Shown piece by piece: positions 1-64,000 of a stretch of 64,000 bases of DNA. The stretch spans positions 1,054,001 through 1,118,000 of the forward strand of contig NZ_CP036164.1 in the NCBI RefSeq assembly GCF_004295485.1. The letters are read 5' to 3'. This DNA is from Janibacter limosus. Lineage in GTDB: Bacteria > Actinomycetota > Actinomycetes > Actinomycetales > Dermatophilaceae. Position 1 is the first letter of the stretch; every line of letters starts with the position of its first letter. The position numbers and the translations under genes are program-made. The notes under the pieces are model-generated. The model was given only the letters and a program-made list of their open reading frames with translations. It ran no database searches and was not told the origin of the DNA.

Positions 1-1509
1 GTCGCCGGGCAGCGTGGGGGTCGTGTACTCGACGCGGCGCTGGGGCAGGCCGCCGCCGAGCTTGCCGCGACGCTCCTTGAGGTACTGGATCGCCTCGTCG
101 TCCTCGCCGGGGTGGTAGTACGGCGGCAGGTACGGGTCCTTCTCCAGCTGCTCGTCGGAGATCGGGATCTTCAGCCCGTCGCGCAGGCCCTTGAGGTCCT
201 CGAGGGTCAGCTTCTTCATCTGGTGGGTCGCGTTGCGCCCGGCGAAGTGCGACCCCAGGCCGTAGCCCTTGATCGTCTTGGCGAGGATGACGGTCGGCTG
301 GCCGGTGTGCTCGGTCGCCTCGCGGTAGGCGGCGTAGACCTTGTTGTAGTCGTGGCCACCACGCTTGAGCTTCCACCACACGTCCTCGTCGGACCAGTCC
401 TCGACGAGCTTGCGGGTGCGCGGGTCGCGGTTGAAGAAGTTCTCGCGGACATACGCGCCGTCGTTGGCGCGGAAGGTCTGGTAGTCGCCGTCGGGCGTCT
501 GGTTCATCAGGTTGACCAGCGCGCCATCGCGGTCGGACGCCAGCAGCGGGTCCCAGCCGCGGCCCCAGACGACCTTGATGACATTCCACCCGGCCCCGCG
601 GAAGAAGGCCTCGAGCTCCTGGATGATCTTGCCGTTGCCACGGACCGGCCCGTCGAGGCGCTGCAGGTTGCAGTTGACGACGAAGGTGAGGTTGTCCAGC
701 TCCTCGAAGGCCGCGGTCTGGAGCAGACCGCGGCTCTCGGGCTCGTCCATCTCGCCGTCACCGAGGAAGGCCCACACGTGCTGCTGCGAGGTGTCCTTGA
801 TGCCGCGGTTGTGCAGGTACTTGTTGAACTGCGCCTGGTAGATCGCGTTCATCGGGCCGATCCCCATCGAGACGGTGGGGAACTCCCAGAAGTCGGGCAT
901 CAACCGAGGGTGCGGGTAGGAGGGCATCCCGATCTCGCCGCCGCTCGCGAGCCGGTTGGCCTCCTGACGGAACCCGTCCATCTGGTCCTCGCTCAGGCGT
1001 CCCTCGAGGAAGGCGCGGGCGTACATGCCGGGGGAGGCGTGCCCCTGGAAGAAGATCTGGTCGCCACCGCCGGGGTGGTCCTTGCCCCGCCAGAAGTGGT
1101 TGAAGCCGACCTCGTAGAGGGTCGCCGCGGAGGCGTAGGAGGAGATGTGGCCGCCGACGCCCACGCCGGGGCGCTGGGCGCGGTGGACCTGGATCGCGGC
1201 ATTCCAGCGGATCCAGGCGCGGTAGCGGCGCTCGACCTCCTGGTCGCCGGGGTACCACGGCTCGTTGGTCGGCTTGATCGTGTTGACGTAGTCGGTCGTC
1301 GTCAACGACGGGACCCCCACGTTCTTCATCCGGGCTCGCTCCAGCAGCCGCAGCATCACGTAGCGGGCGCGATCGAGCCCGGAGTCGTCGATGAGGGCAT
1401 CGATGGAGTCCAACCATTCGGCCGTCTCCTCCGCATCGATGTCCGGCAGGTGGGTGGGGATGCCGTTGAGGATGGGTCCGTCGCTGAGGTAATCCGCTGA
1501 GCCGGGCAC
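1..1509 (-). CDS. aceE: Pyruvate dehydrogenase E1 component (AceE), N-terminal part, cut by window edge
   Basis: This is the homodimeric, thiamine-diphosphate-dependent E1 subunit that decarboxylates pyruvate for the pyruvate dehydrogenase complex. The reading frame stays open from a GTG at 1509 to the left edge, giving 503 residues of a family usually near 910, so the C-terminal half lies outside the window. The minus strand reads [10 protein letters not shown] near residue 250, the ThDP/Mg-binding signature of AceE, followed by typical AceE segments such as [11 protein letters not shown] and KTIKGYGLG. The start was chosen because AAAGGA lies seven bases upstream. Gene fdhD lies upstream on the same strand. 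DUF3052 and ahpE lie nearby, an order I recall from mycobacteria. Confidence 0.95.
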
Positions 1510-1583
1510 GTCGTCGTCCTTTCAAGACCGGTCCGTCAGAGGTGACGACGGACACAGCCACTATCTCGTGCCCGTGGCAATCG

Positions 1584-2471
1584 TCACAAACCGGGGTCGG
1601 CCTCCGAGACGCGTGCGGGGTGGCTGTAGGCGGTCGCGCGGCCCTCGCGGACGAATCCCAGGAGGGTCAGGCCGCTGCGCTCGGCGACCTCCACGGCGAG
1701 CGACGTCGCGGCCGAGACGCAGGCCAGCACCGGCACCCCCGCGACCGCGGCCTTCTGCGCGATCTCGAAGCCGGCCCGGGAGGAGACGAGCAGGGCATGC
1801 CCGCGCAGGGGCAGCCGGCCCTCGCGGGTCGCCCACCCGATGACCTTGTCGACGGCGTTGTGCCGACCGATGTCCTCGCGCACGACGAGCACCTCGCCCC
1901 GGGCGTCCAGCAGGGCAGCAGCGTGCACACCCCCTGTCGCGTCGAAGACCTTCTGCCGCAGGCGCATCGCTGCCATGCCGGCCTGGATCGCGTCGAGCCC
2001 GAAGCGGGCGTCATCGGTCGAGGGTGACTGGGGGAGAGCGGCCAGCAGGTCGTCGACCGAGGTCGACCCGCAGACCCCGCAGGCGCTCGTCGCGACCTCG
2101 GTCCGCTCGCTGATCGGCCGCCGGAGCGAGACACCCGCGGCCAGGGTCACCTCGACGACGTTGAAGGTCGGTGACCCGTCCGGCCCGACGTCGGTGCAGT
2201 GCATCATCGTGGCGATGTCGTCACCGTCGCCGATGAGGCCCTCGGCCACGAGGTGGCCGAGGGTGAGGTCGAAGTCGTCGCCGGGCAGGCGCATGGTCGT
2301 CGTCACGGTCGTCGACGGCGGACGAAGGGGGTTGCTCCCGGCCGGTATCCCGCTGGCGGGCAGGGCGGCGACCCGGATCTCGAGTGGTTCCTCGACCGCG
2401 ACGGACTCGATCCGCGACCCAGAGACGTCCCCGACCCGCTGCGCCTTCAGCCGCTGCGTCATCCGTCCCAT
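1584..2471 (-). CDS. fdhD: Formate dehydrogenase accessory sulfurtransferase FdhD
   Basis: FdhD passes sulfur from a cysteine desulfurase to the bis-MGD molybdenum cofactor and so activates formate dehydrogenase. The 295-residue protein carries the family's CxxC pair (Cys131 and Cys134 in SACGVCGS). It also has the conserved REDIGRHNAVDK segment and the SSRAGFEI segment. An open frame extends upstream to 2711, but the MGRMTQR start at 2471 gives the family's usual length and leaves room for a promoter shared with the divergent PH-domain gene. No formate dehydrogenase subunit is in the window, so the client enzyme must be encoded elsewhere. Confidence 0.93.
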   Translation of the reverse strand: MGRMTQRLKAQRVGDVSGSRIESVAVEEPLEIRVAALPASGIPAGSNPLRPPSTTVTTTMRLPGDDFDLTLGHLVAEGLIGDGDDIATMMHCTDVGPDGSPTFNVVEVTLAAGVSLRRPISERTEVATSACGVCGSTSVDDLLAALPQSPSTDDARFGLDAIQAGMAAMRLRQKVFDATGGVHAAALLDARGEVLVVREDIGRHNAVDKVIGWATREGRLPLRGHALLVSSRAGFEIAQKAAVAGVPVLACVSAATSLAVEVAERSGLTLLGFVREGRATAYSHPARVSEADPGL

Positions 2472-2535
2472 CACTGCACCTCCGGTCGATCGGCCACGAT
2501 GCCACCCTACGGACCGCGTCTGGTGTGATGGTGCC

Positions 2536-3072
2536 GTGGACGAGCAGCCGGCAGGACCCCCTTCGACCCCGCCCCCTCCGGGCCCGTCCGTGCTGCCCCT
2601 GCGGGGTGACCACGGGGCCGACTGGCACCCCGTCTCGCCCAAGCTCGCCGGGGTGCGACGGGTCAGTGCGACCGCGGCACTGCTCCCGGCGGCGCTCGCC
2701 CTCGCCTTCACCTCCGTCTACCTCTGGTGGTGGCTGGCCATCGGCGCCGGTGCGGTGGTCCTCGTGTGGGCCTGGCTGATGTGGGTGCTCGGGGTGCAGG
2801 TGCGGGCGATCAGCTGGGCGGAGCTGCCCGAGGAGCTGGCGATCCGCAAGGGGCGCATGTGGCGCCGGCTCGTGACGATCCCCTACGGCCGCATCCAGTA
2901 CGTCGACCTCAGCTCCGGCCCCTACAAGCGCCAGGCGGGTCTGGCCGACATCACCGTCAACACCGCCTCGCCCGCGAGCAGCGGCGACATCCCCGGGCTG
3001 CCGGTCGAGGTGGCCGAGGAGCTGCGGGTGCGCCTCGCGGCCCGTGGCGAGGCGCAGCGGGCGGGCCTGTGA
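2536..3072 (+). CDS. PH domain-containing membrane protein (bPH_2 / YdbS type)
   Basis: A 178-residue protein with a proline-rich cytoplasmic N-terminus (about residues 5-25) and two closely spaced hydrophobic segments (about residues 45-90). One bacterial PH-like (DUF304) domain follows, with the typical IPYGRIQYVDLSSGPYKR region. GTG at 2536 is the first in-frame start after the divergent fdhD promoter region. The stop codon overlaps the start of a larger three-domain relative, the usual YdbS-YdbT pairing. The family's molecular role is unknown; a membrane-associated or stress function has been suggested for relatives. Assignment to the family is firm, function is not. Confidence 0.85.
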   Translation: MDEQPAGPPSTPPPPGPSVLPLRGDHGADWHPVSPKLAGVRRVSATAALLPAALALAFTSVYLWWWLAIGAGAVVLVWAWLMWVLGVQVRAISWAELPEELAIRKGRMWRRLVTIPYGRIQYVDLSSGPYKRQAGLADITVNTASPASSGDIPGLPVEVAEELRVRLAARGEAQRAGL

Positions 3073-4544
3073 CCGACGAGGGCTTCGTCCGGGTCCACCC
3101 GCTCTCGCCCTTCGTCCGGGGCGGGCTGATCGTCCTGGGTGTCCTCGGCTACCTCGTCAGCCAGCAGATCGACACGATCACCGCAGCGATCGCGGGGATC
3201 GACGACGGAGGCGGCGAAGGGGGTGGACGCTGGGTCCTCGTCCAGGTCGGCGTCCTCGTCGTGGTCGTCCTCGGGGCGGTCGTGCTGGGTCTCGCCTCGT
3301 GGTGGTTCACCCGCTACCGGCTCGGCGAGGACAGCATCGAGATGCACACGGGTGCGCTCTTCCGCCAGCACCGCCAGGTGCGCTATGACCGCATCCAGGC
3401 CGTCGACGTCGTCCGGCCACTCCTGGCCCGTCTCACCGGCCTGGCGGAGGTGCGGGTGGAGTCGGCCGGGGGCGGCGACTCGCACCTGTCGATCGCCTAC
3501 CTGCCGCTTGCCGAGGCCGAGGCCGTGAGAGCGCGCCTGCTCGGGCTCGCGGAGCGCGGCGCCGCGGCCTCGGGCCCGCCGGCACCCGTCGATGGCGACG
3601 GGCCCACGGCTTCGGCGCTGCCAGGAGCGCCGCAGGCCCCGGCACCGCAGGCCCCGGCGACGCAGCACCTGCTGAGCGTGCCGCCCGCGCGGGTGGTCGC
3701 CTCCGTCCTGCTGAGCGGTGAGGCGATCGTCGTCGTCGTGGTGGCGGCGGTCGCGGTCGTCCTGGGCGTCGCCGGGCTCGGACCTGCCGTCGGTGGCATG
3801 GTCCCGCTGCTGGTGGTGAGCGGCGGACGCGCTCTGATGCGCCTGACCCGGTGGTGGGGCCTCACCGTCGGGCTGCGGGGCTCGACCCTGACGAGCCAAC
3901 GGGGCCTGACCGACACGCGCACCTCATCGGTGCCGTTGCACCGCGTGCAGGCAGTCGCGATCACGCAGCCCTGGCTGTGGCGACGGCAGGGTTGGTGGTC
4001 GCTGGAGGTCAACGTCGCCGGCGCCGAGATCGGCTCGGCCTCCGAGGGTGCGTCGGACAGCGACCTCGTGCCCGTCGCGACGACCGCCGAGGTCATGCGG
4101 CTGCTCGCGGTCCTCACCGGGGACCCGACGACGACCGCAGCGGCCGCGTCGCTCATGGGTGGCACCCCGCAGGACTTCGTGGGGCAACCGTCCCGGGCGC
4201 GCCGGCTGCACCCCTTCGCCCACCGCCGCATCGGCTACCTCGCGGGGGAGCGGGCGGTCATGACCCGCGGTGGGTGGCTCGACCACACGATCCAGGTCGT
4301 CCCGTGGGGACGGATCCAGTCGATGACCCTCACCCAGGGTCCGCTGTCTCGACGGATGGACCTGGCGAGCGTGCACTTCGTGAGCACCGTCGGGCCGGTG
4401 AGCCCGCACGTCAGCCACCTCGACCGGGCCGCTGCAGAGCGCCTGAGGAGCCGCACCGAGACCCTCGCGAGCCGCTCGCGACGCGGCGAGCCGGAGGGCT
4501 CTGCTTGCTTCCCGCGCCCGGACACGGTGGACTGTGACCGATGA
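3069..4544 (+). CDS. PH domain-containing membrane protein with three bPH_2 domains (YdbT type)
   Basis: A 491-residue partner of the preceding gene, translationally coupled through a GTGA overlap (GTG at 3069, upstream TGA at 3070-3072). It has two paired hydrophobic segments (about residues 17-80 and 210-250). Three DUF304-like modules show as RYRLGEDSIEMHTG, WWGLTVGLRGSTL and RRIGYLAGERAVM, each followed by a version of the R-x-Q-[AS]-[VM] strand (RIQAVDV, RVQAVAI, RIQSMTL). An Ala/Pro-rich linker lies near residues 175-200. The two genes probably make one membrane complex. Its biochemical role is not known. Confidence 0.85.
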   Translation: MTDEGFVRVHPLSPFVRGGLIVLGVLGYLVSQQIDTITAAIAGIDDGGGEGGGRWVLVQVGVLVVVVLGAVVLGLASWWFTRYRLGEDSIEMHTGALFRQHRQVRYDRIQAVDVVRPLLARLTGLAEVRVESAGGGDSHLSIAYLPLAEAEAVRARLLGLAERGAAASGPPAPVDGDGPTASALPGAPQAPAPQAPATQHLLSVPPARVVASVLLSGEAIVVVVVAAVAVVLGVAGLGPAVGGMVPLLVVSGGRALMRLTRWWGLTVGLRGSTLTSQRGLTDTRTSSVPLHRVQAVAITQPWLWRRQGWWSLEVNVAGAEIGSASEGASDSDLVPVATTAEVMRLLAVLTGDPTTTAAAASLMGGTPQDFVGQPSRARRLHPFAHRRIGYLAGERAVMTRGGWLDHTIQVVPWGRIQSMTLTQGPLSRRMDLASVHFVSTVGPVSPHVSHLDRAAAERLRSRTETLASRSRRGEPEGSACFPRPDTVDCDR

Positions 4545-4579
4545 ATGAGCACAGAGCAGGAGAAGGGACCACGGTCGTG

Positions 4580-5011
4580 ATGGGGCAGTCGTCGGCACAG
4601 GGAGAGGATCTCGCCCGGGATGCCGTGTCCAAGCTGGGCTTCGCCAAGGAGCAGATCGTCCAGGAGTACGGCTGGGACGACGACGCCGATGAGGCCTTGC
4701 GCACGGCCATCGAGGAGGTCGTGGGCGACCCCATCGAGGACGAGGAGTACACCGGCGTCGTCGACGCGGTGATCCTGTGGTGGCGCGACGGCGACGGTGA
4801 CCTCACCGACGCCCTCGTCGACACCCTGGGCACGCTCGCCGAGGGCTCCTCGATCGTGCTGCTCACGCCCCGTCCGGGCCAGCAGGACGAGGTCGACCCG
4901 AGCGAGGTCGACGAGGCTGCCACCACCGCCGGGCTTCACACCTCGGGCAATGTCATGTGCTCCGAGTACTGGGTGGCGACCCGGCTCGCCGCCCGCAAGG
5001 GCGTCGCCTGA
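4580..5011 (+). CDS. DUF3052 family protein
   Basis: A small acidic protein (143 residues from ATG 4580) with the DUF3052 pattern of an N-terminal KLGF..EQIVQEYGWDDD motif, a Trp-rich centre (VILWWRDGDGDL) and a late SEYWVATRL. Starts at 4541 (overlapping the previous stop) and GTG 4577 are also in frame; 4580 was chosen because GGAGAAGGG precedes it at a plausible distance. DUF3052 proteins are conserved across actinobacteria, often beside aceE and ahpE as here, but have no established function. The neighbourhood hints at a link to redox or central metabolism, which is inference only. Confidence 0.85.
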   Translation: MGQSSAQGEDLARDAVSKLGFAKEQIVQEYGWDDDADEALRTAIEEVVGDPIEDEEYTGVVDAVILWWRDGDGDLTDALVDTLGTLAEGSSIVLLTPRPGQQDEVDPSEVDEAATTAGLHTSGNVMCSEYWVATRLAARKGVA

Positions 5012-5045
5012 TCGTCGCCGGTCGGCTCACTGGCAGACTGCCGGG

Positions 5046-5522
5046 ATGACCCAGCAGCCTCTGTCGGTCGGGGACACCGCGCCCGGCTTCACCCTGCGCG
5101 ACCAGAACGGCCGCGACGTCTCGCTGAGCGAGTACCAGCGCGAGCGGGCCGTGCTGCTGGTCTTCTACCCCTTCGCCTTCTCCGGCATCTGCACCGGTGA
5201 GCTGGGGGAGATCCGCGACGACCTGGGCCGCTTCGAGTCCGAGGCGGTCACGACCGTCGCCATCTCCTGCGACCCGATGTTCAGCCTGCGGGCCTGGGCC
5301 GACCAGCAGGGCTACTTCTTCCCGCTGCTGTCGGACTTCTGGCCGCACGGGCAGGTCGCGAGCGACTACGGCGTGCTCGACGAGACCGCCGGCAAGGCCG
5401 AGCGCGGGACCTTCCTCGTGGGCCGTGACGGTCGCATCGCGTGGTCGCTCGTCAACCCCGCGGGTCAGGCGCGAGACTTCACCGGCTACCACGACGCGCT
5501 CGCCCGACTCGTCCACACCTGA
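5046..5522 (+). CDS. ahpE: AhpE-type peroxiredoxin
   Basis: A 158-residue thiol peroxidase that reduces peroxides through a peroxidatic cysteine. The motif FYPFAFSGICTGEL puts that residue at Cys49, with the PxxxS/T-x-x-C arrangement of the family. The wording FAFSGICTGEL is close to the mycobacterial AhpE signature. A second cysteine occurs in AISCDP but is not in a classical resolving position. CAGACT at 5034-5039 lies only six bases before the ATG, so a leaderless transcript is possible in addition to read-through from DUF3052. Neighbours are DUF3052 and a 2OG oxygenase. Confidence 0.92.
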   Translation: MTQQPLSVGDTAPGFTLRDQNGRDVSLSEYQRERAVLLVFYPFAFSGICTGELGEIRDDLGRFESEAVTTVAISCDPMFSLRAWADQQGYFFPLLSDFWPHGQVASDYGVLDETAGKAERGTFLVGRDGRIAWSLVNPAGQARDFTGYHDALARLVHT

Positions 5523-5553
5523 GGACCCGCCGGGGCAGGTAGCCTGCGTCGTC

Positions 5554-6528
5554 ATGAGCGACGACATCCTCGAGGTTGACCTGCTGGCCTTCGAGTCCGG
5601 GGACGGTGAGCGAGCACGGGCCGTCGTCGACGGTCTGATGACCTCGCTGGACACGGGCTTCGTCTACGTCAGCCACGACCTGTCCGAGGACCTCATCGAC
5701 AGCGCCTACGACATGCTCGAGGAGTTCTTCGCGGCCGAGCGCGCGGTCAAGGAGCAGTTCGTCGCTCCCGGCACCCACGGGCAGACCGGCTACACGGGTC
5801 TCCTCGTCGAGACCGCCGCCACGGCCGACGTGGCGGACTGGAAGGAGATGCTCAACTGGGGTGGCGCCGTCCCGGCGGGGCACCCCCTTCGCACGCGCTA
5901 CCCGCACCGCTACCACGACCCGGTGCTCCCCGAGTCGGCCGTGCCGGGCATCACCGAGACGCTGACGACCTTCCACACGGCGGTGGCCGACCTGCAGCGC
6001 CGGGTCCTGCGGATCATCGCCACCGGCGTCGGTGCGCACCCGGACTACTTCGAGAAGATGCTCGTCGACGGGCCGACGCTCTCCCGCGCGATCCACTACC
6101 CGGCGATGCAGTCCGCGCCCGACGCGCCGCACGTGTGGGCGGCCGAGCACGCCGACATCAACCTCATCACCGCCCTGCCCCGGGCCACCGCGGCCGGGTT
6201 GCAGGTCCGCCTGAAGGACAGCGGCGAGTGGATCGACGCGGTCGCCCCGGAGGGCGGGGCGATCATCAACACCGGTCTCATGCTCGAGGTGGTCACCAAC
6301 GGCATCATCACGCCCGGCATCCACCGGGTCGTCGCCGCTCCCGGCCAGGAGGGTGATCGCTACTCGGTGGTCCAGTTCGCCCACCCCACGCCGTGGACGG
6401 TCCTCAGCCCCCTCGTGCCCACCGTCACCGAGCAGACGCCCCAGCTCTTCTCGCCGATCAGCGCAGCCGACGCCCTCGACCTGGTGCTCTACGAGATCAA
6501 CCTGATCGAGGACGCACGCCGGGTCTGA
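5554..6528 (+). CDS. 2-oxoglutarate/Fe(II)-dependent oxygenase, isopenicillin N synthase-like
   Basis: A 324-residue member of the IPNS-like dioxygenase superfamily. The C-terminal jelly-roll carries the iron ligands as EHADIN (HxD) and GIHRV (distal His), and the 2-oxoglutarate-binding R-x-S as RYSVVQF. The N-terminal DIOX_N region reads TGFVYVSHDL, then a helix with EEFFAAERAVKEQF. The substrate cannot be inferred; plant-like ethylene/ACC-oxidase type names would be guesses. TAGCCT at 5540-5545 lies eight bases before the ATG, suggesting its own promoter and a nearly leaderless mRNA. Confidence 0.88.
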   Translation: MSDDILEVDLLAFESGDGERARAVVDGLMTSLDTGFVYVSHDLSEDLIDSAYDMLEEFFAAERAVKEQFVAPGTHGQTGYTGLLVETAATADVADWKEMLNWGGAVPAGHPLRTRYPHRYHDPVLPESAVPGITETLTTFHTAVADLQRRVLRIIATGVGAHPDYFEKMLVDGPTLSRAIHYPAMQSAPDAPHVWAAEHADINLITALPRATAAGLQVRLKDSGEWIDAVAPEGGAIINTGLMLEVVTNGIITPGIHRVVAAPGQEGDRYSVVQFAHPTPWTVLSPLVPTVTEQTPQLFSPISAADALDLVLYEINLIEDARRV

Positions 6529-6588
6529 CGCCGCGGCACCGAGCACCGGCCGCGGGCTGACACAATGACCGCGGTGCCGTGCGCGCCG

Positions 6589-6661
6589 GGGCCTGTAGCT
6601 CAGTTGGTAGAGCACCGCGTTTACACCGCGGGTGTCGTCGGTTCGAGACCGGCCGGGCCCA
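6589..6661 (+). tRNA. tRNA-Val (anticodon TAC)
   Basis: A 73-base cloverleaf that I folded by hand. The acceptor stem GGGCCTG pairs with CGGGCCC (one T-G pair). The D arm is GCTCAGTTGGTAGAGC, the anticodon stem CCGCG/CGCGG encloses loop TTTACAC (anticodon TAC, reading GUA), and the T arm is GTCGG-TTCGAGA-CCGGC. A73 is the discriminator. The CCA end is not encoded. The nif3 start codon begins two bases after A73, so tRNA 3' processing and nif3 expression are physically linked. Confidence 0.96.
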
Positions 6662-6662
6662 C

Positions 6663-7526
6663 ATGACTTCCATCCCGCTCCGGGACGTGCTGAGCGTCCT
6701 GGACGACTTCTTCCCGCAGGGGTCGGCCCAGTCCTGGGACCGCGTCGGGCTCGTCTCCGGTGACCCCGAGCAGCCGATCCGTCGCATCCACGCGGCCGTC
6801 GACCCGACCCTCGCGGTCATCCATGAGGCCCGTGACGCCGGCGCCGACCTGATCATCACGCACCACCCCCTGCTGCTGCGCGGCGTGCACTCGGTCGCCA
6901 CCACCAGCGCGAAGGGAGCGGCCGTCACCTCCCTCGTCGTCGGCGACGTCGCGCTCTACGTCGCCCACACCAACGCCGATGTCGCCGAGCCCGGGGTCAA
7001 CACGGCGCTCGCCGCCGCCTGCGGGCTGACCTCGACCGAGCCGCTCACGATCGAGGAGGGCCGCCCGATGGGGCGCGTCGGTGACCTCGACGAGCCGGTC
7101 TCCCTGGCGGACTTCGCTGCGCGGCTGGCGCAGGCACTCCCTTCGGCCCCGGCGGGGATCCGCGTGGCCGGACCGCTCGACGGCGTCGTGCGACGGGTCG
7201 CCCTCCTGGGCGGGGCCGGCGACGGTCTCATCGGCGCTGCCGCCGCCGCTGGCGCCGACGTCTACGTCACGTCGGACCTGCGCCACCACCCGGCCCTCGA
7301 GGCCCGCGAGGAGGCCGCGACGACCGGGGGCACCCCCTTCCTCGTCGATGCCGGTCACTGGGCCACCGAGTCGCTGTGGCTGGGAGAGATGCTCCAGCGC
7401 CTCGGGGAGTCGCTCGAGGCCGCCGGACACGACGTGGTTGGCTTGGAGACCCACGTGAGCACCATCTGCACCGACCCGTGGAGCTTCACCGTCGGCGCAC
7501 GACCCGACCTAGGAGACCCGCAGTGA
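6663..7526 (+). CDS. Nif3-like dinuclear metal-center protein (GTP cyclohydrolase I type 2 family)
   Basis: A 287-residue NIF3/YbgI family protein. It shows the family's metal-site motifs: WDRVGL near the N-terminus, ITHHPLLL (two metal His residues), VAHTNAD in the middle and DAGHWATE near the C-terminus. The biochemical role of the family is unsettled. The ATG at 6663 is only two bases past the tRNA-Val discriminator, so no ribosome-binding site exists outside the tRNA body. After tRNA 3' maturation the mRNA would be nearly leaderless. It is coupled to the next gene by a GTGA overlap. Confidence 0.92.
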   Translation: MTSIPLRDVLSVLDDFFPQGSAQSWDRVGLVSGDPEQPIRRIHAAVDPTLAVIHEARDAGADLIITHHPLLLRGVHSVATTSAKGAAVTSLVVGDVALYVAHTNADVAEPGVNTALAAACGLTSTEPLTIEEGRPMGRVGDLDEPVSLADFAARLAQALPSAPAGIRVAGPLDGVVRRVALLGGAGDGLIGAAAAAGADVYVTSDLRHHPALEAREEAATTGGTPFLVDAGHWATESLWLGEMLQRLGESLEAAGHDVVGLETHVSTICTDPWSFTVGARPDLGDPQ

Positions 7527-8260
7527 AGGCAGACCCCTTCGTCCAGGCACGACTCCTCGACCTGCAGGCGCTGGACACCCGCCTCCAGCAGATCGACCAC
7601 GCGCGCACCCGGGTGCCGCAGATCGCTGCCGTGCAGGAGGCCGGGAGCCGCCTGCAGCAGGTGAGCGACGACGTCGTCCGCGTCGAGACGGGGCTGTCCG
7701 ACATCCGCCGCGAGGTCGATCGCGCCGAGGCCGACGTGCAGCAGGTGCGCGACCGCACCGCCCGCAACACCTCGCGGCTCGAGTCCGGCCAGGGGAGCGC
7801 CAAGGACCTGCAGGCGCTGCAGCACGAGCTGGAGTCGCTGGCACGCCGGCAGGCCGAGCTCGAGGACGTCGAGATCGAGGTGATGGAGCGTCAGGAGAGC
7901 GTCGAGACGCGGCTGGGCGAGCTCACCTCGCAGCGCGCCGAGGTGCAGGCAGAGGTCGACCGGCTGACCGCCGAGCGCGACGCCGCCGTCGCCGAGCTCG
8001 ATGCCGAGCGCATCGAGGTGGCCCGCCCCCGTGACGAGATCGCCGCCAGCATCGACGACGCCCTCCTGGCGCTGTACGAGCGGATCCGCGAGCACTCCGG
8101 CGGCCTGGCCGCCGCCGAGCTCAAGCACGGTCGGTGCGGCGGCTGCCGGCTCGAGCTCAACCCGACCGACCTCGCCGCCATCGACAAGACGGCGAGCAAC
8201 GAGGTCGTCCGCTGCGAGGAGTGCTCCCGCATCCTCGTGCGCACCCACTCCGACGACTGA
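7523..8260 (+). CDS. Coiled-coil protein with C-terminal C4 zinc ribbon (DUF164 type)
   Basis: A 245-residue protein, GTG start overlapping the nif3 stop (GTGA). Residues about 10-175 are a long charged coiled coil of heptad-like E/Q/R/L content. The C-terminus has a zinc ribbon with CGGC and CEEC knuckles spaced about 23 residues apart. The family is common next to nif3 in actinobacteria. Its role is not defined; links to nucleic-acid binding have been proposed for such zinc ribbons. Family assignment is secure, function is inference. Confidence 0.9.
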   Translation: MKADPFVQARLLDLQALDTRLQQIDHARTRVPQIAAVQEAGSRLQQVSDDVVRVETGLSDIRREVDRAEADVQQVRDRTARNTSRLESGQGSAKDLQALQHELESLARRQAELEDVEIEVMERQESVETRLGELTSQRAEVQAEVDRLTAERDAAVAELDAERIEVARPRDEIAASIDDALLALYERIREHSGGLAAAELKHGRCGGCRLELNPTDLAAIDKTASNEVVRCEECSRILVRTHSDD

Positions 8261-8296
8261 TGCCGCCCCGGCCGCCCGCACCTCACGCGAGGCCGG

Positions 8297-8878
8297 ATGG
8301 CCGGCCCGTCTCGTCGTCACCACCTGGACCCGAGGGGGCCTGACATCACCAACGTGCCTGACTGGCTCATCGCCACCGGTCTCATCGGGGCGGTCCTCTT
8401 CGGGCTGCTGTCGGCCTTCTTCCCGCCCCTCAACGCCGAGATCTATGCCCTGGCCGCGCCCGTGATCTTCCCCGACGCGTGGGTCCTGCACGTGTGCGCG
8501 ATGACCGCGGGCCTCGTCGTCGGCAAGATGTCGCACTTCGTCATCGCGGACAAGGGCGCCGAGGCCTACAGCCGCCGACGCGAGGCCAAGGAGGCACGCG
8601 AGGCGGCCGAGCCACGACATCCCTCCGGGCCGATCCGAGGGCGCCTGACCCGGTGGAGCAAGGCGATGATCGACGTGCTCGACCGACCCCGCCTCGGGCC
8701 CTTGGTCATGCTCGGTTCATCGGCGGTCGGCTTCCCACCGCTGGCCGTGGTCACGGTCGCTGCGGGCATCAAGCGGGTCAACATGGTCCTCTTCTTCGTC
8801 GTGACGACGGTGGGGTGCCTCGGCAGGTTCATCGTGACGGCGTGGCTGGTCGCCCGCGGCATGTCCCTCGGCCAATGA
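8297..8878 (+). CDS. Integral membrane protein, possibly DedA/VTT-like
   Basis: A 193-residue protein with hydrophobic segments near residues 24-60, 65-80 and 145-190. A charged cytoplasmic loop rich in R/K/E separates them (SRRREAKEAREAAEPRH). The pattern of a re-entrant N-terminal part ending in a glycine-rich segment is reminiscent of VTT/DedA proteins, but the clear family signature is missing, so this is tentative. ATG 8297 has GAGG a few bases upstream. GTG 8354, which would start just before PDWLIATGLIG, is an equally credible start and removes an odd Arg/His/Pro-rich leader. Confidence 0.7.
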   Translation: MAGPSRRHHLDPRGPDITNVPDWLIATGLIGAVLFGLLSAFFPPLNAEIYALAAPVIFPDAWVLHVCAMTAGLVVGKMSHFVIADKGAEAYSRRREAKEAREAAEPRHPSGPIRGRLTRWSKAMIDVLDRPRLGPLVMLGSSAVGFPPLAVVTVAAGIKRVNMVLFFVVTTVGCLGRFIVTAWLVARGMSLGQ

Positions 8879-8943
8879 CCCCGGCACGTCTCGCGACGTG
8901 ACCCGTGGTCTGGCCGCCTCCGAGCAGAAATTAACCTGACCCC

Positions 8944-9357
8944 ATGAGCCAGCACGCAGACCTCACCCCCCAGCAGGCCTGGGACCTCCTCGAGCGCGAC
9001 CCTGACGCCGTCCTCGTCGACGTGCGCACCCAGGCCGAGTGGTCCTTCGTCGGCCTGCCCGACGTGACTGCGCTCGGCAAGCAGGTCGTTCCCATCGAGT
9101 GGACGACCTTCCCCGACGGCGCGCCCAACCAGCGCTTCCTCGAGCAGCTGATGGCAGCGCTGCCGTCCCAGGATGCACCCGTGCTCTTCCTCTGCCGCTC
9201 GGGGGCCCGCTCCGCGGCCGCGACCGCAACTGCGGCAGCTGCCGGCTACACGGGCGCGACCAATGTCTCCGAGGGCTTCGAGGGTGACCTCGACGAGCAC
9301 GGCCACCGCGAGGCCAACGGCTGGAAGCAGGCCGGTCTCCCGTGGCGGCAGGGATGA
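8944..9357 (+). CDS. Rhodanese-like sulfurtransferase
   Basis: A single-domain rhodanese of 137 residues. The active-site loop reads CRSGARS, with the catalytic cysteine preceded by VLFL, and the N-terminal LVDVRTQAEW is the conserved CH2A-type start. It overlaps metZ by four bases (ATGA), and the same rhodanese-metZ pairing is known in mycobacteria. This suggests that the rhodanese carries or supplies sulfane sulfur for the sulfhydrylase. That role is inference from context. The gene is preceded by 65 bases with no obvious terminator. Confidence 0.93.
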   Translation: MSQHADLTPQQAWDLLERDPDAVLVDVRTQAEWSFVGLPDVTALGKQVVPIEWTTFPDGAPNQRFLEQLMAALPSQDAPVLFLCRSGARSAAATATAAAAGYTGATNVSEGFEGDLDEHGHREANGWKQAGLPWRQG

Positions 9358-10571
9358 GCGGGACCCCCTTCGGTCCCGGCAACCCGCGTCCCCACCTGGA
9401 CCCCGACGGACTGTCCGCCCAGACCCTGGCCGTCCGCGGGGGGCAGGCACGCTCGACCTTCGACGAGACTTCCGAGGGCCTGTACCTGACCTCCGGGTTC
9501 GTCTACGGCAGCGCCGAAGAGGCCGAGGCGGCCTTCACCGACGGCGTCGACAAGTTCGTCTACTCCCGCTACGGCAACCCGACCGTGGCGATGTTCGAGG
9601 AGCGGCTGCGCCTCCTCGAGGGCGCCGAGGCCGCCTATGCCACCGCCTCCGGCATGTCCGCGGTCTTCACCGCCCTCGCGGCACTCCTGGCGAAGGGGGA
9701 TCGGGTCGTCTCCTCGCGTGGTCTCTTCGGCAGCTGCTTCGTGGTCCTCGACGAGATCCTGCCGCGCTGGGGCGTGGAGACCGTCTTCGTCGACGGGCCC
9801 GACCTCGACCAGTGGCGCGAGGCACTGTCCGAGCCCACGACGGCCGTCTTCTTCGAGACGCCGAGCAACCCGATGCAGGAGCTCGTCGACATCGCCGCAG
9901 TCAGCGAGCTGGCGCACGCGGCGGGCGCGCAGGTCGTCGTCGACAACGTCTTCGGCACCCCGGTGTTCTCCCGGCCCCTCGACCACGGCGCCGACATCGT
10001 CGTCTACTCGGCGACCAAGCACATCGACGGGCAGGGGCGGGTGCTCGGCGGCGCCATCCTCGGCCCGCAGGAGTACATCGACGGCCCGGTCAAGAACCTC
10101 ATCCGGCACACCGGCCCGTCCCTCTCTCCCTTCAACGCCTGGGTGCTGCTCAAGGGGCTGGAGACGATGGACCTGCGGGTGCGCCGCATGGCCGAGTCGT
10201 CGCTGACCATCGCGCGGGTCCTGCAGGAGCACCCCAATGTCTCGCGGGTCATCCACCCGTGGCTGCCCGAGCACCCGCAGCACGAGCTGGCGCAGCGACA
10301 GATGACCGGTGGCGGCACCGTGGTCACCTTCGACGTCGTCGGGGGCAAGGCGCAGGCCTTCGCGCTGATGAACTCCCTGCGCATCGTGGACATCTCCAAC
10401 AACCTGGGGGACTCCAAGTCGCTCATCACGCACCCCGCGACCACGACACACCGACGCATGGGCGAGGAGGCGCGCGCGGCCATCGGGATCACCGACACCA
10501 CGCTGCGCATCTCGGTCGGCCTCGAGGCAGCCGAGGACCTGGTGGCTGACCTGCTGCACGCGTTGGGCTAG
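9354..10571 (+). CDS. metZ: O-succinylhomoserine sulfhydrylase
   Basis: A PLP enzyme of the Cys/Met metabolism fold-type I family that makes homocysteine from O-succinylhomoserine and sulfide. The 405-residue protein shows YSRYGNPT, the phosphate/ring-binding ATASGMSA, the internal-aldimine lysine in YSATKHIDGQG and the C-terminal RISVGLE. The DGQGRVLGG and NNLGDSKSL segments match MetZ rather than cystathionine gamma-synthase, but substrate specificity cannot be proven by eye. The start was taken at ATG 9354, overlapping the rhodanese stop, rather than GTG 9342. It ends 13 bases before the convergent yaaA stop. Confidence 0.92.
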   Translation: MSGTPFGPGNPRPHLDPDGLSAQTLAVRGGQARSTFDETSEGLYLTSGFVYGSAEEAEAAFTDGVDKFVYSRYGNPTVAMFEERLRLLEGAEAAYATASGMSAVFTALAALLAKGDRVVSSRGLFGSCFVVLDEILPRWGVETVFVDGPDLDQWREALSEPTTAVFFETPSNPMQELVDIAAVSELAHAAGAQVVVDNVFGTPVFSRPLDHGADIVVYSATKHIDGQGRVLGGAILGPQEYIDGPVKNLIRHTGPSLSPFNAWVLLKGLETMDLRVRRMAESSLTIARVLQEHPNVSRVIHPWLPEHPQHELAQRQMTGGGTVVTFDVVGGKAQAFALMNSLRIVDISNNLGDSKSLITHPATTTHRRMGEEARAAIGITDTTLRISVGLEAAEDLVADLLHALG

Positions 10572-10584
10572 ACCCGCGTGAACC

Positions 10585-11331
10585 TCAGCGCGCCGTGGCG
10601 TCCAGGACCCACGGGGCGCCCGCCTTGGTCGGAGCCGTGAGAGCGACCTCGAAGGCGGGTTCGAGCACGCGGGCGAGGGCGGCCGGCGTCCTGGGCTCGC
10701 GGTCGACGCCGAGCAGGTGCCGCGTGACCAGACCGCGCGTGTGCTTGGCCATGTGGGTGGCGCCGGGGACCCGGATCTGGACCCATCGGCGGGCCACGTC
10801 GCCCGAGGGGGTCCAGGCGGCGGTGTAGGTGCTCGAGCGGCAGTCGACGACGAGGCCGTCGCCGGCGGCCTCGGTGAGCTCCGCGTCGAGGGCCTCTCGC
10901 CAGTGGCTGGCGAGGGGCCCGACCCCGGGAAGGTTGACGGCCATCGACAGGCGGTAGGGAGGGATCCGGTCGCTGGGCCGGACTGCGCCGAAGAGGGCGG
11001 ACACGACGACGATCCATCGATTGGCCCGTCGACGCTGGCCCGGTGTGAGGTCCCCGAGGTCGAGGGCGTCGTAGAGCACGCCGGAGTAGACATCGGCGGC
11101 CGGGGGAGCGGGAGCGGTCGTCAGGCGGGTGTTGCGGGCGACCTCCTCGACGAGGTTGGGACTGACCCCGAGGACCGCGTGGGCGTCCTCGCGGGCACTC
11201 ACCGCGGCGACGGCCGCGATCGCGGCCTCACGCTGCGGACGCAGGGCGGCGAAGGACAGCGTGTCCAGGTCGAGCGACCTGCCGCGCAGGCGACCGGTCT
11301 TGGACTCTGAGGGCGGGAGCAGCACGAGCAC
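10585..11331 (-). CDS. yaaA: Peroxide stress protein YaaA (DUF328/UPF0246)
   Basis: A 248-residue YaaA homologue. It opens with MLVLLPPSESKTG, the family hallmark, and carries YSGVLYDAL, SALFGAVRPSDRIPPYRLSM and a late THMAKHTRG segment. In E. coli YaaA lowers intracellular free iron during peroxide stress and its fold binds DNA. It is transcribed convergently with metZ and divergently from the RNB exonuclease, leaving only 37 bases between the two divergent starts, where both promoters must overlap. Confidence 0.93.
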   Translation of the reverse strand: MLVLLPPSESKTGRLRGRSLDLDTLSFAALRPQREAAIAAVAAVSAREDAHAVLGVSPNLVEEVARNTRLTTAPAPPAADVYSGVLYDALDLGDLTPGQRRRANRWIVVVSALFGAVRPSDRIPPYRLSMAVNLPGVGPLASHWREALDAELTEAAGDGLVVDCRSSTYTAAWTPSGDVARRWVQIRVPGATHMAKHTRGLVTRHLLGVDREPRTPAALARVLEPAFEVALTAPTKAGAPWVLDATAR

Positions 11332-11368
11332 CCCCCGGACGATACGTCAGCCCTTTAAGGTGGCGAGC

Positions 11369-12832
11369 ATGGCTTCGCAGCGCACCGTCACCCTCCGCTC
11401 CACCGACCCCGCCGCGGGAGAGGTGGTGGCCGCCGCGGGTCTCAAGCCCCGCTTCGACGCCATCCGCGCCGAGCAGGAGGTCCCGGCCGAGTTCCCCGAC
11501 GACGTCCTCGCGGAGGCCGACACGGTTGCGACGCAGCCCCTCTCGCGACCGGAGCGTGACGAGAGCGAGCTCCCCTTCCTCACCATCGACCCGCCCGGGT
11601 CGATGGACCTCGACCAGGCCATGCACCTGAGTCGCGACGGTGACGGGTACCGGGTCCGCTACGCGATCGCCCACCTGGAGTCCTTCGTCGCGCCCGGAGG
11701 CGCCATCGATGCGGAGGCGCGGCGACGTGGCCAGACGATCTACGCGCCCGACGAGCGGACCCCCCTTCATCCGCCGACGCTCAGCGAGGGGGCTGCCAGT
11801 CTGCTGCCCGATCAGGTCCGCCCCGCCTACCTGTGGGACATCCGGCTCGATGCGCGGGGCGAGCACACGGCCGCCGAGGTCTACCCGGCGCTCGTGCGCA
11901 GCGTCGACCGCCTCGAGTACACGGCCGTGCAGGAGGCCGTGGACGCCGGTACCGACGACGAGCGGCTCGTGCTGCTCAAGGAGATCGGGGAGAAGCGGAT
12001 CGCCCTCGAGCAGGAGCGCGGGGGCGCCTCCCTCCCGATGCCCGACCAGGAGGTCGAGGAGGTCGACGGCGGGTTCCGGCTGCACCTGCGACCGCTCGTG
12101 CCCGCCGAGGACTGGAACGCGCAGATCTCCCTGCTCACCGGGATGGTCGCTGGCGGGATGATGCTGGAGGCCAGGGTCGGGATCCTGCGCACCATGCCCG
12201 ACCCCGAGAGGTCGGCCGTCGACCAGCTGCGGCGCATCGCCCGCGCCCTCGGCGTCGAGTGGGCGGAGGGCACCGACCACGGGACCTTCCTGCGTTCGCT
12301 CGACGGGACCGATCCCAAGCACCTGGCCCTCATCCACGAGTCGACGGTGCTCTTCCGCGGGGCCGGGTACACGGCCTTCGACGGCTCGGTGCCCGAGGTC
12401 GTCGAGCAGTCGGCCATCGGGGCGCCCTATGCGCACGTCACCGCGCCGCTGCGCCGGCTCGTCGACCGCTTCGGGCTGGCCCTGTGCGTCGCGGTGAGCG
12501 CGGGCGAGGAGGTGCCGCAGTGGGTCCGCGAGGCCCTGCCCGTGCTGCCCGACCTGATGGAGGCGTCGGACCGCACGGCCGGTGCGGTGGAGCGCGCGAC
12601 GACCGACGCGGTCGAGGCGGCCACGCTGGCCGACCGCGTGGGCCAGGAGTTCCCCGCGGTCGTCGTGGACGCGCCCGATGGCAAGGACGACGGGGACGAC
12701 CTCGAGATCCAGCTGGTCGACCCGCCCGTCATGGCCAAGGCGAAGGGAGCGGCCAACCTCGGCGCCGAGGTCACCGTGCGCCTCACCGACGTCGACCTGG
12801 CGCAGGGCAAGGTCACCTTCGAGGTGGTCTGA
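11369..12832 (+). CDS. RNB-domain 3'-5' exoribonuclease (RNase II/R-like, compact)
   Basis: A 487-residue RNase with an RNB catalytic domain. The metal-binding aspartates lie in TIDPPGSMDLDQAM, followed by YAIAHLESFV and the DERTPLHPPTLSEGAASLL region. The C-terminal LTDVDLAQGKVTFEV may be a small OB/S1-like tail. It lacks the tandem cold-shock domains of E. coli RNase II and R, which is normal for this actinobacterial group. The start at ATG 11369 follows AAGGTGG. Its likely role is processive RNA turnover in the cytoplasm. Confidence 0.9.
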   Translation: MASQRTVTLRSTDPAAGEVVAAAGLKPRFDAIRAEQEVPAEFPDDVLAEADTVATQPLSRPERDESELPFLTIDPPGSMDLDQAMHLSRDGDGYRVRYAIAHLESFVAPGGAIDAEARRRGQTIYAPDERTPLHPPTLSEGAASLLPDQVRPAYLWDIRLDARGEHTAAEVYPALVRSVDRLEYTAVQEAVDAGTDDERLVLLKEIGEKRIALEQERGGASLPMPDQEVEEVDGGFRLHLRPLVPAEDWNAQISLLTGMVAGGMMLEARVGILRTMPDPERSAVDQLRRIARALGVEWAEGTDHGTFLRSLDGTDPKHLALIHESTVLFRGAGYTAFDGSVPEVVEQSAIGAPYAHVTAPLRRLVDRFGLALCVAVSAGEEVPQWVREALPVLPDLMEASDRTAGAVERATTDAVEAATLADRVGQEFPAVVVDAPDGKDDGDDLEIQLVDPPVMAKAKGAANLGAEVTVRLTDVDLAQGKVTFEVV

Positions 12833-12857
12833 TTCTTCGGGCGCGCGACGGGTGGGT

Positions 12858-12863
12858 TAGAGT
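12858..12863 (+). promoter_or_regulatory. Promoter -10 box for the manganese riboswitch transcript
   Basis: TAGAGT inside GGGTTAGAGTCTCC lies 7-8 bases before the first base of the riboswitch fold and 25 bases after the RNB gene stop. It fits the actinobacterial TANNNT -10 pattern. No convincing -35 is visible. Confidence 0.6.
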
Positions 12864-12870
12864 CTCCAGC

Positions 12871-13018
12871 AGCGAAAGGGAGTAGTCCCCAACAGGTGTG
12901 TCGACATACTGAGCCGCGACCCTCGGGTCCCGGCTCCGGCACATCGGGCCAGCAGTGCTGGCGGACGAGACTTTCGATCGGTTTGTGTTCCCACATTCCC
13001 GGTCGAGGCTCGTCACCA
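12871..13018 (+). ncRNA. yybP-ykoY manganese riboswitch
   Basis: The leader upstream of the UPF0016 exporter begins GCGAAAGGGAGTAGTCCCC, matching the AAAGGG-GAGTAG core of the yybP-ykoY Mn2+ riboswitch. The distal conserved element appears as GGACGAGACTTTCGATCGG (about 12963-12981), corresponding to the second metal-site loop. Between them lies a variable GC-rich arm (CCGCGACCCTCGGGTCCCGG). This class binds Mn2+ and usually turns on Mn exporters, which fits the downstream gene. The boundaries are approximate. It is followed at once by the hairpin at 13021-13053. Confidence 0.88.
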
Positions 13019-13020
13019 TG

Positions 13021-13053
13021 ACTCCTCGTCCGGGTGGACGAGGAGTTTTTTTT
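13021..13053 (+). terminator. Riboswitch expression platform: terminator hairpin that also covers the ribosome-binding site
   Basis: ACTCCTCGTCC (13021-13031) pairs perfectly with GGACGAGGAGT (13036-13046) across a GGGT loop, and a run of eight T (13046-13053) follows, which is a textbook intrinsic terminator. The 3' arm contains GAGGAG (13040-13045), nine bases before the exporter ATG at 13055. One hairpin could therefore both stop transcription and hide the Shine-Dalgarno sequence. Confidence 0.85.
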
Positions 13054-13054
13054 C

Positions 13055-13639
13055 ATGTTCTCCGCACTGGTGCTCAGCACCGTGGTCATCTTCGTCGCCG
13101 AGCTCGGCGACAAGAGCCAGCTCATGGCGATGACCTTCGCCACCCGGTACCGGGCGCGCGACGTGATCATCGGCATCACGGTCGCGACCGCCGTCGTGCA
13201 CCTGGCGTCGGTCGGGATCGGGTACTTCATCGGGGCGAGCTTCGAGAAGTACCAGGGTCCCATCGCCATCGTGGCCGGTCTCGCCTTCCTGGCCTTCGGC
13301 GCCTGGACGCTGCGCGGCGACGAGCTGACCGACGAGGAGGCCCAGAAGGCGCGCAAGGCCAAGGGCTCCGCGCTGCTGGCAGTGGGTCTGGCCTTCTTCC
13401 TCGCCGAGCTCGGTGACAAGACGATGCTGGCCACCATCACCCTGGCGGTCCGTGAGGACTGGCTCGGCACCTGGATCGGCTCCACCATCGGCATGGTGGC
13501 TGCCGACGCACTGGCCATCGCGGTCGGCGCGGTCCTCGGACGCAAGCTCCCGGAGAAGGTCATCAAGTACGGCGCCGCCGCGGCCTTCGTGATCTTCGGT
13601 CTGGTCCTCATCGCCGAGGGCCTGGGCTGGTTGGGCTGA
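13055..13639 (+). CDS. Manganese exporter of the GDT1/TMEM165 (UPF0016) family
   Basis: A 194-residue membrane protein with two repeats of the family signature E-x-G-D-K-[ST], here ELGDKSQ near residue 15 and ELGDKTM near residue 120. Each sits in the first helix of a three-helix half, with a charged cytoplasmic linker (LTDEEAQKARKAKG) between the halves. Family members move Mn2+ (and Ca2+) out of the cytoplasm, and the upstream yybP-ykoY element supports Mn2+ export. ATG 13055 was preferred over GTG 13034, which lies inside the terminator hairpin and would add seven residues encoded by it. Confidence 0.93.
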   Translation: MFSALVLSTVVIFVAELGDKSQLMAMTFATRYRARDVIIGITVATAVVHLASVGIGYFIGASFEKYQGPIAIVAGLAFLAFGAWTLRGDELTDEEAQKARKAKGSALLAVGLAFFLAELGDKTMLATITLAVREDWLGTWIGSTIGMVAADALAIAVGAVLGRKLPEKVIKYGAAAAFVIFGLVLIAEGLGWLG

Positions 13640-13681
13640 GCCTCCCGTAGGGCAGTGCGCGGCTCCCGTACACTGTTCCAC

Positions 13682-14062
13682 GGATGAGTCGGCCGGACGG
13701 CTGCGTCACCGCCTCGGCGGTGTCGAGGAAAGTCCGGGCTCCACAGGGCGTGGTGGTGGCCAACAGCCACCCGGGGCGACCCGCGGGACAGTGCCACAGA
13801 AAGCAGACCGCCTCGACCGCTTGCGGGCGAGGTCAGGGTGAAACGGTGGTGTAAGAGACCACCAGCGATCCGGGTGACCGGATCGGCTCGGTAAACCCCA
13901 CCAGGAGCAAGTCCAGACAGTGCGCGTCCGAGGGCTGCCCGCCCGAGTGCACGGGTAGGACGCTGGAGGTCGTCGGCAACGGCGACCCGAGATGGATGGC
14001 CGTCTCGCCGGTACCGGTAACGGTGCCGGATGACAGAACCCGGCTTACAGGCCGACTCATCC
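13682..14062 (+). ncRNA. rnpB: RNase P RNA (class A)
   Basis: This is the catalytic RNA of RNase P, which removes tRNA 5' leaders. Helix P1 is GGATGAGTCGGCC (13682-13694) paired with GGCCGACTCATCC (14050-14062). The interior shows the conserved GAGGAAAGTCCGGGCT and GGGTGAAACGGTGGTG segments, then GGTAAACCCC, and CCCGAGATGGATGG with CAGAACCCGGCTTA at the 3' side. TACACT at 13669-13674 is a good -10 box eight bases before the 5' end. The 3' end doubles as the left end of an integrated element. Confidence 0.97.
14037..14059. repeat. Left attachment-like repeat in the 3' end of rnpB
   Basis: AACCCGGCTTACAGG, one variable base (C here), then CGACTCA. The same 23 bases recur at 19220-19242 with a T at the variable position (22 of 23 identical). 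It lies in the conserved J-region/P1 strand of rnpB, a plausible integration target. Confidence 0.8.
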
Positions 14063-14075
14063 AACCATCCTTGAT

Positions 14076-14366
14076 TTACCGGCGGTTCTGGCCGCTCCCA
14101 GCGGGTCGAGTCCTCACAGAGTCCTCACCACGAACGAGGAGCTCGTCGACCGCTTCCCGGGTCCGCTCGTCGGCGTCACGCCACGAGTGGCTGTAGGTCG
14201 AGAGAGTTTCCTCAGCGCTCTTGTGCCCCACCCGCGCCTGCACCGTGACCGCCGACTCGCCGTGCGCGATGACATGCGCCTGCGCAACCGACACGACACC
14301 TGGGCACCGCTGAACCCGCAGGCCAACGCGCTGGCCTTCACTTGACACCGTGAGACGTGCCTGCAC
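14076..14366 (-). pseudogene. Tyrosine recombinase (phage-type integrase), C-terminal remnant
   Basis: The frame ends with HGESAVTVQARVGHK followed by ETLSTYSHSW, the C-terminal signature of actinobacterial phage integrases. The GH box and the nucleophilic tyrosine (TYSHSW) are present, and the C-terminal tail reads EDSVRTR. Upstream of HGES the frame degenerates: the expected HxLRH box is absent and no integrase N-terminus is found as far as the IS110 gene. It is about 65 recognisable residues of an enzyme usually near 380. The position and orientation (C-terminus toward the attachment site) are typical for an integrase beside attL. Confidence 0.75.
14109..14127. repeat. Left pair of arm-type-like direct repeats
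   Basis: AGTCCTCA occurs at 14109-14116 and 14120-14127, an 11-base period. It is about 50 bases inside the left attachment repeat, within the integrase tail codons. The same arrangement and spacing recurs at 19073-19091. Confidence 0.6.
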
Positions 14367-14498
14367 TGGCCTCGCTTCGTCCTGGACGACACAGCCGTGA
14401 CTCTCGAGCGTTCGAGGCCCTGGCAGGCCCAGCCGCCCACCTTGTCGGCCAGCTCATGCCGTGGCTCACGAAGGGGCGCAGCGATGAGAAGCCCTGTG

Positions 14499-15764
14499 TC
14501 AAGCCGCCTGGTTTTGGGTGGCTCGTCGGTTGGTCAGGACGCGTTGGAGCGCGTGGTGCTTGTCGGGGTCGTAGGCAGCGTTGTCTTGCCAGCAGTGCCA
14601 GATGACGTAGAGCCAGGCGCGGGCGAGGATGCGCACGGCGTGGGCGTGATCGTGTCCGCGGGCTCGGGACCGGTCGTAGAGGTCGGCGGCCCAGAGGTTG
14701 GCGTGTCGGCTGCCGCCGGCGAAGTCGGTGACGGCGTCGCGCAGTTGCTTGTCGCAGGCCCAGCGGAAGCCGACGACGCGCATCTTGCCGGATTGTCGGG
14801 TCGAGGGCGCGACGCCGGCCAGGCAGGCCAGGGATTCGGGGGTGGGGTACTTGGCGCGGCAGTCGCCGATCTCGGCCAGCAGCCGGGCGGCGCGTACGCG
14901 TCCGGAGCGGGGCAGGCTGGTGAAGATGTGCCCGTCGGCGTGGGCGTCGAGCTGGTCGCCGATCTGGCGGCCCAGGATCTTGATCTGCTCGACCAGGGTC
15001 GTCAGCAGCGCGATCATCGCGTGGGTGCTGCCGGCCTCGGCGGTGGCCGCCGGGCCGGTCAGGCCCCTGGGTGCCTGGGTCAGGTGGGCGTGGAGCACGG
15101 CAGGGTCGGTGCGGCCGCTGTAGCCGACCGAGGCCAGCCACTTGCCCAGCCGGGCGGGAGAGAGCCAGTCGGCGCGCTCTTGGGTATCGAAGCGGGCGAT
15201 GAAGGCCAGGCTGATCTCGGAGTCGAGGTCGGCGAACAGGCCCACCGCGCCGGGGAAGACGATGCTCAGGTGGGCGCGCAGCTGGTTGGCGGCGGCGACC
15301 CGGTGGGCCACGAGGTCCTTGCGGGTGCGGCAGGCGCGGCGCAGCGCCGTGGTGGCCTGGGTGTCCGGCTCCAGTCGGCGCAGCCGGGCCCGGTCGGTGC
15401 GCAGGGTGTCGGCGAGCACGAACGCGTCGAAGCGGTCGTCCTTGTTGCCGGCCGAGCCGTACCGGCCGCGCAGGTTCTTGACCTGGTTGGGGCTGATCAC
15501 CACCACCGTCAGTTCGGCCTCGAGGAGGACGTCGATGATCGGCCCGTCGGGTCGTTCGATGGCGACCTCATCGACGCCGTGCTTGGCCAGGAAGATGACC
15601 AGGTCGCGCAGGCCGGTCGTGGTGTGTTCGACCATGACGCGCGCTATTTCGCGGCCGCGGCCGTCGACGATGCACGCGGCGTGGTCATCCACGGCCCAAT
15701 CGATGCCGGCCGTGACGTCGTTGAGTGGGGTTTCGGGCAGGGTGGTGCTGGTGGCAGACTGCAT
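14499..15764 (-). CDS. IS110 family transposase
   Basis: A 421-residue DEDD-type transposase. The N-terminal RuvC-like domain has Asp22 in GIDWA, Glu70 in AIERPDG and the KDDRFDA cluster near residues 108-114. The C-terminal transposase_20 domain shows SLPRSGRVRAARLLAEIGD, then AGVAPSTRQSGK with the serine typical of the family. GAGGAGG lies six bases before the ATG at 15764. It appears intact. IS110 elements lack long terminal inverted repeats and are guided by a bridge RNA encoded in the element's non-coding end. Element ends are estimated near 14480 and 16000, not proven. It sits inside the rnpB-linked element, probably having helped destroy its integrase. Confidence 0.92.
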   Translation of the reverse strand: MQSATSTTLPETPLNDVTAGIDWAVDDHAACIVDGRGREIARVMVEHTTTGLRDLVIFLAKHGVDEVAIERPDGPIIDVLLEAELTVVVISPNQVKNLRGRYGSAGNKDDRFDAFVLADTLRTDRARLRRLEPDTQATTALRRACRTRKDLVAHRVAAANQLRAHLSIVFPGAVGLFADLDSEISLAFIARFDTQERADWLSPARLGKWLASVGYSGRTDPAVLHAHLTQAPRGLTGPAATAEAGSTHAMIALLTTLVEQIKILGRQIGDQLDAHADGHIFTSLPRSGRVRAARLLAEIGDCRAKYPTPESLACLAGVAPSTRQSGKMRVVGFRWACDKQLRDAVTDFAGGSRHANLWAADLYDRSRARGHDHAHAVRILARAWLYVIWHCWQDNAAYDPDKHHALQRVLTNRRATQNQAA

Positions 15765-16010
15765 GTCAGCCTCCTCGCTGCTAGTCCCAGTGGGGAGGCA
15801 CCCTCATGTGGTGCCGCTGGTGCCGGGACGCAGCTGCCGGTTCGCTCACTGATCGGCGCTCGGAGGCGCTCAGCCCTGTCGACGGTCTGCACGTCCCGGG
15901 TAACCACCAGACCTCGCAGATCTCATCGTGGACATCCAACGCATCGAGCGAGCTGGGCGATGGCCTGGTGGCACCTCGGGTGCATCAACGCCCTATCGGA
16001 GAACGCTGAT
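15765..16010 (-). ncRNA. IS110 non-coding end, candidate bridge RNA region
   Basis: About 245 bases upstream of the transposase start contain no convincing gene but several short hairpins, for example GGCACC/GGTGCC around 15797-15815. In IS110-group elements this end encodes the bridge RNA that pairs with donor and target DNA. The assignment comes from position and family knowledge. Loop guides cannot be read without knowing the exact ends. Confidence 0.4.
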
Positions 16011-16027
16011 ACAAGGAAGGTAGACCA

Positions 16028-16200
16028 GTGAGCGCCGAACCGATCGAGGCGCCGATCGCCAAGACGCCGGCCCAGCTCGTCGGCGCGAAGCGTGGCCGGC
16101 TCGTGAAGAAGCTTGGGCTGCCAACCCGTCCGAAGAACGTCGAGAGCAGCGACGACACCGCGGATGGACGAGTCCGTGTTCGGCAAGGCCCCCGAGGCCG
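16028..16200 (+). pseudogene. Unidentified gene remnant with a good start signal
   Basis: AAGGAAGG precedes a GTG at 16028 by eight bases, and the frame begins MSAEPIEAPIAKTPAQLVG then RGRLVKKLGLPTRPKN. After about 45-50 residues the frame loses protein-like character and merely shadows the downstream kinase. A second frame reads MDESVFGKAPEADG and stops at about 16229. I do not recognise either piece. The interval from here to 16476 otherwise shows no gene I can support. It may be a truncated cargo gene or the scar of an older insertion. Confidence 0.3.
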
Positions 16201-16476
16201 ACGGCCTCCCCTCGTGTACGACGGCCTGACGCAAGGCGCTACTGCGGTTGCTGTCCCGTGGCCGAGGCCTGCCGCGCCGACGGTCGCCGCTCGCACCTCA
16301 GCGGGCTGGCCGGCGGCGAAGGGAGTCACCCGACGCGGTGGTGGCCCCTGGAGGGCCCGCGGAACCCTCGAGGCCAGCGCTGGCAGCCGGGCCGCAAGAG
16401 TCGGGCCCGCCAGCCGCGGCGAGGGACAGGTGGCAGGCCTCCCACCTTCGCTCGTCGTCGGTGGGAGGATCTGCGC

Positions 16477-17313
16477 GTGGCCGTCGTCGATGTCAGCTCA
16501 TGGAGCTCGATCCAACCCGAGCAAGGCGGCCTCGACGCTCGCAAGGAATGGCTCTCACTCGTCGGCGACGCCCCGCGCGACGAGTGGTGGCTGTGGAAGC
16601 CGCTCAAGGAGACCGGATCCTTGGAAGGGACTCGCCCGACGCGCATCAACGACGTGGCGGAGATGGTCGCCCACCACCTGGCTGAGGCGATCGGCCTCCC
16701 TTCGGCACCGTGCAAGTACGCCGTCCGGGACGGGGAGCGGGGGATCATCTCGCGCCAGATCGCCCCTCACCTCTACGAGCTGTCCCCGGGCAGCGCATGG
16801 GGCGCGCAGGGGGGCGACGGCTACACCGTGGACAGCATCCTGAGCGTCCTGGAGGGCCTGACCGGCCCGCCACCCTGCGAGGGCATGAGCGCCGCCGAGG
16901 TCTTCACCGGCTATCTCGTCCTCGATGCGTGGATCGGCAACACCGATCGCCACGAAGAGAATTGGGCGGTCATCGAGCCACCCGACGGCACTGCCTACCT
17001 CGCACCCACCTTCGATCACGGCAGCGCGCTCGGGTCGGGCATGACCAACGATCGCCGCGAGCGATGCGACCGGCACGCGTGGTGCGCACGAGGCAAGTCC
17101 CGCGCTTTCAAGCGCCCGCTCATCGACATTGCTCGGGAGGCCGTCGACCTGACCGGCGCGGCGTGGTGGGCTGACCGGGTGGCCACTGTTCATCCCGCGA
17201 CGTGGACGGCCATACTGGACGAGCACGGCGCGTTGTCAGACCTCACCCGTAGTTTCGTGAGCGACGTCCTGACGATCAACCAAGAGAGGGTGAGCGAAGC
17301 ATGTCGACCATGA
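16477..17313 (+). CDS. HipA-like (HipT-size) protein kinase domain protein
   Basis: A 278-residue kinase of the HipA superfamily. Residues 38-42 (WLWKP) hold the likely ATP-binding lysine (Lys41), GIISR near 89-93 is the activation-region segment, GNTDRHEENW (154-163) carries catalytic Asp157, and PTFDHGSALG (177-186) carries the metal-binding Asp180. It lacks the N-subdomain 1 of the 440-residue E. coli HipA, so it is the size of HipT of tripartite HipBST systems. GTG 16477 was chosen for GGGAGG about eight bases upstream. It overlaps the HIRAN gene by 13 bases. No HipB-type helix-turn-helix gene is adjacent. HipA kinases phosphorylate aminoacyl-tRNA synthetases; the target here is unknown. 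Confidence 0.85.
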   Translation: MAVVDVSSWSSIQPEQGGLDARKEWLSLVGDAPRDEWWLWKPLKETGSLEGTRPTRINDVAEMVAHHLAEAIGLPSAPCKYAVRDGERGIISRQIAPHLYELSPGSAWGAQGGDGYTVDSILSVLEGLTGPPPCEGMSAAEVFTGYLVLDAWIGNTDRHEENWAVIEPPDGTAYLAPTFDHGSALGSGMTNDRRERCDRHAWCARGKSRAFKRPLIDIAREAVDLTGAAWWADRVATVHPATWTAILDEHGALSDLTRSFVSDVLTINQERVSEACRP

Positions 17314-17966
17314 CCCGCACGACACGCCTGCTCGTGACGCGACGCGATCCGCACACGGGCGCCTATGCGCCTGTCGGCGAGCTCACCCGCGACCCACAGA
17401 CGCAGCGCTACGCCTTCGCCTACCGGCCCGGCGTCACGCGCAAGTTGCCCGGCCTGCCCTTGGGCACCGTCAGCACTTCAGATGTCCTCTTCCCCCTCTT
17501 CGGGCACCGCATCACCTCCCCCCGTCGCGCTGACCACGGCGACACACTCGGGTTGCTCGACCTCGAGCCGGCGGCCGAGCCCTTCGAGGTGCTGGAACGC
17601 TCCGGTGGTCGCAGCGCCACGGACACGCTCGAGCTGACGCCGATCCCGGACCCGGGCCCCTTCGAGGTCCACTTCCTCGTCCACGGCATCCGGCACCTCG
17701 ACGAGGAGGAGCAAGCACGGATCGACACGCTTGAGCCGGGGCAGAGCGTGACCCTGACCCCCGAGCCCGACAACGAGGTCGACTGCCTTGCGGTCCTCGT
17801 GACCGATGACGGCCACCGCCTCGGTTACGTACCTCGACCCTTGCTCGAGTACGTGCGTCCGGCGATGGGGCACCCCCACGAGCTGACCGTCGAGCGGATC
17901 AACTCGCCTGCAGCTGGGTTCCACATGCGCCTGCTCGTGCGCCTGGCTGGCCACTTGCCCGCCTAG
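17301..17966 (+). CDS. HIRAN domain protein with HipS-like N-terminus
   Basis: A 221-residue protein whose ATG lies inside the end of the kinase gene. Residues about 10-75 (RDPHTGAYAPVGELTRD, then YAFAYRPG and DVLFPLFGHRI) resemble the beta-rich N-subdomain 1 of HipA, which is a separate protein, HipS, in HipBST systems. Residues about 120-215 form a HIRAN domain: FLVHGIRH, LTPEPDNEVD and HRLGYVPR are its conserved strands. The linker carries SGGRSATDTLEL, often seen in such proteins. HIRAN domains of eukaryotic HLTF bind DNA 3' ends. The likely role is partner or inhibitor of the kinase, which is inference. The HIRAN call is strong, the HipS similarity is moderate. Confidence 0.78.
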   Translation: MSTMTRTTRLLVTRRDPHTGAYAPVGELTRDPQTQRYAFAYRPGVTRKLPGLPLGTVSTSDVLFPLFGHRITSPRRADHGDTLGLLDLEPAAEPFEVLERSGGRSATDTLELTPIPDPGPFEVHFLVHGIRHLDEEEQARIDTLEPGQSVTLTPEPDNEVDCLAVLVTDDGHRLGYVPRPLLEYVRPAMGHPHELTVERINSPAAGFHMRLLVRLAGHLPA

Positions 17967-18032
17967 GAGTCGGTCGACACCGGCAGCAGGCTCAGACGCT
18001 CTCGAGCGAGTCCGGCGCTCTAGTGTCCCTAC

Positions 18033-18608
18033 ATGGACGTCGTCGCGCTCGTGCTCGCCGGGCTCTCTCTCCTGGTCGCCGTGCTCGCCCTTTTCAGCTC
18101 CCACAGCAGGGCCAACGAGTCCAACCGCCTCGCGCGTGAGGCGCTTGCTGAGGCCCGCTCGAGCAAGGTCGGAGACATATGGGCGGCCGTTATCCGATCC
18201 GTCAATCACCGGATGACGTTCAACCCCACAGCCGAGGACGCTGGGCCCATGCTGCGCGACGCGCGGGCCGACCTCATGGCGCTGGTCGACGCCCTGCCGG
18301 AGTGGGGGGCGCTAGGAGAGTGGGCAGCTCACGAGCAGGCCCTCGGAGCCCTGGCGGCCCACGCCGACCTCGAGGACATGACGTCAGACCCTCAGCGCCT
18401 GCCAGAACACTCCGCCCGATGGGGTGCCGCCTTCGTCATCAACCTCCGCCGCTTCCGCGCGACCGGCTACGACGAGCAGATGATGCGACGGCTCACGGAC
18501 AACGCGCGCGAGCAGAGCAGGCATGTGTGCGCGGCGCGAGGCTGGGAGCTCCCTCCCGAGGCGATGCCCGGCATCGCGCTGCTCGACGAGACCCCCGAGA
18601 AGCCGTAG
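18033..18608 (+). CDS. Uncharacterised single-pass membrane protein
   Basis: A 191-residue protein with one N-terminal transmembrane helix (about residues 3-22) followed by a positively charged stretch, so a type II or signal-anchor topology is likely. The rest is a soluble, mostly helical domain with no motif I recognise. TAGTGT at 18021-18026 lies six bases before the ATG, suggesting an independent leaderless transcript. It lies in the rnpB-linked element just after the kinase-HIRAN pair, so it could be a membrane effector or simply cargo. Confidence 0.75.
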   Translation: MDVVALVLAGLSLLVAVLALFSSHSRANESNRLAREALAEARSSKVGDIWAAVIRSVNHRMTFNPTAEDAGPMLRDARADLMALVDALPEWGALGEWAAHEQALGALAAHADLEDMTSDPQRLPEHSARWGAAFVINLRRFRATGYDEQMMRRLTDNAREQSRHVCAARGWELPPEAMPGIALLDETPEKP

Positions 18609-18622
18609 CGCAGACGGACCAG

Positions 18623-18814
18623 TCATTGCGACCGACCATCCAGCCACACCACGGCCAGCCCTGCACCCGCTGCCACACTGAACGGCGCCGAGCTGGCAAT
18701 TACCCATCCCGTCACGCCCGACCCACCGCTCAGCATCCACGCCAAGGCGGCGGTCAGGAACAGCACGCCGACACCAGCGCACACAGCGGCCAGGACCAGC
18801 AGAAAAGTCCTCAT
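18623..18814 (-). CDS. Small two-helix membrane protein
   Basis: A 63-residue protein with two hydrophobic helices (about residues 4-27 and 36-56), a Gly-rich turn and a short charged tail. It is convergent with the 191-residue gene. No family is recognised. Composition and membrane pattern are protein-like, but short length limits confidence. Confidence 0.5.
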   Translation of the reverse strand: MRTFLLVLAAVCAGVGVLFLTAALAWMLSGGSGVTGWVIASSAPFSVAAGAGLAVVWLDGRSQ

Positions 18815-18906
18815 GCGGTGAGAGTAGCGGGGAGGTGGTGCGCGGATAGAGGAGTGACCGGGGCCAAGTCGCGCCGCCGGTCGTCATCTCCTGTTAGATA
18901 AGGCCC

Positions 18907-19020
18907 ATGCTCAACCTTGGGCCTTTGGAGATCATCGTGCTCCTGCTGTGCCTCGCCTTCGTCGTCGCGCTGGTCGTGGCGGTGGTGGGCGGCGTCATGT
19001 GGATGCAGCGCAAGAGGTAG
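18907..19020 (+). CDS. Very small membrane protein (37 residues)
   Basis: ATG 18907 to TAG 19020 encodes MLNLGPLEIIVLLLC, a continuous hydrophobic helix to about residue 32, and the tail MQRKR. The N-terminal LGPLEIIVLL resembles the start of TatA-like helices, but the amphipathic helix and acidic tail of TatA are missing. AAGG lies close to the start, a weak ribosome site. It could be a small toxin-like or regulatory membrane peptide of the element. Function unknown. Confidence 0.45.
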   Translation: MLNLGPLEIIVLLLCLAFVVALVVAVVGGVMWMQRKR

Positions 19021-19072
19021 CTAGGAGGGGCGTTCAGAGGGGGGCGGGATCGCCCCTCGTCGAGTAGCGCTC

Positions 19073-19091
19073 AGTCCTCAAACAGTCCTCA
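19073..19091. repeat. Right pair of arm-type-like direct repeats
   Basis: AGTCCTCA at 19073-19080 and 19084-19091, again with an 11-base period and the same orientation as the left pair. It is about 130 bases inside the right attachment repeat. Such pairs are typical of tyrosine-integrase arm sites. Confidence 0.6.
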
Positions 19092-19219
19092 AGATATCCA
19101 CCAGAGACACGAAACAACCATCGGCGTCCGTCGGCCTCGTGGGGCTCAAAATCCCCGGAATACCGGGGCGCCCATCGACTTTCGACGACAATCGTCGTAA
19201 CTGTTAGGACGCATGGGAC

Positions 19220-19242
19220 AACCCGGCTTACAGGTCGACTCA
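19220..19242. repeat. Right attachment-like repeat (partial copy of rnpB 3' end)
   Basis: AACCCGGCTTACAGG, T, CGACTCA repeats the rnpB 3' segment at 14037-14059 with one mismatch. No other part of rnpB is present here, so this is an att-type duplication and not a second rnpB gene. From 19021 to 19276 I see no gene. Confidence 0.8.
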
Positions 19243-19276
19243 CCCCACACCCCTCGTCATTGGGGTGCAGGCGCGC

Positions 19277-20533
19277 TCACTCACGGGTGGTGTGCCGCAC
19301 CCAGCCGATGGTTGCGCCGAGCAGCAGCACGAGAGCGGCGGCGACGACGGACTGCCACGGCAGGAGCACCGCCACGACCAGGCACCCCGTGACGCCCAGG
19401 ACGGGGACGACGCGACGGGTCCAGCGGCGGTCCAGGGTCCACGCGCTGGCGTGGACGAGGGCGAAGTGGACGAGCACGCACGACGACGCGAAGGCTATGG
19501 CCTGGCGTACGTCGACGAGCACCACCGAGGCGAGGGTCAGGGCAGCGACGACGACGACGGCGCGACGCGGCACCAGGCTCGGTCCCACCCGCGTGGCCAG
19601 GGAGGTCGGCAGGTGTCGGTCACGAGCCATCAGCGCGACCTCACCGGCCGCGCTGAGCAGCAGCGACATCATCACCCCGCCGGCAGCGAGCACCGCGGCG
19701 ATCCGCACGACCGGCCCGAGCCACGGCCACGCGGAGATCTCGGCCGCCTCCGCGAGCGGCGCCTCCCGGGCGGCGAGCCACCCGGTGCCCAGGGTGCGGG
19801 TCAGGGCCACGGTCACGAGCACGTGCAGCGCGATGACGATGCCGAGCGAGAGCGCGATCGCCCGCGGGACGGTGCGGGCCGGGTCGCTGACCCGGTCGCG
19901 CAGGTCGACCAGACGCTGGTGACCGGTGAGGGCGAAGACGACGAAGCCAGCGGCCGACACGACGCCGAGCGGCCCGCCGGCACCCTCGGGGTCCCTCGGG
20001 GCATCCGTCAGGACGGGGGGAGTGGTGAGCAGGATCGTCACGAAGACGACGAGGACCACGGCGACGAGCAGCGCGACGACCTGCTCGCCGCGCGCGGACC
20101 GGTCGATGCCCTGCAGGTGCAGCCCGAGGGCTGCGACCACGGCGACGGCGGCGAAGACCTTGGACCAGTCGGGCAGGACGTGCAGGCCCATGGTCTGCGC
20201 CAGTGCGGCACAGGCGGCAATGGAGGCCACGACATGCGCCCAGCCGGCGAGGTGACCCCACGGCACACCGAGCCGGTCGCGGACGGGGGCGTGCGTGCCG
20301 GGTCGTGGGCGCCCGGCGGCCACCAGCCGAAGGGAGGAGGCGGCGTTGGCGACGGCAAGTGCACCGGCGAGCAGGACGGCCCAGACGAGGTGGTCGCCAG
20401 CCGTGGCGGCAGCGGGCGCGAGGACGACGAAGAGGCCGGCACCGACCGTCGCCGCCAGCCCCGTGCCCACGGCGCCGGGCAGCAGCAGTCGACGGTCGGT
20501 GCCGTCGGCATGGTGCTCGGACGCTGTCGCCAT
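19277..20533 (-). CDS. APC superfamily amino-acid/polyamine permease
   Basis: A 418-residue transporter with about twelve hydrophobic segments. The first contains GLAATVGAGLFVVLAPAA, the conserved helix-1 Gly-rich substrate region of APC permeases. Other typical places are GFVVFALTGHQRLVDLRD (helix 6) and ARDRHLP. The substrate cannot be read from sequence. The start at 20533 (MATASEH) was preferred over 20551 because a purine-rich AGGG precedes it. The stop is 34 bases from the element's right repeat, so this is the first chromosomal gene beyond it. Confidence 0.87.
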   Translation of the reverse strand: MATASEHHADGTDRRLLLPGAVGTGLAATVGAGLFVVLAPAAATAGDHLVWAVLLAGALAVANAASSLRLVAAGRPRPGTHAPVRDRLGVPWGHLAGWAHVVASIAACAALAQTMGLHVLPDWSKVFAAVAVVAALGLHLQGIDRSARGEQVVALLVAVVLVVFVTILLTTPPVLTDAPRDPEGAGGPLGVVSAAGFVVFALTGHQRLVDLRDRVSDPARTVPRAIALSLGIVIALHVLVTVALTRTLGTGWLAAREAPLAEAAEISAWPWLGPVVRIAAVLAAGGVMMSLLLSAAGEVALMARDRHLPTSLATRVGPSLVPRRAVVVVAALTLASVVLVDVRQAIAFASSCVLVHFALVHASAWTLDRRWTRRVVPVLGVTGCLVVAVLLPWQSVVAAALVLLLGATIGWVRHTTRE

Positions 20534-20585
20534 GGCAACACCCTGCCGCATCTGCCCGTCGGTCGCAGGGAGCGCGCCGACCGGG

Positions 20586-21341
20586 TCAGCTGCTCTTGGC
20601 CGCCAGACGTGCCGCGCCGATGATGCCGGCCTTGTTCTTCAGCCGGGCGGGGACGATCTCGGTGCGCAGGTCGAGCAGGGGGAGGAAGGTGTCGGCCTGC
20701 TTGCTGATCCCCCCACCGACGACGAAGAGGTCCGGCCACAGCAGGTCCTCGACACGGGTGTAGTAGGTCTGGAGGCGCTCGGCCCACTGCTCGATGGTCA
20801 GTCCCTCGCGCGCCCGGGCGGACTCCGCGGCCCGGCTCTCGGCGACGTGACCGTCGATCTCGAGGTGCCCGAGCTCGGTGTTGGGCACCAGCTGTCCGTC
20901 GATGATCAGCGCCGACCCGATGCCCGTGCCGAGCGTGGTGAGCACGACGACACCGTCGCGGTCCTTGGCCGCGCCGTAGTACCGCTCGGCGACGCCCGCC
21001 GCGTCGGCGTCGTTGACCATGTGCACCTCGCGGTCCAGGCGGTCGGCGAAGAGTGCTGCGGCGTCCACGCCGATCCACGAGCTGTCGATGTTGGCGGCGG
21101 TCCGGACCACCCCGTGCGTCACGACGGCGGGGAGGGTGATGCCGATGGGGACCTGCTTCTTGGGGGAGAAGTGGTCGATCACCTGCTCGACGACGGCGCA
21201 GACCGCCTCCGGTGTGGAGAGATCAGGCGTGGCGATCCGCAGCCGGTCCTCGGCGAACGCTCCCTTGCCGAGGTCGACGGGGGCGCCCTTGATGCCGGAC
21301 CCCCCGATGTCGATCCCGAGGGCGTCGTACTTCGTGCTCAT
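20586..21341 (-). CDS. ppgK: Polyphosphate glucokinase (ROK family)
   Basis: A 251-residue ROK-family kinase that phosphorylates glucose using polyphosphate (or ATP). The N-terminal phosphate loop reads GIDIGGSGIKGAPVD, the second is TTLGTGIGSAL, and the glucose-contacting region is NDADAAG followed by TELGHLEIDG. The actinobacterial PpgK form lacks the CxCGxxGC zinc site of transcriptional ROK proteins, as here. MSTKYDALG at 21341 is the preferred start. It is co-directional with map. Confidence 0.92.
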   Translation of the reverse strand: MSTKYDALGIDIGGSGIKGAPVDLGKGAFAEDRLRIATPDLSTPEAVCAVVEQVIDHFSPKKQVPIGITLPAVVTHGVVRTAANIDSSWIGVDAAALFADRLDREVHMVNDADAAGVAERYYGAAKDRDGVVVLTTLGTGIGSALIIDGQLVPNTELGHLEIDGHVAESRAAESARAREGLTIEQWAERLQTYYTRVEDLLWPDLFVVGGGISKQADTFLPLLDLRTEIVPARLKNKAGIIGAARLAAKSS

Positions 21342-21353
21342 CGTGGTCACCTG

Positions 21354-22217
21354 TCAGCTGAGGGTGAGGATCTCGTTGCCCTCATCGGTGATGAGGATCG
21401 TGTGCTCGAACTGCGCCGAGCGACGCAGGTCCCTGGTGACGACGGTCCAGCCGTCGTCCCACAGGTCCCACTCGGGCACGCCGAGGTTGAGCATGGGCTC
21501 GATGGTGAAGGTCATACCGGGCTCGATGACGGTGTCGTACCCGGGGGCGGCGTCGTAGTGGGGGATGACCAGACCCGAGTGGAAGCTCGTGCCGATGCCG
21601 TGACCCGTGTAGTCGCGCACGACCCCGTACCCGAAGCGGGCCGCGTACTTCTCGATGACGCGGCCGATGATGTTGACCTGCCGGCCCGGCATGGCCGCCT
21701 TGATGCCCCGCATCATCGCCTCGTGCGTGCGCTCCACGAGCAGACGGGACTCCTCGTCGGGCTCACCGGCGAAGAAGGTGGCGTTGGTGTCGCCGTGCAC
21801 CCCGCCGACGAAGGCGGTGATGTCGATGTTGACCAGGTCCCCGTCCGCGAGCCGTCGGTTGTCGGGTATGCCGTGGCAGACGACCTCGTTGACCGAGGTG
21901 CACAGCGACTTGGGGAACCCGCGGTAGCCCAGGGTCGAGGGATAGGCGTCGTGGTCGAGCAGGTACTCGTGGCCGACGCGGTCGATCTCGTCGGTGGTCA
22001 CCCCGGGTGCGACGGCCGCACCTGCCGCGGCGAGCGCGCCAGCGGCGACCCGGGACGCGTGGCGCATCCGCTCGATCGACTCGGCGTCCTTGACCTCGGA
22101 GCCGACGAAGGGGGTGGGAGCCGCCTTGTCGACGTACTCGGGACGGGCGATCCGACCGGGGACCTCGCGTCTCGGCGAGACCACGCCGGGTGTCACGGTT
22201 GCGGCGGAGGCGAGCAT
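21354..22217 (-). CDS. map: Methionine aminopeptidase, type I
   Basis: A 287-residue enzyme that removes initiator methionine from nascent proteins. The dinuclear metal ligands appear in order: VNIDITAF (Asp), [11 protein letters not shown] (Asp), YTGHGIG (His), TIEPML (Glu) and FEHTI (Glu). A roughly 35-residue N-terminal extension with [15 protein letters not shown] is typical of the actinobacterial MapB form that docks on the ribosome. The minus strand shows TAGACT (22225-22230) seven bases before the ATG, so the mRNA is probably leaderless. Twelve bases separate it from ppgK downstream. Confidence 0.95.
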
Positions 22218-22297
22218 GCTGTGGAGTCTAGGCAACAGCAGCGTGAACGAGCGCTCGGGTCAGCGGATCTCCGGTCCGTGAGGAAGGACGGCACACG

Positions 22298-22495
22298 ATG
22301 GCGTACTGGTACAACGTCGACACCAAGCAGGTCGAGAGCGACGACACCCGCTCGCAGAACGCGGAGGTCATGGGTCCCTACGAGACCGAGGCGGAGGCGG
22401 CCGCCGCCCTGGCGACCGCCCGCGCCAACACCGAGGCGTGGGACGAGCAGGACCGCAAGGACCGGGAGTGGGAGAGCGGCGACGCCGGAGCCTGA
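22298..22495 (+). CDS. Short conserved actinobacterial protein (SPOR-like)
   Basis: A 65-residue acidic protein with MAYWYNVDTKQVE at the N-terminus, MGPYETEAEAAAAL in the middle and a charged tail. The WYNV..G/K-VE plus GPY-T-EEA pattern is what annotation pipelines call a short SPOR-like protein; true peptidoglycan binding is unproven. GAGGAAGGA lies nine bases before the ATG. It is divergent from map and convergent with the methyltransferase. Confidence 0.8.
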   Translation: MAYWYNVDTKQVESDDTRSQNAEVMGPYETEAEAAAALATARANTEAWDEQDRKDREWESGDAGA

Positions 22496-22500
22496 GCCGG

Positions 22501-23127
22501 TCAGCGTGGCCGGTGCAGCGTGAGCGCCCAGCTCCCGTCGCCCGGCCAGGGTGCCCCGTCCCACGAGGAGTGACGGGTCACGAGGGACAGGCGGGCGGCG
22601 AAGGCCGCCCGCTCGAAGTCCTCCGGGCTCACGGCGGCCGCGCCCTGCGGCTGGTGCCCGGGCAGGGCCCAGCCGCACACGAGGATCCCGTCGGCGCTCA
22701 GGTGTGCTCGCATGCGACGCAGGACCTCGACGAGGGTGCCGTCCGCGAGGAAGGGCACGACATTGCCCGCGAGGGCCACGATGTCGAAGGTCTGCGCGGT
22801 GAGCGAGAGCGTGGACAGGTCGGCGTGGACGAAGCGGGTGACGTCATCACGCTGCCGGGCGACCTCGATCATCGCGGGGTCGGCGTCCACGCCGACGACG
22901 TCGTGGCCCAGCCGGGTGAGGGTCGTCGCCACCCGGCCGGTGCCGCACCCCGCGTCGAGGATCCGCGCCGGTGCCTCGCGCAGGCCGTGGAGGAAGCGGG
23001 CCTCGCCGTCGAGGTCCGTGCCCTGACGGGCGAGCTCGTCGAAGCGACGCTGGTAGGCATGCGCGGCGTCGATGCCGCCTGACACCTCGGACCAGCGGGT
23101 GCGGATCTGCGGGAGCTCGTCGGGCAT
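22501..23127 (-). CDS. Class I SAM-dependent methyltransferase
   Basis: A 208-residue methyltransferase with motif I ILDAGCGTGRVA, motif II VVGVDADPAMI and post-I FDIVALAGNVV. The C-terminal part lacks a recognisable substrate domain, so the acceptor is unknown. It ends five bases from the convergent small gene and starts five bases after the panB stop on the same strand, so panB and this gene are probably co-transcribed. Confidence 0.87.
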   Translation of the reverse strand: MPDELPQIRTRWSEVSGGIDAAHAYQRRFDELARQGTDLDGEARFLHGLREAPARILDAGCGTGRVATTLTRLGHDVVGVDADPAMIEVARQRDDVTRFVHADLSTLSLTAQTFDIVALAGNVVPFLADGTLVEVLRRMRAHLSADGILVCGWALPGHQPQGAAAVSPEDFERAAFAARLSLVTRHSSWDGAPWPGDGSWALTLHRPR

Positions 23128-23132
23128 TGTCG

Positions 23133-24035
23133 TCAGCTCTCGAAGGAGTGCTCGGCCGCGGGGAAGCTGCCCGACGCCACGTCAGCGGCGTAGGCGCGGG
23201 CCGCGTCACCGAGGACCGTGCTCAGGTCGGCGTACCGCTTGACGAAGCGCGGGGCCTTGCCCGTGCGCAGGCCGGCCATGTCCTGCCAGACGAGCACCTG
23301 TGCGTCGCAGTCCGGTCCGGCGCCGATGCCGACCGTCGGGATGCGCAGCTCTCGGGTCACGGCCGCAGCTGCGGGCGCGGGGACCATCTCCATGACCACC
23401 GCGAAGGCGCCGGCCTCCTGGACGGCGCGGGCGTCCTCGAGCAGCTTGTCCTGCGCCTCGCCACGCCCTTGCACGCGGTACCCGCCGAGGGTGTGCTCGC
23501 TCTGGGGGGTGAAGCCGATGTGTGCCATGACGGGGATGCCGCCCCGGGTCAGGCGCTGGATCGCCGGAGCCATCTCGACCCCGCCCTCGAGCTTGACCGC
23601 GTGGGCCAGGCCTTCCTTCATCAGGCGTGCACCGGAGAGATAGGCCTGCTCGGGGGAGGCCTGGTAGGTGCCGAAGGGGAGGTCCGCCACGACGAGCGCG
23701 CTGGCGGCCGCACCGGCCACCGCGCGCGTCAGCGGGATCATCTCCTCGAGGGTGACGGGCACCGTCGTCTCGTACCCGTAGACGTTGTTGCCGGCGGAGT
23801 CGCCGACGAGGAGCACGGGGATGCCGGCACCGTCGAAGACCTGGGCGGCATACATGTCGTAGGCGGTGAGCATCGCCCAGCGCTCGCCGCGCTCCTTCAT
23901 CGCCTGCAGGTGGTGGATGCGCACTCGCCTGGGCGGCGCCGCGGCCGGCGCCGCCCCATTGCCGTACGGGGCGGTGTTCTCGGGTGCGGGGCCCTCAGCG
24001 GGGGTGGGGGCGGTGGGCGTGGAGGACGAGCTCAT
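23133..24035 (-). CDS. panB: 3-methyl-2-oxobutanoate hydroxymethyltransferase
   Basis: PanB adds a hydroxymethyl group from 5,10-methylene-THF to 2-oxoisovalerate in pantothenate synthesis. The 300-residue protein has [28 protein letters not shown] (Mg-binding Asp), [20 protein letters not shown] and [10 protein letters not shown]. About 40 residues of Ala/Pro-rich leader precede the enzyme core, common in this group. MSSSSTP at 24035 was chosen over an upstream ATG at 24110 because the extension there is not PanB-like. The rest of the pantothenate pathway is outside the window. Confidence 0.94.
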
Positions 24036-24225
24036 GGGGATCAGCCTATGGCGAGGCGGTCGAAGGGGGCCCTCGGGGAGGGGATAGAGGGAAAACCCGG
24101 ACGGCACCACCCAGAAGGGTAAGGATTGCTTCAGGAAATTTCGTCAGCCCTCCCGAGGGCCGTCAAATCTTGGTTGAGTGCGCTCACCCCCTGTGGCGAG
24201 AGCCACACCACCAATTGGAGGATCT

Positions 24226-26547
24226 GTGAAGAGACGCCACACCCATGTCGTGTCCGCTCTCGCCGCGTCCGCCCTCGTTCTCACTCTGGTGCCGTTGTCG
24301 GCGACCGCTGGGACGACGGCCGTGGCCCCCGATGACTCGGCCGCCTCGACGGCCCGGCTCGACGACCTGCCCAACCCTCTGGGCGATGCCCAGCGTGAGC
24401 TGCGCAAGGACGCGGTCGACAAGCTCATGAAGGGCGAGGCGAAGCTCGTGACCAAGAACGGCAAGCAGGTCATCGCGGTCACGAGCGAGGACCCTGCCGA
24501 GCGCAATGCCAAGGGCAAGGCCAAGGCGAAGAAGCCGCCGCGCACCAAGTACGTCCAGTACGACGTCAACCGCGAGGCATCCGTCTTCACGATCCTCACC
24601 GACTTCGGCGACAAGACGCTCCCCGCCACGGGCGGCGAGGCCGGCCCGGCCCGCAACGAGATCCCCGAGCCGGACCGCGCGCAGAACAACTCGACCATCT
24701 GGAACTCCGACTTCAGCCGCGAGTACTACAAGGAGCTGATGTTCGCCGACGGCCAGGAGTCCTTCAAGGACTTCTACCTCAAGCAGTCCAACGGTCGCTT
24801 CAACACCAAGGGCGACGTCAGCGACTGGGTCACGGTGCCCTTCAACGAGTCCCGCTACGGCCACAACCCGGTCAAGGGTGATGGCACCAGCGAGGCCGAC
24901 GGCTACTGGAGCTACATCAAGGACACCGCCACGGCTTGGTACGAGGACCAGAAGGCCCAGGGCAAGAGCGACGCCGAGATCAAGGAGTACCTGGCCCAGT
25001 TCGACGTGTGGGACCGCTACGACTTCGACGGTGACGGCAACTTCGACGAGCCCGATGGCTACATCGACCACTTCCAGGCGATCCACGCCGGTGAGGGCGA
25101 GGAGGCCGGCGGGGGAGCCCAGGGCGAGGACGCCATCTGGAGCCACCGTTGGTACGCCTACTCCAACAACATGGGCAAGGCCGGACCGGAGCAGAACAAG
25201 CTCGGCGGCGTCCCGCTGGGTGACTCGGGCATGTGGATCGGTGACTACACCACCGAGCCCGAGAACGGTGGCCTGGGTGTCTTCACCCACGAGTTCGGCC
25301 ACGACCTCGGTCTGCCGGACCTCTACGACACCGCCGGCGGCGACAACGGCACCGGCTTCTGGACCCTCATGTCCGGGGGCTCCTGGCTCAACGACGGGAC
25401 GGACGACATCGGCTCCAGCCCCGGCTTCATGGGTGCCTGGGAAAAGCTGCAGCTGGGCTGGTTGGACGTCCAGACCGTCAAGCAGGGCGAGGCGACCAAC
25501 GTCGACCTCGGTCCAGCCGACCGGGATGCCGAGTCGAAGCCGCAGGCGGCTGCGGTGCTCCTCCCGGAGCAGACCGTCACGAACGACTACAACACCCCGC
25601 GCTCGGGCAGCTACGAGTGGTGGTCCGGCTCGGCCGACAACCTCAACAACACGCTGACCCGTGAGATCGACCTCACCACTGCCACCTCGGCATCGATATC
25701 GGCTCAGCTGGCCACGGACACCGAGGAGGGCTACGACTTCCTGTACACGGAGGTCAGCACCGACGGCGGCTCGACCTGGACCGAGATCGCGGCAACCGAC
25801 GGCGGCGACCTCTCCTGGAACCAGGTGACCCACGACCTGAGCGCCTACGCGGGCAAGACGGTCCAGTTCCGCTGGCGCTACCAGTCGGACGGCGGGGTCT
25901 CCGAGCCCGGCGCCTTCGTCGACGACGTCAACATCACCGTCGACGGGACCACGGTCCTCGCCGACGACGTCGAGTCCGGTGACAACGGGTGGACGGCTGA
26001 CGGGTTCACCCGGATGAGCGGATCCACCTCGGACACCGTTCAGAGCTACTACCTTGCCGAGAACCGCGTCTACTCGGGCTACGACAAGAATCTCAAGACG
26101 GGTCCGTACAACTTCGGTTTCGCGGATCGTCCCGACTGGGTGGAGCGCTTCCCGTACCAGGACGGCCTGCTCGTCTGGTACATCAACAACGCCTACACGG
26201 AGAACAACACGAGCATGCACCCCGGCTACGGCCAGGTCCTGCCCGTGGACGCCCGTCCGGCTCCGGTGAAGTTCTCCAACGGCAAGCTGCTCGGCAACCG
26301 CCGACAGCCCTTCGACGCCACCTTCGGCAAGCAGGCCACCGACACGGTGACCTTCCACAACGCCGGGGTCCCGCAGACGGTGCCGTCGAGCAAGGGCATC
26401 ACGACCTTCGACGACTCCGACACCGACCGCTACTGGTCCGCGGAGAACCCGTGGAGCTCGACCAAGGTGGCCGGTTCCGGCACCACGATCAAGGTCCTGA
26501 ACGAGAAGCAGGACGGCATGAAGCTGCGCATCGAGGCGGCACGCTGA
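24226..26547 (+). CDS. Secreted M6 family metalloprotease (immune inhibitor A-like)
   Basis: A 773-residue exported protease. Residues 1-29 form a Sec signal peptide (KRRHTHVV then a hydrophobic core ending SATAG). A propeptide follows. The catalytic zinc motif HEFGHDLGLPD lies near residue 355, with a downstream SGGSW turn. The centre of the C-terminal half (EGYDFLYTEVSTDGGSTW) is the MAM-like/jelly-roll segment of immune inhibitor A proteins. GTG 24226 follows GGAGGAT at good spacing. There is no LPxTG anchor, so it should be released. Its physiological substrate is unknown. Confidence 0.93.
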   Translation: MKRRHTHVVSALAASALVLTLVPLSATAGTTAVAPDDSAASTARLDDLPNPLGDAQRELRKDAVDKLMKGEAKLVTKNGKQVIAVTSEDPAERNAKGKAKAKKPPRTKYVQYDVNREASVFTILTDFGDKTLPATGGEAGPARNEIPEPDRAQNNSTIWNSDFSREYYKELMFADGQESFKDFYLKQSNGRFNTKGDVSDWVTVPFNESRYGHNPVKGDGTSEADGYWSYIKDTATAWYEDQKAQGKSDAEIKEYLAQFDVWDRYDFDGDGNFDEPDGYIDHFQAIHAGEGEEAGGGAQGEDAIWSHRWYAYSNNMGKAGPEQNKLGGVPLGDSGMWIGDYTTEPENGGLGVFTHEFGHDLGLPDLYDTAGGDNGTGFWTLMSGGSWLNDGTDDIGSSPGFMGAWEKLQLGWLDVQTVKQGEATNVDLGPADRDAESKPQAAAVLLPEQTVTNDYNTPRSGSYEWWSGSADNLNNTLTREIDLTTATSASISAQLATDTEEGYDFLYTEVSTDGGSTWTEIAATDGGDLSWNQVTHDLSAYAGKTVQFRWRYQSDGGVSEPGAFVDDVNITVDGTTVLADDVESGDNGWTADGFTRMSGSTSDTVQSYYLAENRVYSGYDKNLKTGPYNFGFADRPDWVERFPYQDGLLVWYINNAYTENNTSMHPGYGQVLPVDARPAPVKFSNGKLLGNRRQPFDATFGKQATDTVTFHNAGVPQTVPSSKGITTFDDSDTDRYWSAENPWSSTKVAGSGTTIKVLNEKQDGMKLRIEAAR

Positions 26548-26577
26548 TCGCGTCCACCTGCTGAGCACGGCGCCATC

Positions 26578-26610
26578 GGGCCCGCCTCGTCCATCGGACG
26601 GGGCGGGTCC
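26578..26610 (+). terminator. Likely transcription terminator after the M6 protease
   Basis: GGGCCCGCCTCGTCC pairs with GGACGGGGCGGGTCC across an ATC loop, 15 pairs with two wobbles, 30 bases after the protease stop. No T-run follows, so it may act as a factor-assisted or weak terminator. Confidence 0.55.
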
Positions 26611-26648
26611 GCTCAGTTTCGCGTTCCCCCTAGGGCAGGATGGGCGAC

Positions 26649-27986
26649 ATGGATCGTCAGCAGGAGTTCGTCCTCCGCACCATCGAGGAACGCGACATCC
26701 GGTTCGTCCGGTTGTGGTTCACCGATGTCCTCGGCACCTTGAAGTCGGTGGCCATCGCCCCGGCCGAGCTCGAGGGTGCCTTCACCGAGGGCATCGGCTT
26801 CGACGGCTCGGCCATCGAGGGGTTCACCCGGGTCTACGAGGCGGACATGCTCGCCCGGCCCGATCCCTCGACCTTCCAGGTGCTGCCCTGGCGTGGCGAG
26901 CACCCCGGCACCGCGCGCATGTTCTGCGACATCCAGCTGCCCGACGGCAGCCCGGCCCTCGCCGATGCCCGCTACGTCCTGCGTCGCGCGCTCGACAAGG
27001 CCGCCGACATGGGCTTCAGCTTCTACACGCACCCCGAGATCGAGTTCTTCCTGCTCAAGCAGGGCACCCCGCCCGGCGAGCGTCCGGTCCCCGTCGACGA
27101 CGGCGGCTACTTCGACCACGTGCCGAAGGGGGAGGCCCACGACTTCCGGCGGGCGGCCATCACGATGCTCGAGTCCGTGGGCATCTCGGTGGAGTTCAGC
27201 CACCACGAGGGTGCGCCGGGGCAGAACGAGATCGATCTGCGCTACGCCGACGCCCTGTCCACCGCGGACAACATCATGACCTTCCGCACGGTCATCAAGG
27301 AGGTGGCCCTCGAGCAGGGGGTCTACGCCACCTTCATGCCCAAGGTCTTCGCCGAGTACCCCGGCAGCGGCATGCACACGCACATGTCCCTCTTCGAGGG
27401 CGACACCAATGCCTTCCACGAGCCGGGCGCGCCCTACCAGCTGAGCAAGGTCGGGCGTCAGTTCATCGCGGGCCTGCTCCACCACGGGCGCGAGTACGCC
27501 GCCGTGACCAACCAGTGGGTCAACAGCTACAAGCGGCTCTGGGGCGGCGGCGAGGCCCCGGCGCACCTCACGTGGGGGCACAACAACCGCTCCGCGATGG
27601 TGCGGGTGCCGATGTACAAGCCCAACAAGGGCAACTCGAGCCGGGTGGAGCTGCGCAGCCTCGACGCCTCGTGCAACCCCTACCTCGCCTTCGCCGTCAT
27701 GCTCACCGCGGGGCTGAAGGGCATCGAGGAGGGGTACGAGCTGCCCCCCGAGACCGAGGACGACGTGTGGGGCCTGACCGACCGCGAGCGACGTGCGATG
27801 GGGATCAAGCCGCTGCCCGCGAGCCTCTCCGAGGCCATCGAGGCGATGGAGGAGAGCGAGCTGGTCGCCGAGACCCTGGGCGAGCACGTCTTCGACTTCT
27901 TCCTGCGCAACAAGCGCCAGGAGTGGGCCGACTACCGCAACCAGGTCACCCCCTTCGAGCTGGAACGTCTGCTGCCCCGCCTGTGA
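26649..27986 (+). CDS. glnA: Glutamine synthetase, GlnA2-type
   Basis: A 445-residue class I-like glutamine synthetase. The start MDRQQEFVLRTIEERD and the neighbour glnE match the actinobacterial GlnA2 lineage. Active-site segments include GFDGSAIEGF, HPEIEFFL, GQNEIDL, GSGMHTHMS, NSYKRLWGG and SSRVELRS. ATG 26649 is preferred over 26640 by comparison with GlnA2 N-termini. A tyrosine at residue 363 in GYELPPE occupies the place of the adenylylated loop of GlnA1 (see findings). It is seven bases from glnE and surely co-transcribed. Confidence 0.92.
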   Translation: MDRQQEFVLRTIEERDIRFVRLWFTDVLGTLKSVAIAPAELEGAFTEGIGFDGSAIEGFTRVYEADMLARPDPSTFQVLPWRGEHPGTARMFCDIQLPDGSPALADARYVLRRALDKAADMGFSFYTHPEIEFFLLKQGTPPGERPVPVDDGGYFDHVPKGEAHDFRRAAITMLESVGISVEFSHHEGAPGQNEIDLRYADALSTADNIMTFRTVIKEVALEQGVYATFMPKVFAEYPGSGMHTHMSLFEGDTNAFHEPGAPYQLSKVGRQFIAGLLHHGREYAAVTNQWVNSYKRLWGGGEAPAHLTWGHNNRSAMVRVPMYKPNKGNSSRVELRSLDASCNPYLAFAVMLTAGLKGIEEGYELPPETEDDVWGLTDRERRAMGIKPLPASLSEAIEAMEESELVAETLGEHVFDFFLRNKRQEWADYRNQVTPFELERLLPRL

Positions 27987-27993
27987 GGACCTC

Positions 27994-30957
27994 GTGACCC
28001 CTCCCGCACGTCCCCTCCCGACCCTGGCGCGTCGCGGCTTCAGCGACACCCGTCGAGCCGAGTCGCTCCTGGACGACCCTGCGCTGGCCCCGCTCGCCGA
28101 TGCGAGGGCGGAGCTGCTCGCTGCCCTCGCCCGGTCCGCGGACCCCGACCAGGCCCTCCTGGGACTGGTGCGCCTGATGGAGGCGGGCGGCAGCGACGAC
28201 CTCGTGACGGCACTGCGGACCGACGAGCTGGCGCGTGGGCGGGTGATCGGCGCGCTGGGGATCTCGTCGTCGCTCGTCGACCATCTCGTCGCGCACCCCG
28301 AGCAGTGGCGCGACGCGGTCACGGCACAGGAGATGACACCCGAGGAGCGCACCGAGGCGCTCCTCGCCGAGATCGCCGACCACGGGGACCTCGAGCCGCA
28401 GGACGCGTTGCGGGTGGCCTACCGCCGCCAGCTGCTGGGCATCGCCGCCCGCGACGTCACCTCGCAGGACCCCGTCGTCGTGCTCCCCGAGATCGCCAGG
28501 GCGCTGGCCGACCTGGCCGGGTCCGCGCTCGAGGGGGCCGTCCGGATCGCGATCGACGAGCTCGGCGAGGCGGGCCAGAGCTGTCGCTTCGCCGTGATCG
28601 GCATGGGCAAGGCGGGTGGGCGCGAGCTCAACTACATCTCCGACGTCGACGTGATCTTCGTGGCCGAGCCGGTGCCGGGCGCCGACGAGGAGGGCGCGCT
28701 CGAGGTCGCGACCAAGATCGCCACCCGGACGATGCACGCCTGCTCCGACGTCACGGCGCACGGCAGCCTGTGGCCGGTGGACGCAGCCCTGCGTCCCGAG
28801 GGCAAGCAGGGGCCGCTCGTGCGCACGGTGGCCAGCCACCGCGCCTACTACGACCGATGGGCCAAGACCTGGGAGTTCCAGGCGCTGCTCAAGGGCCGGC
28901 ACCTCGCCGGGGACGCGAGCCTCGGCGCCGAGTACCTCGGGGCGGTCCAGCCGCTGGTCTGGGAGGCCGCCTCCCGCGAGGACTTCGTCGACGACGTGCA
29001 GGCGATGCGCCGACGGGTCGAGGACCACATCCCTCCTGCAGAGGCGGCTCGACAGCTCAAGCTCGGTCCCGGGGGCCTGCGCGACGTCGAGTTCTCCGTC
29101 CAGCTGCTGCAGCTGGTCCACGGTCGCACCGACGACACCCTCCGCTCGGGCACGACACTGGACGCCCTGGCGGCGCTGTCCAAGGGCGGCTACATCGGTC
29201 GCGCCGACGCGGCGGTCCTCGAGGAGGCGTACCGGATCCTGCGGACCCTCGAGCACCGGATCCAGCTGCACCGGCTGCGGCGCACCCACCTCATGCCGGT
29301 CACCGAGGACGACCTGCGACGGCTGGGCCGGGCGATGCGCCTGTGGGACCAGCCCGACAAGCAGGTCGTCGCGCTGCGCACCGGCCACTCGCGCGAGGTG
29401 CGACGACTGCACCAGCGTCTCTTCTACCGTCCGCTCCTGTCGGCCGTCGCCCGACTGAGCCCGGACGAGGCCTCCCTGACACCCGGTGCGGCCCGCGAGC
29501 GGCTCAGCGCACTCGGCTACCGGGACCCGGCCGGCGCGCTGCGGCACCTCGAGGCCCTCATGGGGGGAGTCAGCCGGGCCGCGGCGATCCAGAAGCAGCT
29601 GCTGCCGGTCATGCTCGAGTGGTTCGCCGAGATGGCCGACCCCGATGCCGGGCTGCTGGCCTTCCGCAAGGTCAGCGAGGCCCTGGGTGCCACGCACTGG
29701 TACCTCCGACTCCTGCGTGACGAGGGGGAGGCGGCCCAGACCCTCGCGCACACCCTCGGCGCCAGCCGGTTCGCCGGAGAGCTGCTGCTCGCCAGCCCCG
29801 AGGCGGTGCAGATGCTCGGCGACGCCGACGGCCTGCGTCCTCGCACCCGTGAGGAGCTGCTGCGGCGGATGCGCTCCGCCGCCGGACGGCGTGACGACCC
29901 CGAGGCTGCCGTCGCGGCCATCCGGGCGATCCGACGGGCCGAGATCTTCCGCGTCGCGGTCGCCGACCTCGAGGACAAGCTCACCCTCGACGAGGTCGGT
30001 GAGGCGCTCACCGAGGTGAGCGACGCGACGATCGAGGCGGCGCTGGAGGTCGTGGTCCGCAAGGTCGAGGCCGAGCGTGGCGCGCCACTCGGCACCTCCA
30101 TGCTCGTCGTCGGCATGGGCCGCCTGGGAGGCCGCGAGGTCGGCTACTCCTCGGACGCCGACGTGCTCTACGTCCACGAGCCGCACGAGGGAGCCGACGA
30201 CCAGACCGCCCAGGAGGGCGCACTGGCCGTCGTCGGTGAGCTGCGGCGACTCATCGGCGCCGCCGGCTCGGACCCGCCGCTGGGGCTCGACGCAGACCTG
30301 CGCCCGGAGGGCAAGAGCGGTCCGATGGTGCGCTCGCTCGCGAGCTATGCGACCTACTACGCCCGGTGGTCGCAGACGTGGGAGGCCCAGGCGCTCCTGC
30401 GGGCGCGTCCGGTCGCCGGGGATCCCGGCCTCGCGGAGCGCTTCATCGCGCTCATCGACCCGATCAGGTGGTCCACCGCCGGTCTCGACGCCCAGCAGGT
30501 GCGCGAGGTCCGTCGGCTCAAGGCCCGCATGGAGTCCGAGCGACTCCCACGCGGCGCCGATCGCAAGGCCCACTTCAAGCTCGGCATGGGGGGCCTCTCG
30601 GACGTCGAGTGGACCATCCAGCTGCTGCAGCTGGAGCACGCCCACGAGCACGAGGGCCTGCGCACGACGCGCACGTTGCCGGCGCTCGCGGCGGCCGTGG
30701 AGGTCGGCCTGGTCGACGTCGAGGACGCGGCCGTGCTGCGCGAGGCGTGGTCGATGGCCTCCTTGCTGCGCAACGCCGGCATGCTCTTCAGGGGGCGCCC
30801 GGTCGACTCGGTGCCCTCCAACTTGCGCGAGGCCGACGGCGTCGGCCGCATCGTCGGGATGGAGCCGCTGTCCGGCCTGGCGCTGGCGGAGTCCTACCGG
30901 CGTACGGCTCGGCACGCACGCCACGTCGTCGATCGGATCTTCTACGGCGAGCCGTGA
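27994..30957 (+). CDS. glnE: Bifunctional glutamine synthetase adenylyltransferase/deadenylase
   Basis: A 987-residue enzyme with two nucleotidyltransferase halves. The N-terminal deadenylylase half has [17 protein letters not shown] and the C-terminal adenylylase half has [17 protein letters not shown], both ending in paired metal aspartates. Each is followed by a GlnD PII-uridylyltransferase-like helical region ([12 protein letters not shown] and [12 protein letters not shown]). GTG 27994 begins MTPPARP and gives the usual actinobacterial length. It controls glutamine synthetase activity by adenylylation according to nitrogen status. Confidence 0.95.
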
Positions 30958-31005
30958 GCGACGAGCACCGGTGAGACGCCGGTCGGGCGCCCATGGCGAC
31001 GAACC

Positions 31006-31011
31006 TAGACT
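31006..31011 (+). promoter_or_regulatory. Promoter -10 box for the his operon
   Basis: TAGACT lies seven bases before the hisD ATG at 31019, so transcription would begin at or within a base or two of the start codon. No ribosome-binding site precedes hisD, which agrees with a leaderless mRNA. Confidence 0.6.
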
Positions 31012-31018
31012 GGGCACC

Positions 31019-32365
31019 ATGCTCGCCACGATCGATCTGCGTTCCCAGCCCCTCGGGGCCCGGCAGCTCCGCGCGGCCCTGCCCCGTGCGGAGTACGACG
31101 TCGAGGCTGCCCTCTCGGCGGTCCGACCGATCTGCGACGACGTCCATGACCGGGGTGCAGAGGCGCTCTACGAGTACGGCGAGCGGTTCGACGGGGTGCG
31201 GCCGAGCTCCCTTCGCGTCCCCGCCGAGGTCCTCACTGCCGCCGTCGACGTGCTCGACGCCGACGTCCGGGCCGCGCTCGAGGTCTCGATCGAGCGCGCT
31301 CGGGCCGTGCACGCGGACCAGCGACGCACCGACACGACGACCCGCCTGCACGAGAGCGGCACCGTCACCGAGCGATGGGTCCCGGTGGACCGAGTCGGTC
31401 TCTACGTGCCGGGCGGGCGCGCGGTCTACCCGAGCTCCGTCGTGATGAATGTCGTCCCGGCCCAGCTCGCCGGCGTCGGCTCGCTCGCGGTCGCCAGCCC
31501 CCCGCAGAAGGAGAACGTCGGCGTCTTCGCCGGCTACCCGCACCCGACCATCCTCGCCGCCTGTGCGCTGCTGGGGGTCGACGAGGTGTGGGCGATGGGT
31601 GGGGCCCAGGCCATCGCCGGCTTCGCCCACGGGTTCGTCGACGACGCCTCCGGTGACGGCGGCGAGTGCGAGCCCGTGAGCCTCGTGACCGGGCCGGGCA
31701 ACATCTACGTGGCCGCAGCCAAGCGGCTGCTCAAGGGCCTCGTCGGCATCGACGCAGAGGCCGGCCCCACCGAGATCGCCGTCCTGGCGGACGCCACCGC
31801 CGACCCCGACCACGTCGCAGCGGACCTGATCAGCCAGGCCGAGCACGACCCCCTGGCCGGCTCGGTCCTCATCACCGACTCGACGCAGCTCGCCGACGAG
31901 GTGGCCCGGGCCGTCGAGCGTCGGGCCGCCGCCACCAAGCACAGCGAGCGGGTCGTCGAGGCGCTGAGCGGCCGCCAGTCCGCGATCGTCCTCGTCGACG
32001 ACCTCGACGCCGGGCTGCGCGTCGCCGACGCCTACGCCGCCGAGCACCTCGAGGTCATCACCGAGGACGCCCCGGCGGTCGCGGCGCGGGTGCGCAACGC
32101 GGGGGCGATCTTCGTCGGCGCCCACTCGCCGGTGAGCCTGGGTGACTACGTCGCCGGGTCCAACCACGTGCTGCCCACGGGCGGCAGCGCCGCGCACAGC
32201 AGCGGTCTGTCGGTGCAGTCCTTCCTCCGCGGCATCCACGTCGTCGAGTACTCGGCGCAGGCCCTGGCAGAGGTCGCCCCGCACGTGCTCGCCCTGTCCG
32301 AGGCCGAGGACCTGCCCGCCCACGGCGAGGCCGTCACGGCGCGCACCGGCGAGGTCGTCCAGTGA
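31019..32365 (+). CDS. hisD: Histidinol dehydrogenase
   Basis: A 448-residue zinc- and NAD-dependent enzyme that oxidises histidinol to histidine in two steps. Signature pieces are [33 protein letters not shown] (zinc ligand region) and [17 protein letters not shown]. It heads the his operon and is coupled to hisC by a GTGA overlap. Only part of the pathway (hisD, C, B, H, A) is in the window. hisF, hisG, hisI and hisE must be elsewhere. Confidence 0.96.
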
Positions 32366-33480
32366 GCGAGGTCGAGGCCCTGCTGCGTCCCGAGCTGCGC
32401 GGCCGCACCGCCTACGGTGCGCCCCAGCTGGACGTCGCCGTCCAGCTCAACACCAACGAGTCGTCCTACGCCGTGCCACCGGAGGTCGTCGAGGCCATCG
32501 TCGGTGAGCTGCGCGAGGGCCTCAGCGGGCTCAACCGGTACCCGGACCGCGAGTTCACCGACCTGCGCAAGGCGCTCGTCGGCTATCTCGAGGACCGCAG
32601 CGGGGTCTCCCTTCGCCCCGAGCAGGTCTGGGCCGGCAACGGGTCCAACGAGGTCCTCTCGCACGTCGTCCAGGCCTTCGGCGGTCCCGGCCGCACGGCG
32701 CTCGGCTTCACGCCGGCCTACTCGATGCACCCGATCATCAACGAGACGCTCGGCACGACCTGGGTCGACGGGCAGCGCGACGCAGGCACCTTCGACCTGA
32801 CGCTCGAGTCCGCGGTCGAGCAGGCGAAGGGGGCCGACCCGCACCTGGTCTTCCTCTGCTCGCCCAACAACCCGACCGGGACCGCGCTGCCCTTCGACGT
32901 CATCGAGGCCATGCTCGAGGCCGCGCCGCGGGCGATCGTCGTCGTCGACGAGGCCTACGCGGAGTTCGCCCGACCCGGTACACCCACGGCGCTGTCGCTG
33001 CTCGAGCGTCACCCGCGACTCATCGTCACCCGCACGATGAGCAAGGCCTTCGCGCTGGCCGGCGGTCGCCTGGGCTACCTCGCCGCCGACCCCGAGATCA
33101 TCGATGCGCTGCGGCTGGTCCGCCTGCCGTACCACCTCTCGGTCCAGACCCAGACGATCGCGCGGGTCTCGCTCGAGCACGCCGACCGACTCCTCGAGAG
33201 CGTCGATGCGATCAAGGCACAGCGCGACCGGCTGGTCACCGAGCTCACCGCGATGGGCCTGGCGCCCGTGCCGAGCGATGCCAACTTCGTCCTCTTCGGG
33301 GGACTCGCCGATGCACCGACGACATGGCAGGCTCTGCTCGAGGACGGCGTGCTCGTCCGCGACGTCGGCATCCCGCACCACCTGCGGGTCACCGCCGGTA
33401 CACCCGAGGAGACCGGACGGTTCCTCGAGGCCATGGCACGACTCGTCCCCACCCACGCCTCGACCAAGGAGACCCCGTGA
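32362..33480 (+). CDS. hisC: Histidinol-phosphate aminotransferase
   Basis: A 372-residue fold-type I PLP aminotransferase. NTNESSY near the N-terminus, [18 protein letters not shown] and [15 protein letters not shown] (PLP lysine) identify HisC. The GTG start overlaps the hisD stop and its stop overlaps the hisB GTG, so three his proteins are translationally coupled. Confidence 0.96.
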
Positions 33481-34088
33481 GCAGCACCGCCCCCCGGACC
33501 GCGACGGTGAGCCGTGGCACCTCGGAGAGCCGCGTCGAGGTGAGTGTCGACCTCGACGGCACCGGCGCCGGCGACGTGTCGACGGGCGTGCGCTTCTACG
33601 ACCACATGCTCCTGTCGCTGGCCAAGCACAGCCTCATCGACCTGACCGTCCGGGCCGACGGTGACGTCGACGTCGACGCGCACCACACGGTCGAGGACGT
33701 CGCGATCGTCCTGGGCCAGGCCGTCAAGGAGGCGCTGGGCGACAAGAGCGGCATCAGCCGCTTCGGCGACGCCACCGTGCCCCTCGACGAGGCGCTCGTC
33801 CACGCGGTCGTCGACGTCGCCGGCCGCCCCTATGTCGTCCACACCGGTGAGCCCGAGGGCCAGGAGTACGTCATCATCGGCGGCAACTTCGTCGGCTCGC
33901 TCACCCGTCACGTCATGGAGTCCTTCGCCTACAACGCCGGCATCGCCCTGCACGTGCGGGTGCTCTCGGGGCGCGACCCGCACCACATCGTCGAGGCGCA
34001 GTTCAAGGCGCTCGCCCGGGCACTGCGTGCCGCAGTCGCCGTCGACCCTCGTGTCACCGGCATCCCCAGTGCCAAGGGCGCCCTGTAG
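33477..34088 (+). CDS. hisB: Imidazoleglycerol-phosphate dehydratase
   Basis: A 203-residue monofunctional HisB. The two metal-binding repeats show as DAHHTVEDV and FYDHML, with [10 protein letters not shown] and the C-terminal FKALARALR. It lacks the histidinol-phosphatase domain found in enterobacterial HisB. It starts at GTG 33477 inside the hisC stop. Three bases separate its stop from the next gene. Confidence 0.96.
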
Positions 34089-34091
34089 AGC

Positions 34092-34685
34092 ATGACCCAG
34101 CAGGGCAGGGGAGTGGTGCTGCTCTCCGCGTCGTCCGCGAGGGCCGTGGAGTGGGTGCGGCGTGGGGTCGTGCCGTGCCACGTGCTCGAGCACAGCACGT
34201 GGTCGATCGTCGTCCCGGCCACGTCGTCGAGTGCTGCCGCGGCGCCCTACGACGACGCGTTGACCGTCCTGGCCGCGCGCCATGTCCCGACGGCCATCGC
34301 GCCGTCCATCGGACTCCTCGAGATCGGCGACGCAGCCGTCATCACCGCCCGGGCGCCGGGTCGGTCACCGATCCGGTGGGCGTTGCGCGGGGCGGACCGT
34401 GAGGTCGTCCGCGGCCCGCAGCTGCCTCCGCTCACGCCCGAGAGCCTGCACCGCACCCTCGCGGCCGGCTCCGGGACCCGTGAGGTGCCGATCCGCGAGG
34501 TCCGCGACCTGTGGACCCGCGCCGACCTCACTCACCTCGAGTGGCTGGTCGAGGCCACCGCCGTGCTCGGCCTGCCCGGCGGGCGCGTGCTCGACGGGTC
34601 CGACACCGCCCTCGGACCGGTCATCGCGCCCAATCCCCGCTCCGTCCAGGACTTCGAGTCCGCCGTCAAGGATGTGCACCAATGA
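34092..34685 (+). CDS. Uncharacterised protein encoded between hisB and hisH
   Basis: A 197-residue cytoplasmic-looking protein with no signal, transmembrane segment or motif I recognise. It has a [22 protein letters not shown] start and a mixed alpha/beta pattern. It is embedded in the histidine operon, three bases after hisB and overlapping hisH by four (ATGA), so it is translated in step with the pathway. Base composition matches its neighbours. A role linked to histidine synthesis, or simply an operon passenger, cannot be decided here. Confidence 0.82.
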
Positions 34686-35332
34686 CCAGCCCCCGCGTCG
34701 TCGTCCTCGACTACGGCTCCGGCAATGTCCACTCCGCCGTCCGCGCGCTCTCCCACGTCGGGGCGCAGGTCGAGCTCACTGCCGACCGTCGCGCAGTCCT
34801 CGAGGCGGACGGCCTGCTCGTGCCCGGGGTCGGCAACTTCCACGCGTGCATGACCGGGCTGCGAGCCGCCGACGGCCCCTCCCTCATCGACACCCGGCTG
34901 GCGGGCGGTCGCCCCGTCCTCGGCGTGTGCGTCGGGATGCAGGTGATGTTCGACGGGTCGCGCGAGCCCTTCGGCACCCAGCCCGAGCAGGAGGGCCTGT
35001 CCCAGTGGCCGGGCACGGTCGAGCGGTTGATCGCTCCCGTCGTGCCCCACATGGGGTGGTCCGAGGTCACCGCTGCCGAGGGCAGCGCACTCTTCGCCGG
35101 AGTCGAGGCCGAGCGCTTCTACTTCGTCCACTCCTACGGCGTCGGTTCCTGGGACCTGCCGACCGCCCCCGGTGCGCTGGCCGCAGCCAGCCCCCGGGTC
35201 ACGTGGAGCGAGCACGGGTCCCCCTTCGTCGCGGCCGTCGAGAACGGCCCGCTGTCCGCCACGCAGTTCCACCCCGAGAAGTCCGGGGACGCTGGGCTGC
35301 ACCTGCTGAAGAACTGGGTGATGTCACTGTGA
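34682..35332 (+). CDS. hisH: Imidazole glycerol phosphate synthase, glutaminase subunit
   Basis: A 216-residue class I glutamine amidotransferase that feeds ammonia to HisF. The catalytic triad is visible as GVCVGMQ (Cys nucleophile) and FHPEKSG (His and Glu). YGSGNVHS near the N-terminus is the HisH-specific start. It is coupled to the upstream unknown gene and to priA by four-base overlaps. The partner hisF is not in the window. Confidence 0.96.
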
Positions 35333-36072
35333 CCACTATCGAGAGCCCCCGACTGGAGCTCCTGCCCGCCGTCGACGTGCGAGGAGGGCGCGCCGTCCAG
35401 CTGCAGCAGGGCGTGGCCGACTCCGGCTGGGACTTCGGTGACCCCCTGCAGGCCGCGCGCGCCTGGCAGGACCAAGGAGCCGAGTGGATCCACCTCGTCG
35501 ACCTCGACGCGGCCTTCGGCGAAGGGAGCAACCGCGACCTGCTCGCCGGGATCGTGGGCCAGCTCGACGTCAAGGTCGAGCTCAGCGGTGGGATCCGGGA
35601 CCAGGAGTCGCTCGTCGCCGCACTCGACTCCGGATGCGCCCGGGTCAACCTCGGCACCGCGGCCCTGGAGAACCCCAAGTGGACCGCAGCCGCGATAGCC
35701 GAGTACGGCGACCGGATCGCCGTCGGCCTCGACGTGCGTGGCACCACCCTCGCCGCCCGGGGATGGACCAAGGAGGGCGGCGACCTCTGGGAGACCTTGG
35801 CCCGCCTCGACTCCGAGGGATGCACCCGCTATGTCGTGACCGACGTAGCCAAGGACGGGATGCTCGCCGGACCCAACCTCCAGCTGCTCAAGGACGTCGC
35901 CGCCACCTCGCCGGCCAAGGTCGTCGCCAGCGGAGGAGTGACCACCCGCGAGGACGTCGTCGCCCTGCGCGAGCTCGTGCCGGTCGGGGTGGAGGGAGCC
36001 ATCATCGGCTCGGCGCTCTACAAGGGCACCGTCACGCTGGCGGAGGCGCTCGACGCCGCAGGTCGCCCGTGA
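35329..36072 (+). CDS. priA: Bifunctional HisA/TrpF isomerase (PriA)
   Basis: A 247-residue (beta-alpha)8 isomerase. The catalytic aspartates lie in [10 protein letters not shown] (Asp16) and [10 protein letters not shown]. The loop [10 protein letters not shown] is the hallmark of actinobacterial PriA, which acts on both the histidine substrate ProFAR and the tryptophan substrate PRA. Dual function is therefore inferred; absence of a trpF elsewhere in the genome would support it. It overlaps hisH (GTGA) and the SseB-like gene. Confidence 0.92.
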
Positions 36073-36791
36073 CGGGGCCGGCCGACTCCGCGGGCGTCCC
36101 GTGGGGCGGTCGGGAGCTCCCGACCGGAGACTTCGCGGGTGACGACGGCCAGGCCGACCAGGCGCTGGTGCAGGCCCTCACCACCGGGGGCGAGCAGGAC
36201 GTCCTGGACCGACTGGCCACCGCGCGGCTGATGGTGCCGGTCAAGGCGATCGCCGCCGAGACGGTCGAGGGCGAGCACGGGCTCGCCGACAAGGAGGCCG
36301 ACATGGCGGTGGTCCTCCTCGAGCACCCGGACGGCCGGACCGCCCTGCCCGTCTTCTCCTCGATGGCATCGTTGGCGGCCTTCGACGACTCCGTGCGTCC
36401 CGTGCCGGTCGAGGCTGCTCGTGCCGCCCAGGCAGCGGTGAGCGAGCGGGCCGACCTGATGGTCCTCGACTGCGCCAGCGAGCAGGCCTTCGAGATCCGC
36501 TCGTCGATGGTCTGGGCGCTGGCGCAGCAGCGCCCGTGGCTGCCGGCGCACGAGGACCCCTTCGTCGCGCAGTCCGTGGCGCGGGTCGTGGCGGACCACG
36601 CGGAGGTCACCGGTCACGACCTGACCGAGGGCGTGCCCGACGGTCAAGGGATCCTCCAGGTCCGCCTCACTCTCGTCGCGGGCCTGGACGAGCCGGCCGT
36701 GCGCGCCCTCGTCACCGAGGTGGCCGAGAAGCTGGCCACGGACGGGGAGCTGCGGGCCCGGGTCGACGGGCTCTCCTTCGCCATCGTCTGA
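36069..36791 (+). CDS. SseB family protein
   Basis: A 240-residue protein whose first half matches the SseB N-terminal domain: the segment [10 protein letters not shown], then [14 protein letters not shown] and [13 protein letters not shown]. The C-terminal part (about 140-240) is less conserved. Actinobacterial his operons often end with such a gene, but its function is unknown. GTG 36069 overlaps the priA stop. The infC promoter follows within 30 bases. Confidence 0.86.
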
Positions 36792-36819
36792 CCGATTTCG
36801 GCTGAGGGTCGGTCACTGG

Positions 36820-37070
36820 TAATGTCTCTCGGTGACCGGTCATCGTCCTCGTGGCGATGACGCAAGAGGAGCCTCGCTTCCACCCGCGTCGACCATCGTC
36901 CTCGGACACAGGTTGCCGGGTCACAGGTCTCGACGCGACACGGGTCGCGAGATGTCCTCGACATCTCTTCCCGCCGTGGACGTCGTGCTCTGGTGGAGGC
37001 TCCTCGCGATCAGCGAGGAGCCTTTCTTCGTCGGTCGCCAGGAGTGACACACCGAGCTAAGGAGCCACAC
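36820..37070 (+). promoter_or_regulatory. infC operon promoter and long structured leader
   Basis: TAATGT at 36820-36825 is a likely -10 box, giving a leader of about 240 bases. It holds a segment GAGGAGCCTC (36866-36875) that can pair with GAGGCTCCTC (36996-37005), the 5' arm of the terminator just before infC. That makes two mutually exclusive folds, as in ribosomal-protein attenuators. Confidence 0.6.
36997..37028 (+). terminator. Attenuator-like terminator hairpin before infC
   Basis: AGGCTCCTCGC (36997-37007) pairs exactly with GCGAGGAGCCT (37013-37023) around GATCA and is followed by TTCTT. It lies 48 bases before the infC start, inside the transcript, so it should act only as a regulated terminator. 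Confidence 0.72.
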
Positions 37071-37715
37071 ATCAGCGAGCCTCGCATCAATGACCGAATC
37101 CGCGTCCCTGAGGTGCGGTTGGTCGGCCCCAACGGGGAGCAGGTCGGCATCGTGCGCGTGGAGGATGCCCTCCGTCTCGCCGCAGAGGCTGACCTCGACC
37201 TCGTCGAGGTCGCGCCGATGGCCAAGCCTCCCGTCGCCAAGCTCATGGACTTCGGCAAGTACAAGTACGAAGCCGCCATGAAGGCCCGTGAGGCCCGCAA
37301 GAACCAGGTCAACACGGTCATCAAGGAGATCAAGCTCCGACCGAAGATCGACAGCCACGACTACGGCACCAAGAAGGGCCACGTCGAGCGCTTCCTGAGC
37401 GCCGGCGACAAGGTCAAGGTGACGATCATGTTCCGCGGCCGCGAGCAGTCCCGCCCCGAGCTGGGCTTCCGTCTGCTGCAGCGTCTGGCCGAGGACGTCG
37501 TGGAGCTCGGCACGGTCGAGTCCGCGCCCAAGCAGGACGGGCGCAACATGATCATGGTGCTCGGTCCGACCAAGCGGAAGTCCGAGGCTCGCGCCGAGGC
37601 CCGCCGCAAGAAGGACGAGCAGAAGGCTGCCTCCGAGGCAACCGCCCCGGCGACCGAGTCCACCGAGGCCCCGGCCCCGGCGGACGAGACCGCTGAGGCT
37701 CCGGCAGAGTCCTGA
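37071..37715 (+). CDS. infC: Translation initiation factor IF-3
   Basis: A 214-residue IF-3. The frame begins [19 protein letters not shown] at an ATC codon (37071), seven bases after AAGGAG. No ATG, GTG or TTG starts the known IF-3 N-terminus, so ATC is the real start, as expected for the rare-codon autoregulation of infC. The segment [15 protein letters not shown] and the C-terminal [13 protein letters not shown] are family marks. An Ala/Glu/Pro-rich tail of about 30 residues follows the core. It is first gene of the infC-rpmI-rplT operon. Confidence 0.95.
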
Positions 37716-37757
37716 GCCGACCCAGACCAGCACAGCAACGACAAGGAGATCGGCGCC

Positions 37758-37952
37758 ATGCCGAAGAACAAGACGCACTCCGGTGCGAAGAAGCGCTTCC
37801 GGGTCACCGGCTCGGGCAAGATCATGCGCGAGCGCGCCAACCACGTCCACAAGTTCCACGAGAAGAGCCCGCAGCACGCGCGTCGTCTCGCGAACGACGT
37901 CCTGGTCTCCAAGGCCGACACCAAGAAGATCAAGAAGCTGCTCGGTCGCTGA
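37758..37952 (+). CDS. rpmI: 50S ribosomal protein L35
   Basis: A 64-residue basic protein beginning MPKNKTHSGAKKRF with HKFHEKSPQHAR and the end KKIKKLLGR, typical of L35. AAGGAG precedes the ATG. It lies 42 bases after infC and 40 before rplT, the standard operon order. Confidence 0.97.
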   Translation: MPKNKTHSGAKKRFRVTGSGKIMRERANHVHKFHEKSPQHARRLANDVLVSKADTKKIKKLLGR

Positions 37953-37992
37953 CCTGAGCCTCTTGTCCATTCGAACTTAAAGGAGTACTCAC

Positions 37993-38376
37993 GTGGCACG
38001 CGTGAAGCGGGCGGTCAACGCCCACAAGAAGCGCCGGGTTGTTCTCGAGCGCGCCAGCGGATACCGGGGCCAGCGGTCCCGCCTCTACCGCAAGGCCAAG
38101 GAGCAGGTCACCCACAGTCTCGGGTACAGCTACCGTGACCGTCGGGCCCGCAAGGGCGACTTCCGTCGCCTGTGGATCCAGCGGATCAACGCTGGCGCCC
38201 GCGCCAACGGCATGACCTACAACCGCTTCATCCAGGGCCTGCGCGCCGCTGAGATCGAGGTCGACCGTCGCATGCTCGCCGAGCTGGCCGTCAACGACGA
38301 GGCGGCCTTCGTCGCGCTCGTCGAGATCGCCAAGGCCAACGTGCCGGCACAGGTCAACGCCAAGGTCGAGGCCTGA
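37993..38376 (+). CDS. rplT: 50S ribosomal protein L20
   Basis: A 127-residue L20 with GTG start (SD AAAGGAG). [32 protein letters not shown] and [14 protein letters not shown] are family signatures. L20 binds 23S rRNA and in several bacteria represses its own operon by binding the leader, so it is a candidate ligand for the leader at 36820-37070. Confidence 0.97.
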
Positions 38377-38432
38377 GCGACCACCTCGGACGCCGGGAGC
38401 GCCCACCGCTGACCAACCCCTCCTCGGAGCGG

Positions 38433-39197
38433 GTGAAGTCGGTGCGCGGGCTCTCCCGGCGTTCTGTGCGTCGGCGCACCGGGCGGGTCCTCGTCGAGGG
38501 TCCTCAGGGCGTGCGTGAGGCCGTGCGGTTCGCGCCGGAGCACATCGTCGACCTCTATGTCACCACCGAGGCGGCGCACCGCTACGCGGAGTTCGTCGAC
38601 CCGGCCCGCGAGGCCGGCGTCCTCGTCCACGAGACGAGCGACGAGGTGCTCGCAGCCATGTGCGACGCGGACACCCCGCAGGGCACGGCTGCCGTCGTCG
38701 ACTGGTCGCCGGCCGGGCTGGGCTCTGTGCTCGACACCGGGCCGCGGCTGCTCGTCCTGCTGACCAACGTGCGCGACCCCGGCAACCTCGGCACGGTCAT
38801 CCGCGGTGCGGATGCCGCCGGTGCCGATGCGGTGCTCGTCAGCGAGGCCTCCGTCGACGTCACCTCGCCCAAGGTCGTGCGCTCGACGGCCGGCTCGCTC
38901 TTCCACCTGCCGGTCGTCACCGGCCTCGACATCGACGAGACCCTCGCTGCCCTCGCGGCCGCCGGCATCCGCCGGCTGGCCGCCGACGGGGCGGGGGAGT
39001 CGAGCATCGACGACAGCGACCTCACCGGGCCGCACGTCTGGGTCATGGGCAACGAGGCCTGGGGCCTCGAGCCGCAGACCCGGGCAGCGTGCGACGAGGT
39101 CGTGCGCGTGCCCATCCACGGCCACGCCGAGTCGCTCAACCTCGCGATGGCGACCACGATCTGCCTCTACGCGTCGGCCCGGCAGCAGCGCGCCTGA
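38433..39197 (+). CDS. SpoU/TrmH family RNA 2'-O-methyltransferase
   Basis: A SPOUT methyltransferase acting on rRNA or tRNA. RVLVEGPQGVREAV is the substrate-binding N-domain. The C-terminal knot shows LLTNVRDPGNLGTVIRGAD (motif 1), VWVMGNEAWGL (motif 2) and PIHGHAESLNLAMAT (motif 3). The start is uncertain: GTG 38433 is the first standard codon, but homologues begin with LTNPxSERVK, which is encoded just upstream from a CTG at 38409 preceded by GGGAG. The next feature is a perfect terminator. Confidence 0.9.
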   Translation: MKSVRGLSRRSVRRRTGRVLVEGPQGVREAVRFAPEHIVDLYVTTEAAHRYAEFVDPAREAGVLVHETSDEVLAAMCDADTPQGTAAVVDWSPAGLGSVLDTGPRLLVLLTNVRDPGNLGTVIRGADAAGADAVLVSEASVDVTSPKVVRSTAGSLFHLPVVTGLDIDETLAALAAAGIRRLAADGAGESSIDDSDLTGPHVWVMGNEAWGLEPQTRAACDEVVRVPIHGHAESLNLAMATTICLYASARQQRA

Positions 39198-39207
39198 GCC
39201 GACGCAC

Positions 39208-39255
39208 GACGAAGGGGGATGGGTCCAGCATCGGCTGGACCCATCCCCCTTCGTC
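39208..39255. terminator. Bidirectional terminator between trmH and katA
   Basis: A perfect 22-bp inverted repeat with a 4-base ATCG loop: the arm GACGAAGGGGGATGGGTCC plus AGC at 39208-39229 and its complement at 39234-39255. It sits between convergent genes, 11 bases after the trmH stop and 12 bases before the katA stop. Confidence 0.9.
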
Positions 39256-39267
39256 ATGCCGTGGCGG

Positions 39268-40827
39268 TCAGCTCGCGGCGTAGGTCTCCTGCCCGCCCAG
39301 GACCTCGCCCGGGTCGACGGGGGCGTCGTCCGCGGCGGCCTTGCCGTCGCGGATGCGCTGACCGATCGTCGCGTCCACATTGGTCCAGTACTCGAAGACG
39401 CGGGAGAGGACCGGGTCCTGGACCCCGCCGAGCGAGCCGATGACGGTGTCGACGAGCCGGTCGCGCATGGCGTCGTCGAAGACCTCACGCACGAGCGTGC
39501 CGGGCTGACCGAAGTCGTCGTCCTCGGCGTGCAGCTCGTAGGCGGAGCGGACCATCTGGCCGTCGGCCTCCCAGCCGTCGTCGACAGGACCCTGGGTGTC
39601 GGCGGTCGGTCGACCGAAGCTGTTGGTCTGGTAGGTCGGCGCCGAGCCGGAGTGCTCGTAGCGCATCGGGCCGTCGAAGGAGTAGTGGTTCTCCTGCTCG
39701 ACGGCGGGCCGGTTGACCGGCAGCTGGTGGAAGTTGGCACCGATGCGGGCCCGGTGGGCGTCGGCGTAGGCGAAGACGCGACCCAGCAGCATCTTGTCGG
39801 GCGAGAAGCCGATGCCCGGCACGGTGTTGCTCGGGGCGAACGCGGCCTGGTCGATCTGGGCGAAGAAGTTGACCGGGTTCTCGTCGAGGGTCATGGTCCC
39901 GACCTCGATGAGCGGGTAGTCCGCGTGCGGCCAGGTCTTGGTCAGGTCGAAGGGGTTGAAGCGGTAGGTCTTGGCGTCGTCGTAGGGCATGACCTGGACG
40001 GACAGCTTCCACTGCGGGGCGTCACCACGCTCGATCGCCTCGAAGAGGTCGCGACGGTGGAACTCGGCGTCCTGGCCGGCGATCCGGTCGGCCGCCTCGT
40101 TGGTGATGCCCTGCACGCCCTGCTGGCTGTGGAAGTGGTACTTGACCCAGAACTTCTCGCCGGAGGCGTTGACCCACATGTAGGTGTGGCTGCCGTAGCC
40201 GTTCATGTGGCGCCAGGAGCGGGGCAGGCCACGATCACCCATCAGGTAGGTGACCTGGTGGGCCGACTCCGGGTTGTTGGACCAGAAGTCCCACTGCATC
40301 GTGTTGTCGCGCAGGCCGTTGTCGGCGAGTCGCTTCTGGCTGCGGATGAAGTTGGGGAACTTCAGCGGGTCACGCAGGAAGAAGACCGGGGTGTTGTTGC
40401 CGACGAGGTCGAAGTTGCCCTCGGAGGTGTAGAAGCGCATCGCGAAGCCGCGCACGTCCCGCCAGGTGTCGGGGGAGCCGAGCTCGCCCGCCACCGTCGA
40501 GAAGCGCGTGAGCATGCGCGTCGTGGCGCCCTGCTGGAAGACCGCGGCCTTGGTGTACTGCGAGACGTCGGCTGTCGTCTCGAAGTGCCCGAAGGCGCCG
40601 GCTCCCTTGGCGTGCGGCTTGCGCTCGGGAACGTTCTCGCGGTTGAAGTGCGCGAGCATGTCGACGAGATGGGTGTCGTGCAGCAGGAGTGGGCCGTTGC
40701 TGCCGACGGACAGGCTGTTGCGGTCGCTCACCGCGGGCGTGCCGTTGACCTGCGTCGACGGACCGGAAACGTCCAGGGTCCCGCGGGCGTCCGATCGGGG
40801 TTGTGGGGTGGGGGGCGTGGTAACCAT
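39268..40827 (-). CDS. katA: Monofunctional heme catalase
   Basis: A 519-residue clade-type small-subunit catalase that removes H2O2. [17 protein letters not shown] has the distal histidine in RKPHAKG, the segment [19 protein letters not shown] is conserved, and [14 protein letters not shown] carries the proximal tyrosine. The start is ATG 40827 (SD AGAGGAG), giving [11 protein letters not shown]; longer frames upstream are not catalase-like. It is downstream of furA on the same strand with 40 bases between, so control by FurA is expected. Confidence 0.96.
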
Positions 40828-40867
40828 TGCTGCTCCTCTTTCTCTGTGGGGTGGGGCGCAGTACTGC

Positions 40868-41317
40868 TCAGGTGGTGGCGGCGACCGCCGTTGCCGTGCA
40901 GGTGGGGCAGATGCCCCAGTAGATGACCTCTGCCTCGTCGATCGCGAAGCCGTGGTCGTCAGCGGCGTCGAGGCAGGGCGCCTTGCCCGGTGCGCACTCG
41001 ACATCGATCATCGTGCCGCAGGTGCGGCAGACGAGATGGTGGTGGTTGTCGCCGAGCTCGAGCTCGAAGCGGGCCGGGTGGCCGGCCGGCTCGAACTTGC
41101 GCACGAGGCCGTTGGCGGACAGGACGGCGAGGATGTCGTAGATGGCCTGCGTGCTCACGGAGCCCAGTCGCTCACGGGTCGCCCGGGCGATCGAGTCGAC
41201 GTCGGCGTGCGGGATCGCCGACAGCTCCCGCAGCACGGCCACCCGCGGGGCGGTGACGCGCAGGGAGTGGCTGCGGAGCAGGTCCGCGGCAGTCTGGGTC
41301 TCGATCATGGTGCTCAT
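40868..41317 (-). CDS. furA: Fur family peroxide regulator (FurA/PerR-like)
   Basis: A 149-residue repressor. The winged-helix part includes [13 protein letters not shown] and [12 protein letters not shown]. The metal-sensing site is in [11 protein letters not shown] and the structural zinc pair is CRTC plus CPTC near the C-terminus. It is upstream of and co-directional with katA, the classic furA-catalase arrangement, so it likely represses katA and itself and is relieved by peroxide. ATG 41317 lies at the promoter's expected start point, suggesting a leaderless mRNA; ATG 41308 (MIETQ) is an alternative. Confidence 0.92.
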
Positions 41318-41336
41318 CGTCACCCAGAGTCCCACC

Positions 41337-41358
41337 AGAACTTGAATCAGTCAAGAGA
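41337..41358 (-). promoter_or_regulatory. FurA operator/promoter -35 region
   Basis: On the minus strand TCTTGACTGATTCAAGTTCT contains the inverted CTTGA-CTGAT-TCAAG and a TTGACT -35 box. GACTCT follows at 17 bases as a -10. It resembles the AT-rich TCTTGACTAATTCC operator I recall from mycobacterial furA. Confidence 0.6.
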
Positions 41359-41415
41359 AGGGTAGGGAGTCGTCCCCATCGCGAGAGCGCGTCTGTCTCC
41401 CTATCGTGGGGCGTC

Positions 41416-42807
41416 ATGAGCGTGAGCCACGGCAACGACCCCGAGATCCTCGACCGCATCGGTGAGGCCCTGCACGTCGAGGCCGACCGCGTGGACGGCA
41501 TCGCGGGGACGGGGACCTCGGGGATGGCAATGCTCGTGGAGTCGTGGGCCGGGCCTGATCTGGAGGCCTTCGACGCGGACTGGCGTGGGGCGCAGCAGCA
41601 GCTGGCCGCAGTGGCGCAACTGCTGCGGGTTGTCGGCAAGCGAGCCAAGGAGCAGGCGCAGCAGCAGCGTGAGGGCAGTGGCGAAGGGGGTGGCGGCCGG
41701 GGCGTGCCGTGGCTGTCGAGAACCCCAGGTGTCGACATCACCCTGCCCTCGCCGGGTGACCCGGCGCTGGTGACTCCCATCAAGTACGACACTCCGCCAG
41801 GCGGGGGTGGGGACGGCGACTTCAGCTTTGGCCCTGATGGTCCTCGGGAGCCGACGGCGGAGGACGCGATTCCCGAGGAGTTCCGAGTCCTGTTCGACAC
41901 CAGTTTCGAGGACGGCCCCAGGATCCCCTTCGAGTCCGGGAACAACTCGGTGCCCCAAGGACTGAGTCATTTCCAGGGGCTCGACGAAAATGGCGATCCG
42001 GTGGACGAACTCGTCTACACGTTCTGTGGCAAGGGTGACACCCACGACGGTGAGATCGTCTTCACGGATCGCGAGACGGGAGAGGTCACCTCTCGGGTTC
42101 CCCTGGAGGGGATCGACCACTATGGGGGAGTCACTGTGGTTGGGGACTACACGTATGTCTCCGGTGGGGGCAAACTCCAGGTGTACGAGACGGCCAAGCT
42201 GCGCAACCCGGACATGACACTGATCGACCCGAATACGCCGGAGTGGGACTGGATGCTCATCGACGAGCCCTTTCTCGTGACCAACGGAGCAAGGCCCATC
42301 AACTATGGGACGACAGACGCGGAGATCACGGCACTGGCCGACGGTGTTCCCGTGGACGCCAGCTCGACCGTGACGTCGTACAAGGACAGCCTCTTCGTGA
42401 CGGACTTCGACAAGCACAATCCCAGCAAGATGTATCGCTACGAGATCGGGCCTGATGGGCGTCCGATTCCCACCGGTGACTCCTACGACGTGCCGCCCAA
42501 GACCCAAGGAGTCTCCTTCGATGAGGATGGCAACGCGTACTTCTCGACGAGCTACGGACGGTATGCCGACTCCGAGATGGTCGTTGTGCCTGCCGAGGAC
42601 ATGAATGCAGGGGGTTGGGACGAGGACGACCACCACGGATCCGACCTGCCGAAGATGGCGGAGGGATCGGTCATCATCGACGGCAAGCTCTACCAGCTCT
42701 ACGAGTCCGGATCCAGCGCCTATGGGGCACACGGTCCCGACGTCCTCGGGGACGTCACCGGCGCCACTGATCCTCGCGAGCGCCTCACCGTCCACGACGT
42801 CGGCTGA
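41416..42807 (+). CDS. Uncharacterised protein with WXG100-like N-terminus and repeat-rich C-terminal domain
   Basis: A 463-residue protein. Residues about 1-85 are helical with the turn ESWAGPDLEAFDADW, similar to the W-x-G/ESX-substrate hairpin, then a Gln/Arg-rich helix (KRAKEQAQQQREG). A Gly/Pro linker follows. The rest (about 160-460) is beta-rich and Asp/Gly-rich, with repeated GLSHFQGLDENGDPV, TVVGDYTYVSGG and VSFDEDGNAYFST strands that suggest a beta-propeller. I do not recognise a family. No signal peptide is seen. A plausible reading is a type VII secretion substrate. No ESX secretion gene is nearby. Confidence 0.7.
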   Translation: MSVSHGNDPEILDRIGEALHVEADRVDGIAGTGTSGMAMLVESWAGPDLEAFDADWRGAQQQLAAVAQLLRVVGKRAKEQAQQQREGSGEGGGGRGVPWLSRTPGVDITLPSPGDPALVTPIKYDTPPGGGGDGDFSFGPDGPREPTAEDAIPEEFRVLFDTSFEDGPRIPFESGNNSVPQGLSHFQGLDENGDPVDELVYTFCGKGDTHDGEIVFTDRETGEVTSRVPLEGIDHYGGVTVVGDYTYVSGGGKLQVYETAKLRNPDMTLIDPNTPEWDWMLIDEPFLVTNGARPINYGTTDAEITALADGVPVDASSTVTSYKDSLFVTDFDKHNPSKMYRYEIGPDGRPIPTGDSYDVPPKTQGVSFDEDGNAYFSTSYGRYADSEMVVVPAEDMNAGGWDEDDHHGSDLPKMAEGSVIIDGKLYQLYESGSSAYGAHGPDVLGDVTGATDPRERLTVHDVG

Positions 42808-42845
42808 CCCGACGAACCCGGACTCGTCCGGGCAGTCCGTCCACG

Positions 42846-42851
42846 TAGACT
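42846..42851 (+). promoter_or_regulatory. Promoter -10 box for pheST
   Basis: TAGACT eight bases before the GTG of pheS, so pheS is probably leaderless. No attenuator or T-box leader fits in the 52-base gap. Confidence 0.6.
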
Positions 42852-42859
42852 CGGGCCTC

Positions 42860-43954
42860 GTGTCAGGACCCAACACCAACTACGACCCGGTCGAGGTCGC
42901 CGCGCTCGACCCGCAGCTGATCGAGGAGGCCGTCGAGGCCGCCCTCGCCGCCGCTGCGGGCGCCGCGTCCCTCGACGAGCTCAAGCGGATCCGCGGTGCG
43001 CACCAGGGGGACAAGAGCCCCTTGGCGCTCGCCAACCGCGAGATCGGTGCGCTCCCGCCGAGCGCCAAGGCCGAGGCCGGCAAGCGCGTCGGCCAGGCCC
43101 GCGGCCGGGTGGGGCAGGCCTTCACGGCCCGTCAGGCCGAGCTCGAGGCCGAGCGTGACGAGCGGATCCTCGTCGAGGAGACCCTCGACCTGACCGTGCC
43201 GAGCCCCTACCAGCGGCTCGGTGCCCGGCACCCGATCAGCCTGGTCACCGAGCGGGTCGAGGACATCTTCGTCGGCATGGGCTGGGAGATCGCCGAGGGC
43301 CCCGAGATCGAGTCCGAGTGGCTCACCTTCGACGCGCTCAACATCGGTCCGGACCACCCGGCGCGCGGCGAGCAGGACACCTTCTTCGTCGAGCCGGCCG
43401 ACGCCGGGGTCGTGCTGCGCACGCACACCTCGCCCGTGCAGATCCGCACGATGCTCGACCGCGAGCCGCCCATCTACGTGCTGTGCCCGGGCAAGGTCTT
43501 CCGCACCGACGACCTCGACGCGACGCACACCCCCGTCTTCCACCAGTTCGAGGGTCTGGTCGTCGACAAGGGCATCACGATGGCCCACCTGCGCGGGGCG
43601 CTCGACGCCTTCGTCCAGGGCCTCTTCGGCGAGGGCATCGTCACGCGCCTGCGCCCCAACTACTTCCCCTTCACCGAGCCGAGCGCCGAGATCGACTGCC
43701 AGTGCTGGGTCTGCCGGGGTGAGGACTCCGCCTGCCGCACCTGCGGCGGCACCGGCTGGATCGAGCTGGGTGGCTCCGGCATGGTCAACCGCAAGGTCCT
43801 CACGGCCAGCGGGATCGACCCGGACGAGTACACCGGCTTCGCCTTCGGCCTGGGCATCGAGCGCTCGCTCATGCTCCGCCACGGCGTCGCCGACATGCGC
43901 GACATCATCGAGGGAGACGTGCGCTTCTCGGCCGCGTTCGGGATGGAGATCTGA
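42860..43954 (+). CDS. pheS: Phenylalanyl-tRNA synthetase alpha subunit
   Basis: A 364-residue class II synthetase subunit. An N-terminal coiled coil (about residues 20-85) binds tRNA. Motif 2 is HTSPVQIRTM with VFRTDDLDATH, and motif 3 is FAFGLGIERSLMLRHG. An insertion with CQCWVC and CRTCGG (about 275-295) suggests a zinc knuckle in place of the more usual GPGW loop. GTG 42860 was chosen because VSGPNTNYDP fits family N-termini. It overlaps pheT by one base (TGATG). Confidence 0.95.
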   Translation: MSGPNTNYDPVEVAALDPQLIEEAVEAALAAAAGAASLDELKRIRGAHQGDKSPLALANREIGALPPSAKAEAGKRVGQARGRVGQAFTARQAELEAERDERILVEETLDLTVPSPYQRLGARHPISLVTERVEDIFVGMGWEIAEGPEIESEWLTFDALNIGPDHPARGEQDTFFVEPADAGVVLRTHTSPVQIRTMLDREPPIYVLCPGKVFRTDDLDATHTPVFHQFEGLVVDKGITMAHLRGALDAFVQGLFGEGIVTRLRPNYFPFTEPSAEIDCQCWVCRGEDSACRTCGGTGWIELGGSGMVNRKVLTASGIDPDEYTGFAFGLGIERSLMLRHGVADMRDIIEGDVRFSAAFGMEI

Positions 43955-46473
43955 TGCGGGCCCCCATCGAGTGGCTGCGTGAGCTGGCCGAGGTCGACCC
44001 CCGGGCGAAGGGAGCGGACGTCGCCGCCTCCCTCGTGCGGGTCGGGCTGGAGGAGGAGGACATCTTCGGTGGCGAGATCACCGGTCCTCTCGTCGTCGGC
44101 AAGGTCCTCGAGCGCACGCCCGAGGAGCAGAAGAACGGCAAGACCATCAACTGGTGCCAGGTGGACGTCGGTGCCGCCAACGGCACGGGCGAGCCGCAGG
44201 GCATCGTCTGCGGCGCGCACAACTTCGACGTCGGCGACCTCGTCGCGGTGATCCTGCCCGGCGGAGTCCTCCCCGGGAACTTCGAGATCTCCGCGCGCAA
44301 GACCTACGGCCACGTCAGCGCCGGGATGATCTGCTCCGCGATGGAGCTCGGCCTCGGCGAGGACCACGACGGCATCATCGTGCTCACCGAGTACTTCGCC
44401 GACCGTTCCGAGACGCTGACGGACCTGACCCCCGGGGACGACCTCATCCCCGTCTTCGGCCTGGACGCCGAGACCGTCGAGGTCAACGTCACCCCGGACC
44501 GCGGCTACTGCTTCTCCATGCGGGGGATCGCGCGCGAGTACGCACTGTCGCAGGGGACTCCCTTCGTCGACCCGGCGGACCTGACCGTCGCCGAGGCAAC
44601 CGGGGCCGGCTACGAGGTCCGTCTCTCCGACGACGCTCCCGTCGACGGCGTGCCGGGCTGCGATCGCTATGTCGCGCGCATCGTCCGGGGGATCGACGCC
44701 ACGGCGTCGTCCCCGGAGTGGATGCAACGCCGGCTCACCGAGGTCGGCATGCGTCCGATCTCGCTGGCCGTCGACGTCACCAACTACGTGATGATGCTGC
44801 TCGGTCAGCCACTGCACGCCTTCGACCTCGACACCCTGTCGGGCGCGATCGAGGTGCGTCGAGCACGTGCCGGTGAGACCCTCAAGACCCTCGACGACGT
44901 CGAGCGCACCCTCGACCCGACCGACCTGCTCATCACCGACGGCGGCACCACACCGCTGGCCATCGCCGGTGTGATGGGCGGCGAGACGAGCGAGGTCACC
45001 GAGTCGACCGTCGACGTGCTCGTCGAGGCCGCGCACTTCGACCCGGTGTCCGTCGCCCGCTCAGCGCGTCGCCACCGGCTCGCGACCGAGGCGTCCAAGC
45101 GCTTCGAGCGCGGCGTCGACCCGGCCGTCACCGCGGCCGCGGCCCAGATGGCCGTCGACCTGCTGATGGAGCACGGCGGTGGCACGGCTGATGCGACCGC
45201 CACCGATGTGGGCACCCCTGCCGCATCGTCGTCGATCACCCTCGACCCGCAGCTGCCGACGCAGTACATCGGGCTGGACTACCCACGCGACGAGGTCGTC
45301 GCCAGCCTCACCGCGATCGGCTGCGCCGTGAGCGACGAAGGGGAGTCCCTCCTCGTCACCCCGCCCACCTGGCGTCCTGACCTGGTCGACGGCCCCGACC
45401 TGGTCGAGGAGGTCGCGCGGGTGCGCGGCTACGACCAGATCCCCTCCGTCGTGCCGAGGGCCTCTGCGGGCCGCGGCCTGACCCACGAGCAGCGCGCCCG
45501 TCGCGTCGTCGCCCGCACCCTCGCGGCGACCGGCCTCGTCGAGGTGCTGTCCTACCCCTTCACCTCGTCGCAGCGCCACGACGACCTCGGCTACGCCGCG
45601 GACGACGCGCGTCGCGAGAGCGTGCGGTTGGCCAACCCGCTGCAGGACGAGGCGCCGCTGATGCGCACGTCGATCCTCGACACGCTGCTGGACACGTTGC
45701 GTCGCAACGTCTCTCGCGGTCAGCGCGATGTCGGCCTCTACGAGATCGGGCTGGTCACGGCAGGTGGGGTCACCCCCCTTCCCGTGCCTCCCGGTGGGGT
45801 CAGGCCCGACGCCGAGACGCTCGCGCGGATCACCGGCGGGGTCCCGGCGCAGCCGCGCCACGTCGCGATCGCCGCGGCCGGTGCGGCCCTGCCCGCCGGA
45901 CCCCACGGGCCTGCCCGAGCCGTCGATCCGACGGATGTCGTGGGGTGGACGCGCGCCCTCGGGGCGGCCATCGGTGTGGAGCTCGGCGTCGAGGCGGCGC
46001 AGCGCACCCCCTTCCACCCCGGCCGGTGCGTCGCGGTCACGCTCCCGGGCGGGGCCGTCGTCGGCCATGCCGGCGAGCTGCACCCCAAGGTGTGCTCGCG
46101 CCTGGAGCTGCCCGAGCGGACCGTCGCGGCCGAGCTCGACCTCGACGCGATCGTCGCCGCGTCGGGCGAGCCGGTGCGCCCCGCCCAGCTGTCGACGCAG
46201 CCGGTGGCCAACACCGATGTCGCCCTCGTCGTCGACGAGGGCGTCCCGGCCGCGGCCGTCGCCGCTGCGCTGGGCTCGGGAGCGGGGGAGGACCTGGAGT
46301 CCATCACCCTCTTCGACGTCTACCGCGGGGACCAGGTCGGCGAGGGCCGCAAGTCCTTGGCCTACCGCTTGACCTTCCGCGCCGGTCGGACGCTGAAGAC
46401 CGACGAGGTGAGCGGGCTGCGCGACCGGGCGGTCGCGGCCGCCACGAGCGCCACCGGGGCCCAGCAGCGCTGA
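43954..46473 (+). CDS. pheT: Phenylalanyl-tRNA synthetase beta subunit
   Basis: An 839-residue subunit of the alpha2-beta2 enzyme. MRAPIEWLREL starts the family, the EMAP/OB domain spans about 40-150 (GICSAMELGLGED form: AGMICSAMELG), B3/B4 editing contains NRGYCFSM-like VTPDRGYCFSM, and an FDX-ACB anticodon domain ends the protein (YRGDQVGEGRKSLAYRL). Its start is one base inside the pheS stop. Full length for the family. Confidence 0.96.
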   Translation: MRAPIEWLRELAEVDPRAKGADVAASLVRVGLEEEDIFGGEITGPLVVGKVLERTPEEQKNGKTINWCQVDVGAANGTGEPQGIVCGAHNFDVGDLVAVILPGGVLPGNFEISARKTYGHVSAGMICSAMELGLGEDHDGIIVLTEYFADRSETLTDLTPGDDLIPVFGLDAETVEVNVTPDRGYCFSMRGIAREYALSQGTPFVDPADLTVAEATGAGYEVRLSDDAPVDGVPGCDRYVARIVRGIDATASSPEWMQRRLTEVGMRPISLAVDVTNYVMMLLGQPLHAFDLDTLSGAIEVRRARAGETLKTLDDVERTLDPTDLLITDGGTTPLAIAGVMGGETSEVTESTVDVLVEAAHFDPVSVARSARRHRLATEASKRFERGVDPAVTAAAAQMAVDLLMEHGGGTADATATDVGTPAASSSITLDPQLPTQYIGLDYPRDEVVASLTAIGCAVSDEGESLLVTPPTWRPDLVDGPDLVEEVARVRGYDQIPSVVPRASAGRGLTHEQRARRVVARTLAATGLVEVLSYPFTSSQRHDDLGYAADDARRESVRLANPLQDEAPLMRTSILDTLLDTLRRNVSRGQRDVGLYEIGLVTAGGVTPLPVPPGGVRPDAETLARITGGVPAQPRHVAIAAAGAALPAGPHGPARAVDPTDVVGWTRALGAAIGVELGVEAAQRTPFHPGRCVAVTLPGGAVVGHAGELHPKVCSRLELPERTVAAELDLDAIVAASGEPVRPAQLSTQPVANTDVALVVDEGVPAAAVAAALGSGAGEDLESITLFDVYRGDQVGEGRKSLAYRLTFRAGRTLKTDEVSGLRDRAVAAATSATGAQQR

Positions 46474-48821
<2,348 letters not shown>

Positions 48822-48830
48822 GGACGAGCG

Positions 48831-49790
48831 ATGCCTGACAACTCCACCCTGCGCGGCGCCATCGACGCCGCGGCCCTGCGGGTCGCCCAGTCCAAGGCGA
48901 TGACCCTCGTCGAGGCACTGCCGTGGCTCGAGCGCTTCCGCGGCGCGCTCGTCGTCATCAAGTACGGCGGCAACGCGATGACCGACGACGCCCTCAAGGC
49001 GGCCTTTGCCGAGGACATCGTCTTCCTGCGGTTGGCCGGGCTGCGTCCCGTCGTCGTCCACGGTGGAGGCCCGCAGATCCAGGCGATGCTCGACCGGCTC
49101 GGTCTCGAGAGCGAGTTCAAGGGCGGCCTGCGCGTCACGACCCCCGAGGTCATGGACGTCGTGCGGATGGTCCTGACCGGTCAGGTCGGTCGCGAGCTCG
49201 TCGGCCTGCTCAACCAGCACGGACCCGTGGCCGTGGGTCTCTCCGGCGAGGACGCCGGTCTCTTCGGCGGTCGCCGCAAGAGCGTGACCATCGACGGCGA
49301 GCTCGTCGACATCGGCCTTGTCGGTGACGTCGAGACGGTGAACCCGGCAGCGGTCCTGGACATCCTCGACGCCGGCCGCATCCCCGTCGTCTCGACCATC
49401 GCGCCCGACCTCGACGGCGAGGGCCAGGTGCTCAACGTCAACGCAGACACCGCCGCCTCAGCACTCGCGGTAGCACTGCGCGCTCACAAGCTGGTCGTCC
49501 TCACCGATGTCGACGGTGTCTACGCCGACTGGCCCGACCGCGACTCACTCCTGTCGCACCTGACCGCCTCGGGTGCCCGCGATCTGCTGACGCGCGTCGA
49601 CTCGGGCATGATCCCCAAGCTCGAAGCATGCATCCGCGCCGTCACCGAAGGTGTCCCGCAGGCGCACGTCGTCGACGGACGCCAACCCCACTCGATGCTT
49701 CTGGAGCTGTTCACCTCCGAGGGCTTCGGCACGATGATCCTGCCCGACCCGCAGGACGACGACGACCAGGGCGAAGGGAGCCCGTCATGA
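48831..49790 (+). CDS. argB: Acetylglutamate kinase
   Basis: A 319-residue amino-acid kinase. [10 protein letters not shown] is the phosphate-binding N-terminus, VVHGGGPQI the acetylglutamate site, [12 protein letters not shown] the central loop and [12 protein letters not shown] the C-terminal lysine region. An N-terminal helix (residues 1-30) as in arginine-sensitive hexameric enzymes is present, so feedback inhibition by arginine is likely. It starts nine bases after argJ and overlaps argD by four. Confidence 0.96.
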
Positions 49791-50995
49791 CTGAGATCTC
49801 CGCCTCGCACCAGGTGTTGCTGGAGCGTTACCGCGCCAGCCACATCGGCGTCTTCGGGCTGCCCGGGCTCGTCCTCGCGCGAGGCGACGGCGCCTACGTC
49901 TGGGACGTCGACGGCAACCGATACCTCGACCTGCTCGGCGGCATCGCCGTCAATGCCCTCGGCCACGGGCACCCCGAGCTCGTGGGGGCCATCTCCAAGC
50001 AGGCCGCCGAGCTGGTGCACGTCAGCAACTTCTTCACAACGCCTGCCCAGATCGAGGCCGCCGAGGCCGTGCTGCGCATCGCGCAGGCACCACAGGGTTC
50101 GGGAGTCTTCTTCTGCAACAGCGGGTCCGAGGCGGTCGAGACGGCCATCAAGCTGTCGCGGCGCACCGGGCGCACCGGCATCGTCGCGGTCGGCGGCGCC
50201 TTCCACGGCCGGACCACCGGAGCCGTGAGCCTGACCCACAAGGAGGCCTACCGGGCCCCCTTCGAGCCCTTGCTGCCCGGGGTGTTGCACGTCGCGCCGG
50301 GCGATGTCGAGGCACTGCGAGCGGCTGTCGGTCCCGACACGGCGATGGTCCTGCTCGAGCCGATCCAGGGTGAGGCCGGTGTCGTGGCACCGCCGGTGGG
50401 GTACCTCGCTGCCGCACGTGAGATCACCCGTGACGCCGGCGCCCTGCTCGTGCTGGACGAGATCCAGACCGGTATCGGCCGCACGGGGGCCTGGTTCGCC
50501 CACCAGCTCGAGGGCGTCGTCCCCGACGCGATCACCATCGCCAAGGGGCTCGGCGGGGGAGTGCCCATCGGGGGGCTCGTCACCTTCGGCCCCGAGGTGA
50601 CCGGTCTGCTCACGGCGGGTCAGCACGGCTCGACCTTCGGCGGCAACCCGCTGGCCTGCAGCGCCGCACTGGCCGTCCTGGCGACCATCGAGTCCGAGGG
50701 CCTCCTCGAGCACGCTGTCGCCGCCGGCGACTTCCTCGTCGACCGCGTCGAGGCCCTGGCGCACCCGCTCGTCACCGGGGTGCGCGGCGCCGGGCTGCTG
50801 CGCGCCATCACCCTCGCCCAGCCGATCGCACCCGCCGTCGCCCGACTCGCCCGCAGCCACGGCTTCATCGTCAACCCGGTGGCCGCCGATGCGCTGCGCC
50901 TCGCACCGCCGCTCGTCATCACCACCGACCAGCTCGCCACCTTCGTCGACGCCCTCCCGGCGATCCTCGACGAGGCCGTCAAGGAGTCCGCATGA
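49787..50995 (+). CDS. argD: Acetylornithine aminotransferase
   Basis: A 402-residue class III PLP aminotransferase. [21 protein letters not shown] is the N-terminal signature, [12 protein letters not shown] holds the PLP aspartate region and [15 protein letters not shown] the PLP lysine. [16 protein letters not shown] is typical of ArgD/LysJ. ATG 49787 is inside the argB stop (ATGA). It overlaps argF by four bases. Confidence 0.96.
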
Positions 50996-51926
50996 CCGCC
51001 CGCCACCTGCTCGCCGACGACGACCTGACCGCGCAGGAGCAGAGCGAGGTCCTCGACCTGGCTGCCGCCCTCAAGGCGGACCGGCACGCCGAGCAGCCGC
51101 TCGCCGGCCCGCGTGCCGTCGCGATCATCTTCGACAAGCCGACGCTGCGCACCCAGCTCTCCTTCGCGACGGGGGTCGCCGAGCTCGGCGGGTACCCGAT
51201 GGCGGTCGACGGCAACCTGGCCCAGATCGGTACCCGTGAGTCGATCGCCGACGTCGCCCGTGTCGTCGGGCGCCAGGTCAGCGCGATCGTGTGGCGCACG
51301 CACGGTCAGGACCGGTTGGAGGAGATGGCCGCCCATGTCGACGTGCCGGTCGTCAATGCCCTGACCGACGACTACCACCCCTGCCAGCTGCTGGCCGACC
51401 TGCTGACGATCCGGGAGCACAAGGGCGCCACGGCCGGGCGCACCATCGCCTACGTCGGTGACGGGGCCAACAACATGTCCCACTCCTACCTGCTCGCGTG
51501 CGCCCTCGCCGGGATGCACGTGCGGATCGGGACGCCGAGCACGCACCAGCCGTCCGCGGACGTCCTCGCCCGTGCCGAACGCATCGCCGCAGAGCAGGGC
51601 GGCTCCGTGCTCGTCACCGACGACCCGGTCGCTGCGGTGATCGATGCGGATGTCGTCGCCACCGACACCTGGGTATCGATGGGCATGGAGGGGGAGAAGG
51701 GGGACCGCACCGGCCAGTCCTCGCCCTTCGCTCCCTTCGCCGTCACGCGCGAGCTCATGGCGCAGGCCGCCGATGACGCCATCGTCTTGCACTGCCTGCC
51801 CGCCTACCGCGGTCTCGAGATCGCGGCCGAGGTCATCGACGGCGAGCAGTCGGTCGTCTGGGACGAGGCCGAAAACCGGCTGCACGCCCAGAAGGCCCTC
51901 CTCACCTTCCTGCTGCGCGCCTCGTC

Positions 51927-51930
<4 letters not shown>
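50992..51930 (+). CDS. argF: Ornithine carbamoyltransferase
   Basis: A 312-residue transcarbamylase that makes citrulline. The carbamoyl-phosphate loop reads [12 protein letters not shown], where most OTCases have KxSTRTRxSF, and the C-terminal motif is [24 protein letters not shown] and [11 protein letters not shown] are canonical. The altered loop is noted in findings. Position between argD and argR makes OTCase the best call. ATG 50992 overlaps the argD stop and the argR GTG overlaps its end. Confidence 0.93.
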
Positions 51931-53881
<1,951 letters not shown>

Positions 53882-53883
53882 CA

Positions 53884-54507
53884 GTGCGTGCGCGGGGACG
53901 CCGGTGGGGCAGGGCCGACCTGACCGGTGACCCCCTCCTCGTCGCCAGGGCACTGCTCGGGGCGTACGTCGTCGCAGGACCCGTGAGGCTGCGTCTGACC
54001 GAGGTGGAGGCCTACTGGGGGAGCAAGGATCCGGGCTCTCACGGCTATCGAGGGATGACGCCGCGCACCGAGGTGATGTTCGGTCCGCCCGGGCACCTCT
54101 ACGTCTATCGCTCCTACGGCATCCACTGGTGCGCGAACATCGTGTGCGGCACCGCGGGGGAGTGTGCTGCCGTCCTGCTGCGGGCCGGCGAGGTCGTCGC
54201 CGGGCACGACGTCGTGGCCGAGCGCCGTCCCGGTGTGCCCGTGCGGGACCTGGCGCGCGGCCCCGGGCGGCTGACGAAGACCCTTGGGCTCGTGGGGGAG
54301 GACGACGGAGCCTCGCTGGTCGGGCGGGGTGCCCCCTTCGCCCTGTACGGGCCGCCGGAGCCCGTCCCGGACACGATCGTGAGGACCGGTCCCCGGGTGG
54401 GGGTCTCCGGCCCCGGGGGTGACGGCGAGACCTATCCCTGGCGCATGTGGATCGACGGCGAGCCGAGCGTGTCGGTCTATCGCCCGGGCAAGGTCAGGCG
54501 GGGTTGA
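53884..54507 (+). CDS. mpg: 3-methyladenine DNA glycosylase (AAG/MPG family)
   Basis: A 207-residue base-excision glycosylase for alkylated purines. LTEVEAYWGSKDPGSHGYRGMT carries the catalytic Glu and the intercalating region, with MFGPPGHLYVYRSYGIHWCANIV and ARGPGRLTKTLGL behind it. GTG 53884 starts two bases after the argH stop codon. It overlaps the convergent bfr gene by 14 bases. mpg followed by tyrS recalls the mycobacterial order, here with bfr-bfd inserted on the other strand. Confidence 0.92.
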   Translation: MRARGRRWGRADLTGDPLLVARALLGAYVVAGPVRLRLTEVEAYWGSKDPGSHGYRGMTPRTEVMFGPPGHLYVYRSYGIHWCANIVCGTAGECAAVLLRAGEVVAGHDVVAERRPGVPVRDLARGPGRLTKTLGLVGEDDGASLVGRGAPFALYGPPEPVPDTIVRTGPRVGVSGPGGDGETYPWRMWIDGEPSVSVYRPGKVRRG

Positions 54508-54982
54508 CGCCCACGTCGACCTGCTGGGCCAGGTAGTTCTCCATCCCGACGCGCGCGCACGCGTCGAGCTGGGCCTCGAACCAGTCGGCGTGACGCTCCT
54601 CGTCACGCGCCATCTCCTCGAAGACGGACGCCGTGGCGTGGTCCCCGAGCTCGTGGCACTCGGCTGCAGCAGCGTTGAACTGCTTGACCGCGACGATCTC
54701 GCTGGCGAGCGCGAGCTCGAGCATCTCCACGGCGTTCTCGCCGATCTGGATGTTGTTGAGCTTCTGCACGTTGGGGTGCCCGTCGAACATGAGGATGCGC
54801 TCGATCAGCTCGTCCGCGTCCTTCATCTCGCCGATCGACAGGTCGTAGAAGACCTTGCCCAGTCGGGGGAGGCCCCAGTTGTCGAGCATCCTCGCGTGGA
54901 GGAAGTAGGCATTGACGACGGTCAGCTCGAGGGTGAGGGCCTCGTTGAGGAGTGTGACGACTCGAGGGTCAGCTGGCTTCAC
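54494..54982 (-). CDS. bfr: Bacterioferritin
   Basis: A 162-residue heme ferritin that stores iron in a 24-mer. The heme-ligand methionine is Met53 in IGEMKDAD. Ferroxidase ligands visible are Glu19, Glu52, Glu in LALASE (about 94) and ARDEERHADW (Glu and His). The position usually held by His54 is Asp55 here, a change that should alter the diiron centre. It is co-directional with bfd, overlapping it by 14 bases, and convergent with mpg. Confidence 0.93.
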   Translation of the reverse strand: MKPADPRVVTLLNEALTLELTVVNAYFLHARMLDNWGLPRLGKVFYDLSIGEMKDADELIERILMFDGHPNVQKLNNIQIGENAVEMLELALASEIVAVKQFNAAAAECHELGDHATASVFEEMARDEERHADWFEAQLDACARVGMENYLAQQVDVGVNPA

Positions 54983-55205
54983 GATCTACCTCCGCGGGAG
55001 TGGTGGCGAGCCCGTGATCGGCCTCACTCTCCACACTCTCGCAGAGAATGCGGCGCACTGAGAAGACACAGGCCCCGCAATCACGGCCCGCGCCGGTGCT
55101 CGTACATGCCTGGGAGAGGGTCCTCGCGCCGGCCATCGCGGCGGCGGCGATCTCCCGATCGCTGACGACGGCGCAGTGGCACACGATCACGAGCTTCTCT
55201 CCCAT
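54969..55205 (-). CDS. bfd: Bacterioferritin-associated ferredoxin (BFD-like [2Fe-2S])
   Basis: A 78-residue protein with IVCHCAVVSDREI and GRDCGACVFSVRRIL: the four cluster cysteines are in the C-x-C...C-x2-C pattern of Bfd. Bfd donates electrons to mobilise iron from bacterioferritin. It begins at ATG 55205 and its end overlaps the bfr start, so the two are co-translated. An IdeR-like box lies ten bases upstream. Confidence 0.92.
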   Translation of the reverse strand: MGEKLVIVCHCAVVSDREIAAAAMAGARTLSQACTSTGAGRDCGACVFSVRRILCESVESEADHGLATTPAEVDREAS

Positions 55206-55214
55206 CACGTTTAC

Positions 55215-55233
55215 TGAGGTGAGGCACACCTTA
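55215..55233. promoter_or_regulatory. IdeR/DtxR-type iron box upstream of bfd-bfr
   Basis: TGAGGTGAGGCACACCTTA matches the TTAGGTTAGGCTAACCTAA consensus at 14 of 19 positions by my count, with perfect AGGTG/CACCT arms. It sits between divergent bfd and tyrS, close to bfd. It should couple iron storage to iron level. Confidence 0.7.
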
Positions 55234-55364
55234 GCGGGACGAAGGGAGTGCCTGTCACCGGGTGTTCCACATGGCGGACCGGTGCGCCTCACGGTCGCTC
55301 GTCCCTGCCATGGCAGGCTGGGGAGCGGCTCGCGGCCGCGCGCCGGCACATCCCGGAAGGACCG

Positions 55365-56633
55365 ATGAAGACCGTGACCGACATCCTCGACGAGCTGCAG
55401 TGGCGTGGACTGGTGGCCCAGACCACCGACGAGACCGCCCTGCGACAGGCCTTCGCCGACGGACCGATCACGCTCTATTGCGGATTCGACCCCACGGCTC
55501 CCTCGCTGCACTTCGGCAACCTCGTCCAGCTGATCGTCCTGCGTCACCTGCAGCGGGCCGGTCACCGCGTGATCTGTCTCGTCGGTGGGTCGACCGGACT
55601 CATCGGAGACCCGCGTCCGAGCGCTGAGCGTGTGCTGAAGACCAAGGAGCAGACCGCCGAGTGGGTCGGACGCATCCAGGAACAGGTGCGGCCCTTCCTC
55701 GACTTCGAGGGGGACAACCCGGCGATCACCGTCAACAACCTCGACTGGACCGCGCCGATGTCCGCGCTGGACTTCCTGCGCGACATCGGCAAGCACTTCC
55801 GGGTCAACCAGATGGTCCGCAAGGACGCGGTCGCTGCACGTCTGAAGAGTGACGAGGGGATCTCCTACACGGAGTTCAGCTACCAGATCCTCCAAGGCCT
55901 CGACTTCCTCCAGCTCTTCCGCGAGTACGGCTGCACGTTGCAGACCGGCGGCCAGGACCAGTGGGGCAATCTCACGGCCGGGTCGGACCTCATCCATCGC
56001 GCCGAGGGGAAGTCGGTCCACCTGCTGACGACGCCCCTGATCACCGACGCCAACGGCAACAAGTTCGGCAAGTCGGAGGGCAATGCCGTCTGGCTCGACG
56101 CAGAGATGACCAGCCCGTACGCCTTCTACCAGTACTGGCTCAACGTCGAGGACGCGTCCGTGATCACGCTGCTCAAGGTCTTCACCGACCGCGGCCCGGA
56201 GGAGATCGCCGAGCTCGAGCGGCTCGTGGCCGACGAGCCCTTCCGACGTGCCGCCCAGAAGGCTCTGGCTGTCGACATGACGACTCTCGTGCACGGGGAG
56301 GAAGCCACCGCCTCGGTCCAAGCGGCGTCCGAGGCGCTCTTCGGCAAGGGGGACCTCGGTGCGCTCGACCTCGGGACCCTCGTCGACGCCACTGCGGAGC
56401 TGCCGGGCGCTGATGTCCCCGCTGGCACGGGAGTGCTCGACGCGCTCGTGGCCACGGGCCTCGTGGACTCGAAGAAGGCCGCTCGCCGCGCCATCGGCGA
56501 CGGTGCGGTCTCGATCAACGGGGACAAGATCTCCGACGAGGCGCACGTGCTGAGCCCCGGGGAGTACCTCCACGGACGGGTGGCCGTGTTGCGTCGCGGC
56601 CGCAAGAACTTGGCCGCAGCACGCCAGTCCTGA
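55365..56633 (+). CDS. tyrS: Tyrosyl-tRNA synthetase
   Basis: A 422-residue class I synthetase, TyrRS bacterial type. LYCGFDPTAPSLHFGNL contains the HIGH-equivalent HFGN, TGGQDQWGN binds tyrosine, and KFGKSEGNAVWL is the KMSKS loop. The C-terminal S4 domain begins near SKKAARRAIGDGAVSING. GGAAGG precedes ATG 55365. A hairpin follows the stop by about 20 bases. Confidence 0.96.
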   Translation: MKTVTDILDELQWRGLVAQTTDETALRQAFADGPITLYCGFDPTAPSLHFGNLVQLIVLRHLQRAGHRVICLVGGSTGLIGDPRPSAERVLKTKEQTAEWVGRIQEQVRPFLDFEGDNPAITVNNLDWTAPMSALDFLRDIGKHFRVNQMVRKDAVAARLKSDEGISYTEFSYQILQGLDFLQLFREYGCTLQTGGQDQWGNLTAGSDLIHRAEGKSVHLLTTPLITDANGNKFGKSEGNAVWLDAEMTSPYAFYQYWLNVEDASVITLLKVFTDRGPEEIAELERLVADEPFRRAAQKALAVDMTTLVHGEEATASVQAASEALFGKGDLGALDLGTLVDATAELPGADVPAGTGVLDALVATGLVDSKKAARRAIGDGAVSINGDKISDEAHVLSPGEYLHGRVAVLRRGRKNLAAARQS

Positions 56634-56652
56634 CCACGTACCAGACCTCCCA

Positions 56653-56693
56653 TCGGGGGCGGACCCCCGAAAATCCGGGGGATCCGCCCCCGA
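56653..56693 (+). terminator. Terminator-like hairpin after tyrS
   Basis: TCGGGGGCGGA (56653-56663) pairs with TCCGCCCCCGA (56683-56693), and an inner CCCCC/GGGGG stem extends it. No T-run follows. It lies directly before the first rRNA promoter, so it may insulate the rRNA operon. Confidence 0.65.
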
Positions 56694-56694
56694 T

Positions 56695-56724
56695 TTGGCG
56701 CATGGGGTGGCGGTGACCTAGTGT
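56695..56724 (+). promoter_or_regulatory. rRNA promoter P1
   Basis: TTGGCG (56695-56700), 18 bases, TAGTGT (56719-56724). Good fit to actinobacterial rRNA promoters. Confidence 0.6.
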
Positions 56725-56860
56725 TCTCGATGTCAGCCCGAGAGGGAGGAACGGACACCAAGTGGCAGCCCTTGCTGGGTTGCACCAAGTAGGCCGGTCC
56801 CGCGGGGTTGATTCCCTTTTTGAGTGGTTTGTCTGGCGTTTTGGCGCTGGGGAGGCTGGC

Positions 56861-56890
56861 TTGGAGGCACTGCGGTTCGGCTGCTAGTGT
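56861..56890 (+). promoter_or_regulatory. rRNA promoter P2
   Basis: TTGGAG (56861-56866), 18 bases, TAGTGT (56885-56890). It uses the same -10 and spacing as P1. Confidence 0.6.
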
Positions 56891-56948
56891 GGGAGATCGC
56901 CGCAGGGTGTTCATCGCGTTTCTTGGCCTCGCCAGGTTGGGAAGCGAG

Positions 56949-56976
56949 TTTGACTCTGTAGCGATCACGGTAGTAA
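56949..56976 (+). promoter_or_regulatory. rRNA promoter P3 candidate
   Basis: TTTGAC/TTGACT (56949-56955) and TAGTAA (56971-56976), 15-16 bases apart, so slightly short spacing. From here to the 16S gene the leader holds CTTGAGAACTCAACAG (about 57047-57062), a conserved actinobacterial rRNA leader motif, and no gene. Confidence 0.5.
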
Positions 56977-57280
56977 GTTGGAGAAGTTGCCCCTGAAGCA
57001 GGTCGCCGAAGAGCTTGACGGTGGTTGTGGTGGGTGTGCGTGTGAATCTTGAGAACTCAACAGCGTGTCAAAAATCGATGCCAATACCTCGTTCTTGGCT
57101 GATTGTGTCCTACCCGTTCGGGTTGGGTGTGGTTGGTCCAAGAGTGAATATTTTTTCCTTTGGTTGAACGAGATACAAACAGCAGTTTTTGCTGGTTGTT
57201 CTTACTCGGTCATGGATACAGCCCTTTGTTGGGTTATGGATTGCCCCTTCGAGGTCCTTTGTGGTCTTGGGGGTGTACAT

Positions 57281-62261
<4,981 letters not shown>

Positions 62262-62355
62262 TACACACACAACTTTGTTGCGTAACAAAAGAATGACTCG
62301 CGTCCACTGTGCAGTTCCCGAGATACGGTCGGGAACACCCACGTAACTCCATAGA

Positions 62356-62474
62356 GTTTCGGCTGTCATAGCGAGGGGGAAACGCCCGGTCCCATTTCGA
62401 ACCCGGAAGCTAAGCCCCTCAGCGCCGATGGTACTGCACTGGGAACGGTGTGGGAGAGTAGGACGCAGCCGGAC
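62356..62474 (+). rRNA. rrf: 5S ribosomal RNA
   Basis: About 118 bases. The terminal helix pairs TTCGGCTG with CAGCCGGA, and the central part reads GAACCCGGAAGCTAAGCCC as in bacterial 5S. It lies 94 bases after 23S in the same operon. Confidence 0.95.
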
Positions 62475-62485
62475 AACCATTGAGC

Positions 62486-62518
62486 CGAGAGCCCCCAACG
62501 AGTCGTTGGGGGCTCTCG
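62486..62518 (+). terminator. rRNA operon terminator
   Basis: CGAGAGCCCCCAACG (62486-62500) pairs perfectly with CGTTGGGGGCTCTCG (62504-62518) around an AGT loop, 11 bases after 5S. No T-run follows, so termination may depend on the GC stem alone. Confidence 0.85.
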
Positions 62519-62617
62519 CGCGTTCCACGACAAAAGTGTCGCACTGTGTTGCATTGAGTCCCCCGTCGGGGGAGTGTTGCCCTGACAGGGGCACCAGGTC
62601 GAGAGAGGTTGTTGGAC

Positions 62618-63637
62618 GTGGACGAAGGGTCAAGCAGGCCGGACCGTGGGCGAGGTGCGTCCGGTGGACGCCCCGAGCGGAGCGGTAACGGACGTCCCAG
62701 CGGAGGAGGCCGCCCAGGAGGCCCCTCCCGTGGAGGCAGCCGAGAAGACCGCGGAGGCCGCGGCGGTGGCTGGGAGCGGCGCGATGACCGTCGCGACGAT
62801 CGCGGTGGATCGCGTGGCGGTTCGCGTCCTGAGCGCGGAGGTTCCAATCGCGAGGACGAGGAGAACCGCGGTGGGTCGCGCCTGGTGCCGAAGCAAGGGC
62901 GCCGGCCCGAGCCAGCGATCTCACCGGATGTCACGGGCGCCGAGCTGGACCGCAGTGTGCGACAGCAGCTGCGCACGCTGAGCAAGGAGAACGCCGACGG
63001 CGTGGCTCAGCACCTCGTGATGGTTGCCGCCCTGCTCGAGGCCGAAGACCTCGACGGAGCTCTGGCGCACGCGGAGACTGCCGTACGTCGTGCCGGGCGT
63101 GTGCCCGCTGCTCGTGAGGCGCTTGGCTTTGTCGCCTACCGCATGGGTGACTTCGCCCGCGCCCTGACAGAATTCCGTACCGTGCGCCGGCTGAGTGGCT
63201 CCTCCCACCTGCTGCCTCTCATGGTCGACTGCGAGCGTGGTCTGGGTCGTCCGGCCCGGGCTCTTGAGCTGCTGGGCTCTCCCGAGGCACGGCACCTGGG
63301 ACAAGAGGACCAGGTCGAGCTGCTCATCGTGGGCTCGGGTATCCGACGTGACATGGGCCAACCCCAGGCCGCGGTGCTCGCGCTCCAGGGCCAGGTCGAC
63401 AAGGTGGCCACGAAGCCGTGGGCCGCGCGTGTCTGGTACGCCTACGCTGATGCACTGCTCGATGTCGGCCGCCGCGACGATGCCCGTGCCTGGTTTGCGA
63501 AGGCTGCAGTGGCTGACCAAGACGGTGAGACGGATGCGATCGAACGCGTCGAAGAGCTCGACGGAGTGCAGCTGGCCGAGGTCGAGCTGACCGATGAGCC
63601 CGGTCACGATGACGGGCAGGGACGCCGGGAGTCGTGA
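62618..63637 (+). CDS. RG-rich tetratricopeptide-repeat protein
   Basis: A 339-residue protein. Residues about 8-85 are an unstructured Arg/Gly/Asp-rich tract (GGRPGGPSRGGS, RRDDRRDDRGGS) like RGG boxes of RNA-binding proteins. Residues about 110-310 are helical TPR-like repeats (LLEAEDLDGALAHAETAVRRAG, FVAYRMGDFARALTEFRTVRR). The domain order and the next gene match the mycobacterial tyrS-downstream pair Rv1691-Rv1692 as I recall it. Start GTG 62618 has GAGAGAGG nine bases upstream, better than TTG 62609. The function is unknown. It is coupled to the HAD gene by GTGA. Confidence 0.85.
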   Translation: MDEGSSRPDRGRGASGGRPERSGNGRPSGGGRPGGPSRGGSREDRGGRGGGWERRDDRRDDRGGSRGGSRPERGGSNREDEENRGGSRLVPKQGRRPEPAISPDVTGAELDRSVRQQLRTLSKENADGVAQHLVMVAALLEAEDLDGALAHAETAVRRAGRVPAAREALGFVAYRMGDFARALTEFRTVRRLSGSSHLLPLMVDCERGLGRPARALELLGSPEARHLGQEDQVELLIVGSGIRRDMGQPQAAVLALQGQVDKVATKPWAARVWYAYADALLDVGRRDDARAWFAKAAVADQDGETDAIERVEELDGVQLAEVELTDEPGHDDGQGRRES

Positions 63638-64000
63638 CGGGCGTCGGGCTGGCCGCACGGTTCGACGGAGTGGTCTGTGACCTCGACGGTGTCGTCTACG
63701 CGGGGCCCGGGGCCATCGAGCACGCAGCCGATGCGCTCAATGCGTTGACGATCCCTGTCGTCTTCGCGACAAACAATGCCTCGCGCAGTCCGCACGATGT
63801 CGGTGAGCACCTCCGGCGGCTCGGTCTGCGGGCTTGCGACGGGGCCGTGCTGACGTCCTCTCTGGCTGCGGCCAGAATCCTTGCCCGCGACCTGCCATCG
63901 GGCAGCCAGGTCATGGCGGTCGGGGGGCCCGGTGTCGCCGAGGCACTGCGTGCGGTCGGACTGCACCCCCTTACGCCCGGTGCCGACGGCGCGCCGGCGG
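63634..64000 (+). CDS. HAD-IIA family hydrolase (NagD-like phosphatase), cut by window edge
   Basis: The first 122 residues of a HAD phosphatase. FDGVVCDLDGVVYAG contains motif I (DxDGV) with the catalytic aspartates, and VVFATNNASRS is motif II. This class IIA form dephosphorylates small phosphorylated metabolites. GTG 63634 overlaps the TPR gene stop. The C-terminal cap and motifs III-IV lie beyond the window. Confidence 0.92.
   Translation, partial: MTGVGLAARFDGVVCDLDGVVYAGPGAIEHAADALNALTIPVVFATNNASRSPHDVGEHLRRLGLRACDGAVLTSSLAAARILARDLPSGSQVMAVGGPGVAEALRAVGLHPLTPGADGAPA

Follow-up and report, generated by a model that had tools for sequence, protein, structure and literature searches.

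Within the 64,000-nt stretch of the Janibacter limosus chromosome analysed here (the window), two overlapping genes constitute, as judged from their sequence, a genuine and intact hipIN/PDC-M03 module, in which a compact HipA-family kinase is followed by a partner joining a HipS-like domain to a HIRAN domain. The hipI-like gene (PDC-M03A; 16477..17313, + strand) starts with GTG, is preceded by a ribosome-binding-like site and encodes 278 aa corresponding to a core kinase only. The hipN-like gene (PDC-M03B; 17301..17966, + strand) starts with ATG and encodes 221 aa. Both frames are intact and overlap by 13 nt, exactly as described in the initial annotation. Pfam recognizes HipA_C in the kinase (E 1e-8) and HIRAN in the partner (E 1.2e-7), and PADLOC, which gathers known and candidate families of phage defence, matches them over nearly their whole length to PDC-M03A (E 2e-84) and PDC-M03B (E 2e-65), respectively. 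NCBIfam gave no match at E 1 for either gene. At the level of sequence, a chance origin of the pair is excluded.

This module was predicted and named hipIN by Gerdes, Baerentsen and Brodersen in 2021 (mBio; PMC8262856). In their description, a HipI kinase devoid of N-subdomain 1 is followed by HipN, made of a HipS-like domain and a HIRAN domain (PMC8262856). The window pair is not new in kind and belongs to hipIN, which it resembles by the kinase-then-partner order, the missing N-subdomain 1 and the HipS-like/HIRAN partner; its 278-aa kinase compares with 279-321 aa for the small-kinase families described there (PMC8262856). The idea of an abortive infection triggered by DNA-end sensing is not new either, since it was published in 2021: Gerdes et al. 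proposed that HIRAN recognizes the DNA ends of invading phages, leading to kinase activation (PMC8262856). In PADLOC-DB, hipIN is entered as PDC-M03, a candidate defence system. No experimental test of hipIN was found in the papers searched, though one could exist in subscription papers, bioRxiv preprints or supplements. Computation reveals the folds, the intact kinase motifs, the tight gene coupling, the natural fusions and the mobile contexts of hipIN, and what the present analysis adds is the counts of gene coupling, the rnpB island and the prophage-hotspot contexts. Compared with other hipIN, the window module lacks Ser/Thr in the Gly-rich loop of its kinase, carries a strongly acidic HIRAN domain and sits in an rnpB island.

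The core motifs of a HipA-family kinase are present in the window HipI, and K41, E62, N155, D157, N162 and D180 are intact, these residues being invariant in all 60 aligned kinase rows. Lys41, Asp157, Asp180 and the missing N-subdomain 1 had already been pointed out from the sequence, correctly so. Ser/Thr are absent from the Gly-rich loop (residues 17-23) of the window kinase, whereas they are present in 36/60 rows. Haemoglobin matches (E 0.0013 and up) involve a short stretch only and were rejected as spurious. On one viral contig, a HipI-type kinase (L118:7671-8828) for which no HipN was detected carries His instead of the invariant Asn155.

The structure of the window HipN is predicted with confidence to contain a HipS fold at residues 7-115 and a HIRAN fold at residues 117-221, in agreement with the HipS-like N-terminus and C-terminal HIRAN domain proposed initially. 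All invariant HipN residues are present, including Arg70 and Arg76, which are found in 69/69 rows. In E. coli, HipS inhibits through Trp65, a plug found in many but not all HipS proteins (PMC10627512). No Trp stands at columns 65-81 in any of the 69 HipN rows, the equivalence of this loop being drawn from an alignment register extended beyond its last aligned residue. As Trp65 has no counterpart in HipN, inhibition by HipN, if real, would work differently. Direct control of the kinase is nevertheless the likeliest reading because HipN possesses a HipS-like half.

The HIRAN half of the window HipN has a net charge of -9, against a family median of -4, the charge being negative in 57 of the 69 proteins. 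In the HIRAN domain of HLTF, the DNA-contact set is taken here as R71, Y72, N91, Y93 and D94. The window domain shares the fold of the HLTF/Rad5 HIRAN domains and, when aligned with HLTF, keeps R71, N91 and D94 as R131, N158 and D161, but it differs by its acidity and by His132 and Val160 at the positions of Tyr72 and Tyr93. All five contacts are kept in 4/69 HipN rows, even with Phe allowed at position 160. When the rows are split by hand into actinobacterial and other ones, Tyr132 occurs in 6/46 versus 10/23, and Tyr/Phe160 in 9/46 versus 11/23. According to Gerdes et al., most HIRAN domains retain the majority of the DNA-contact motifs, those of actinobacterial HipN excepted (PMC8262856). 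Because the HIRAN domain is acidic and the HLTF contact set incomplete, DNA-end sensing is in doubt, above all in this actinobacterial branch of hipIN, where it appears weakened. The initial interpretation stands for the architecture and the conservation of the pair, but its proposal that HIRAN senses DNA ends loses weight here in view of the net charge of -9, His132 and Val160.

For hipIN, we infer an inhibition, a docking mode, a target, a signal and an anti-phage outcome that would be linked as follows. HipN would hold HipI inactive, its HipS-like domain docking at the site occupied by N-subdomain 1 in HipA. The HIRAN domain would act as a sensor: on a signal that foreign DNA is invading or replicating, the complex would change and release the kinase. 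Free HipI would then phosphorylate an essential host protein, possibly an aminoacyl-tRNA synthetase by analogy with the studied HipA and HipT relatives, so that growth would stop, resulting in abortive infection or inter-phage exclusion. Our leaning, held with moderate confidence, is towards this kinase kept inactive by HipN and released on a foreign-DNA signal. It is slightly less sure because a model of the fused protein yields no HipS among the 50 matches listed and because the P2-type prophage loci represent few independent events. If a HIRAN sensor does release a HipA-family kinase during phage infection, toxins of this sort would have a trigger of a novel type.

Several known systems come close to this architecture. 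In HipBST (HipS/HipT/HipB; E. coli O127 and others), the HipS gene lies upstream, whereas the kinase gene comes first in the window (PMC10627512, PMC9325769); in addition, the window pair has an extra HIRAN domain and its kinase belongs to a different branch. The absence of HipB anticipated by the initial annotation is borne out as far as the flanks are concerned: no Pfam family reached a cut-off in the six flanking frames scanned (16028-16843 +, 18033-18608 +, 15985-16329 -, 15923-16234 -, 16248-16685 + and 18384-18887 -), and no helix-turn-helix (HTH) gene was recognized among them. With no HTH gene recognized, a reversed gene order and no Trp65, membership of HipBST was rejected. HipL has the three domains of the pair, arranged alike, but in one gene instead of two (PMC8262856). 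Two fusions on viral contigs are HipL-like. To our knowledge, CtkA has no HipN partner. This Helicobacter pylori kinase (PDB 3akj, 3akk, 3akl) is a stand-alone protein, unlike the paired window kinase.

The two genes are tightly coupled. Among 394 genomes of the class, the hipI profile matched 39, of which 12 strongly and the others at no more than 40 bits, and the hipN profile matched 17, including the same 12 strongly. In one of these 12 (G147), the kinase is in pieces with a stop. The five other genomes matched by hipN comprise two with partial copies and no kinase match (G021, G097) and three scoring under 23 bits; a second, partial hipN copy occurs in G357. No blastp relative of the window HipN was found at 18 fetched loci with weak hipI matches (L014-L031). 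From genome contigs, at least 478 hipI relatives were confirmed and 80 kept, and a HipN sequence lies directly downstream on the same strand in all 80, although it is incomplete in three (L079, L091, L111). From viral contigs, 128 relatives were confirmed and 80 kept, giving 77 pairs, two fusions and one partnerless kinase (L118). The genes overlap in 77/90 pairs, as counted with heuristically chosen starts and with some loci counted twice. Gene completeness was assessed in 161 loci, i.e., the 160 kept genome and viral loci plus L013. Both genes are near full length in 151; a split or short kinase accompanies a full HipN in six, one being a fusion (L190) and five bicistronic; a near-full kinase goes with an incomplete or absent HipN in three, and neither gene is full in one. 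With five bicistronic loci of the first kind against three of the second, decay displays no clear asymmetry that would mark out a toxin and an antitoxin. The initial annotation had staked its proposal on a HipS-like fold and on conservation of the pair; both were looked for and both were found. The distribution of hipIN extends over Actinobacteria, Cyanobacteria, Proteobacteria and Planctomycetes, besides viral contigs.

In the two fusions (L184:7983-9533 and L190:7516-9162), kinase, HipS-like and HIRAN domains are encoded by a single gene in operon order. A fold search with a fusion model returned no HipS among the best 50 matches, the order of the domains being permuted with respect to HipA and the model coming without inter-domain error. 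Such natural single-chain proteins would also suit a different view, in which HipN, rather than acting as an antitoxin, supplies the regulatory part of an enzyme split in two. The HipS-like domain would complete the kinase fold in the manner of N-subdomain 1 in HipA, and the kinase would be brought by HIRAN to DNA ends or forks, its substrate there being a protein of repair or replication. In this view, hipIN would be a DNA-damage or replication-stress kinase. The missing Trp65 plug together with Arg70 and Arg76 conserved in 69/69 HipN fits this view, as does the role of HIRAN in fork remodelling in HLTF (PMC8262856). It is nonetheless unlikely, since a patchy spread (1/16 genomes of the genus, 12/394 of the class) and mobile contexts do not match a housekeeping repair function, and the window HIRAN is acidic.

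The kinase held by HipN and released on a foreign-DNA signal, which we prefer, agrees better with where hipIN is found. Among 72,556 plasmid records, the kinase occurs on eight and the partner on eight, with seven in common. Among 50,697 phage records, the kinase occurs on four, all from Vibrio; the three that were opened (L032, L033, L034) are corticovirus-like, with hipI and hipN overlapping by 4 nt beside an integrase. In 28 of the 79 viral loci holding both hipI and hipN, hipIN is located between relatives of P2 gpA (replication) and gpQ (portal). When the 80 viral kinases are grouped at 90% identity, 39 clusters result, of which three contain P2 gpA-gpQ loci, hence few independent events. 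A near-identical copy of one P2-type pair is present in 21/5426 E. coli genomes. One annotated E. coli locus that was opened (L258:2506-7652) displays a replication endonuclease, a SIR2-HerA pair known to PADLOC, hipI-hipN and the portal gene. Rousset et al. (2022) described the P2 gpA-gpQ locus as a defence hotspot with tested systems, which also holds some non-defence cargo (PMC9122126); a term search of the main text of that paper retrieved neither HipA nor HIRAN (PMC9122126). That phages and mobile islands carry hipIN suggests that it takes part in phage-bacteria conflicts, and these mobile and prophage-hotspot settings lend support to the anti-phage reading. The gpA-gpQ pair of E. coli offers a ready laboratory system for the idea of a release through HIRAN.

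The same mobile contexts could reflect a selfish addiction module that stabilizes the island without acting against viruses and in which HIRAN only tunes the stability or localization of the antitoxin. An overlap between the genes is compatible with toxin-antitoxin coupling, the module occurs on an island, on viral contigs and on plasmids (eight records for each gene, seven in common), and partial hipN copies persist without kinase in 2/394 genomes. In typical toxin-antitoxin operons, the antitoxin gene comes first. The kinase gene precedes its partner here, full-length HipN including HIRAN is retained in 157/161 loci, and the module is found within a prophage defence hotspot, in one case next to SIR2-HerA, which makes this explanation quite improbable.

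Clustering of the neighbours of the 80 genome loci, two phage loci and the window disclosed no third conserved partner gene, only hipI and hipN recurring throughout. The next commonest neighbours are a tyrosine integrase in six loci and HsdM-like and HsdR-like proteins in three each; one further cluster of six loci consists of unclear frames. One member each of the integrase, exonuclease, HsdM-like and HsdR-like clusters was checked by Pfam, and the neighbours of most bacterial hipIN loci do not cluster together. A 3'-5' exonuclease of the DNA_pol_A_exo1 family lies beside hipIN in 3/80 genome loci (L068, L078, and L108 at 7726-8412), a setting that resembles a published neighbourhood of deoxydinucleotide-specific nucleases (diDNases). 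About one third of the genes for such nucleases adjoin genes for HipA and HIRAN domains (PMC11706625). It is conceivable, with little credence on our side, that the actinobacterial HIRAN has been retuned away from DNA-end binding to another signal, such as deoxydinucleotides released by DNA degradation or a phage protein, and that Arg70/Arg76 of the HipS-like domain serve as the kinase switch in place of the Trp plug. If so, the neighbouring exonuclease and deoxydinucleotide nucleases would be ligand-removing partners. A search of the window for a relative of the hipIN-adjacent exonuclease found none.

In the window, the module is enclosed in a 5.2-kb island at rnpB. The gene for RNase P RNA class A (RF00010; 309 bits) lies at 13685..14063 (+ strand), and the island is inserted at the 3' end of this gene, which carries the left, attL-like copy of a 39-nt direct repeat (14027..14065, + strand). 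The right, attR-like copy (19210..19248, + strand) is 82% identical to the left one, the repeat starts being 5183 nt apart. Between them, a tyrosine integrase remnant (14106..14273, - strand) retains 56 aa near the C-terminus with 70% identity to the integrase of another genome of the genus (G007), and an IS110-family transposase (14499..15764, - strand) stands between this remnant and hipI. In G007, two repeat copies enclose a 12.2-kb stretch at rnpB; the integrase next to rnpB is intact there (364 aa; Pfam Phage_integrase), and a 640-aa gene of this element has no Pfam match at E 0.01. With up to three mismatches allowed, a single copy of the repeat core is present in 11 of the 13 relatives fetched, and two copies in both G006 and G007. 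The flanking genes for GDT1 and a permease were matched in all 16 genomes of the genus, that of the window included. For 13 of the 15 others, both genes are close to each other on one contig, with a spacing of 446-550 nt (six genomes), 1.6-2.5 kb (six genomes) or 12.7 kb (G007); they lie on separate contigs in G014 and far apart in G002. Within this genus, the 3' end of rnpB serves as a site of integration. As a target, a tRNA was rejected in favour of rnpB, since a search of the window retrieved a single tRNA, at 6589. Base composition displays no sharp island signature in the window.

With the integrase remnant, the repeats, the IS110 element, the G007 element and hipI found in 1/16 genomes of the genus (not in the 15 others), the window module looks like the cargo of a decayed, apparently immobile element at the rnpB site. 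That it is itself an inert passenger whose kinase or expression has failed, as the integrase reduced to its C-terminal remnant and the IS110 element just upstream of hipI might suggest, is very unlikely given two intact frames, the invariant kinase and HipN residues and the ribosome-binding-like site before hipI. An IS110 element is also found on a Mycolicibacterium vanbaalenii plasmid (L259), where it is located between hipI and hipN, while it lies upstream of hipI in the window. The island gene 3' of hipN (18033..18608, + strand) encodes an uncharacterised protein of 191 aa with an N-terminal hydrophobic stretch recognized by eye, and a weak relative of this protein (30% over 151 aa) is encoded beside hipIN in Serinicoccus (L035:7816-8265).
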